Position numbers and translations under genes: made by a program
Assembly (NCBI GenBank): GCA_030656555.1
Contig: JAUSPN010000063.1
Location: 1-37,240 of the forward strand
Reading direction: 5' to 3'
From: Candidatus Desulfaltia sp.
GTDB taxonomy: Bacteria > Desulfobacterota > Desulfobacteria > Desulfobacterales > ETH-SRB1
Length of the DNA: 37,240 nucleotides
Shown: positions 1 through 37,240 of the stretch, piece after piece
Layout of the letters: each line of letters starts with the position of its first letter
How positions within the stretch are numbered: position 1 is the stretch's first letter
Notes under the pieces: generated by a model
Databases searched by the model: none
The model's input: the letters and a program-made list of their open reading frames with translations, nothing else
Told to the model about the DNA's origin: nothing

Positions 1-42
1 TTCGTAGAGTTTGTTAAATTGATTTACTTCTGTTTGTTTCAT
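1..42 (-). CDS. Partial tyrosine recombinase/integrase, N-terminus only
   Basis: Only the first 14 codons lie in the window (MKQTEVNQFNKLYE), read leftward from an ATG at 40-42. A strong Shine-Dalgarno (AAGGAG) sits just upstream on the minus strand, so this is a real gene start. The residues resemble the N-terminal SAM-like DNA-binding domain of integrases that accompany IS91-type and other transposons. This is recognised by pattern, not by search. It would bind DNA at element ends. The gene faces out of the window, and a second recombinase start faces out at the right end. Confidence 0.45.
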   Translation of the reverse strand, partial: MKQTEVNQFNKLYE

Positions 43-1116
43 GGTATACTCCTTTTTTATAAGTGCCCGGAATTGGACACATATAGGAGTTATACACTAT
101 TTTTGATTGTTTTTCTGCCGCGTAGCGGCTTCGTTCAACAACCCGCTGAAGCAGTTTTTGGAGCAGACAAACCATTTACTGTCAGACATCTTTCTGTCAT
201 TACAAATAAGTCGAAACAACCCCGCAGTGGCAAGGGAAGCAAGATCGAATCCAACATTGGTCCCGGCAAACAGATCGGCTCCATGATTCCAAAGAACGCT
301 TCCATGGACATAGCCTTTGCTGCTACATTTCGAGCGGCAGCTCCTTATCAGATCTATCGTGATCATGGTAATCTGGCCATAGCTGTCGAATATTCAGATC
401 TCAGAGAAAAACAAAAAAGCATAAGGGCTGCGCAAACAATCCTTTTTCTGGTTGACGCCAGCGGTTCTATGGGCGCTCACCAGAGGATGGCGCAAACTAA
501 GGGAGCTGTTCTTTCCTTGCTCAATGACGCGTATAAGAAACGAGATAGAGTCGGTATGGTCACTTTTAACGGCAACAAAGCCAGAGTTATACTCCCCCCC
601 ACATCTGACAAGGAAAAGGCCGGAAAGATGCTGGAACAAATGCCTGTCGGAGGAAGAACACCTCTTGCAAAAGGTTTGTGTGTGGCAAACGAGGCTCTTA
701 AGAAATACTCTCTGAAGATGAAAAACGAAATTCTCTTGCTGATCGTCATTTCAGATGGCAAGGCCAATATAATTATGAAACCCTCTGAGAAACTTAAAGA
801 AGCCAGAAATCAAGTCATTAATCATTACCACTCAACGGGAGAATGCAACCTACCATCTCTTCATGATATTATCTCTTCTCATGCCTTGAATGAAGCAATG
901 GAAGTGGCAGAGGAAACAAGACGGCATGGTATAAAGTCGGTGGTTGTCGACACGTCTAATACAAAAGGGAAAGACCGGATGAAAAAACTTTCCGCCTCAC
1001 TCGGAGGACTCTATTATAAAATGGACGATCTTCGGGCCGAAGGGCTTGTAGACATAGTCAATGCATCTCTCAACCGTAATGTTTGGTCGAATGCCCGCCC
1101 TGGTGCTATGCAATAA
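19..1116 (+). CDS. VWA-domain protein, ChlD-type C-terminal fragment (5'-truncated)
   Basis: From about residue 45 the protein matches the linker and von Willebrand factor A domain of magnesium-chelatase ChlD/BchD-like proteins: the FAATFRAAAPYQ segment, then a MIDAS start DASGSMG near residue 143, the KGAVLSLLNDAYKKRDRVG helix, and GGRTPLAKGL with its threonine. The AAA+ domain that precedes the linker in full-length ChlD is absent. The first ~38 codons look non-coding and overlap the divergent recombinase start, and no ribosome site supports the ATG at 19. The gene is therefore probably a 5'-truncated remnant cut by the left-hand mobile element. In anaerobes such chelatase-like genes often serve cobalt or other tetrapyrrole chelation; the role here is unknown. 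It is followed by a NifX-like gene. Confidence 0.6.
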   Translation: MIYFCLFHGILLFYKCPELDTYRSYTLFLIVFLPRSGFVQQPAEAVFGADKPFTVRHLSVITNKSKQPRSGKGSKIESNIGPGKQIGSMIPKNASMDIAFAATFRAAAPYQIYRDHGNLAIAVEYSDLREKQKSIRAAQTILFLVDASGSMGAHQRMAQTKGAVLSLLNDAYKKRDRVGMVTFNGNKARVILPPTSDKEKAGKMLEQMPVGGRTPLAKGLCVANEALKKYSLKMKNEILLLIVISDGKANIIMKPSEKLKEARNQVINHYHSTGECNLPSLHDIISSHALNEAMEVAEETRRHGIKSVVVDTSNTKGKDRMKKLSASLGGLYYKMDDLRAEGLVDIVNASLNRNVWSNARPGAMQ

Positions 1117-1215
1117 GGTGTTAAATAGTCAAGCTGTCGAGTCGTAACGCCTTTGAACCACTCGATCATTCGACCAAACTCCTTATTATCCCTCAAGGGC
1201 GAAAGGAGAAAAAAG

Positions 1216-1606
1216 ATGAAGGTATGTGTGCCAACTCAAGAGGACAAAGGAATCAACAGTCTTGCCTATGGGCATTTTGGTTCCGCTCCGTATTTCATTA
1301 TCCGTGATACGGACCAAGGAGAAACAAAATCGATAATAAATAATAAACATGAATCAACACCATGCCCATGGTTCTTGCCATCCGATGACAGCCTTGGGCG
1401 AGGAATCTATTGAAGTTGTGATTGTTGGCGGTATAGGAAAAAGGGCTATCGAGGGACTCAATGCCACGGGAATTAAAGTCTATCAATCTGTGACAGGAAC
1501 AGTTCACGAGAATATCCATGCTCTGCAAAATGGGTTATTGTCTGAGCTTACGCCGCAGAACGCATGTGGTGGACATAGTCACGGCAATGGGGGGTGCGGA
1601 GATTAA
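1216..1606 (+). pseudogene. NifX/NafY-family (dinitrogenase iron-molybdenum cofactor) protein, frameshifted
   Basis: A good ribosome site (GAAAGGAG) precedes ATG 1216. The first frame gives MKVCVPTQEDKGINS..AYGHFGSAPYFII, typical of the PF02579 fold. It then loses the family and runs to a stop near 1413. The family resumes one frame over at about 1350: QHHAHGSC, VVIVGGIGKRAIEGLNATG, a TVHENI segment, and a His/Cys-rich GGHSHGNGGCGD tail. Removing one base near 1355 joins the two halves into a ~129-residue protein, the usual length. The total span is 3n+1, consistent with a single inserted base. This is either a decayed gene or a sequencing indel; I see no slippery heptamer for programmed shifting. 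Intact relatives bind metal clusters in nitrogenase or other Fe-S metabolism. Confidence 0.72.
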
Positions 1607-1639
1607 GAATGGGCTAACACATGATTATCAAGGCGCTCC

Positions 1640-1664
1640 AGCGGCAGGGCTATTGCCCGCCGCT
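1640..1664. repeat. GC-rich hairpin
   Basis: An AGCGGC-A-GGGC arm pairs with GCCC-GCCGCT across a TATT loop, giving a ten-pair stem with one bulged A. It lies 34 bases after the NifX-like stop. No U-tract follows directly, so it may stabilise the 3' end or be an intergenic repeat. Confidence 0.5.
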
Positions 1665-1692
1665 GAGCTTTATTATCCCGTGGGGACAGAAC

Positions 1693-1714
1693 AAAGCAGA
1701 GCATGCTTTTTTTT
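1693..1714 (+). terminator. Rho-independent terminator after the NifX-like gene
   Basis: AAAGCA pairs with TGCTTT across a five-base loop and is followed by a run of T. The stem is short but the U-tract is good. It separates the NifX-like gene from the PocR-domain gene. Confidence 0.5.
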
Positions 1715-1763
1715 CGCTGATGCCTCATGACGACCTAATAACACAAATTACAGGAGAGTCTAT

Positions 1764-2258
1764 ATGAAACTTACAGATATTGCGCCAAAAGAAACATGGC
1801 AGCAAATGGTAAAAGAAATTTGTGAAAAGTTCACAGTCAACTGCGGTGTGCAAAACATCGACAATGTTGTTTTTTGTCCGCCGGTCGGATGGGCCAACAA
1901 GGCCTGCCCCCTGATAAAGGGCAATGAAAATGGCCGGTTGGTTTGCGCATCTGCTCAACAAAATCTGTCCGGCAAAGCAAAAAACAGCAAAAAGACCTTT
2001 ATTGGAAAATGCGACGTGGGTTTTACAAAATTTGTTACGCCGATATTTTATAATGATGAATTCCTTGGAACCGCAGGTGGATGTGGCGTGCTTCTTGAAG
2101 GCGATAAGCTGGATGATTTTTATATTTCAAAAATTCTCAATCTATCTGAAAAAGAAGACAAAGAGCTCATCAGAGATGTAAAGATACTTTCTACTTATGA
2201 CCTTGAAAAAAATGTCAAATATCTGGAAGAAGCGCTGTTAAAAATTATTTCCGGCTAA
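1764..2258 (+). CDS. Stand-alone PocR-domain sensory protein
   Basis: This 164-residue protein has the PocR ligand-binding domain pattern: a CGVQNIDNVVFCPPVGWANKACPLI segment, then GRLVCASAQQN, then a KCDVGFTKFVTPIFYNDEFLGTAGGCG core (all abbreviated from one contiguous domain). In the family this PAS-like domain senses small molecules and is usually fused to AraC, histidine-kinase or GGDEF outputs. Here it fills the protein and no output domain is visible. Seven cysteines, several in the conserved block, leave room for metal, heme or corrinoid binding; that is inference. A good ribosome site (AGGAG) precedes the ATG. It follows the NifX-like gene after a terminator and is probably monocistronic. 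Confidence 0.72.
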   Translation: MKLTDIAPKETWQQMVKEICEKFTVNCGVQNIDNVVFCPPVGWANKACPLIKGNENGRLVCASAQQNLSGKAKNSKKTFIGKCDVGFTKFVTPIFYNDEFLGTAGGCGVLLEGDKLDDFYISKILNLSEKEDKELIRDVKILSTYDLEKNVKYLEEALLKIISG

Positions 2259-2280
2259 TCCCCGCTAATCCCCGCTAATC
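2251..2280. repeat. Three tandem copies of a 10-base unit
   Basis: The unit CCSGCTAATC is repeated three times without spacing. The first copy contains the stop codon of the PocR gene, so the array probably grew by slippage at its 3' end. Confidence 0.75.
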
Positions 2281-2561
2281 AATGATGAACTCGTAAAAAG
2301 ATAGATTCTGCCGCGCTACGGCACTGCGGACCCAAATAACCCGGCAAAATCCCCAGAGATAGATCATTCCCCTTAACACCTAACATGTTTCATCAAAGAA
2401 AAATATTTTGGAATTGAGACTATCGGGCGCAACTATTCCTTTCAAAATACAACTGACTGCAACTAAAGTATTGCAATATGCAATTCTATTTGTGACGGCA
2501 TCAGAATGCAGTTCATATCTATCTATTTAAATATATTTGGTAATTGCTTAATAACGATAAA
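2281..2561. other. Intergenic region, no supported gene
   Basis: This AT-rich stretch between the PocR gene and the cytochrome b gene carries the dispersed phrase TGATGAACTCGTAAAAAG (also near 21,362) and a TGCCG/CGGCA mini-hairpin near 2309. I see no convincing coding frame. A 60-codon open frame at 2506-2688 lacks a ribosome site. Confidence 0.5.
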
Positions 2562-2577
2562 TGGCACGGATTTTGTT
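2562..2577 (+). promoter_or_regulatory. Candidate sigma-54 (-24/-12) promoter
   Basis: TGGCAC, five bases, then TTGTT lies 113 bases upstream of the cytochrome b start. The -24 half is perfect. The -12 half has GT where GC is expected. No bound activator site was identified. Confidence 0.35.
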
Positions 2578-2689
2578 TCTAATAAACTTAATGCCATTCT
2601 ATTCTGGCGAACTTTTTTGACGGAATTAACGGGATTTTCTACCCTGTTAAGTGGGGTATTGATCTTATACATAACAAAGGGGGATTAAC

Positions 2690-3364
2690 ATGTATGAATT
2701 TGTAAGCGGGCCATTTGCCTTGATTTCATTTGCTATCTTTTTTATCGGGATTATCGCCAGAATCGTTTGGTATGTAAAAGGGCTTAATTGGCAGCTTGAT
2801 AGAGTGGCCTATTCTGAAAAGCTTAGTGACGGCATTACTGGAGCTGCAAGATCTCTTTTCCATTGGTTATTGCCTTTCAATCGAACAACCGCAAACCATC
2901 CCATTTTTATGGTTGTAACCTATCTATTCCATATCTGCCTTATCATCGCTCCGATCTTTTTGGTAGCTCATGTAGTGCTGATAGAAGAATCGTGGAATAT
3001 AAGCTGGGTTACCATGCCCGACAAGGTGGCAGATTATATGACCTTAGCAGTAATTGCCGCGGGAATCTTCTTTTTAATCCGTCGCCTGGTTGAGCCTAAT
3101 GTCAGATTCTTAACAAATGCGTGGGATTATATAGTCTTAGGTATTGCGATAGCTCCTTTTATTACAGGCTATATTGCCTATCATCAATGGATGGACTACA
3201 AATTCTGGTTGATTGTGCATATTCTCTGTGGCGAGATCATGCTGATAGCAATTCCTTTTACAAAGCTTTCGCATTTCGTTCTCTTCTTCTGCTCCAGAAT
3301 CCAGATTGGTATGGACTATGGGATAAAGAGAGGAGGAGCGAAAGGCAGGGGAATCGCTTGGTAA
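2690..3364 (+). CDS. Membrane cytochrome b subunit of an Hmc/Tmc/DsrMK-type redox complex (HmcE/TmcC-like)
   Basis: The 224-residue protein has about five hydrophobic segments and histidines placed as in NarI/DsrM-type diheme cytochromes b: FHWLLPFNR, TYLFHICLIIAPIFLVAHVV, VHILCGE and KLSHFVLFF. A ribosome site (AAAGGGGG) precedes the ATG. The length fits HmcE or TmcC better than the longer DsrM. In the family this subunit exchanges electrons with the menaquinone pool or across the membrane and partners an HdrD-like Fe-S protein, which is the next gene here 42 bases on. No periplasmic multiheme cytochrome c gene is present in the window, so the electron donor must be encoded elsewhere. Confidence 0.75.
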   Translation: MYEFVSGPFALISFAIFFIGIIARIVWYVKGLNWQLDRVAYSEKLSDGITGAARSLFHWLLPFNRTTANHPIFMVVTYLFHICLIIAPIFLVAHVVLIEESWNISWVTMPDKVADYMTLAVIAAGIFFLIRRLVEPNVRFLTNAWDYIVLGIAIAPFITGYIAYHQWMDYKFWLIVHILCGEIMLIAIPFTKLSHFVLFFCSRIQIGMDYGIKRGGAKGRGIAW

Positions 3365-3406
3365 TTATATAAAATTTAACAATAATTTCATTAAGGAGAT
3401 ATAAAT

Positions 3407-4807
3407 ATGGCAGAAGAAGCAAAAAGCCAAGACCTTCCACCTCTTGTTACCAGAAAACCTGTGAAAACCCAAGAGGATCTCGATCTTTTATTGGCAGACA
3501 AGGGCGTAAGATATTATAAAGAGCTTGAAGTATTTCCCGTTGATACGGCCGCATTGAAAAAAACTCTGGATGCCACCTGCAAATCCCGCATCCGCACCTG
3601 GCTTGAGATTTGCACTCACTGTAGTTTGTGCGCTGACACCTGTTTCTTTTATCTTGCAAACGACAATGATCCAAACCAGATCCCCTCTTATAAAATACAA
3701 TCCACACTTGGTGAACTGGTAAAAAGAAAGGGGGATGTAGATACTAAGTTCATGATCAATTGTATGGATACAGCATGGGGAAAATGCACCTGCTGTAATC
3801 GCTGCGGAATGTATTGTCCTCATGGTATTGATATGGGGGTCATGTTCAGTTACTTGAGAGGCCTCTGTTTTTCGCAGGGTTTTGCGCCGCATGAGATGAA
3901 AATCGGATCAGGGATGCATTGGATATATAATGCGCAGATGGATGTTACTGTAAGCGATTTTGTTGAGACTTGTGAATGGATGGCGGAAGAAAACGAGGAA
4001 TATTATCCGGGCCTGAATATTCCTGTTGATAAACCTAATGCAGATATTATGTATACAATAAATGCCCGGGAAGTAAAACACTATCCCGAGGATATCGCAG
4101 AGGCAGCGATTTTGTTCCATTTGGCCGGTGAAAACTGGACTGTTCCCAGCAAGGGTTGGGAGGAGACCAGCCTGGCAATGTTTGCCGGCGACTGGGCGGG
4201 TTGCAAAAACCAGGTGGAATGGGTCTATGAGGCAATGAAGAGGCTGAATCCAAACAGGATGGTTGTCACCGAATGTGGCCACGCACATCGGGCAACAATT
4301 ATCGAAGGGCCTTATTGGGCCGGGATCAAGACCGGTCAAACACCAGTGCGGTCGATGCATTATGTTGAATGGGTGTTAGAAGCGCTGGAAACAGGAAAGC
4401 TCAAGATAGATCCTGCTAAAAAGATCAAAGAGCCTGTTACGCTTCAGGATCCTTGCAATTATATCAGGAATGGCGGTTTGTGTGATGTTACAAGAAAAAT
4501 TATGTCATATATAGCAGAGGACTTTCGTGAAATGCAGCCAAACCGTGAACACAATTTTTGTTGTGGTGGTGGTGGCGGCCTGAACGGTATTGGACGTTAT
4601 AGGAAAGAAAGAAACATAGGCATGAAGGTCAAGCGTGATCAAATCCTGGCCACCGGAGCAAAATTTGTGGTTTCCGCATGCCATAATTGCTGGGATGCAA
4701 TCAGGGACCTGGAAGAAGTCTACAAAATCGGAATCAAGTGGAGTTTTCTGAAGCCTATTCTTCTCAAGATGGTGATTGTACCGGATCATTTAAAACCAAA
4801 AGAATAA
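3407..4807 (+). CDS. HdrD/DsrK-like Fe-S subunit (HmcF/TmcB-like)
   Basis: The 466-residue soluble protein carries two CxxCxxCxxxC [4Fe-4S] motifs (C69-C72-C75-C79 and C127-C130-C133-C137) and one CCG domain at the C-terminus: C350, C385-C386 and C425xxC428. That is the noncubane-cluster signature of heterodisulfide reductase HdrD/HdrB, DsrK, TmcB and HmcF. A strong ribosome site (AAGGAG) precedes the ATG. It should sit on the cytoplasmic face bound to the upstream cytochrome b and pass electrons to a thiol/disulfide or other acceptor. Gene order (membrane subunit, Fe-S subunit, then an Rrf2 gene) recalls hmcE-hmcF-rrf1-rrf2 of Desulfovibrio. Whether this is Hmc, Tmc or a paralogous DsrMK-like unit cannot be settled here. 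Confidence 0.8.
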
Positions 4808-4857
4808 GAGTAACTATTGTACATGACAATAAAAAATTTAAGAAAGGGTGCCATCCA

Positions 4858-5009
4858 ATGAAAAAGTAATTTTAGCAACATACGACCTTAACCTTGACAA
4901 GAGGCCACAAAGCTTACTATTTTTAGATTTACATGCTTTTGCAGTTCAATATATTTTTGCGGTTAATCCGATCAAGATCGCTTTTCTCAAAAAAGAAGCA
5001 AAAAGGTAA
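4858..5009 (+). pseudogene. Frameshifted small ORF between the Fe-S subunit and rrf2
   Basis: A ribosome site (AAGAAAGGG) and ATG at 4858 open a frame that stops after MKK. Adding one A to the A-run at 4861-4865 gives an uninterrupted frame, MKKVILATYDLNLDKR and onward, of about 50 residues that ends at 5009. That is six bases before the rrf2 start, so the two genes would be coupled. The beginning looks like that of a response-regulator-type protein. In Desulfovibrio hmc operons rrf1 occupies this place, but the rest is too short and too diverged to identify. It may be a decayed rrf1-like gene or an indel error. Confidence 0.35.
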
Positions 5010-5015
5010 ATCTAA

Positions 5016-5456
5016 ATGAGGCTGTCAACTAAATCGCGCTATGGCACCAGGGCCATGCTGGATATAGCTATAAATTATGAAAAAAGCCCTGTTTCCGTAA
5101 AAAGTTTGTCTCAGCGACAGAATATTTCTGTTAAATACATGGAGAAACTAATCCAGCTGTTGAAAATAGCGGGTCTCATCAAGAGTATTCGTGGATCTGG
5201 AGGAGGATATACGCTCAACAAAGACACTGACCAGATTAAGCTGCGTGATATTATTGATGCTTTAGAAGGATCTATGTTCCATGTAAATTGTGTTGATAAT
5301 CCTGCAACATGTAATCGAGCTAAGAAATGTGTTACATATGAGATATGGAAAGATATACAAGATACAATAAACAATATGCTGGACTCCTTAACACTTGCAG
5401 ATATGGTTGAACGTCAACTTAAAATAAATAGCATAAACCCTCTTTCCGAAAAATAA
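5016..5456 (+). CDS. Rrf2-family transcriptional regulator
   Basis: The start MRLSTKSRYGTRAMLDIA, the winged-helix block QRQNISVKYMEKLIQLLK, and the wing RGSGGGYTL are hallmark Rrf2/IscR features. Three cysteines in a C-x6-C-x5-C arrangement (NCVDNPATC..KKC) match the [2Fe-2S] ligand region of IscR/RsrR/NsrR-type sensors. At 146 residues it has normal length. An AAAGG ribosome site precedes the ATG. It follows the HmcEF-like pair, the same position as rrf2 in the Desulfovibrio hmc operon after which the family was named, and probably controls that pair in response to redox state or Fe-S supply. No palindromic operator could be fixed by eye. Confidence 0.85.
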   Translation: MRLSTKSRYGTRAMLDIAINYEKSPVSVKSLSQRQNISVKYMEKLIQLLKIAGLIKSIRGSGGGYTLNKDTDQIKLRDIIDALEGSMFHVNCVDNPATCNRAKKCVTYEIWKDIQDTINNMLDSLTLADMVERQLKINSINPLSEK

Positions 5457-5593
5457 TTCCCGTAAAATTATTTTATTTTCAGTTTTTTATTTTTTTCTAT
5501 CTTTTGTGCCATACATCCGCTTGCCAGGGATACGCCTGATTTTTTAAAAAGTGTTTTTTCGTATTAAGAGATGTTTTTACCTGATTTTTATTC

Positions 5594-5623
5594 TTGACAG
5601 GATATAATATTTTAATTTACAAA
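5594..5623 (+). promoter_or_regulatory. Candidate sigma-70 promoter for rplM-rpsI
   Basis: A perfect TTGACA at 5594-5599 is followed after 18 bases by TACAAA. A small hairpin (GACTT/AAGTC, about 5624-5638) lies directly before the rplM ribosome site and could influence translation. Confidence 0.45.
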
Positions 5624-5653
5624 GACTTCTTTAAGTCAAGGAGGAAAGACAGG

Positions 5654-6082
5654 GTGAAAAAATATACATACAGTGCAAAGCAGACAGACAACAAGGGTAA
5701 ATGGTTTATTGTTGATGCAAAGGGAGCGGTTCTCGGCAGGCTGGCTTCTTTGATAGCTTCACGTCTTAGGGGTAAACACAACCCGTTATTTACACCTCAT
5801 GTGGATACAGGTGACTGGGTTGTCGTTATAAACGCTGACAAAATTGTTCTTACCGGAAGGAAATTGGACCAGAAATGCTATTACCGGCATAGTGGTTATA
5901 TCGGAGGGTTAAAAACAATTACCGCAAAGAATCTATTGGAAAAGAGGCCTGAAGATCTTATCCGTTTTGCCGTCAAAGGGATGCTTCCTAAAAACAGGCT
6001 TGGGAGTAAGCTGTTTAAAAAGTTGAAAGTTTATACAGGCGATAAGCATCCTCATATAGCTCAGCAACCAGAGGCTGTTTAG
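5654..6082 (+). CDS. rplM: 50S ribosomal protein L13
   Basis: The 142-residue product is L13 throughout: [16 protein letters not shown], the [23 protein letters not shown] block, [10 protein letters not shown] and GMLPKNRLG. The start is the GTG at 5654, nine bases after a strong GGAGG site. An upstream ATG in frame at 5594 would add 20 residues unlike any L13 and would overlap the predicted promoter. L13 is an early-assembly 50S protein. The gene is paired with rpsI as in nearly all bacteria. Confidence 0.97.
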
Positions 6083-6136
6083 CATTTTGCAACTAAAAAG
6101 GTGAGTTTAAATTTAATTATTACCAGGAAACAGTAT

Positions 6137-6532
6137 ATGAATAAAGAAAATGTTTATTATGCAACAGGAAAGCGAAAGAACGCTATTGCCAGAACTTGGT
6201 TAATGCCAGGAAAGGGAGCAATCGTCGTTAATGATCGTCCAGTAGAAAATTATTTCAAGGTTGAATCTCTAAAAACAATTATGACTCAGCCGCTTGTTAT
6301 AACCAATACTATTGGGTTATTTGATATAAAGGTGCGCATTAAAGGCGGAGGTATTTCAGGACAGGCCGGCGCAATCAGGCACGGTATTACAAAGGCGCTA
6401 ATTTTATCCGACCCTGAACTTAGACAGGTTTTGAAAAAGGCCGGCTTTGTCAAACGTGATCCCAGGGTAAAAGAAAGAAAAAAATACGGTCAAAAGGGTG
6501 CAAGGGCTCATTTTCAGTTCTCAAAACGTTAA
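6137..6532 (+). CDS. rpsI: 30S ribosomal protein S9
   Basis: The product has 131 residues with [34 protein letters not shown], and the basic C-terminal tail ending [26 protein letters not shown] (pattern), which reaches the ribosomal P site. The start ATG at 6137 follows an AGGAAA site. It lies 54 bases after rplM and is cotranscribed with it. No strong intrinsic terminator follows; an AT-only inverted repeat lies at about 6537-6557, where the convergent gene ends. Confidence 0.97.
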
Positions 6533-6561
6533 TATTTATATATATGATTATATATATGAGG

Positions 6562-7005
6562 TTATGGATTTAACAGCTTGAATCCTGTTCGGGATTCAAA
6601 TGTTCTGATACCGGTTGTTTCCGTTAATTCAAAAAGTATGACTTCCATTATGTGCCACACCTTGACACCATTACGGATGCATCCGGTTGTTGTAAATGTT
6701 TTTCTACCACAGGCCATATGCATATGGAGTACCGGATTACCCTCATCGTCCGGAAAAATAGTTCCTACACCTGCTACCTCATGAACATCGTCAAGGATAT
6801 GCTCCATTGACACTATGGTTTTCACGCGTCCCTGCTCCGGCCCTACCACCAGTTTGCTGTCTTTGTCAGCTCCTCCTATAATGATTAGCGCTGCAGCCTT
6901 AATGGACTGGTTGCGCGCAAACCTTTCAATCTCTTCATGAACAATATCTCCGTCTTCAAGACGAATAACAAAAATACGCCCCTGTTTTGCCTGTGAATAT
7001 TTCAT
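6562..7005 (-). CDS. PPC/DUF296-domain protein
   Basis: The 147-residue protein fits the PPC (DUF296, PF03479) fold: KQGRIFVIRLEDGDIVHEEIERFA at the N-terminus, AALIIIGGADKDSKLVVGPE, then GxGTIFPDDEGNPVLHMHMACGR and a C-terminal WHIMEVILFEL. The conserved HMHMA histidines are the expected trimer metal site. I start it at the ATG complementary to 7003-7005, preceded by AAAGGGA, because the longer frame adds unrelated residues. In plants the domain accompanies AT-hook proteins; the bacterial role is poorly defined. It is convergent with rpsI. Confidence 0.75.
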   Translation of the reverse strand: MKYSQAKQGRIFVIRLEDGDIVHEEIERFARNQSIKAAALIIIGGADKDSKLVVGPEQGRVKTIVSMEHILDDVHEVAGVGTIFPDDEGNPVLHMHMACGRKTFTTTGCIRNGVKVWHIMEVILFELTETTGIRTFESRTGFKLLNP

Positions 7006-7125
7006 ATTAAATCCCTTTGATAAGTCATACGTTATCCGGATAAGCAAAGACATCCAGCAGATTACTCTTATCAGTGACCGCACGTTTAGACGTTTTCCGC
7101 AGTAAAGCTTGCCGAACTTTAATTC

Positions 7126-7605
7126 TTAAAACATCTCTTTAAGATAAAAGAAAAGTATGGTTCCGGAAAAAGCCAGTTTTAGCCCTGTGCCAACCATGAT
7201 TCCGATAAAGGCACCGAATCCGGCTTGCAGCGCTTTTGCCCCATCCTTTCTGGCTAACAGTTCCCCGGCAAATGCCCCCATGAACGCGCCCAAAATCATT
7301 CCCCAGGGAGGGAACATAAAAACCCCTATCAGCATTCCGGCCATGGCACCCATAACACCCCATTTTGATGCCCCGTATTTTTTCGCCCCGCCCGCAGGAA
7401 CCACATAGTCAAGAATGGTTACTAATATTGTAAGGCCTGCCATAATAATCAAAAAGGTTGAACTAAAAGGTTCCCAGTTTTTGGCGTAGGAAAGAATGAT
7501 TAAGGATAAAAAGCTGATAGAAGGTCCTGGGATGACGGGCAGGACGCAACCTATAAGGCCACACAATGCGAAAAGCAATCCTAAGATTATTAATATGATG
7601 GTCAA
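7126..7605 (-). CDS. DUF456 small membrane protein
   Basis: The 159 residues are mostly hydrophobic with glycine-rich turns: GLIGCVLPVIPGPSISFLSLIIL, LDYVVPAGGAKKYGASKWGVMGA, and FMGAFAGELLA. This pattern and length are typical of the DUF456 family (PF04306), inner-membrane proteins with duplicated glycine-zipper-like segments and no established function. Translation starts at the ATG complementary to 7603-7605; a weak AAGGGC lies upstream. The PPC gene follows on the same strand after about 120 bases, so the two may or may not share a transcript. Confidence 0.75.
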   Translation of the reverse strand: MTIILIILGLLFALCGLIGCVLPVIPGPSISFLSLIILSYAKNWEPFSSTFLIIMAGLTILVTILDYVVPAGGAKKYGASKWGVMGAMAGMLIGVFMFPPWGMILGAFMGAFAGELLARKDGAKALQAGFGAFIGIMVGTGLKLAFSGTILFFYLKEMF

Positions 7606-7624
7606 GCTTATATGCCCTTAATGT

Positions 7625-7710
7625 GAAGCTCCCCGCCGTCCCGATAGGACGGGATCTCCGCTTTGCTCCGACAAGCTACGGGGAATGCGCTCGCTTTTGC
7701 GGTTCAAACC
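7625..7710 (-). repeat. REP-like palindromic repeat, copy 1
   Basis: The ends GAAGCTCCCCGCC and GCGCTCGCTTTTGCGGTTCA recur in inverted orientation at 29,339-29,391, with a different middle. This copy has an inner TCCCG/CGGGA hairpin. It covers the stop codon of the ferredoxin-like gene at 7704, so the repeat supplies that gene's 3' end. Confidence 0.75.
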
Positions 7711-8576
7711 ACGTTTTGAGTCGATTGTGCCAGTGTCTCGATATTTAACGGAATTCCTTTTTCAGCATCCAATATCAGCGAGATGTTTTCTTTTTTACAT
7801 TTGCTTTCGCATATTCCGCAACCAAAACATCTCTCAGGGACAACCTTAACCTTTTTCTTTTCTTTGCCGTTATTCGAAATCGAGATGATTTCTATTGCAT
7901 CGAATTGACAATATTTTACACATTCACCGCAACCGATACAATCCTCTCCAATAACTGCACGATATCCTGATGGAAGAACTGTTTTCATGTTGTATTCAAA
8001 CATGAATTTCAATCCCAAACAGCAGCACTTACAACAGTTGCAAATCGCGTAAAAACGATTTAGCATAGCTGTTTTAAACCACGCCGTATGGACGTGTCCC
8101 CTTTGATCCTCTTCTTTCAGAATCCTTAACGCCTCTTCCGGAGTTATTCTGCGGGAACGAAACGGTTGAACCATACGGCATAGATCCGCAAAAGGCTCGC
8201 CAACGACCAGACATACATCTGTGGGTTTGCAGGGATCTTTTTTTTGAGCTCTGCAAGGGCATTCATAAACTACGATATTTTGAGGATTTTTGAGTATAAT
8301 ATCCTTTGCATATCTATATGGAAGTATTTGATCCAGGTTCCGGAGTTCAATATTTTTATTAATAGTAATGAATTTGGCTGCATCGTCCAATCGAACCACT
8401 TTGCCATGATATGTCTCGCATACGTGGTTGCGAAACAATTTGGAGTTTAGCTTTACAAATTTTTTCAAGACCTTCAGATAGGTTACTGTAGCCGCATATA
8501 ACGTACTATGGATTATGGTTACAGGATTATATTCAGCTTCTTTCAAAGCATAAAGAAGAGACTTAAGCAAAGACAT
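7704..8576 (-). CDS. Cysteine-rich ferredoxin-type protein with two [4Fe-4S] motifs plus extra Cys clusters
   Basis: The 290-residue protein ends in two classical ferredoxin motifs, C213xxC216xxC219xxxC223 and C250xxC253xxC256xxxC260. Two more cysteine groups lie upstream: CPCRAQ..C..C (C106, C108, C116, C122) and a dense CNCCKCCC run at C179-C186. The last could hold an additional cluster. The N-terminal ~100 residues have no recognisable domain, and there are no convincing membrane segments or export signal, so it is probably cytoplasmic electron transfer. A strong AGGAGG site precedes the ATG. The last codons run into the REP-like repeat. Similar proteins appear in anaerobic Desulfobacterota (from memory), but I know no assigned partner. 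Confidence 0.7.
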   Translation of the reverse strand: MSLLKSLLYALKEAEYNPVTIIHSTLYAATVTYLKVLKKFVKLNSKLFRNHVCETYHGKVVRLDDAAKFITINKNIELRNLDQILPYRYAKDIILKNPQNIVVYECPCRAQKKDPCKPTDVCLVVGEPFADLCRMVQPFRSRRITPEEALRILKEEDQRGHVHTAWFKTAMLNRFYAICNCCKCCCLGLKFMFEYNMKTVLPSGYRAVIGEDCIGCGECVKYCQFDAIEIISISNNGKEKKKVKVVPERCFGCGICESKCKKENISLILDAEKGIPLNIETLAQSTQNVV

Positions 8577-8821
8577 ATTAACCTCCTCTTTGATTCCGAG
8601 GCGTGAGCAAATCTGAATTCACCCGCCATCCCCCACTCTTTACTTAAAGAAAATCAATATTCACTCCCTGATGACACAAACTTATAAACCGAAGAACCTC
8701 CCGTACTCCGCTCCGTCAACTTATAAACTAATGTACGTTCCTGAAGCCCTATGCCGACATCGACTGCGGCATGGCTAATGAAGATCTTTGGCCTTCTATC
8801 GTTCATATCCTGCCTCTCTTG
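8577..8821. other. Intergenic region with one hairpin
   Basis: No gene is supported here. ATGCCG at 8751 pairs with CGGCAT at 8767, and flanking AGCC/GGCT extend the stem, giving a stable hairpin of unknown role. The phrase CAACTTATAAACT occurs in near-duplicate around 8688 and 8717. This is the boundary between the ferredoxin-like gene and the cassette array. Confidence 0.5.
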
Positions 8822-8868
8822 CCCAACGAGAAGATCAGCCGGAGCGTAGCGATCTGGTGCATTGTTTT
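8822..8868 (-). repeat. attC-like half site, interrupted by a group IIC intron
   Basis: This matches the site at 11,564-11,618 base for base over its core (CCGGAGCGTAGCGATC with CAGCCGG/CTGGTG arms) and retains the AACG end. The opposite GTTAT end is missing because intron sequence starts directly after TTTT at 8869. Read on minus, it belongs after the hydrolase gene at 9375-10304. Confidence 0.55.
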
Positions 8869-9362
8869 GTGTACGCCCGCCGGCATGGGCGTGAACTTAT
8901 GGGGTGAAAGTCCCATATACGTGAATCCTGCTAATATTTTTGATATATTAGCAAAAGTATTAGCCGAAGGCAAGGGCGTTTCCGTGAGGAAGGGTCTGAA
9001 GGCGGAGCGAAGCGGACGGCTCGCCGCAGGCGAGAGTGAGTGAAACGAACGTCCAACCCGGAGTGCAAAGCTATGAGCCGACGAACAGAAACAGCATACA
9101 AGGCCAAGTTTCCGGGTGAGTTAGCACCACATAACGAAGCCCAGGGTTCAAAAGATATGGTAAACGCTGAGGTTGTGTAGCGAAAGTTCATGTTCTTATC
9201 CGGGGAGATCTGCTTGACGTGGGGTCGTTTTATACGGCAGCGCCCTGTGTGGCAACATACAGGGTGATCAGGTAGAAGTCAGCAGCGGCCATAGTAGGCG
9301 AAGGAAACCATCACTCATGGTGGCGTGGGGGCCGGGGGAGAAAAACTCCCGGCTACCCGATT
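8869..9362 (+). mobile_element. Group IIC intron remnant lacking its reverse-transcriptase ORF and domain V
   Basis: It begins GTGTACGCCC-GGCATGGGCGTG and continues GGGGTGAAAGTCCC, GAAGGCAAGGGCG, GGGTCTGAAGGCGGAGCGAAGCGG (split motif), CATAACGAAGCCC, ATCCGGGGAGATCTG and GTAGAAGTCAGCAG..CCATAGTA. The order and wording match bacterial group IIC ribozymes such as that of Oceanobacillus iheyensis through domains I-III. The last ~40 bases form a domain-VI-like hairpin ending CTACCCGAT. The maturase/reverse-transcriptase gene of domain IV and the catalytic domain V are missing, so it cannot splice by itself. It lies opposite to the cassette genes, as reported for group IIC-attC introns. Confidence 0.8.
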
Positions 9363-9374
9363 CGGATTCTTAAC

Positions 9375-10304
9375 TTATTTTCCTGACAGCATAAGGATTG
9401 CTTTCTCCAGGGCACTGTTGAATTCCTCTGGCCGATCGATCATTAAGAAATGATCAGCTTTCTTCAAAACAATCGCATCATAAGAAAGCATATGCCTCCG
9501 GTTTGCTTCATGGTTGATAGGCCACAAATCTCCATTTACGGTTATGACAGGAATTCGGATCTTTTCAAATATCTTAGCCGCTTCTCCTGTGATGTACTGC
9601 GACATCATTTCGTTCATTGCACTTAGGGCAACAGCGGGTGGTGCGGCTGAAATATCCGAGAGTATCCACTCGCGAAGCCGTGGATCAGTGCTGGGCGAGA
9701 TCATCTCCCTTACAAACTGCTGACTTCCTGTTCGAAAATCCTTCTCCAACGGAGAGAGCATCTTCTTGAGTTCTTCGCGCGTCATCGGATAATCAATGTT
9801 TTCCAGTGTGTCGATACCTATTAATCCCACAATGCGGTTCGGCATGAGTCGGGCAGCCTCAGCAATCACCGAACCGCCCATGGAGTGGCCTATAAGAATA
9901 ACCTTGTTACTGCCTGTTGCTTCTGTTACTGCTCGTACATCCTCTCCGAAAGCCCCCATGGCATAGGTGGAGCGAGCCATTCCTGAATGGCCGTGGCCTG
10001 CAAGATCAAGAACGATAACGCGATATTTCTTGGAAAAGACTGGCACTTGGGCACGCCAGTAACGGGCGTCGCAACTCCAACCATGTACAAATATCAGAGT
10101 CGGGTCTCCAGAACCGTAGACCTCATACGAGATCAGAACACCATCTTTGGATGTGGCGAAATGGGGCCAATTTGTTTGTGCCGGCACTGTTCCAACAGTC
10201 AAGATCAGGAGCATCAGACAACTTAAGAGACTCACCAAATGCCTTGTGGCTGTTTTACCACCGAGTGCGCTATTTTTCCGAACGTTATTTGTTTCAACCT
10301 TCAT
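9375..10304 (-). CDS. Exported alpha/beta-fold hydrolase (integron cassette gene)
   Basis: The 309-residue protein starts with a signal-peptide-like segment (RHLVSLLSCLMLLILTVGTVPAQ), then an alpha/beta hydrolase: FVHGWSCDARYW oxyanion region, the nucleophile elbow GHSMGG, an acid in NGDLWP and a catalytic His in KADHFLMID. The substrate is unknown; esterase or lactonase activity is plausible. The start is the ATG complementary to 10302-10304, behind AGGAGAG; a longer frame would cross the attC site. It is the last complete cassette on the minus strand, with its own attC broken by the intron. Confidence 0.8.
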   Translation of the reverse strand: MKVETNNVRKNSALGGKTATRHLVSLLSCLMLLILTVGTVPAQTNWPHFATSKDGVLISYEVYGSGDPTLIFVHGWSCDARYWRAQVPVFSKKYRVIVLDLAGHGHSGMARSTYAMGAFGEDVRAVTEATGSNKVILIGHSMGGSVIAEAARLMPNRIVGLIGIDTLENIDYPMTREELKKMLSPLEKDFRTGSQQFVREMISPSTDPRLREWILSDISAAPPAVALSAMNEMMSQYITGEAAKIFEKIRIPVITVNGDLWPINHEANRRHMLSYDAIVLKKADHFLMIDRPEEFNSALEKAILMLSGK

Positions 10305-10323
10305 TATCTCTCTCTCCTTCTTT

Positions 10324-10384
10324 CCGAACGCACTGGGTGTGGGGCGACGCGCAGCGGCGTCCCACACGACCCAGATGTTATGTG
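10324..10384 (-). repeat. attC-like recombination site
   Basis: On minus, ACATAAC opens and GTTCGGA closes a 61-base imperfect palindrome. CTGGGT..GTGGG arms pair with CCCAC..ACCCAG around a GC-rich tip. It lies between two minus-strand genes, just ahead of the hydrolase ribosome site, which is cassette geometry. Confidence 0.6.
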
Positions 10385-10392
10385 TTTTCAAT

Positions 10393-10890
10393 TTAAAGGA
10401 TTGTCCACGATTGAAGCGACAAGGCTTCTCTTATTAACGCAGTAAATATGTCTGGCTTTATTCCCTTTTTGATTTTTGGCAAATCACTTACAGCCCCAGT
10501 AGCATATCCATTCTCATCAATACTGACTGTCAATAGAACGTTAAGATAGTCAGACGATAGATCCAAGAAATCGGCAACGGTCTTTGAACGCTGAATAAAA
10601 CCAATGAAGGCACTCATCCGATTATCGAACATGCCATCAAGTGATTGCCTTGGTAGGCTAGACTCTCTAATCGTATGTAGGTTTTCAATGAATAAATCGC
10701 TTATCGCCTTCCTTAATACAGGTTTCAGCTTGTGATACACTCTGTAGTCATAGACGAAGTAAAAGAAAAACATGAATTCGAATTCAACGAAGTCCCGATT
10801 CTCATTGAAGATTGGAATCTGTTGGGAACAGCTTTTTACATCTTTCTCGATTTGAGATAAATACTTCTGGGCTTTGACTTTCTCAAACAT
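10393..10890 (-). CDS. Hypothetical protein, cassette gene
   Basis: I do not recognise this 165-residue protein. It is predicted soluble and helical, with an aromatic-rich segment EFEFMFFFYFVYDYRVY near residues 36-52 and no signal peptide or cysteine motif. The gene is flanked on both sides by attC-like palindromes in the correct orientation (10,914-10,982 upstream, 10,324-10,384 downstream), so it is most likely a mobile integron cassette. Cassette genes commonly lack known families. The start has a weak AGGGAT site 8 bases upstream. Confidence 0.65.
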   Translation of the reverse strand: MFEKVKAQKYLSQIEKDVKSCSQQIPIFNENRDFVEFEFMFFFYFVYDYRVYHKLKPVLRKAISDLFIENLHTIRESSLPRQSLDGMFDNRMSAFIGFIQRSKTVADFLDLSSDYLNVLLTVSIDENGYATGAVSDLPKIKKGIKPDIFTALIREALSLQSWTIL

Positions 10891-10913
10891 ACTGATCCCT
10901 TATAGTATGCTGG

Positions 10914-10982
10914 CACATAACGACTAAGATAAGGGGAAACAGGCCCGCAGGGGCTGGTTTCCCCTTAATTGCCTGGTTATCT
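10914..10982 (-). repeat. attC-like recombination site
   Basis: This is the clearest site. On minus it opens GATAAC and closes CGTTATGTG, the same closing core as Vibrio cholerae VCR repeats. Between them TTAAGGGGAAAC pairs with GTTTCCCCTTA around a GCCC/GGGC tip, with one unpaired base. It is 69 bases long. The stop codon TAA of the upstream cassette gene (10,977) lies inside the opening core, as is common in cassettes. Confidence 0.7.
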
Positions 10983-11543
10983 GTCTTTTTTTGTGTCTTC
11001 TTGTTGCATTCTTTTTATTTCAGAACTCAAAGATTCCAACTTCGTTTTTATTTCTTTGTAATCAGGATCTGAAACCTTAAGAACATCTCTGTCTTGCAAC
11101 AACCTGTCTATTTCGTTGTATTTAGCGGAGAATTTTTTAATTTCCTGTATTTCTTTGTCGCTAAAATCAAAATCATTCATTAATTCATTCAACTTGTGGT
11201 CATACCATTCTCGTTTTATTCGATATCCTTCTTTACTATCCATTCTCCCATTATCAGCACTACTGAATGCTAATATCTCAGACATAACAAAGGCGGTTTT
11301 TTTTAGATCATCTTGTTTTGCAAATATTTCTGCCTTTGTTTCTTTTATTTCTGACAAGATTAATCTTAAATTCTTAATATCCAGTTCTTTTATGCGATCA
11401 AATCCGTAAAAAGCAAAACCGCTTATCAATACAACGCTTATGAAGGAAACAAAGCTCGCAGCCCCAAGCTTTCCTTTCTCCAAAAAATATACACCAAAGA
11501 CCAATAATGAAATAAATACAAATGATCCAAAAAATTTTTTCAT
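10977..11543 (-). CDS. Hypothetical two-helix membrane protein with coiled coil, cassette gene
   Basis: The 188-residue protein has two N-terminal hydrophobic helices (FFGSFVFISLLVFGVYFL and AASFVSFISVVLISGFAFYGF), then a long charged, heptad-rich region to the C-terminus. It is probably an inner-membrane protein with a cytoplasmic coiled coil. No family is recognised. The stop codon overlaps the attC-like site at 10,914-10,982, and another attC-like site lies just upstream of the start, so this is a cassette. The start codon follows a weak site (GAGGAC). Confidence 0.65.
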   Translation of the reverse strand: MKKFFGSFVFISLLVFGVYFLEKGKLGAASFVSFISVVLISGFAFYGFDRIKELDIKNLRLILSEIKETKAEIFAKQDDLKKTAFVMSEILAFSSADNGRMDSKEGYRIKREWYDHKLNELMNDFDFSDKEIQEIKKFSAKYNEIDRLLQDRDVLKVSDPDYKEIKTKLESLSSEIKRMQQEDTKKDR

Positions 11544-11563
11544 TTAGTCCTCATTTTTCTACA

Positions 11564-11618
11564 GATAACGAAAAAATCACCCGGAGCGTAGCGATCGGGT
11601 GTATTGCTTTTGTTATAT
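11564..11618 (-). repeat. attC-like recombination site
   Basis: On minus it opens ATATAAC-AAAAGC and closes TTTTTTCGTTATCT. AATACACCCG pairs with CGGGTGATT around a CGCTACGCTC tip. It is 55 bases long. The stop of the upstream gene (11,613) is inside the opening core. Its core is nearly identical to the intron-broken half site at 8,822-8,868. Confidence 0.68.
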
Positions 11619-12197
11619 GATTTTTTTGGTAAACAAATTTTTCCTCTTCTCCCAGTAAATAATATTTGGCAATAGCCAAATTAACGCACCAAAGAAAATG
11701 CGTAAAACTAACTGAGTGCCCGGTTCCTCATACCCATAACTAAGCTTAATAAATCTTGGCAAAGTGACTCCACCATAATAACTCATTAAAAGGGCAACCC
11801 AGTTTAATCTCCACGCCCACAATTTTCTAAAGTGCAGCCCCCATGCTGTTGATAACTGCACTATCGCAAACATAGCTGCTATAAAACAAAATAAAATATC
11901 AGGTGAAAATAAAACAGTGTAGATGTTAATAATGCCACTAATTGGTAAGCAAAAATAGTTCCAAATACTTAACCATTTTGTTTTTAAAATTACTTTCTCA
12001 ATTGATCGAGGTGTTGTTTCTTCAGATTGAGTGGTAAGTTCTGCCGGTATTTCATCTGAAACTCCCCTCGTATTCAAAATTTCATTAATTACACCCAAAG
12101 CAACATCGGTTAAACCGCCCTTCCGCCGTAGCTCGATGAGTTCATCTGTTTCCACAGTGCTGTATCGCTGCCGCAGATACTCCGCCTTGATCTCCAT
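11613..12197 (-). CDS. Hypothetical polytopic membrane protein, cassette gene
   Basis: The 194-residue protein has a soluble N-terminus (EYLRQRYSTVETDELIELRRKGG, residues ~5-27) followed by about four membrane helices between residues 80 and 185. The N-terminal pattern YxxMxxxELxxLxxKGGLTD-like is seen in small proteins of cassettes and accessory regions, but I cannot name a family. A strong AGGAGGT site precedes the ATG. It is flanked by an attC-like site at its stop and a weaker one upstream of its start. Confidence 0.68.
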   Translation of the reverse strand: MEIKAEYLRQRYSTVETDELIELRRKGGLTDVALGVINEILNTRGVSDEIPAELTTQSEETTPRSIEKVILKTKWLSIWNYFCLPISGIINIYTVLFSPDILFCFIAAMFAIVQLSTAWGLHFRKLWAWRLNWVALLMSYYGGVTLPRFIKLSYGYEEPGTQLVLRIFFGALIWLLPNIIYWEKRKNLFTKKII

Positions 12198-12214
12198 TGA
12201 GCTTACCTCCTATA

Positions 12215-12264
12215 CATATAACAATATATTGAATAGTTTCCTTTCAATATCAGGACGTTACGAG
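12215..12264 (-). repeat. Possible degenerate attC-like site
   Basis: On minus GTAACG opens and TTGTTATATG closes a 50-base palindrome whose arms GATATTGAA and TTCAATAT pair. It precedes the ribosome site of the cassette gene at 11,613-12,197. It is shorter and more AT-rich than the others and may mark the array edge. Confidence 0.4.
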
Positions 12265-12367
12265 ATTGTCAATATCACATTTAAATGTTGTTGGCAAATC
12301 TATCTGATATTATGATTTTAACTAAGTTGTTCAATATCTAATTTTTATTCTTAGGAGGTTTCTGTTC

Positions 12368-12487
12368 AATGCCGATGCTGTCTGTCCTGACCAGATACGT
12401 TTGTTCATCGACAAGTTGGTGCAGGATTTGCTGGACGCCCCTCAGTTTATAAGTTTATATCGTCAAGAAGTGACTTTTTGTATTTAG
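12368..12487 (+). pseudogene. Possible gene remnant
   Basis: A 39-codon open stretch reads NADAVCPDQIRLFIDKLVQDLL and onward to a TAG. Composition is protein-like (amphipathic helix) but there is no start with a ribosome site in frame, and no family is recognised. It could be the tail of a lost cassette or transposase. Confidence 0.2.
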
Positions 12488-12572
12488 AAAAGCCGAGTTA
12501 GTGCTTTAAAAAGTATAGCGCAGCTGCATACGTCAAGAAATTTGTAGAATCACAATAAATTACATGTGGTTA

Positions 12573-12611
12573 ATATTGGAACGGAGAGCAGGGAGCATAT
12601 AGTTCCAATAT
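12573..12611. repeat. Inverted repeat upstream of the ilv promoter
   Basis: ATATTGGAAC and GTTCCAATAT form perfect ten-base arms around 19 bases. There is no U-tract. It lies about 40 bases before the ilv -35 box and could be an operator or an mRNA hairpin. Confidence 0.45.
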
Positions 12612-12649
12612 CTTGACAAGATACCATCAAAAAAACTATTAAAAATAGC

Positions 12650-12678
12650 TTGACACTATATATGGGGTTTGTTAAAAA
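12650..12678 (+). promoter_or_regulatory. Sigma-70 promoter of the ilv-leu operon
   Basis: A perfect TTGACA at 12,650-12,655, a 17-base spacer and TAAAAA at 12,673-12,678. Transcription would begin about 35 bases before the leader-peptide ATG. A second TTGACA at 12,613 with TATTAA 18 bases on may be a tandem promoter. Confidence 0.6.
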
Positions 12679-12719
12679 TTTAACTTTATTAAATCCTATT
12701 ATTAATTCTGACAAAAATT

Positions 12720-12809
12720 ATGAAAAAATTATCAGCCATTTATAGCCTTATTAATCTAATTATCGTCCTCGTCGTAGGCATCCTACCCCACTGCGAGGAA
12801 GGGGCTTAA
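12720..12809 (+). CDS. Branched-chain amino acid leader peptide (ilv attenuator)
   Basis: The 29-codon ORF encodes MKKLSAIYSLINLIIVLVVG followed by ILPHCEEGA. It contains five Ile, five Leu and three Val codons, with a dense control run IIVLVVGIL at codons 14-22. The GGCATCCTACCCCACTG region downstream and the terminator at 12,845 give the alternative pairing layout of ilvGMEDA/ilvBN-type attenuators. Stalling at scarce charged tRNA for Ile, Val or Leu would favour the antiterminator and allow ilvD transcription. It is too short to be found by ordinary gene calling. No clear Shine-Dalgarno is seen (AAAAATT precedes the ATG), which weakens it slightly. Confidence 0.75.
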   Translation: MKKLSAIYSLINLIIVLVVGILPHCEEGA

Positions 12810-12844
12810 TAATGGCTTAATTATATTATTATAAAGAATATAAA

Positions 12845-12885
12845 ATCCGTTATCAGCTCCTAAAGCTGGTAACGGATTTTTTTTT
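12845..12885 (+). terminator. Intrinsic terminator / attenuator before ilvD
   Basis: ATCCGTTA-T-CAGC pairs with GCTG-G-TAACGGAT across a seven-base loop, followed by nine T. It lies 35 bases after the leader stop codon and 38 bases before the ilvD start, so it must be read through to express the operon. Confidence 0.88.
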
Positions 12886-12922
12886 GAATCGCAAAAAATC
12901 CATTTTCAGGAGAATAATTAGA

Positions 12923-14593
12923 ATGAAAAGCGATATTGTTAAAAAAGGTATCGAAAGGGCGCCTCATCGAAGCCTCTTTAAGTCAATGGGATATACAGAT
13001 GCCGAGCTGGAAAGACCTCTTATAGGCATTGCCAATTCAGCCAATGCGATTATCCCGGGTCATATCCATCTTGATAAAATTGTAGAAGCTGTAAAGGCTG
13101 GAGTTTATATGGGGGGCGGCACTCCTGTAGAATTCGGCACTATCGGTGTTTGTGACGGTATTGCCATGAATCATACCGGCATGAAGTATTCTCTCGCGAG
13201 CCGTGAACTTATCGCCGATTCAATAGAGGTGATGGCCACTGCCCATGCATTTGATGCAATGGTTATGGTTGTAAATTGCGATAAGATCGTGCCTGGAATG
13301 CTGATGGCTGCCGCACGTCTGGATCTTCCCACAATTGTAATAAGCGGAGGCCCTATGCTGGCCGGAGATAATCCAAATCAAACAGAGACCGGGAAAATCG
13401 ACCTTATCACTGTTTTTGAATCTGTTGGCGCGGTGCTTTCAGGCAGGATGACGGAAAAGGACTTGACCTCTATTGAAAACGCCGCCTGTCCAACATGCGG
13501 ATCATGTGCCGGCATGTTTACCGCCAACTCCATGAACTGTTTGACCGAGGCCATAGGCATGGGATTGCCCGGCAACGGCACAATTCCTGCCGTGATGGCA
13601 GCGCGTATCCGTCTGGCCAAAGAAGCTGGAATGCAGATAATCAGCCTTTTAAAGCAGCAGATTACTCCGAAAAAAATCATGACTGAAAAGGCATTTAAAA
13701 ATGCTCTTACAGTTGACATGGCGCTTGGCTGTTCTACCAACACAGCCCTCCATCTTATGGCAATTGCAAATGAAGCAAAGGTAAATATCGACCTTAATAT
13801 GATCAACGAAATCAGCAAGGCAACACCTCATCTTTGCTCGCTCAGCCCTGGAGGCAAACACCACATAGAGGATCTGAATCGTGCGGGAGGCATCAGCGCT
13901 TTAGTCAATGAGCTGTTACATGCAGGCCTTATCAACAATGACTGCATGACTGTAACCGGGAAAACGATCGGCGACAATGTTGCAGAGGTTCAAGCGCTGG
14001 ATAAAGATATCATACGGCCTGTGGACAATCCGTATCATAACTATGGAGGTCTTGCCGTACTTTTCGGAAACCTTGCACCTGATGGATGCATTGTAAAACA
14101 GTCTGCTGTTTTAGATGAGATGTTGTGCCATGAAGGGCCTGCCAGGGTTTTTGATTCTGAAGAAGATGCCAGCCAGGCTATTATGAGCGGCAATATAAAA
14201 AAAGGGGATGTTATCGTCATACGTTATGAAGGACCGAGGGGTGGCCCTGGAATGCGGGAAATGCTGACCCCGACTTCTGCAATTGCCGGCATGAAATTAG
14301 ACAGCCATGTTGCCCTTATCACAGACGGCCGTTTTTCAGGAGGCACTAAAGGCGCATCCATAGGGCATGTTTCGCCGGAAGCCATGCAGGGAGGGCCGAT
14401 TGCAATTGTTAAAGAAGGAGATCTTATATCAATTGATATTCCAGGCAAAAAAATAACTCTCAAGGTTGCCGAAGAGAAGATCAAGGATAGATTTGCCTTG
14501 TGGTCGCCTCCTGAACCAAAGATAACACATGGATATATGGCCAGATATTCGCGCATGGTATCATCTGCTGATAAAGGCGCAGTCGTAAAATAA
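12923..14593 (+). CDS. ilvD: Dihydroxy-acid dehydratase
   Basis: The 556-residue enzyme dehydrates 2,3-dihydroxy-isovalerate and -3-methylvalerate to the 2-oxo acids, precursors of valine and isoleucine. Key motifs are [10 protein letters not shown], the Fe-S/Mg region [29 protein letters not shown], and the C-terminal [20 protein letters not shown]. The length is standard. I use ATG 12,923 behind CAGGAGA; the in-frame ATG at 12,884 overlaps the terminator and adds foreign residues. It is the first structural gene of the operon and directly follows the attenuator. Confidence 0.97.
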
Positions 14594-14604
14594 AGTGCAT
14601 TCAC

Positions 14605-14690
14605 GGGTTCAAGGTTCAGCGGGTTAAGGATTCAGCGGTTCACGAGCAACGAGTAACGAATAACCAGCAACAAGCAACCAGCTAAAGGAA
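14605..14690. repeat. Low-complexity GTTCAGCGG / GAGCAACGAG spacer repeats
   Basis: The spacer between ilvD and ilvB is made of imperfect short repeats (GGTTCAGCGG, then variants of AACGAGTAACGA and AACCAGCAACAAGC). Related GTGAACCG-type phrases occupy the spacers at about 16,990 and 31,935. Confidence 0.6.
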
Positions 14691-14699
14691 GGATTTATT

Positions 14700-16385
14700 A
14701 TGGAACTCACAGGCGCACAGATCCTTATGAAAATGTTAAAGGAAGAAGGTGTTGACACTATCTTTGGATTTCCTGGCGGTGTTGTCATAGATATTTATGA
14801 TGAACTGGCTAAAACAGATATACGGCATATACTGGTCCGCCATGAGCAGGGAGCGATTCATGCTGCCGATGGTTATGCAAGGGCCAGCGGCAAGGTCGGA
14901 GTATGTCTTGTAACATCAGGTCCCGGGGCTACCAATACAGTGACCGGGATCGCAAGTGCTTACATGGATTCCATTCCTGTGGTTATATTTACCGGTCAGG
15001 TTCCGACACAGCTCATCGGAAATGATGCTTTTCAGGAAGTTGATATAGTTGGAATAACAAGACCATGCACCAAGCACAACTATCTTGTTAAGCACACCGA
15101 GGATCTTGCAAGAATCGTTAAAGAAGCATTTATGATAGCTGCTTCCGGCCGTCCTGGGCCAGTGCTGATCGATCTTCCAAAGGATGTTTCGACCACAACA
15201 ATAACTTACAAAGCCCCTAAAAAAATTGAGCTGAGATCATACAAACCTACTTATACCCCTAACATAAAACAGTTGCACAGTGCGGTAAAACTTATAAAGA
15301 ATGCCAAAAAGCCGATTATTTTTGCAGGTGGCGGGGTTGTTCTTTCAAAGGGTTCAAAAGAGCTTACTGAATTGGCTCATAAAACCCAGATTCCTGTAAC
15401 TTGCTCCTTAATGGGGCTTGGAGTATTTCCGGGCACGGATCCTTTATGGCTCGGCATGATCGGCATGCATGGCACATATCGAGCCAACATGAGCTCAGGA
15501 GACTGCGATCTTCTTATTGCCGTCGGAGTCCGTTTTGACGACCGTGTTACCGGTAAAACAGATACATTTGCTCCCAATGCAAAGATTGTGCATATTGATA
15601 TTGATCCAACATCAATACGCAAGAATATTCCTGTTACCGTTCCTGTGGTGGGTGATTGCAAAATTACCCTCGAGCTTCTTAACAAGCTCTTAGACAAGGA
15701 GGATCTTGGCGATTTGAAGAAAAACAGGAACAGCTGGTTAAATCAGATAGAAAAGTGGAAAAGCACGACTCCACTGGCATATAAACAGAAAAATATTATC
15801 AAGCCGCAATATGTTGTCGAGAAACTCTACGAATTAACTAAAGGCAACGCAATTATAACTACTGAAGTGGGTCAAAATCAGATGTGGGCCGCACAGTATT
15901 ATCATTTTAAAAAACCCAATCATTTTATTACATCAGGCGGTCTGGGAGTTATGGGGTTCGGGCTTCCAGCAGCAATCGGCGCTCAGATTGCCTGTCCTAA
16001 AAAACTTGTAGTGGATATTGCCGGAGACGGCAGCATTCAGATGAACATACAGGAAATGGCAACCGCAAAGCAATACGGTCTTCCAGTAAAGATCGTTATC
16101 CTGAACAACCGGTATCTTGGCATGGTCAGGCAGTGGCAGGAACTGTTCTACGGCAAACGTTACACTGCTACAGGCATGGAGCATGCCCCTGACTTTGTAA
16201 AGCTGGCAGAGGCATACGGAGCTGTTGGTTTAAGAGCCACAAAGCCTGAAGAAGTTGAACCGGTGCTTATAAAAGGCCTTTCTTCATCTGAAACAGTAAT
16301 TATGGAATTTGTGGTCGAGAGGGAAGAATGTGTTTATCCAATGGTACCTGCCGGAGCTCCTATAACGGAAATGCTTCTGGTCTGA
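14700..16385 (+). CDS. ilvB: Acetolactate synthase large (catalytic) subunit
   Basis: The 561-residue ThDP/FAD enzyme condenses two pyruvates, or pyruvate and 2-oxobutyrate. The catalytic Glu lies in VRHEQGAIHAADGYARASG; the central domain has GGGVVLSKGS; the ThDP-binding motif is GDGSIQMNIQEMATAKQYG ending in NNRYLGMVRQWQ. Length is normal for AHAS. An AAGGAAGG site precedes the ATG. It lies 106 bases after ilvD and directly before its regulatory subunit gene. Confidence 0.96.
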   Translation: MELTGAQILMKMLKEEGVDTIFGFPGGVVIDIYDELAKTDIRHILVRHEQGAIHAADGYARASGKVGVCLVTSGPGATNTVTGIASAYMDSIPVVIFTGQVPTQLIGNDAFQEVDIVGITRPCTKHNYLVKHTEDLARIVKEAFMIAASGRPGPVLIDLPKDVSTTTITYKAPKKIELRSYKPTYTPNIKQLHSAVKLIKNAKKPIIFAGGGVVLSKGSKELTELAHKTQIPVTCSLMGLGVFPGTDPLWLGMIGMHGTYRANMSSGDCDLLIAVGVRFDDRVTGKTDTFAPNAKIVHIDIDPTSIRKNIPVTVPVVGDCKITLELLNKLLDKEDLGDLKKNRNSWLNQIEKWKSTTPLAYKQKNIIKPQYVVEKLYELTKGNAIITTEVGQNQMWAAQYYHFKKPNHFITSGGLGVMGFGLPAAIGAQIACPKKLVVDIAGDGSIQMNIQEMATAKQYGLPVKIVILNNRYLGMVRQWQELFYGKRYTATGMEHAPDFVKLAEAYGAVGLRATKPEEVEPVLIKGLSSSETVIMEFVVEREECVYPMVPAGAPITEMLLV

Positions 16386-16433
16386 CAACAAATGCTAAAG
16401 TATAATTAACCGATTAAATTAAGGATATAAATA

Positions 16434-16922
16434 ATGACAAAACAAAAGCATATACTTTCGATTTTAGTTGAGAACCAGCCGGGGGTGCTATCCAGGATTG
16501 CAGGATTATTTAGCGGCAGGGGCTATAACATTGAAAGCCTCTGTGTTGCGGAAACTACCGATCCGCTGGTGTCCAGGGTTACTATGGTTACTATGGCAGA
16601 TAAGCCGATTGTCGAGCAAATAATGAAACAGCTTCACAAGCTTATCAATGTGATAAAAGTATATGAACTTACAGGATCAAGTTATGTTCAAAGGGAGATG
16701 GCCCTTATCAAGGTACAGGCAAAACCTGAATACCGGGCTGAAATTCTCAGAATCGTAGATATTTTCAGGTGTAAAGTGGTTGATGTCGGGCGGGAGCATT
16801 ACACCTTAGAGGTTACCGGAGATGAAGGCAAAATGGATGCAATTTTGAATCTTCTAAAGCCGATAGGGATTAAGGAGATCGCAAAAACAGGAATTATCGC
16901 CCTTTTTCGGGAACCAAAATAA
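16434..16922 (+). CDS. ilvN: Acetolactate synthase small (regulatory) subunit
   Basis: The 162-residue protein opens with an ACT domain (HILSILVENQPGVLSRIAGLFSGRGYNIESL) that binds valine, and has the C-terminal ALS_ss domain (YRAEILRIVDIFRCKVVDVG). Length and sequence resemble the ilvH-type subunit; ilvN and ilvH are used interchangeably for this family. An AAGGAT site precedes the ATG. It makes the catalytic subunit feedback sensitive. Confidence 0.95.
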   Translation: MTKQKHILSILVENQPGVLSRIAGLFSGRGYNIESLCVAETTDPLVSRVTMVTMADKPIVEQIMKQLHKLINVIKVYELTGSSYVQREMALIKVQAKPEYRAEILRIVDIFRCKVVDVGREHYTLEVTGDEGKMDAILNLLKPIGIKEIAKTGIIALFREPK

Positions 16923-16983
16923 AATCAGAGGAAGCAGTTATTTTTTTGCATAAGGCTAAAACACTTCAATCGTTGCATAGTTC

Positions 16984-17030
16984 ATTGAAAAAACTGTGAA
17001 ATGTGAACCGACAACCGTGAACGATTACAA
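16984..17030. repeat. GTGAACCG-type dispersed repeat
   Basis: GAAAAAACTGTGAAATGTGAACC and the following CGACAACCGTGAACG (two pieces of one stretch) closely match 31,936-31,975 in the rsm/def spacer. It is a small dispersed intergenic element of unknown function. Confidence 0.6.
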
Positions 17031-17057
17031 ATATAATTATAAATTGGGGAGAATAAA

Positions 17058-18110
17058 ATGGCAAATATCGATTTTGGCGGTGTTGTAGAAGAGGTAATTA
17101 CATCAGAAGAATTTTCTCTTGATAAGGCCAGGGAAGTACTTAAGGATGAAATTGTTGCAGTTTTAGGTTATGGCGTTCAAGGGCCTGGGCAGGCTTTAAA
17201 CATGAGGGATAATGGTATTAACGTCATAGTAGGGCAGCGTGAAGGTGGCGCATCATGGGATCGTGCTGTTGCAGATGGTTTTATTCCCGGCAAAACACTC
17301 TTTCCTCTTGAGAAAGCAGCACGAAAAGGGACTATTATTCAGTTTCTCCTTTCAGACGCTGGTCAGGTTGGAACATGGCCTCAGATAAAAGAATGTCTTA
17401 ATGAAGGAGACGCTCTATATTTTTCCCACGGATTTTCAATTGTTTATAAAGACCAAACAGGTATTGAGCCGCCTGAAAATATTGATGTTATTTTAGTTGC
17501 CCCAAAAGGATCGGGACGCACGGTGCGTACCAACTTTCTGGCCGGCAGCGGCATTAATTCCAGCTTTGCAGTTCATCAGGATTTTACGGGAAAAGCAAAG
17601 GAGAGAACTCTTGCATTAGGAATTGCTATAGGATCAGGTTATCTTTTTCATACTACTTTTGCAAAGGAAGTTCATAGCGATCTTACCGGCGAACGTGGAG
17701 TTCTAATGGGATGCCTTGCCGGTGTAATGGAAGCACAATATAATCTTCTTCGAAAACATGGTCACAGCCCCAGTGAAGCCTTTAATGAAACCGTAGAAGA
17801 GCTTACACAGAGCCTTATACGGCTTGTGGCGGAAAACGGCATGGACTGGATGTTTTCAAACTGCAGCACAACCGCTCAGAGAGGGGCTCTGGACTGGTCT
17901 CCAAAGTTTCGTGATGCCGTTGTTCCTGTCTTTGACGATCTTTATGAAAGTGTTCTGTCGGGCAAAGAAACAAAAAGAGTTATTGAAGTCAACAGCGCTC
18001 CTGATTATCGCGAAAAATTGCAAAACGAACTCAATGTAATAAAGAACTCTGAAATGTGGCAAGCCGGCACAGCAGTTCGCTCTTTAAGGCCGGAAAAACG
18101 AAAAAAATAA
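17058..18110 (+). CDS. ilvC: Ketol-acid reductoisomerase
   Basis: The 350-residue enzyme isomerises and reduces acetolactate or acetohydroxybutyrate with NADPH and Mg. The Rossmann motif reads GYGVQGPGQALNMRDNG rather than the GYGSQGHAHALNLRDSG of most bacterial class I enzymes. This variant resembles the Bacteroidetes/fungal type as I recall it. The Mg-binding block is DLTGERGVLMG and later residues in the EELTQSLIRLVAENGMDWM segment. A GGGGAG site precedes the ATG. It sits in pathway order after ilvBN. Confidence 0.95.
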   Translation: MANIDFGGVVEEVITSEEFSLDKAREVLKDEIVAVLGYGVQGPGQALNMRDNGINVIVGQREGGASWDRAVADGFIPGKTLFPLEKAARKGTIIQFLLSDAGQVGTWPQIKECLNEGDALYFSHGFSIVYKDQTGIEPPENIDVILVAPKGSGRTVRTNFLAGSGINSSFAVHQDFTGKAKERTLALGIAIGSGYLFHTTFAKEVHSDLTGERGVLMGCLAGVMEAQYNLLRKHGHSPSEAFNETVEELTQSLIRLVAENGMDWMFSNCSTTAQRGALDWSPKFRDAVVPVFDDLYESVLSGKETKRVIEVNSAPDYREKLQNELNVIKNSEMWQAGTAVRSLRPEKRKK

Positions 18111-18146
18111 TAAAACTAATTACAAGCAACCAGAAAGAGCATCATT

Positions 18147-19754
18147 ATGAAACCAATACTTCTATATGATACAACCTTAAGAGACGGAGCCCAGGGAGAA
18201 AACATCAGTTTCAGCGCTGAAGAAATGATAAAGATCGCACAGAAGCTTGATGACATAGGGATACATTACATAGAGGGCGGCTGGCCCGGTTCCAACCCCA
18301 GGGATGAGCGCTTTTTTGAGCTGGCGAAAAATATTAAATTTCAAAATGCCCGTCTTGTTGCATTCGGCTCAACCCGCAAGCCTGGTATTAAAGCTGCCGA
18401 CGACAAAAACTTAAAAGCCCTTGTTGAAAGCAATACCCCTTCGGTTACAATTTTTGGGAAGACATGGGATCTTCATGTTGAGCAGATTATGAGAAATACT
18501 TTAAAAGAGAATCTCGCGATGATATGCGATTCCGTCGAGTATCTGAAGAAAAATGATCGCGAGGTTATCTACGACGCAGAGCATTTTTTTGACGGGTATA
18601 AGAAAAACCCGGATTATGCATTGCAAACCCTGGTAGCGGCTGTAGAAGGCGGCGCAGACACCATTGTTCTCTGCGACACAAATGGCGGTACCCTGCCGTT
18701 TGAAGTAGAATCCATCATAAATAATGTACGAAAAAGCATTGCTGAAAAACAGAGCGCAAAAACAGATAACCTGCCGCTTAAAATCGGAATTCATACACAC
18801 AACGATTGCGGCATGGCTGTGGCCAATTCCATAGCAGCGATACGCGCAGGCGCTGTTATGGTTCAGGGGACTATCAATGGATATGGAGAAAGATGCGGCA
18901 ACGCGGACCTTACCTCAATCATACCGATTCTCTGTATAAAAATGGATTGTCCGTGTATTTCAAGCAAGAACCTTGCAAAACTAAAAAACCTTTCCAGGTT
19001 TGTCAGCGAAACAGCAAACATGATTCCATTAAACACCAGGCCTTTTGTGGGCAAAAGCGCTTTTGCCCATAAGGGCGGTATTCATGTAAGCGCTATTATG
19101 AAAGTTCCGGGCGCATATGAACATATGGATCCTGAGCATGTGGGGAACAAACGCCGCGTTTTGATATCGGATCTTTCAGGCAAGAGCAATATAGAATACA
19201 AGGCCAGGGAACTGGGCATCGAGCTTAATGGAAACGGATTTGACAGCCGCAAAATCACTTCTGAAATAAAGCGGCTGGAAGATCAGGGATATCAGTTTGA
19301 AGCGGCTGACGGTTCTTTCAAAATACTTATGGAAAAATTTACAAAACAGTTCAAACCGTTATTTGAACTGAAATCTTTTAGAGTTCACATTGAAAAGGAA
19401 AAAGATCATTCATGTTCGTCTCATGCTACAATCAAGCTTTCTGTCGGTGATAAGGAGGAAATTACTGCCGCCGAAGGAGATGGGCCGGTCAGCGCTCTGG
19501 ATAATGCTCTGCGTAAGGCCCTGGAAAAATTCTATGTAACCGACTTGGATTCCATGCGTCTTGTAGATTTCAAAGTCCGGGTAATAGACGGCGGAAAAGG
19601 AACTGCGGCAAAGGTAAGGGTTTTAATAGAATCAAGAGACGAAGATGACATCTGGAGCACAATCGGCGCTTCAGAAGATATTATAGAAGCAAGCTGGCAG
19701 GCGCTGGCAGACAGCTTTCAGTATAAGCTGGCCAAGGAACGGAGAAAATCATGA
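18147..19754 (+). CDS. cimA: (R)-citramalate synthase
   Basis: The 535-residue protein is a DRE-TIM aldolase of the CimA type: YDTTLRDGAQGENISFS, the diagnostic IEGGWPGSNPRDERFF, then HTHNDCGMAVANS and a C-terminal LeuA-dimer regulatory domain (about 405-530). It condenses pyruvate with acetyl-CoA to citramalate, giving 2-oxobutyrate for isoleucine without threonine deaminase. No ilvA is in this operon. An AGAAAGAGC site precedes the ATG. Its TGA overlaps the leuA start by four bases, so the two are translationally coupled. Confidence 0.93.
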   Translation: MKPILLYDTTLRDGAQGENISFSAEEMIKIAQKLDDIGIHYIEGGWPGSNPRDERFFELAKNIKFQNARLVAFGSTRKPGIKAADDKNLKALVESNTPSVTIFGKTWDLHVEQIMRNTLKENLAMICDSVEYLKKNDREVIYDAEHFFDGYKKNPDYALQTLVAAVEGGADTIVLCDTNGGTLPFEVESIINNVRKSIAEKQSAKTDNLPLKIGIHTHNDCGMAVANSIAAIRAGAVMVQGTINGYGERCGNADLTSIIPILCIKMDCPCISSKNLAKLKNLSRFVSETANMIPLNTRPFVGKSAFAHKGGIHVSAIMKVPGAYEHMDPEHVGNKRRVLISDLSGKSNIEYKARELGIELNGNGFDSRKITSEIKRLEDQGYQFEAADGSFKILMEKFTKQFKPLFELKSFRVHIEKEKDHSCSSHATIKLSVGDKEEITAAEGDGPVSALDNALRKALEKFYVTDLDSMRLVDFKVRVIDGGKGTAAKVRVLIESRDEDDIWSTIGASEDIIEASWQALADSFQYKLAKERRKS

Positions 19755-21295
19755 ATGAAAATGAAAAAGTAATAATATTTGACACGACTTTAAGAGACGG
19801 GGAGCAGTCTCCCGGAGCAAGCATGAATGCCGCTGAAAAGATGCGAATTGCCGTGCAACTGGAAAAACTCGGCGTAGACGTATTGGAAGCAGGGTTTCCG
19901 GCTGCATCTGAAGGAGATTTTGAGGCGGTTTCCAGCATAGCAGGCAGGTTAAAAAACACAGAAGTTGCCGCGCTGGCGCGAACTTCCAAAAAAGATATCG
20001 ATCGTGCATGGGGCGCTATTCGTAATGCCGCTAAACCGAGGATACATACCTTTATTGCGACTTCGGACATTCATATGGATTATAAGCTGAAAATGACACG
20101 GGACGAGGTTGTAAAAAAAGCGGTTGAAGCGGTTAAATATGCGAGATCTTTTACTGACAACATAGAATTTTCCGCTGAAGATGCATCAAGGAGCGATCCT
20201 GATTTTCTGTGCAGGGTTTTTGAGGCTGTAATAGAGGCCGGCGCCGCAACTATTAATATTCCTGATACAGTAGGCTACGCCATCCCACAGGAATTTGCGA
20301 ATCTTGTTAAATATGTCACGGCACATACACCAAATATCCATAAAGCAATCGTGAGCATACACTGCCATAATGACCTTGGCCTTGCCACAGCCAATACTCT
20401 TGCGGCAATATGCGCCGGCGCCAGACAGGCTGAAGTTACAATAAACGGAATCGGAGAAAGGGCGGGAAACACATCTCTTGAAGAGATAGTAATGGCTCTG
20501 CATACAAGACCCAACTATATCCCTCTATCAACAAATATTAACACCAGGCAGATTTATCCGACAAGCCGGCTTGTCAGTATGATAACAGGAATTATTGTGC
20601 AGCCGAACAAGGCTATAGTCGGCGCCAACGCATTTGCGCATGAAGCAGGCATCCACCAGGACGGCATGTTGAAAAATCCAATGACATATGAGATTATGAA
20701 CCCCGATACCATAGGTCTTGGCGCAGGCAAGCTTGTGTTGGGCAAACATTCAGGCAGGCATGCCCTGCGTGCACATCTAAAGGATTTGGGATACGATCTT
20801 TCAGGCGAAGAATTAAATATTATCTTTAAAAAATTCAAGGAACTTGCAGATAAGAAAAAGATCATCGTTGATGAAGACTTTGAGGCTATTGTCACGGAAG
20901 GTATATTACGGACTGCCGACATTTTCCGCCTGGAATATTTGCATGTGATAAGCGGGACAACGGTTCTTCCCATGGCCAGTGTTAAGCTCACAATAAACGG
21001 GCTCTCTGTGCAGGGTGCGGGTTATGGAAACGGTCCGATTGATGCTGCTTTTAACACAATAGCAAAACTTACCGGGACCGGATCGAAACTCTTAAGATTC
21101 TCTGTGAGCGCCCTGACCGGCGGCACAGATGCACAGGGCGAGGTAACCGTGCGTTTAAACGAAGACGGGCTTATTGCCCTTGGCAGAGGGGCTGATCCGG
21201 ATATCATGACAGCCAGCGCCAAGGCTTATATTAACGGATTGAACCGGCTGGAATACTTAAAAACCCATCCGGTAGTATCACCTGAAGCGTTGTAA
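19751..21295 (+). CDS. leuA: 2-Isopropylmalate synthase
   Basis: The 514-residue enzyme condenses 2-oxoisovalerate with acetyl-CoA, the committed step to leucine. It has FDTTLRDGEQSPGASMN, EAGFPAASEGDFEAV, the metal ligands in HCHNDLGLATAN, GIGERAGNTSLEEIVMAL, and a C-terminal allosteric domain from about residue 390. The ATG overlaps the cimA stop (ATGA). GGAGAAA lies ahead. It is the last gene of the operon; leuBCD are not in the window. Confidence 0.96.
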   Translation: MNENEKVIIFDTTLRDGEQSPGASMNAAEKMRIAVQLEKLGVDVLEAGFPAASEGDFEAVSSIAGRLKNTEVAALARTSKKDIDRAWGAIRNAAKPRIHTFIATSDIHMDYKLKMTRDEVVKKAVEAVKYARSFTDNIEFSAEDASRSDPDFLCRVFEAVIEAGAATINIPDTVGYAIPQEFANLVKYVTAHTPNIHKAIVSIHCHNDLGLATANTLAAICAGARQAEVTINGIGERAGNTSLEEIVMALHTRPNYIPLSTNINTRQIYPTSRLVSMITGIIVQPNKAIVGANAFAHEAGIHQDGMLKNPMTYEIMNPDTIGLGAGKLVLGKHSGRHALRAHLKDLGYDLSGEELNIIFKKFKELADKKKIIVDEDFEAIVTEGILRTADIFRLEYLHVISGTTVLPMASVKLTINGLSVQGAGYGNGPIDAAFNTIAKLTGTGSKLLRFSVSALTGGTDAQGEVTVRLNEDGLIALGRGADPDIMTASAKAYINGLNRLEYLKTHPVVSPEAL

Positions 21296-21307
21296 TCCCG
21301 TTATTTT

Positions 21308-21439
21308 AAACACGAAGAGCACGAAGAACACAAAGAAATTATAAAAGCATTAATGATAATCTTGATGAACTCGTAAAAAGTCTAAAAACATGTCATTTCG
21401 AGCAAAGCAACATGGCGATCTTCGTGTCCTTCGTGGTTT
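21308..21439. repeat. CACGAAG-type imperfect inverted repeat pair
   Basis: AAACACGAAGAGCACGAAG at 21,308 is nearly the reverse complement of CTTCGTGTCCTTCGTGGTTT at 21,420, so ~20-base arms flank ~92 bases. Inside lies the dispersed phrase TGATGAACTCGTAAAAAG (also at 2,282). This resembles a small non-autonomous element downstream of leuA. Confidence 0.55.
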
Positions 21440-21462
21440 AATCGTTCTTTATAGCGATGATA

Positions 21463-22383
21463 TCAGGTTTGCAATGTTCCGATAATATCTGTCAGCCGCG
21501 GGATATTTCTTTTTATAAGAAAGGCTTCTATTCCTTCAATAATGTCAACTGTTGCATGCGGGTTAATCAAATTTGCCGTTCCCACCTGAACCGCAGCAGC
21601 CCCTGCTATTAAAAACTCAAGCGCATCCTCTGCGGTCATTATGCCTCCGACCCCTATTACAGGAATCTTAACATTTTGAACCACCTGCCATACCATGCGC
21701 AAAGCTATTGGTTTAATTGCCGGGCCTGAGAGTCCTCCGGTTATATTCGCAAGCTTTGGCCGCCGGGTTTCAATGTCTATAGCCATCCCGGTTATCGTAT
21801 TTATTAATGATATGGAATCAGCTCCGGCATCCTCTACACTGCGGGCAATAAGCGTAATATCGGTCACATTCGGAGTAAGTTTTACCATAAGTGGTTTGCC
21901 GGTATTGTTTCTGACAGCATTTACGACCTTGAAGGCTGCATCGGGATCGGTTCCAAATGCAACCCCTCCTGCCTTTACATTCGGGCATGAAATGTTGACT
22001 TCGATGCCTGCTATTTCTTCGATATCATTAATGCGTGATGCCAGCTCGGCATATTCACGGACATCTTTTCCGTAAATATTTATAATGACAGGTGTTGAGA
22101 GTTGTTTCAGAAACTGGAGTTTATCCTGCACAAATGATGCAAGACCGACGTTTTCAAGGCCAATGGCATTGAGCATGCCGCATGGAGTTTCAACTATCCT
22201 TGGAGGTGGGTTGCCCATGGAGGGTTTAAGTGACAAACCCTTGGTAATAATAGCCCCCAGCCGGTTCAAATCAATAAGATTTTCAAACTCACTGGCATAC
22301 CCGAAAGTGCCGGATGCCGTCATTACCGGATTTTTTAGTTCTATTCCTCCAACATTTACTGATAGATCGGCTTTTTTTTCCAT
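21463..22383 (-). CDS. pyrD: Dihydroorotate dehydrogenase, class 1B catalytic subunit
   Basis: The 306-residue FMN enzyme oxidises dihydroorotate to orotate in pyrimidine synthesis. Motifs: NPVMTASGTFGYASEF, ITKGLSLKPSMGNPPPRI, the catalytic cysteine in EVNISCPNVKAGG, and the FMN-phosphate site GVGGIMTAEDALEFLIAGA. The start is the ATG complementary to 22,381-22,383; a longer frame adds unrelated residues. Class 1B enzymes normally need the PyrK Fe-S/FAD partner, which is not adjacent here. Confidence 0.93.
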   Translation of the reverse strand: MEKKADLSVNVGGIELKNPVMTASGTFGYASEFENLIDLNRLGAIITKGLSLKPSMGNPPPRIVETPCGMLNAIGLENVGLASFVQDKLQFLKQLSTPVIINIYGKDVREYAELASRINDIEEIAGIEVNISCPNVKAGGVAFGTDPDAAFKVVNAVRNNTGKPLMVKLTPNVTDITLIARSVEDAGADSISLINTITGMAIDIETRRPKLANITGGLSGPAIKPIALRMVWQVVQNVKIPVIGVGGIMTAEDALEFLIAGAAAVQVGTANLINPHATVDIIEGIEAFLIKRNIPRLTDIIGTLQT

Positions 22384-22542
22384 AATACTCGCCTGTTGCC
22401 TTTGGTATGCGATTATATGAGACCTTATTATATTTAAGTTTGAAACTGAAATTTTGCAAAAGGGGGCGTTTTGCAAAGGCCTCTATTCGCTTCGAGATTC
22501 GCCGGCTTCCCTTCAGGGATGAACTTACAAATATTCTCCATA

Positions 22543-22823
22543 TCATTCCAAGCTTGGGCCAAAACCTCTACCACTACCGGGGCGGTAATCTCCATACATC
22601 ATTCCGTGGCGATCCATACCTCCTCTAAAACGTCCCCACCAGCCGATTTCTGATGTATCCTTGGGCAAAGTGCGCGCAAAGCTCAAAAGGTCAAGAATAT
22701 CTTTTTCGCTCCAATCATTGATAATTGCTGAGTTGATCCGCCCATCATGCCTCCCCCCATCTGGGACCATGCAGCCGTACCAAAAACCGTCAAAACCAAC
22801 AAGACAATAGTAATTCTTTTCAT
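22543..22823 (-). pseudogene. Small exported protein, frameshifted
   Basis: A strong AAGGAGG site precedes the ATG (22,821-22,823) and the start encodes a clear signal peptide (MKRITIVLLVLTVFGTAAWSQ) followed by MGGGMMGGS. That frame then diverges and stops near 22,683. An overlapping frame continues with IINDWSEKDILDLLSFARTL and a Gly/Arg/Trp-rich tail with GWWGRFRGGM and a PGSGRGFGPSLE end at 22,543. Joining them needs one indel near 22,720-22,770 (the span is 3n+2). It looks like a periplasmic Met/Gly-rich protein, possibly metal related; no family is recognised. It may be decayed or carry a sequencing error. Confidence 0.5.
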
Positions 22824-22891
22824 ATTATCCTCCTTAGTAAAGATGGTTGTTTCAGCTTTTTTTAGCGCTTTCAATGCGATAAAACTGCCCA

Positions 22892-23548
22892 TTAAATATT
22901 GTCAAATTCTGGGTAGTGTTTTTTCATGCAGTCAGGGCATACGCTGTGGCTGAATTGGGCTTTGGACCGCGAAGCTATATATTTCTCTATTTGGTTCCAT
23001 TCACCTTTCTCGTTTCGTATATTTTTACAAAAGGAGCATATGGGGAGAATCCCCTCCAGAATGTCAATACGTTTCGCCAATTCATCACGAGCCTTGCAAA
23101 GTTTTTCCCAGGTTTGTTTATGCTCGACAATCTCTTGTTGAAGCATTTTGTTGATTTTTTTCAGTTCAGCGGTACGTTGTTCAACTTCATGCTCGAGTTC
23201 CTTCCGATATTTAAACAAATAATAGTCGGTAATATCTTCCAGGGTGATCACACCAATAAAAGTGGTTTCTCTAAAGACAGGTAACACCGAATAATGGCAC
23301 TCCTTCATTTGAGCGAAAACCGGTTCAAGGTCAGATGTTACCTCAATTTTTGGTATCTCCCGAAGACAATCCACAACCAGTTTATGAGAGTATTCCAACA
23401 CATTAGCAGACGTCAAAATCCCCACGAAACTCTCATCTCTGATGACAACCAGGAAGCCATGTTCTGCTAACCGGTCTTCAACAGAGCGAACGCTAGTGTC
23501 GGGTTCTATAGTGGTATAGTCCTGACGAAAAAGTTTTTTAACTATCAT
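22892..23548 (-). CDS. CBS-pair / coiled-coil / Cys4 zinc-finger-like protein
   Basis: The 218-residue protein has two CBS motifs (about 1-58 and 62-112, with FVGILTSANVLEYS and FIGVITLEDITDYY), a coiled coil (about 113-165, EVEQRTAELKKINKML), and a C-terminal module with C171xxC174 and C204xxC207 (ICSFCKNIRNEKGEW ... CPDCMKKHYPEF). That last module is often found at the C-terminus of PAS/response-regulator proteins in Desulfobacterota. Here the coiled coil resembles the stalk before a histidine kinase, but no kinase domain follows. It probably senses adenylates and signals through the Cys module. It lies 17 bases after the 120-residue gene, likely in one operon. Confidence 0.75.
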   Translation of the reverse strand: MIVKKLFRQDYTTIEPDTSVRSVEDRLAEHGFLVVIRDESFVGILTSANVLEYSHKLVVDCLREIPKIEVTSDLEPVFAQMKECHYSVLPVFRETTFIGVITLEDITDYYLFKYRKELEHEVEQRTAELKKINKMLQQEIVEHKQTWEKLCKARDELAKRIDILEGILPICSFCKNIRNEKGEWNQIEKYIASRSKAQFSHSVCPDCMKKHYPEFDNI

Positions 23549-23565
23549 GAAAAATGATTTCCCAA

Positions 23566-23928
23566 TTAGGTAATCTCAATATTATCAAATTGGACTGTAA
23601 CATCTAAATCAACCCTAACCATTTCACCGATGCTAATATAGGGGAACACTCGTTGCTCCAAAAGTTCAAGGACGATGTTAACGGGCATACGTTTAAGTAG
23701 TCGCTTATTCACTAATATTGCTTCTATCGTGGAATTATCCGGTTCAATCAGTTCAAATTCTTCTGGTGCTAAAAACTGAAAACATCCTGTAATTCCTCTC
23801 TTTCCATGCGGGCATTTTTTGGCAAGAATAAGAATATCCCGAAATGGCGGTATTGTAATATCTTTAAATTTTAATGAAATATTATAGACCGGATTATTTT
23901 TATTTGTTTTTATAATTTCTTCTTCCAT
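23566..23928 (-). CDS. Hypothetical protein, partner of the CBS protein
   Basis: I do not recognise this 120-residue protein. It is predicted soluble with mixed alpha/beta character, e.g. FKDITIPPFRDILILAKKCPHG near residue 21 and VNIVLELLEQRVFPYISIGEMVRVDLDV near the end. The single CPHGKRG motif is notable. No signal peptide or membrane segment is evident. The ATG is complementary to 23,926-23,928 and lacks a strong ribosome site. The gap to the downstream CBS gene is 17 bases, which argues for joint expression and perhaps interaction. Confidence 0.6.
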   Translation of the reverse strand: MEEEIIKTNKNNPVYNISLKFKDITIPPFRDILILAKKCPHGKRGITGCFQFLAPEEFELIEPDNSTIEAILVNKRLLKRMPVNIVLELLEQRVFPYISIGEMVRVDLDVTVQFDNIEIT

Positions 23929-24056
23929 GTCCCCATCCGTTTAACAGTAAAATTATAGTTAATTAATCAGCCTCAGATGTAATTATTTGCAGCACCGAAT
24001 GCAAAGCTCATTTGCTGCAAGGGGATGACAAATTATTCAAAACACCGTAAACACAA

Positions 24057-24088
24057 AAGGGACAACAGGCAATAAGCCAGTGTCCCTT
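24057..24088. repeat. Hairpin
   Basis: AAGGGACA pairs with TGTCCCTT, with an inner GGC/GCC, in the gene-free stretch 23,929-24,181. It is not followed by T and could not be assigned a role. I see nothing else in that stretch. Confidence 0.5.
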
Positions 24089-24181
24089 GAGGTCAACTTG
24101 CGCTTTGTTCGGAATTTCCAGTATCCCGTTCATATGTACATTTTACCTGTAATAGTGGGTAAGTCAAGATGATATTTTAAG

Positions 24182-24235
24182 CCGAACGGTCGGTATAAGT
24201 GGCGGCTTTAGCCGTCCGACTTAATACCGTTGTGT
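24182..24235 (-). repeat. attC-like palindrome abutting an intron fragment
   Basis: On minus it opens ACACAAC and closes GTTCGGC. GGTATTAAGTCGGACGGC pairs imperfectly with GCCGCCACTTATACC around TAAA, with extrahelical bases as in attC sites. It follows the flavodiiron gene on the same strand. The group IIC intron fragment starts inside its opening core. Confidence 0.45.
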
Positions 24236-24290
24236 ACGCCCGGCAAGGGCGGAATCGTGAGGTTCTGTCTGAAGGCAAAGCAAAGCGCAA
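24232..24290 (+). mobile_element. Group IIC intron fragment with internal deletion
   Basis: It has the same 5' end (GTGTACGCCCGGCA) as the copies at 8,869 and 29,401, then jumps to AGGGCGGAATCGTGAGG and GTCTGAAGGC, losing about 90 bases. The join lies at GGCA-N-GGGCG, a phrase present at both sides in the full copies. Sequence similarity ends near 24,290, about 30 bases after the flavodiiron stop. Confidence 0.75.
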
Positions 24291-24319
24291 GGCCAGATTA
24301 CGCTTTCCTAAGATTCTCT

Positions 24320-25513
24320 TTAGGACAAAAGCCCAGAAAGTGTTTCTCCATATTTGATACAGCTCTTAATATCTTCCTCATCCGGATTCCACATTACTTT
24401 CAGGCCTTGATCTACTATTTTAAACCCCGACTTTTCCAAAACATCCAAAATTATTTTTACCGATTCCCCGCTCCAGCCATAGCTTCCAAAGGCCGCCGCT
24501 TTTTTACCAACAAATCTTAATCCCTTTATTTCTTCGAGAATCCCCGCAACAGAAGTGAGAACACCTTTGTTGATGGTAGGTGAACCGACAACGATTCCTT
24601 TAGACCTGAAAACGTCTGTAATTATATCACTTCTATCTGTTTTGGAAATATTGTAAAGTTTAATATTAACCGAACTGTCTGAAGATTTAATGCCTGTTGC
24701 GATATTCTCAGCCACCACTCGTGTTCCATTCCACATCGTGTCATAAAGTATGGTAATCTGATTTTCTTTGTAATCATTAGCCCATTCTAAATATTTATTC
24801 ACTATCTGCACAGGATTGTCTCGCCATATGACACCATGGCTTGGACAAATGATTTCAACAGGCAGATTAAAAGACAAAACCTCTTTAATCTTTTTATCTA
24901 CAAGCTTACTGAACGGGGTCAATATGTTCGCATAATATTTAATACATTCCGTCATCAGCTCAAACTGATCAACCAGATCGTTAAACATGTGTTCAGAAGC
25001 ATAATGCTGACCAAACGCGTCATTACTGAACAAGATATTGTCTTCCGTAAGATAACAGAACATGCTGTCAGGCCAGTGGAGCATCGGTGCTTCAATAAAG
25101 ATCAGTTCCTTTTCACCCAAACTCAGCCGATCTCCGGTTTTGACGATCTTGAAATTCCAGTCCTTGTGATAATGTCCTTTTAATGACTTGACGCCGTTTT
25201 TGGTACAATATATCGGTGTTTCAGGAATATGACGCATCAGCTCCGGCAATGCACCGCTATGATCGCTTTCCGCATGATTTGCGATAACATAATCAATTTT
25301 GGACAGGTCAATCTCATTGGTAAGGTTTTCCAAAAACTCTTTTGAAAAAGGCATCCATACCGTATCAATTAATGCGACTTTTTCTTCTTTGATTAAATAA
25401 GAATTGTATGTTGAACCCCTGTGCGTTGAATATTCATTCCCATGGAATTTTCTTAACTCCCAATCAATCTTGCCAATCCAGGTTACATTATTTTTCACAT
25501 TAACTCGATTCAC
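24320..25513 (-). CDS. fprA: Class A flavodiiron protein (rubredoxin:oxygen oxidoreductase type)
   Basis: The 397-residue protein has a metallo-beta-lactamase-like diiron domain with all six ligands visible: H80-x-E82-x-D84-H85 in NHAESDHSG, H146, D165 and H226. A C-terminal flavodoxin domain (about 253-397) follows, with YDTMWNGT for FMN phosphate. It reduces oxygen to water or NO to N2O, taking electrons from rubredoxin, and protects anaerobes. The start is a GTG behind GGAGGGA. No rubredoxin gene is adjacent. It is followed by an intron fragment and an attC-like palindrome. Confidence 0.94.
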   Translation of the reverse strand: MNRVNVKNNVTWIGKIDWELRKFHGNEYSTHRGSTYNSYLIKEEKVALIDTVWMPFSKEFLENLTNEIDLSKIDYVIANHAESDHSGALPELMRHIPETPIYCTKNGVKSLKGHYHKDWNFKIVKTGDRLSLGEKELIFIEAPMLHWPDSMFCYLTEDNILFSNDAFGQHYASEHMFNDLVDQFELMTECIKYYANILTPFSKLVDKKIKEVLSFNLPVEIICPSHGVIWRDNPVQIVNKYLEWANDYKENQITILYDTMWNGTRVVAENIATGIKSSDSSVNIKLYNISKTDRSDIITDVFRSKGIVVGSPTINKGVLTSVAGILEEIKGLRFVGKKAAAFGSYGWSGESVKIILDVLEKSGFKIVDQGLKVMWNPDEEDIKSCIKYGETLSGLLS

Positions 25514-25592
25514 CTTGTCCCTCCTCTACAAAATTATTTTTAAGACCTGATCGTGGTTAATAACATTTTGAACTGTCTGACAGCTTTTAAGG

Positions 25593-26288
25593 CTAAAAAT
25601 ACATCAACCAGTATCTGAGTAATGTGGATAAAGCTTGAGGTTGCTCAAACATTATATAATGTCCGGCATCATCAATCATAGCGATTTTAGCATTCTTAAT
25701 TGATTTAGTAATATGTTCATGTTCTTCAACTGAAAATATAGGATCATTTTTAGCAGCTATTACTAAAGTGGGGCACTTAATTTTATTTAGAAATTTCTCA
25801 CTGTTAAAATCATCTAAGTACGATTCCAAATGATTTATAAATACTTGCTCATTAACAAAATCCATACCTTCTTTTACAAGTCTGATAAATTCATCTTTAC
25901 CGGAATCCAGATTTGTTGAAACATAATCAAGATATTCTTGTTTAAACTCGTCAAAATGACCGTTTTTTATACGTTCTAAAATCTTATATTGCTCTTTTTC
26001 AACTTCATGCAAATGTCTTGCCCATGTTCCAATTAAAGCCAGTTTTGTAACCCTTTCAGGATGCTCCGCGGCTACTTTAAAACATGCCCATCCTCCCATA
26101 GATGCACCGGCAAGTGCGAATTTACCTTCAGAACAATTTAAAACAGCCTCCACCCATTCCTCTCGACTATTACAATTGCTAACATCCGGCACAACAATAT
26201 CTGCAATATCCGAAAGATGTTTTATTTGAAACTTCCAAAGATATTCATTTCCGGCTATACCAGGGACCAGGACCAACTTCTGTTTCAT
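25593..26288 (-). CDS. Alpha/beta-fold hydrolase
   Basis: The 231-residue cytoplasmic protein has LVLVPGIAGNEYLW (oxyanion loop), the nucleophile elbow GASMGGW, an acid in AAKNDPIFS and a catalytic His in DAGHYIMFEQP, a complete triad. The substrate is unknown. An AGGAGG site five bases before the ATG (26,286-26,288) lies within the end of the PAS lipoprotein gene. The stop of that gene and this ATG are one base apart, so the two are translationally coupled. Confidence 0.82.
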   Translation of the reverse strand: MKQKLVLVPGIAGNEYLWKFQIKHLSDIADIVVPDVSNCNSREEWVEAVLNCSEGKFALAGASMGGWACFKVAAEHPERVTKLALIGTWARHLHEVEKEQYKILERIKNGHFDEFKQEYLDYVSTNLDSGKDEFIRLVKEGMDFVNEQVFINHLESYLDDFNSEKFLNKIKCPTLVIAAKNDPIFSVEEHEHITKSIKNAKIAMIDDAGHYIMFEQPQALSTLLRYWLMYF

Positions 26289-26289
26289 T

Positions 26290-26844
26290 TTAGCCTCCTG
26301 TTTTTTTGTGGCTGGACATGTCTTCAATAATGCCGAACAAACGGGATGCTTTATGATTTTCGTCCATTATCAACCACGCTTGTATGCGGATTGGAAATAC
26401 TGTTCCGTCTTTTCTAATATATTCCTTTTCATACACGCCTGAGTACCCCGTCTTCATAACTTTCCTAAAAAGGTCATTTTCCATTGCGTGCCATTTTGAA
26501 GGTGTGAGTTCCTGATAAGTAACGGACTTAATTTCTTCAGATGTATATCCCAGCATTTTAAGATAATTACTATTGGCTTCAATAGTAATGCCATCTAAAG
26601 AATTGATAACTATACCTTGGTCTTTGTATTTTTCCAGTTCATCAAGAAGAATGTTGTAACTATCAACATTCATTAATAAGCCATGCCCCAATTCCTTGAT
26701 TTCTTTAAGAAGTTTTTGAGAGGATTCAATGCTCAAATTACTATGGTTGATCTCTTTGATTTGGTTTATTGAGCAGGATTGTATTAAGAAGGGCACAGCA
26801 AAAACCAGCAGGTAAACAGCGATTGAAATTTTAAAATTTTTCAT
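26290..26844 (-). CDS. PAS-domain lipoprotein
   Basis: The 184-residue protein has an N-terminal hydrophobic segment with a lipobox-like IQSC near residue 24, a short helical linker, then one PAS domain (about 75-178: DGITIEANSNYLKMLGYTSEEI, RKDGTVFPIRIQAWL, GIIEDMS). It is probably anchored outside the inner membrane and senses a small molecule or redox cue. No output domain is present. It is coupled to the downstream alpha/beta hydrolase gene. Isolated extracytoplasmic PAS lipoproteins are uncommon. Confidence 0.7.
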   Translation of the reverse strand: MKNFKISIAVYLLVFAVPFLIQSCSINQIKEINHSNLSIESSQKLLKEIKELGHGLLMNVDSYNILLDELEKYKDQGIVINSLDGITIEANSNYLKMLGYTSEEIKSVTYQELTPSKWHAMENDLFRKVMKTGYSGVYEKEYIRKDGTVFPIRIQAWLIMDENHKASRLFGIIEDMSSHKKTGG

Positions 26845-26870
26845 TGCAAAATCTCCTGTTTTAATTCTTC

Positions 26871-27794
26871 CTATTTCTTAGTGTGTTTGCGAAAATATTC
26901 TTTTATTTTGCGGGACCAATGCGCTGTTTTTTCTATAAATAACAAAAAAGTACGCCACCCAAAGAGAAGACCGGCTATAAGCGGTGGGGTTAAACGATTC
27001 CACCATTCTTTCCACTTAGCGAAATGATACCATGACATTTTAAGACGATCGAAGCCTGACGACAGGATTTTTGTACCCCCTTCTTTTTTGTGTTCCTGAC
27101 TTTCTAAAAGCGGGATATTGTCTGTTATACAAGTGTTGACGTCGTCCGACTTCAAAATAGCTGAACGTAATTTTTTGGGTTCTTGTTCCTGCCGGCAACT
27201 CCGTAGAACTCCTCTGTGACTCCACGCAAAAGTTTTATCCCATTGCGGCAGTAATTTCAGCCTGCTGAACCATTCTTTTTTATTTTGGCTTTCAAATAGG
27301 TCATATTCCTTAGACCCGATAAAAAGAATGCCTGATTCGGTAAAGCATCGTCCGCCAACGATTTTGTTCAATCCTTCATAAATTTGCCATGAAACACTGC
27401 TGTTTTTCTCAACTATAATTTTATATCGACCCAATCGGAATATACCCGGTTCATGGATATTGACAGGTCCTATACTAATTTTATCTTCGTTGATCTGCCG
27501 GTATTTAAAATAATTTGAAAGTCTTTGTCCTGTGTTAACATCCCGCAAAACGGAAATTAAACAATAATAACGGGTCTTATTCCAGACCGGCAATTTCATC
27601 AATTGTTCATGAAACTCTAATTTCAAATAACCAGCCTCTTCATGATTCCAAGACCCAATTACAAGAATATCGCCAAGAATAAAACAACTCCCACTTCGTT
27701 GTGCGCCCAGACCTGTATTTATCTCCCAGGTGAACAAGAACCTGTCATGTTCTGTGAGGATATATTTGTCTAATCTGTATTTGTTTTTCTTCAT
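26871..27794 (-). CDS. Hypothetical protein, possibly C-terminal membrane anchored
   Basis: I do not recognise this 307-residue protein. The N-terminal two thirds look like repeated beta-rich units: FILGDILVIGSWNHEEAGYLKLEFHEQLMKLPVWNKT and, later, GILFIGSKEYDLFESQNKKEWFSRLKLLPQWDKT (abbreviated) share the order 'IxIGS..., F...L..LP.WdKT', suggesting an internal duplication. A hydrophobic stretch (LIAGLLFGWRTFLLFI, about 272-287) may insert in the membrane. The ATG follows directly after an attC-like palindrome, so it could be a cassette gene. No good ribosome site is seen. Confidence 0.6.
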   Translation of the reverse strand: MKKNKYRLDKYILTEHDRFLFTWEINTGLGAQRSGSCFILGDILVIGSWNHEEAGYLKLEFHEQLMKLPVWNKTRYYCLISVLRDVNTGQRLSNYFKYRQINEDKISIGPVNIHEPGIFRLGRYKIIVEKNSSVSWQIYEGLNKIVGGRCFTESGILFIGSKEYDLFESQNKKEWFSRLKLLPQWDKTFAWSHRGVLRSCRQEQEPKKLRSAILKSDDVNTCITDNIPLLESQEHKKEGGTKILSSGFDRLKMSWYHFAKWKEWWNRLTPPLIAGLLFGWRTFLLFIEKTAHWSRKIKEYFRKHTKK

Positions 27795-27795
27795 T

Positions 27796-27856
27796 CACAT
27801 AACAACGTAGAATTGAGCTGCGCCGGGCAGATGTCCGGAAAGCTCAAATTATTCGG
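27796..27856 (-). repeat. Degenerate attC-like palindrome
   Basis: On minus it ends TTGTTATGTG, the VCR-like core seen at 10,914. TTTGAGCT pairs with AGCTCAA, and CCGG with CCGG inside. The opening core reads CCGAATAAT and lacks a clean AAC. It lies between the CDF stop and the start of the 307-residue gene. Confidence 0.35.
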
Positions 27857-27865
27857 ACAGCCCTT

Positions 27866-28765
27866 TTATATGCATTCATTCTTATTTAGCATACAGGAAT
27901 CATCATTTTTTCTTTCAATCTGTATCGTAGAGTGTTCTATGCTGAAACGATCATGTAATCCTTGCTGGAGTTTAGACAGAAAATCATTTTTCAAGGGATC
28001 GTCAACTATAATCAAATGGACGGACAGAGCAACTTCCGTTGTACTCATAGGCCAAACATGCAGATCATGTATCTGAGAAACGTTTTCAAGGCCGGTTAAG
28101 TATCTTTTTATCTCAGCAATATCAATGCCTTCGGGAACAGAATCAATGGCAAGATTCATCGAATCACGAAGCAAAGACCATGTGCTAAAAAGGATAACGG
28201 CTACGATAAGAAGACTGATTAGAGGATCAATAAACAACCAGCCTGTGACCATGATGATTATGCCCGCCACAACGACACCGAGTGAAATACCGGCATCGGC
28301 GGCCATATGGAGGAACGCACCTCTGATATTCAAATCAGCTTTCTGACCGGATACAAAAAGCAAGGCTGTGATTGTATTAATAACAACGCCAATGGCAGCA
28401 ACCACGATAACGGTCATTCCATCAACCGGTTTTGGATCAAAGAATCGGCCAATGGTTTCCCATGTAATGCCGCCAAGCGCAACAAGCAGCAATATTGCGC
28501 TGGCTAAAGAAGCCATTACCGTTACCTTGCGGAAACCATACGTTCTTTTCTCTGTTGCGGCTTTCGTAGCCAGCAAACCAGCACCCCAGGCTATCAACAG
28601 GCTTAGCACATCGCTTAAGTTGTGTCCAGCGTCTGCTATCAGCGCCAAAGATCCTGCCGCAACTCCATAGCCTGCTTCAATGGCAACAAAAACGACATTA
28701 AGCATAACGCCAATACCAAAGGCGCGATTGTAATTGCCTATTTGATGGTTGTGATCATGAGACAT
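27866..28765 (-). CDS. Cation diffusion facilitator (CzcD/ZitB-like)
   Basis: The 299-residue transporter has six predicted membrane helices, an N-terminal His-rich start (MSHDHNH), and the metal-site motifs ADAGHNLSD in helix 2 and HMAADAGIS in helix 5. The C-terminal cytoplasmic domain (about 205-290) has the IHDLHVWPMS pattern of the ferredoxin-like regulatory fold. It should export Zn(II), and perhaps Co or Cd, in exchange for protons. The ATG lacks a strong ribosome site. A toxin-antitoxin pair lies upstream, an attC-like palindrome downstream. Confidence 0.93.
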   Translation of the reverse strand: MSHDHNHQIGNYNRAFGIGVMLNVVFVAIEAGYGVAAGSLALIADAGHNLSDVLSLLIAWGAGLLATKAATEKRTYGFRKVTVMASLASAILLLVALGGITWETIGRFFDPKPVDGMTVIVVAAIGVVINTITALLFVSGQKADLNIRGAFLHMAADAGISLGVVVAGIIIMVTGWLFIDPLISLLIVAVILFSTWSLLRDSMNLAIDSVPEGIDIAEIKRYLTGLENVSQIHDLHVWPMSTTEVALSVHLIIVDDPLKNDFLSKLQQGLHDRFSIEHSTIQIERKNDDSCMLNKNECI

Positions 28766-28902
28766 ATTTATGCTTGATAAGGCTCGTGCCCGTCACCAGC
28801 AGGGAAGGTAAACGGTCTTTTGCAAAAGGGGATTAAACACAAAACTTGATAAAAACTTCAAACCGCACGGCCCTGCCTATCTGAGTGCGTGGCGTTGTTC
28901 CG

Positions 28903-29103
28903 CTATTCTATGTTCAATATATTTTTAGCTTCTTTCAAGCTAACTGAAGGAGCATTTTGTTCTTCTTTTTTTGCGTCACGCAGAATACGAAGGTCATCAT
29001 AACATGCGAGCTCTTCCTGTAATTTCAAAAAGTCTTCATATGGAAGAATCGCGAATTCCTTTTTGCCATTTTTTTCAAGTATTTGTGGGTTTATTAAATT
29101 CAT
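28903..29103 (-). CDS. Phd/YefM-like antitoxin
   Basis: The 66-residue acidic protein (NPQILEKNGKKEFAILPYEDF, then SLKEAKNIL near the end) matches small antitoxins of the Phd/RelB type. The N-terminal beta/helix would bind DNA and the C-terminal helix would cover the toxin. AAGGAGAG precedes the ATG. It lies 12 bases downstream of a RelE/ParE-like toxin gene, the reverse of the usual antitoxin-first order but known for this subgroup. Confidence 0.75.
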   Translation of the reverse strand: MNLINPQILEKNGKKEFAILPYEDFLKLQEELACYDDLRILRDAKKEEQNAPSVSLKEAKNILNIE

Positions 29104-29115
29104 GATGGCTCTCCT

Positions 29116-29364
29116 TTATTTATAGGCATCTTTACGATGACGAATCCGATAAATGATTAAATTTTCTTCCTCTATTTCAAAAAGGATTCTGTGATCGCCG
29201 ACTCTTAGTCGATACTCTGGACTAAAATTTGTTAAACGTTTTACATCTCCCTTTAGCCCACCCGACATCTTTTCAATCTGCTCAAAAATATGTGTCAGTT
29301 GAGACTTGGAGATTTTTCTGCAATCTTTCAAAGCCCTTGGTTTGAACCGCAAAAGCGAGCGCAT
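29116..29364 (-). CDS. RelE/ParE-family toxin with repeat-derived N-terminus
   Basis: The core ALKDCRKISKSQLTHIFEQI, GDVKRLTNFSPEYRLRVGDH and YRIRHRKDAYK is a RelE/StbE-type toxin, a predicted ribosome-dependent mRNA interferase. From an ATG at 29,362-29,364 it has 82 residues. The first nine (MRSLLRFKP) are encoded by the REP-like repeat whose other copy lies at 7,625-7,710. The original start has therefore probably been replaced; homologs usually begin with a beta strand just before ALKDL. No ribosome site lies before this ATG, so expression is uncertain. Confidence 0.7.
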   Translation of the reverse strand: MRSLLRFKPRALKDCRKISKSQLTHIFEQIEKMSGGLKGDVKRLTNFSPEYRLRVGDHRILFEIEEENLIIYRIRHRKDAYK

Positions 29365-29391
29365 TCCCCGCTGCTTGCGGCGGGGAGCTTC
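29339..29391 (+). repeat. REP-like palindromic repeat, copy 2
   Basis: GGTTTGAACCGCAAAAGCG and AGCGCATTCCCCGC match copy 1 (7,625-7,710) in inverse orientation, and CCCCGC..GCGGCGGGG forms a hairpin. It overlaps the toxin 5' end and is followed after nine bases by a group IIC intron fragment. Confidence 0.75.
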
Positions 29392-29400
29392 AATTGATTT

Positions 29401-29578
29401 GTGTACGCCCGGCATGGGCGTGAACTTGTGGGGTGAAAGTCCCCTATACGTGATCTTGTTAATATTTTGATATATTAACAAAAGTATTAGCTGAAGGCAA
29501 GGGCGGAATCATGAGGTTCAGTCTGAAGGCGAGCGAAACGGAAGGCTCGCCGCAGGCGAAAGTGAGTGAAGCGAAACA
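29401..29578 (+). mobile_element. Group IIC intron 5' fragment
   Basis: About 178 bases match the 5' part of the 8,869 copy: GTGTACGCCCGGCATGGGCG, GGGGTGAAAGTCCCC, GAAGGCAAGGGCGG, GTCTGAAGGCGAGCG and GAAAGTGAGTGAAGCGAA. It ends before domain II and abuts the tRNA-Leu terminator. It lies just after a hairpin plus T-rich bases, the sort of site group IIC introns choose. Confidence 0.8.
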
Positions 29579-29597
29579 AGGTAAAAGGAATAAACAA

Positions 29598-29629
29598 AAA
29601 GTCTGTAATCAATTATGATTACAGACTTT
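29598..29629 (-). terminator. Intrinsic terminator of tRNA-Leu
   Basis: On minus, AAAGTCTGTAATC pairs perfectly with GATTACAGACTTT across six bases, followed by TTTTTGTTT. It starts ten bases after the tRNA CCA end. Confidence 0.85.
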
Positions 29630-29638
29630 GCTTTATTT

Positions 29639-29725
29639 TGGTGCCGAAGGGGAGACTCGAACTCCCACAGGCATACACCTACTAGGCCCTGAACCTAGCG
29701 CGTCTACCAGTTCCGCCACTTCGGC
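29639..29725 (-). tRNA. tRNA-Leu (anticodon CAG)
   Basis: The 87-base RNA has acceptor stem GCCGAAG/CTTCGGC, discriminator A and an encoded CCA. The anticodon stem CTAGG/CCTAG encloses TTCAGGG (anticodon CAG). A long variable arm typical of class II tRNA and a GTTCGAGTC T-loop complete it. It lies next to an intron fragment and a toxin-antitoxin pair, so its 3' end is a possible integration target, though I saw no duplicate of it. Confidence 0.95.
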
Positions 29726-29732
29726 ACAAACA

Positions 29733-29762
29733 AACCCTTGCAAAATTAAAAGGGTTGATTTT
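29733..29762 (+). repeat. Hairpin with T-run between tRNA-Leu and ribF
   Basis: AACCCTT pairs with AAGGGTT and is followed by GATTTTTT. It reads as a weak terminator on plus, but no plus gene lies directly upstream. It also covers the upstream region of the tRNA on minus. Confidence 0.4.
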
Positions 29763-29812
29763 TTAATAAAAAAAAATTAACTAAATCCTTTTTTGTTTAT
29801 TGTCAAGATTTA

Positions 29813-29842
29813 TTGACATTTATTGACTGTTCTCTCTATAAT
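29813..29842 (+). promoter_or_regulatory. Sigma-70 promoter for the ribF cluster
   Basis: A perfect TTGACA (29,813-29,818) and perfect TATAAT (29,837-29,842) are separated by 18 bases, about 45 bases before the ribF start. It also shows why an earlier in-frame start at 29,813 is unlikely. Confidence 0.8.
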
Positions 29843-29887
29843 CTCTATGCACTTTGTATTAAAAATGAAAGGCTGGAAAAAATTAAA

Positions 29888-30820
29888 ATGCAAGTCATTG
29901 AACATCTTGAAAAGATTGACCATCCATACAAAAACGCTGTTATTACCATCGGAAATTTTGATGGTGTGCATATAGGGCACCAGGCCCTTTTCCAAAAGGT
30001 GATTGAAAAGGCCAAAGAGCTTGACGGCACGTCTGTTGCCATGACCTTTGAACCTCATCCGATCAGGGTGTTAAAACAAAACAACCATCCACCCCTTATA
30101 ACCCTGTATGAACAAAAAGCAGAGCTTATCGCAAAGACCGGAATTGATGTTCTTATTTGCATACCCTTTACACGTGAATTCGCTTCGATATCGGCGAAGG
30201 AATTTATAGAGGAAATTCTGGTTGATCGTATCGGCATGAAAGCCGTTGTTGTTGGAGAAGATTATACCTTTGGTAAAAACCGTGAAGGCAACCTTGATTT
30301 TCTTAAAACATACGGAAAAAAAATCGGTTTTGAAGTAATTGTTTTAAGTGGCATTCAAACATCAAAGAATCCGGAAGATAAAATCAGCAGCACCAGGGTA
30401 CGCGAACTGATTTCAGAAGGGAAAGTTGCTGAATCCCAAAAACTTTTAGGAAGGCATTACCAGATAAGGGGCACGGTTATGACCGGGCGAGACAGAGGGG
30501 GAAGGCTCCTCGGTTTTCCTACCGCCAACATAAAGCTTTATGATGAGCTCAGCCCTAAAACCGGTGTCTATGCGGTTATTGTTGAATGCAAAGGGAATAA
30601 ATATAAAGGGGTTGCCAATATCGGATACAGCCCGACTTTTGATGACAACGTTTTTACGGTTGAGGCTCATATCCTCGACTTTAATGATGATATATACGGG
30701 CAGAAAATCCGCGTAAATTTTATAAAACGGCTCAGAGATGAAAAAAAGTTTTTAAATATTTCAGAATTATCAGAGCAGATCAAAAAAGACATCGACAAAG
30801 CTCGCGACATCCTTTCCTGA
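29888..30820 (+). CDS. ribF: Bifunctional riboflavin kinase / FAD synthetase
   Basis: The 310-residue enzyme phosphorylates riboflavin to FMN and adenylates FMN to FAD. The N-terminal nucleotidyltransferase has GNFDGVHIGHQ, MTFEPHP, GEDYTFGKNREG and ISSTRVRELISEG. The C-terminal kinase has GRDRGGRLLGFPTANI and NIGYSPTFDD. Length is standard. I use ATG 29,888, since the frame from 29,813 overlaps the promoter. It heads the plus-strand run. Confidence 0.95.
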   Translation: MQVIEHLEKIDHPYKNAVITIGNFDGVHIGHQALFQKVIEKAKELDGTSVAMTFEPHPIRVLKQNNHPPLITLYEQKAELIAKTGIDVLICIPFTREFASISAKEFIEEILVDRIGMKAVVVGEDYTFGKNREGNLDFLKTYGKKIGFEVIVLSGIQTSKNPEDKISSTRVRELISEGKVAESQKLLGRHYQIRGTVMTGRDRGGRLLGFPTANIKLYDELSPKTGVYAVIVECKGNKYKGVANIGYSPTFDDNVFTVEAHILDFNDDIYGQKIRVNFIKRLRDEKKFLNISELSEQIKKDIDKARDILS

Positions 30821-30833
30821 CAACCCTTAGATT

Positions 30834-31922
30834 ATGCGTATAAAAAAAAACATAATCGTTTCTCTGGCTCTTGGAATATTATTGTCAGGGTTAGCCCTTT
30901 ATCTGTCGTTTAGAAAGGTTCCATTTGCCGATCTTGCGGCTTATCTGACAACAATAAATTATTTTTGGATATTACCATCTGTATTTATCGCCATAATTAG
31001 TTTTGTTATAAGAACCATTAGGTGGCGGTTTATCCTTGAGGCGGCTCACACAGTAAGCTTTTGGCAGGCATTTCATCCAATGATGATTGCATTTATGTTA
31101 AACTGCATCCTTCCCGGCAGGATCGGCGAGTTGGCAAGGCCGGCAATTCTGCAGAAAAAGGATAATATTCCATTTTCTACAGGCCTTGCAACGGTTGCTG
31201 TAGAAAGGTTGTTTGACATAATTCTTCTGATACTGCTTTCAATAACCGTGTTTGCGTCTGTTCATATAGATCCGGCGCTTGATATTTCTTTTGGCAAGTA
31301 TCATCTAAACAGAGAAACACTGTTAGCTGTCGGCGCAGGCATGTTTAAGCTGAGCGCGGTCTTGATTGCCGGAGTAATAATGATCAGCTTTTCTGCTACC
31401 CGAAAGATTGTAAAAAGATTGATCATGGCATTGCCGGCTGTATTTTTTTTTATGGGCAGCGATTTTAAAAACCGGATGCAGGAAAAAATTTGCACGCCTC
31501 TTACAGGTTTTTTAGAAAATTTTGCTTTAGGTTTTGTTCTGATTAAGAATCCAAAAAAGGTGGGTATTTGCATTGCGCTGTCAATTATTATATGGAGCCT
31601 TGCAGCTTTATCATATTATGTAATGGCGCTTGGCTGCCCAGGCATACGCCTTTCATATTTTGAGATCATGGCGGTCATGATAATTATCTGTCTGTTTATC
31701 GCTCTTCCGTCCGTACCTGGTTACTGGGGGCTCTGGGAAGCAGGAGGAATGTTTGCCCTGTCTCTTTTCGGTATTTCAGCAAAAGAAGCCGTCGGCTTTA
31801 CGCTTGTAAACCATGTAATTCAAATAGCCCCTGTAATAATTATCGGTTTGGTATCTGCAATGATAATGGGTGTTAATGTATGGCAGATATCTTCTTGTAA
31901 TGAATGTGAAAAAGACAAGTAA
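30834..31922 (+). CDS. UPF0104 / LPG-synthase-TM-like membrane protein
   Basis: The 362-residue protein has about eight membrane helices and the family features of the lysylphosphatidylglycerol synthase transmembrane region (PF03706, UPF0104/AglD2): RTIRWRFILEAA after helix 2, the NCILPGRIGELARPAIL block, and SVPGYWGLWEAGG near residue 300. The aminoacyltransferase domain of MprF is absent. Such proteins are thought to act in envelope lipid or lipid-linked sugar handling; the substrate is unknown. It starts 13 bases after ribF. Confidence 0.82.
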   Translation: MRIKKNIIVSLALGILLSGLALYLSFRKVPFADLAAYLTTINYFWILPSVFIAIISFVIRTIRWRFILEAAHTVSFWQAFHPMMIAFMLNCILPGRIGELARPAILQKKDNIPFSTGLATVAVERLFDIILLILLSITVFASVHIDPALDISFGKYHLNRETLLAVGAGMFKLSAVLIAGVIMISFSATRKIVKRLIMALPAVFFFMGSDFKNRMQEKICTPLTGFLENFALGFVLIKNPKKVGICIALSIIIWSLAALSYYVMALGCPGIRLSYFEIMAVMIIICLFIALPSVPGYWGLWEAGGMFALSLFGISAKEAVGFTLVNHVIQIAPVIIIGLVSAMIMGVNVWQISSCNECEKDK

Positions 31923-31935
31923 CTATCCGGCCACA

Positions 31936-31975
31936 GAAAAAAACTGTGAACCGTGAACCGACAACTGCGAACCGT
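31936..31975. repeat. GTGAACCG-type dispersed repeat
   Basis: ACTGTGAACCGTGAACCGAC and the following AACTGCGAACCG match 16,984-17,030 closely. It fills the short spacer before def. Confidence 0.6.
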
Positions 31976-31988
31976 TACCGAATTTATT

Positions 31989-32498
31989 ATGGCGATACTT
32001 ACTATACTGACATATCCGGATAAATTTCTCAGCCATCCTGTAAAATCCGTAGAAAATATCGACGGCACGATTCAGGACATGATTGAAGACATGTCTTCCA
32101 CTATGTATGAAGCTCCCGGCGTTGGACTGGCTGCCATACAGGTGGGGATTGACCAAAGTATTATTGTTTACGACATTTCGCCAAGAGATGAAAAACGATC
32201 CCTGCATGTTCTTATAAATCCAAAAATTATTTCCAGCGAAGGAACCACTATCTCTGAAGACGAAGGATGCCTGAGCGTTCCTGATTACAGGAACGATGTA
32301 AAACGTTCAGTCTCTGTTCTGGTTGAAGGGTTTGACAGGAAAGAGAAGCCCTTGAGAATAGAGGCCCACGGGCTCCTTGCCGTTGTCTTGCAGCATGAAA
32401 TTGATCATTTAAACGGTATCTTATTTATTGACCGGATAAGCAGTTTAAAAAGAGGTCTTTATAAAAAACGTATTAAGAAGATGTTAAAACAAAAATAA
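31989..32498 (+). CDS. def: Peptide deformylase
   Basis: The 169-residue metalloenzyme removes the N-formyl group from nascent proteins. All three motifs are present: GVGLAAIQVG, EGCLSVP (metal ligand C94) and QHEIDHLNG (ligands H136 and H140, catalytic E137). The start ATG 31,989 gives the usual MAIL-type N-terminus; the earlier in-frame ATG at 31,953 lies in the dispersed repeat. fmt follows after 14 bases, the common def-fmt pairing. Confidence 0.96.
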   Translation: MAILTILTYPDKFLSHPVKSVENIDGTIQDMIEDMSSTMYEAPGVGLAAIQVGIDQSIIVYDISPRDEKRSLHVLINPKIISSEGTTISEDEGCLSVPDYRNDVKRSVSVLVEGFDRKEKPLRIEAHGLLAVVLQHEIDHLNGILFIDRISSLKRGLYKKRIKKMLKQK

Positions 32499-32512
32499 TG
32501 GCGTTGTAAAAA

Positions 32513-33469
32513 ATGACCAATTCAAAGACAGAGAAAAAAATTAAAATCATATTTATGGGCACGCCGGATTTTGCCGTACCCGCATTAACTGCACTTCACA
32601 ACAATAAATATGACGTGATTTTAGTGGTAACCCAGCCTGACCGGCCAAAGGGAAGGGGCCGCAAGCCTGTTTCTTCTCCTGTTAAAGAGGCAGCCGTGCA
32701 ACTTGGATATGATGTAATCCAGCCTGTATCGATTAAAACAGACGAGTTTGCAAACAATGTAATAAAATTAAAACCAGACATGTTTGTTGTGTCAGCCTTT
32801 GGCCATATCCTTCCAAAAAGGATTTTAGAACTGCCAAAAATCGGCGCATTAAATATACACGCTTCACTTCTTCCAAAATATAGGGGTGCAGCGCCAATCC
32901 AGTGGGCTGTCATAAACGGCGAAAAGGAGACCGGAGTTACCGCGATGCTTATGGATGAAGGTCTGGATACAGGAGACATCCTCTTTACATCAAAAACTCA
33001 AATTTCTCCTGATGACACATCAGCCACACTTCACAAACGTCTGGCCGATCTTGGCGCTGATCTTCTTGTAAAAACCCTAAAAGCCATAGAGGCCGATAAC
33101 ATAAACCCCATTCCTCAAGACCACACAATAGCCACCTATGCGCCGATGCTTACAAAAAAGGACGGCCATATAAACTGGGAAATGGCCGCGGAAAAACTTG
33201 AGGCTTTTATACGCGGAATGACGCCGTGGCCCGGAGCATTTACTTTTTACAACAACACACGTCTTAAGATATTCAGTTCAAAGCCCATTATTATGCCTGT
33301 TGATACTCCTCCCGGCACTGTATTAAGGGGGTTTCCCGATGAACTTCGCATTGCCACCGGAAAAGGGGTTCTGTCCATCCTGGAAATACAGGGGCAATCC
33401 GGAAAGCGCCTTTTGATTAAAGATTTTCTGCGCGGATTTAAACTGCCTGTTGGAACTGTCCTGAATTAA
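32513..33469 (+). CDS. fmt: Methionyl-tRNA formyltransferase
   Basis: The 318-residue enzyme formylates initiator Met-tRNA from 10-formyl-THF. The catalytic domain has IIFMGTPDFAVPAL, NIHASLLPKYRGAAPIQWA and MDEGLDTGDIL; the C-terminal OB-like tRNA-binding domain covers about 210-315. It partners def. The rsmB start codon follows one base after its stop. Confidence 0.96.
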   Translation: MTNSKTEKKIKIIFMGTPDFAVPALTALHNNKYDVILVVTQPDRPKGRGRKPVSSPVKEAAVQLGYDVIQPVSIKTDEFANNVIKLKPDMFVVSAFGHILPKRILELPKIGALNIHASLLPKYRGAAPIQWAVINGEKETGVTAMLMDEGLDTGDILFTSKTQISPDDTSATLHKRLADLGADLLVKTLKAIEADNINPIPQDHTIATYAPMLTKKDGHINWEMAAEKLEAFIRGMTPWPGAFTFYNNTRLKIFSSKPIIMPVDTPPGTVLRGFPDELRIATGKGVLSILEIQGQSGKRLLIKDFLRGFKLPVGTVLN

Positions 33470-33470
33470 T

Positions 33471-34856
33471 ATGGATGATCCTCGCAAAACAGCGCTATTT
33501 GTCTTGAATTCTCTGGATAAAGGACGCCGTACTCTTGATACAATACTGGAAGATATTCAAAACAAAGAGACCGCTCTTTCAAAAAGAGATCAGGCCTTGT
33601 TTCATACGCTGGTTTACGGGGTTTTAAGATGGCGCGGCCGGCTTGACTGGATAATCGGTCTTTTTTCGAAGATCCGCATCGATAAGATAGAGCCCACGGT
33701 TATGAATATTCTTCGGCTTGGTCTTTTTCAAATTATTTATTTAAACAGGGTACCTGTTTCTGCCGCTGTTAATACATCTGTTGAAATTGCAAAGTCATTT
33801 GCATCTTCCCCTGCCGCCGGGTTTACAAATGCTCTCTTGCGCAAAGCCGCCGGAGAATATGAAAAAATCCCTTTCCCTGATCTTGATAAAAATCCTGTCT
33901 GCAGTCTTGCTGTTAGAAAGTCGTTTCCGGAGTGGCTGATAAAACGATGGCTGAATCAATTTGGACTAAAAGAGACAGAATCGCTTTGCGATGCAATAAA
34001 TACAATTCCTCCAATTACTGTCCGCACAAACAGTCTCAGGACAACCCGTGATGATCTGGCTAAAAGGCTTGCACCTGATGTGCAGCAAATTGAAAATACA
34101 ACTTACTCTCCTGACGGCATACGTTTTATTAAGCCGGATAGACCAATCCCTGAAATAAAAGCCTTTAAAGACGGCTGGTTCCAGGTGCAGGATGAAGCCG
34201 CGCAGCTTGTTGCCTGTCTGTTAAACCCCCGGCCGGGAGATACTGTTTTAGATGCATGCGCAGGTCTTGGGGGGAAAACAGGGCATATCGCACAGATGAT
34301 GAAAAATACAGGCAGACTGTTGGCCATGGATAATCAGGCCGATAAACTGCAACGGCTTGAGTCTGAAATGAAAAGGCTTGGGATTTCAATTGTAACGACC
34401 TGCAATTATGATCTTACCATTCCGTTTGACAGGCAATTCTCATATATGGGTTTTTCCGGATTTGATTGTATTCTTTTAGACGCTCCATGTTCGGGTTTGG
34501 GTGTTTTAAGAAGAAACCCTGATGCGAAATGGTCAATATCAGCTAATAGATTCAATCGTTATAAAGCAAGGCAGATAAACTTTCTGAATAATTTAGCGCA
34601 ACTTGTCAAGCCGTCAGGCACTCTGGTTTATGCAGTATGCAGCACGGAACCTGAGGAAAACGAAGAGGTCGTTAAAGGGTTTTTAAATAAAAACCCGGAG
34701 TTTGTTGTAAAGAATAAGCTTGAAGGTCTGCCTAAAAATGTATATTCTCTTATAAATAAAAACCAATATTTAAAAACCTGTCCGCATATAAATAATATGG
34801 ATGGTTTTTTTGCGGTTTGCTTTAAACGGTTACCTGTTTTAGAAGGATTATCATGA
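33471..34856 (+). CDS. rsmB: 16S rRNA (cytosine-967-C5)-methyltransferase
   Basis: The 461-residue protein has an N-terminal NusB-like RNA-binding domain (about 1-140) and a C-terminal SAM-dependent m5C methyltransferase: DACAGLGGKTGHIAQ (SAM), the motif IV cysteine in DAPCSGLGVLRRNPD, and the catalytic motif VI cysteine in YAVCSTEPEENEEVV. It methylates C967 of 16S rRNA. The stop overlaps the next ATG by four bases (ATGA). Confidence 0.95.
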   Translation: MDDPRKTALFVLNSLDKGRRTLDTILEDIQNKETALSKRDQALFHTLVYGVLRWRGRLDWIIGLFSKIRIDKIEPTVMNILRLGLFQIIYLNRVPVSAAVNTSVEIAKSFASSPAAGFTNALLRKAAGEYEKIPFPDLDKNPVCSLAVRKSFPEWLIKRWLNQFGLKETESLCDAINTIPPITVRTNSLRTTRDDLAKRLAPDVQQIENTTYSPDGIRFIKPDRPIPEIKAFKDGWFQVQDEAAQLVACLLNPRPGDTVLDACAGLGGKTGHIAQMMKNTGRLLAMDNQADKLQRLESEMKRLGISIVTTCNYDLTIPFDRQFSYMGFSGFDCILLDAPCSGLGVLRRNPDAKWSISANRFNRYKARQINFLNNLAQLVKPSGTLVYAVCSTEPEENEEVVKGFLNKNPEFVVKNKLEGLPKNVYSLINKNQYLKTCPHINNMDGFFAVCFKRLPVLEGLS

Positions 34857-35785
34857 AACGATTTAATGCTTTTGTGATTTTGATTGCGGTTCTTTTTTTC
34901 TTTGGATGCGCCGGAGGCAATGCTGTGAAGCAGAAACCCGACCATATTATATCAGGCATGAAAGAAATAAAGAAAGGAACCGCCTGGTATCAAAAAGGAT
35001 GTTATAAGCGTTCTCTGGAACACTTTTTCAGGGCGCATGAACTTTTTACCGCATCCGACCAGTTAGACGGAGTTGCCATGAGCATGAACAATATCGGCAA
35101 TATTTACAGAATCATGGAAGACATTGACAGCTCCCTGCTCTTTTTTGAAGAATCCATCAGCATATATCAAGATATTAAGGATTACAGCGGGTTAGTACAG
35201 GCACTTTCGAATAAAGCAGCCGTGCTGATAGACAGCGACAAGCTTGAAGAAGCTGCCGGTGTGTTAAGGTCGGCTGAAGATATTGCACAAAAAAATTCTA
35301 TTCCGGCTAATCACATATTAAACAAGTTTGGCATACTCTTTATCAAAAAAAAGGAATACAGCCGCGCCGAAGAGATATTGAACACAGCCCTCGCTAATAC
35401 CGATTCTGCCAACCAGTCAGAATATGCAACAGTAAATTTTGCTCTGGGCACCCTGATGCGTGAAACAGGGCGCCATGAAAAAGCTGTTTATTTCTTTAAT
35501 GTCGCGCTGGATACCGACCGCTTATCAGGCTTTCACAAAGGCATTGCCGATGATCTCAGCGCTATCGGGGATATCAATTTCAGCCAGGGCAAATACGAAC
35601 CAGCGGCAAATTATTTTAAGCGGAGTATAAAGATTTATGCTCTTATCGAAAACAGAAACAAAGTGTCTGAAATCATGGACCGGCTTGTAAAGGCTGCTGA
35701 AAAAGCCGGCCTGGATATCAGCATTACAAAGCATTTTGTAAAAAACTGGCTTGAAGGAAAAGCTTTTGAAAGCCCATGTAATTAA
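34853..35785 (+). CDS. TPR-repeat lipoprotein
   Basis: The 310-residue protein has a lipoprotein signal (NAFVILIAVLFFFGC, Cys near residue 19), then at least five tetratricopeptide repeats between about 40 and 275, e.g. ALSNKAAVLIDSDKLEEAAGVL and NFALGTLMRETGRHEKAVYFFNVAL. It is probably an outer-membrane-anchored scaffold in the periplasm. It overlaps rsmB by four bases, so expression is coupled to the translation-related genes. The specific partner is unknown. Confidence 0.85.
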   Translation: MKRFNAFVILIAVLFFFGCAGGNAVKQKPDHIISGMKEIKKGTAWYQKGCYKRSLEHFFRAHELFTASDQLDGVAMSMNNIGNIYRIMEDIDSSLLFFEESISIYQDIKDYSGLVQALSNKAAVLIDSDKLEEAAGVLRSAEDIAQKNSIPANHILNKFGILFIKKKEYSRAEEILNTALANTDSANQSEYATVNFALGTLMRETGRHEKAVYFFNVALDTDRLSGFHKGIADDLSAIGDINFSQGKYEPAANYFKRSIKIYALIENRNKVSEIMDRLVKAAEKAGLDISITKHFVKNWLEGKAFESPCN

Positions 35786-36935
35786 TAGCGATATACATCT
35801 CCTTTCCTTTGAAGACAAAGAGATCATACTTTTAGGCACTGCGCATGTTTCTAAAGAAAGCGCAAAGCTTGTAGCCTCTGTTATCGAGGAGGAAAAACCT
35901 GATACGGTCTGCATCGAACTTTGCGAACCAAGATACCAGTCTATACGGCAAAAGAACAGATGGCAAAATACGGATATTATCAAGGTTATTAAGGAGAAAA
36001 AAGCTTTTCTCCTTCTTTCCAACCTGCTTATGGCATCATTTCAAAAAAGGATAGCTCAAAAACTCGATGTTAAACCAGGTGCGGAAATGATAGCGGCCAT
36101 TGAAACAGCGGAAAAGGTTGGAGCAAGGGTACATCTTGCGGACAGAGATATCCGTATTACACTGTCAAGAACCTGGCGTGTTATGTCTCTTTGGGACAAG
36201 TTGAAAATACTGGTTCAAGTTATTTTATCTGCAGGAGAAATTGATGAAATTTCCGAAAAAGATATTGAAAAAATGAAACAGGAGGACATGCTGGAAACTC
36301 TTCTCGCAGATGTTAAAAAATCGCTTCCTGCTTTAAGAGATATCCTGATTGATGAAAGGGACAGATATCTTGCTCATAAAATCAAAACAGCGCCTGGCAA
36401 AAGAATAGTGGCGGTTGTCGGCGCAGGTCATGTACCGGGCATAAAAAAATACTGGGAAGTAAATACAGATATTAACGCTCTTGAAAAGATCCCCCCAGTC
36501 GGCATGTTTATGCGCATTTTTAAATGGATTTTGCCCTTATCTATACTGGCTCTCTTTATTTTAGGCTTTTTCTACGGCGGCTCTAAGGCAGGCACTGAGA
36601 TGATAATCTGGTGGATAGCGGCAAACGGGCTGCTGGCAGGACTTGGAGCAACAATCGCTTTTGCCCATCCATTGACAATCCTATCTTCGATCCTGGCAGC
36701 GCCTTTAACATCCTTAAATCCAATGATAGCCGCGGGATGGGTTTCAGGTCTGGTTGAGGCTTTTTCAAGAAAGCCAAAGGTCAAAGATTTTGAAAACCTG
36801 TCAGAAGACATCCTTACCATAAGAGGCTTCCGGCGAAACAAGGTAACCAAGATTCTTCTGGTTGTAGTGTTGACAAATTTAGGCAGTGCAATAGGCACCT
36901 TTGTCGCTATACCGCTGATGTTAAAAGTATTGTAG
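35766..36935 (+). CDS. TraB/PrgY-family membrane protein
   Basis: The protein has the TraB-type GTAHVSKES near the N-terminus with IELCEPR after it, and VVGAGHVPGI near residue 220, the conserved Glu/His positions proposed to be metal-binding and peptidase-like. Four C-terminal membrane helices follow (about 250-390). Family members inhibit sex-pheromone activity in enterococci or are of unknown function elsewhere. I use the TTG at 35,766, seven bases after AAGGA; an alternative TTG at 35,751 adds five residues. Either overlaps the end of the TPR gene. Confidence 0.82.
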   Translation: MKAHVINSDIHLLSFEDKEIILLGTAHVSKESAKLVASVIEEEKPDTVCIELCEPRYQSIRQKNRWQNTDIIKVIKEKKAFLLLSNLLMASFQKRIAQKLDVKPGAEMIAAIETAEKVGARVHLADRDIRITLSRTWRVMSLWDKLKILVQVILSAGEIDEISEKDIEKMKQEDMLETLLADVKKSLPALRDILIDERDRYLAHKIKTAPGKRIVAVVGAGHVPGIKKYWEVNTDINALEKIPPVGMFMRIFKWILPLSILALFILGFFYGGSKAGTEMIIWWIAANGLLAGLGATIAFAHPLTILSSILAAPLTSLNPMIAAGWVSGLVEAFSRKPKVKDFENLSEDILTIRGFRRNKVTKILLVVVLTNLGSAIGTFVAIPLMLKVL

Positions 36936-37151
36936 AAACTATTTCAATACCCCCATCTAATGCCCAATGGCTGTATTTCGCTCCGGCTTAAAATGCTCAC
37001 AACCCTTAAACTGCAAATGTAAAGGGCGTCCCGAAAGTTTCGTCCCGAAAGTTTCCCATTTTTACTTGACCAGATCATTCCTCACCTCTTTTTCTGTGGC
37101 TAACCAACAAACCTCGCAGTTAGCGCAGTTTGCCTTTTATTGATAGGTGTT
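36936..37151. other. Intergenic region with a small tandem repeat
   Basis: No gene is supported in this stretch. CGTCCCGAAAGTTT occurs twice in direct succession at 37,027-37,054. The TTTCGCTCCGGCTTAAAATG phrase near 36,977 is of the dispersed intergenic type. Confidence 0.6.
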
Positions 37152-37208
37152 TAATGATGAAGCATGATCCAATGGTCAAATTGGAGATACCGTCATGCTT
37201 CATCATTA
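37152..37208. repeat. Inverted repeat with perfect 16-base arms
   Basis: TAATGATGAAGCATGA (37,152-37,167) and TCATGCTTCATCATTA (37,193-37,208) are exact reverse complements around 25 bases. The right arm contains the start codon of the probable recombinase, so a folded mRNA would hide it. It could equally be a recombinase binding site or an element terminus. Confidence 0.8.
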
Positions 37209-37240
37209 TATCAACCAGTTCCTGGGATATTGTCAACTGG
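37195..37240 (+). CDS. Partial tyrosine recombinase/integrase, N-terminus only
   Basis: From ATG 37,195, eight bases after GGAG, the frame reads MLHHYINQFLGYCQL and runs off the window. This looks like the first helix of the N-terminal SAM-like domain of phage-type integrases. Two other frames are also open here, so the call rests on the ribosome site and a pattern match. Confidence 0.35.
   Translation, partial: MLHHYINQFLGYCQL

Follow-up and report, generated by a model that had tools for sequence, protein, structure and literature searches.

A probable integrase-less cassette array with an intron-split terminal attC site in Candidatus Desulfaltia

The stretch of Candidatus Desulfaltia sp. 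DNA analysed here (37,240 nucleotides, hereafter the window) very probably carries an integrase-less integron cassette array (CALIN), of which a fourth attC site was split by a group IIC-attC intron that has since decayed. The array and the intron confirm each other. An earlier note, made by reading the sequence alone, had proposed the CALIN, and this proposal is supported because the cores and hairpins of the sites stand out against shuffled sequences, a stem is shared with contig C26, the intron sits within the terminal attC, the insertion site is empty in congeners, and the cassette genes include orphans. The intron relic inside the terminal attC and a probable truncated fifth cassette had been overlooked.

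Genes and hairpins of the array

Four genes lie in tandem on the minus strand, which is the cassette strand, between positions 8821 and 12222. The gene ORF4 (11613-12197, 194 residues) encodes a probable membrane protein, as judged by eye, that belongs to no family. It is followed by ORF3 (10977-11543, 188 residues), to which no family is assigned above cut-off, and by the orphan ORF2 (10393-10890, 165 residues), while ORF1 (9375-10304, 309 residues) encodes an alpha/beta hydrolase (PF00561, 6e-22), the hydrolase that had been announced among the cassette genes. ORF2, ORF3, and ORF4 return no Pfam or NCBIfam match above cut-off and no PADLOC match. A search of relatives with these three proteins reports no match in the 388 other genomes of the order (E 1e-6), and ORF3 and ORF4 have no match in plasmids either.

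Each of ORF4, ORF3, and ORF2 is followed by an imperfect palindrome with an AAC core and a GTT core, and direct reading finds the four minus-strand genes and the three palindromes parting them all in place, with the cores that had been described. These minus-strand sites are located at 11563-11618 (ATATAAC..GTTATCT), 10915-10982 (AGATAAC..GTTATGT), and 10323-10383 (ACATAAC..GTTCGGA). We call attC sites by our own core-plus-hairpin rule, a first hairpin finder having proved too loose to be useful. In its strict form, the cores match RYYYAAC and GTTRRRY at 5 or more of 7 positions, the site measures 45-79 bp, and it folds into one hairpin reaching near its ends with a DNA minimum free energy of at most -0.19 kcal/nt. 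Two of the three array sites, those at 11563-11618 and 10323-10383, pass this rule in the segment 9367-12265, while 298 of 300 shuffles contain no site and two contain one; when the threshold is loosened to -0.16, these counts become 285 and 15. The relaxed rule, adopted after the strict one missed the site at 10915-10982, lets the outer cores stay unpaired. With it, exactly the three array sites are found on the minus strand of 9362-12265, against no site in 492 and one site in 8 of 500 dinucleotide shuffles. Over the minus strand of the whole window, 1892-1943 and 24181-24235 pass besides the array sites, and these same two segments pass on the plus strand, together with two of the three array sites.

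More stable folding of the bottom strand is a trait of attC sites. The check on this point turns out in favor of the array, since all three sites are more stable on the bottom strand than on the top strand (-18.0 vs -13.7, -16.2 vs -14.6, and -11.0 vs -9.0). Ten attC sites aligned poorly with MAFFT, and their loop-trimmed versions appear out of register by eye. The weaker site that was said to bound the array (12216-12263, minus strand) does not hold up as an attC: it folds at only -4.3/-4.7 kcal and is retained as a weak candidate upstream recombination site, with an R'-like core GTTATAT at 12216-12222, 18 nt ahead of the ORF4 start.

With three sites under our core-plus-hairpin rule, genes on a single strand, and no adjacent intI, the array resembles the CALINs of IntegronFinder, which comprise at least two attC sites, same-strand genes, and no adjoining integrase. 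Unlike a typical CALIN, its terminal attC is split by an intron, giving three whole sites and a split one, when CALINs contain on average almost 6 attC sites according to PMC9024848.

The intron relic in the terminal attC site

The half site that the earlier note placed at 8821 is real, and it is the stem of the fourth attC. The main part of this minus-strand site (8821-8870) comprises the R' core, which reads GCCCAAC on the plus strand (8821-8827), and the stem, while the rest of R'' is formed by 5 nt (9362-9366, TCGGA on the plus strand). Joining the GT at 8869-8870 to this TCGGA restores an R'' core GTTCGGA. The stem GCCGGAGCGTAGCGAT recurs with one base changed in the attC at 11563-11618, and an attC-like site on C26, another contig of this genome, has it unchanged. 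Given the rejoined cores and this recurring stem, the half site is therefore assigned as a fourth attC split inside R''; once rejoined, it folds weakly (-4.5 kcal).

The intervening 491 bp (8871-9361, plus strand) are the relic of a group II intron of the IIC-attC kind, both ends of which are legible: ...TTGTTTTGT / GTACGCCC ... CTACCCGAT / TCGGATTC. Rfam reports group II intron domains at 8978-9194 and 9241-9332 on the plus strand, with hits above the gathering score for RF02001 (96.3 bits) and RF01998 (44.9 bits), which identify a group II intron RNA with domains I-IV. Compared with a 2060-bp relative from G007, a genome of the same family, the relic is devoid of segments 365-529 and 591-2017, corresponding to the reverse transcriptase (RT) gene and the 5' half of domain V (domain V being assigned by reading). 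Hence it possesses no intact domain V with a catalytic triad, and its 491 bp leave no room for an intron-encoded RT. The full-length G007 relative contains a 399-residue RT frame after one in-frame TGA. The window copy is a relic of this family and not a working member, and it should be unable to splice.

The intron is inserted at TTGT/T and in the orientation opposite to the cassettes, and this target site and orientation suggest that it belongs to class IIC. According to PMC7923331, the insertion point of IIC-attC introns is TTGT/T in R'', with the intron facing opposite to the cassettes, in CALINs too. The relic thus resembles the group IIC-attC introns S.ma.I2 and UHB.F1, and a truncated UHB.F1 copy in a cassette array has already been described (PMC7923331). 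That copy is described there as 5'-truncated and as retaining most of its RT, whereas the window copy is preserved at both ends and has lost the RT along with half of domain V. Similar to the ORF-less group II introns of bacteria, the relic is devoid of an intron-encoded protein. PMC4424553 describes such introns as uncommon among bacteria and as having a related RT alongside in nearly every case; in contrast, domain V is damaged here, and the sole RVT_1 match of the genome, a group II maturase frame, lies on contig C44 beside an intron of another Rfam class. In the most likely course of events, a group IIC-attC intron entered the R'' core of the fourth attC opposite to the cassettes, and internal deletions then removed its RT and half of domain V. 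The split terminal attC can probably no longer recombine.

Outward promoters have been reported for IIC-attC introns (PMC8876359), and the next gene downstream of the relic (7704-8576) lies on the minus strand. That an outward promoter of the relic would drive this gene is nevertheless quite improbable, as a scan of 8500-12700 for sigma-70-type promoters returns 5 sites, all of them on the plus strand, against a shuffle mean of 9.3 over both strands.

Beyond the split attC, a frame opening with MNDRRPKIFISHAAVD starts 14 nt past the R' core and is soon lost. It is probably the start of a truncated fifth cassette (8657-8806, minus strand), the later part of which is an interspersed repeat. By eye, this frame resembles a TIR-domain N-terminus, a likeness matched by neither a Pfam nor a PADLOC hit. 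The short interspersed repeat (GTTTATAAGTTT and about 20 bases) is present in inverted copies at both edges of the insert (8679-8741 and 12433-12471), and the right-edge copy has 19 other matching places in the genome. Just before ilvD, the segment 12720-12885 encodes a leader peptide rich in Ile/Val/Leu, MKKLSAIYSLINLIIVLVVGILPHCEEGA, with a hairpin and a T run behind it, and looks like a branched-chain amino acid attenuator; the start of this leader is also present in congeners G004 and G005.

Two further relics of the intron family are found in the window. A lone attC-like hairpin accepted by the finder (24181-24233, no strand assigned, ending in TTGT) precedes a second, internally deleted relic (24234-24276, plus strand, right end set by eye): after ...GTTGT, the bases GTACGCCCGG are the first bases of the array's intron. 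This provides an independent check, since the hairpin (24181-24235) had been accepted before the adjoining intron start was read, although its fold shows no bottom-strand advantage (-11.7 vs -11.8). The third relic (29403-29575, plus strand) comprises the 5' part only and follows a G+C-rich hairpin that is not attC-like. Overall, the genome has six copies of the 14-base intron start (at most one mismatch), half of them in the window, and the reversed control has none. Upstream folds of seven copies from this genome, a set taken without controls, range from -5.3 to -12.9 kcal, the array copy being the weakest.

The genome does contain REP-like G+C-rich hairpins, as seen by eye, one of which (29360-29402) served as the intron target at 29403, and IIC introns are known to insert after terminators (PMC4424553). 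It is very unlikely, however, that the three palindromes represent intrinsic terminators of the ordinary type or REP-like repeats that happen to lie between unrelated genes: 4 terminator-like sites are returned in 8500-12700 (shuffle mean 3.8) and none overlaps the three hairpins, which bear AAC and GTT cores at their two ends and one stem of which recurs on C26.

Integrases and chromosomal setting

Regarding the integrase, neither PF00589 nor TIGR02249 is among the matches listed for the window's contig (C14), in agreement with the earlier note. Its term integrase-less applies to the contig and not to the genome, a 107-contig draft, because four IntI proteins above the TIGR02249 cut-off (410-450 bits) are encoded on contigs C25, C43, C78, and C23. 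The loose finder alone reports an attC-like pair next to the C25 integrase, and the stricter one does not list it. As bottom-strand hairpins, the three whole attC sites of the array could recombine in trans via any of these four IntI.

The flanking gene at 7704-8576 shares 87-94% protein identity with its counterparts in five close genomes, four of which are congeners. It is thus present in four of six congeners (G001, G003, G004, and G005), and returns no match in G002 and G006. The insertion site spans 121, 274, and 179 bp in three congeners, versus about 4.0 kb in the window. This count covers the three congeners with both flanks within the fetched stretch; G001 and the more distant G009 are excluded because their right flank is unaligned in the stretches fetched. 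Reading the exact array boundaries from the congeners was tried and abandoned, as the intergenic region varies among these three too and the insertion points are unreadable. The same four genes in the same order and free of palindromes, an arrangement that would speak against cassettes, were not seen in relatives. That the array instead belongs to a complete integron, with an integrase that dropped out of the assembly, is extremely unlikely. The assembly is admittedly a draft, four IntI are encoded on its other contigs, and PMC9024848 warns of spurious CALINs in draft genomes. However, the array sits 8.8 kb into a contig of 37 kb, conserved chromosomal genes flank it on either side, and in three congeners these flanking segments are almost adjacent.

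The intron family in other genomes

One scan of 84,980 species genomes with the intron start reports 40 stretches. The titles of 32 of them name Desulfo-, Syntropho(bacterales/aceae) or Deltaproteobacteria, and those of the remaining 8 Planctomycetota, Nitrospirae/Nitrospiraceae, Pseudomonadota/Proteobacteria, Spirochaetales, and one archaeal bin. Matches to the intron occur in 103 of 370 genomes of the window's order, among them 15 of the 17 in its family and all 7 in its genus (own genome counted). The four bases preceding GTACGCC are TTGT in 18 and TGGT in 8 of 35 stretches, namely those of the 40 where this start was found. For 37 of the 40 stretches, the sequence extends far enough upstream to fold the 58 nt that precede the intron; these fold more stably than 74 controls (median -9.1 vs -3.45, p 5.8e-8), and AAC cores located 38-66 nt upstream are modestly enriched (20/37 vs 24/74 controls). 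A 3' end is readable in 11 copies, namely the window's and those of 10 named loci, and in 9 of them the rejoined core begins with GTT; of 41 copies, 5 had no recognised start and were left out, as were others that lacked the 3' motif, and the 3' ends of L056 and L060, taken as the first motif found, may belong to nested introns.

A tblastn match to the RT is found in 2 of the 40 named loci, a scarcity that is partly an assembly effect, because only 15 of the 40 run at least 3 kb past the intron start. A further 31 loci include the window itself and a Methylocalor plasmid, and most come with only about 1.5 kb of flank; the RT query matches 9 of them, in one case weakly. In L060, L144, and perhaps L138 and L141, the intron RT reading is broken at the YADD box, and L060 and, by eye, L144 have another group II RT after it; introns therefore seem to be nested at this box. 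In L005, an intron piece seems by eye to interrupt a frame resembling a REP-associated transposase, and in L003 domains V-VI of another group II intron (1644-1719, RF00029, minus strand) abut a fragment of the array-intron family.

Three RT-less copies, L040 and L064 from one genome and L050 from another (titled Pseudomonadota), display a common inner deletion structure and retain the last 95 or so bases, domains V-VI, within three different flanks. RT-less derivatives of attC-targeting introns might thus be copied from site to site by RTs acting in trans, in Desulfobacterota and neighbours, although we consider this rather unlikely. They would then act like miniature non-autonomous elements, of which the window copy would be a further-decayed one. 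The domain I deletions of these three copies vary, which counts against trans copying, and such copying would therefore have to predate the decay. DNA recombination is a possible alternative source of the shared deletion structure.

Both the cassette array and the attC intron are of known kinds, and their combination comes near to cases already in the literature. What stands out is how many RT-less intron pieces this lineage contains, along with the L040, L064, and L050 copies. According to PMC4424553, non-mobile group II introns are rare in bacteria and short-lived. This view fits poorly with the six intron 5' ends counted in the present 2.7-Mb draft genome, where the search returned no related RT, and with the intron matches in 103 of 370 genomes of the order. 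The array also indicates that a true cassette array can be found by tool-free reading of sequence, and that attC sites can be marked independently by a site-specific intron. Lastly, the splitting of a terminal attC may be one of the ways by which cassettes become fixed in a chromosome.
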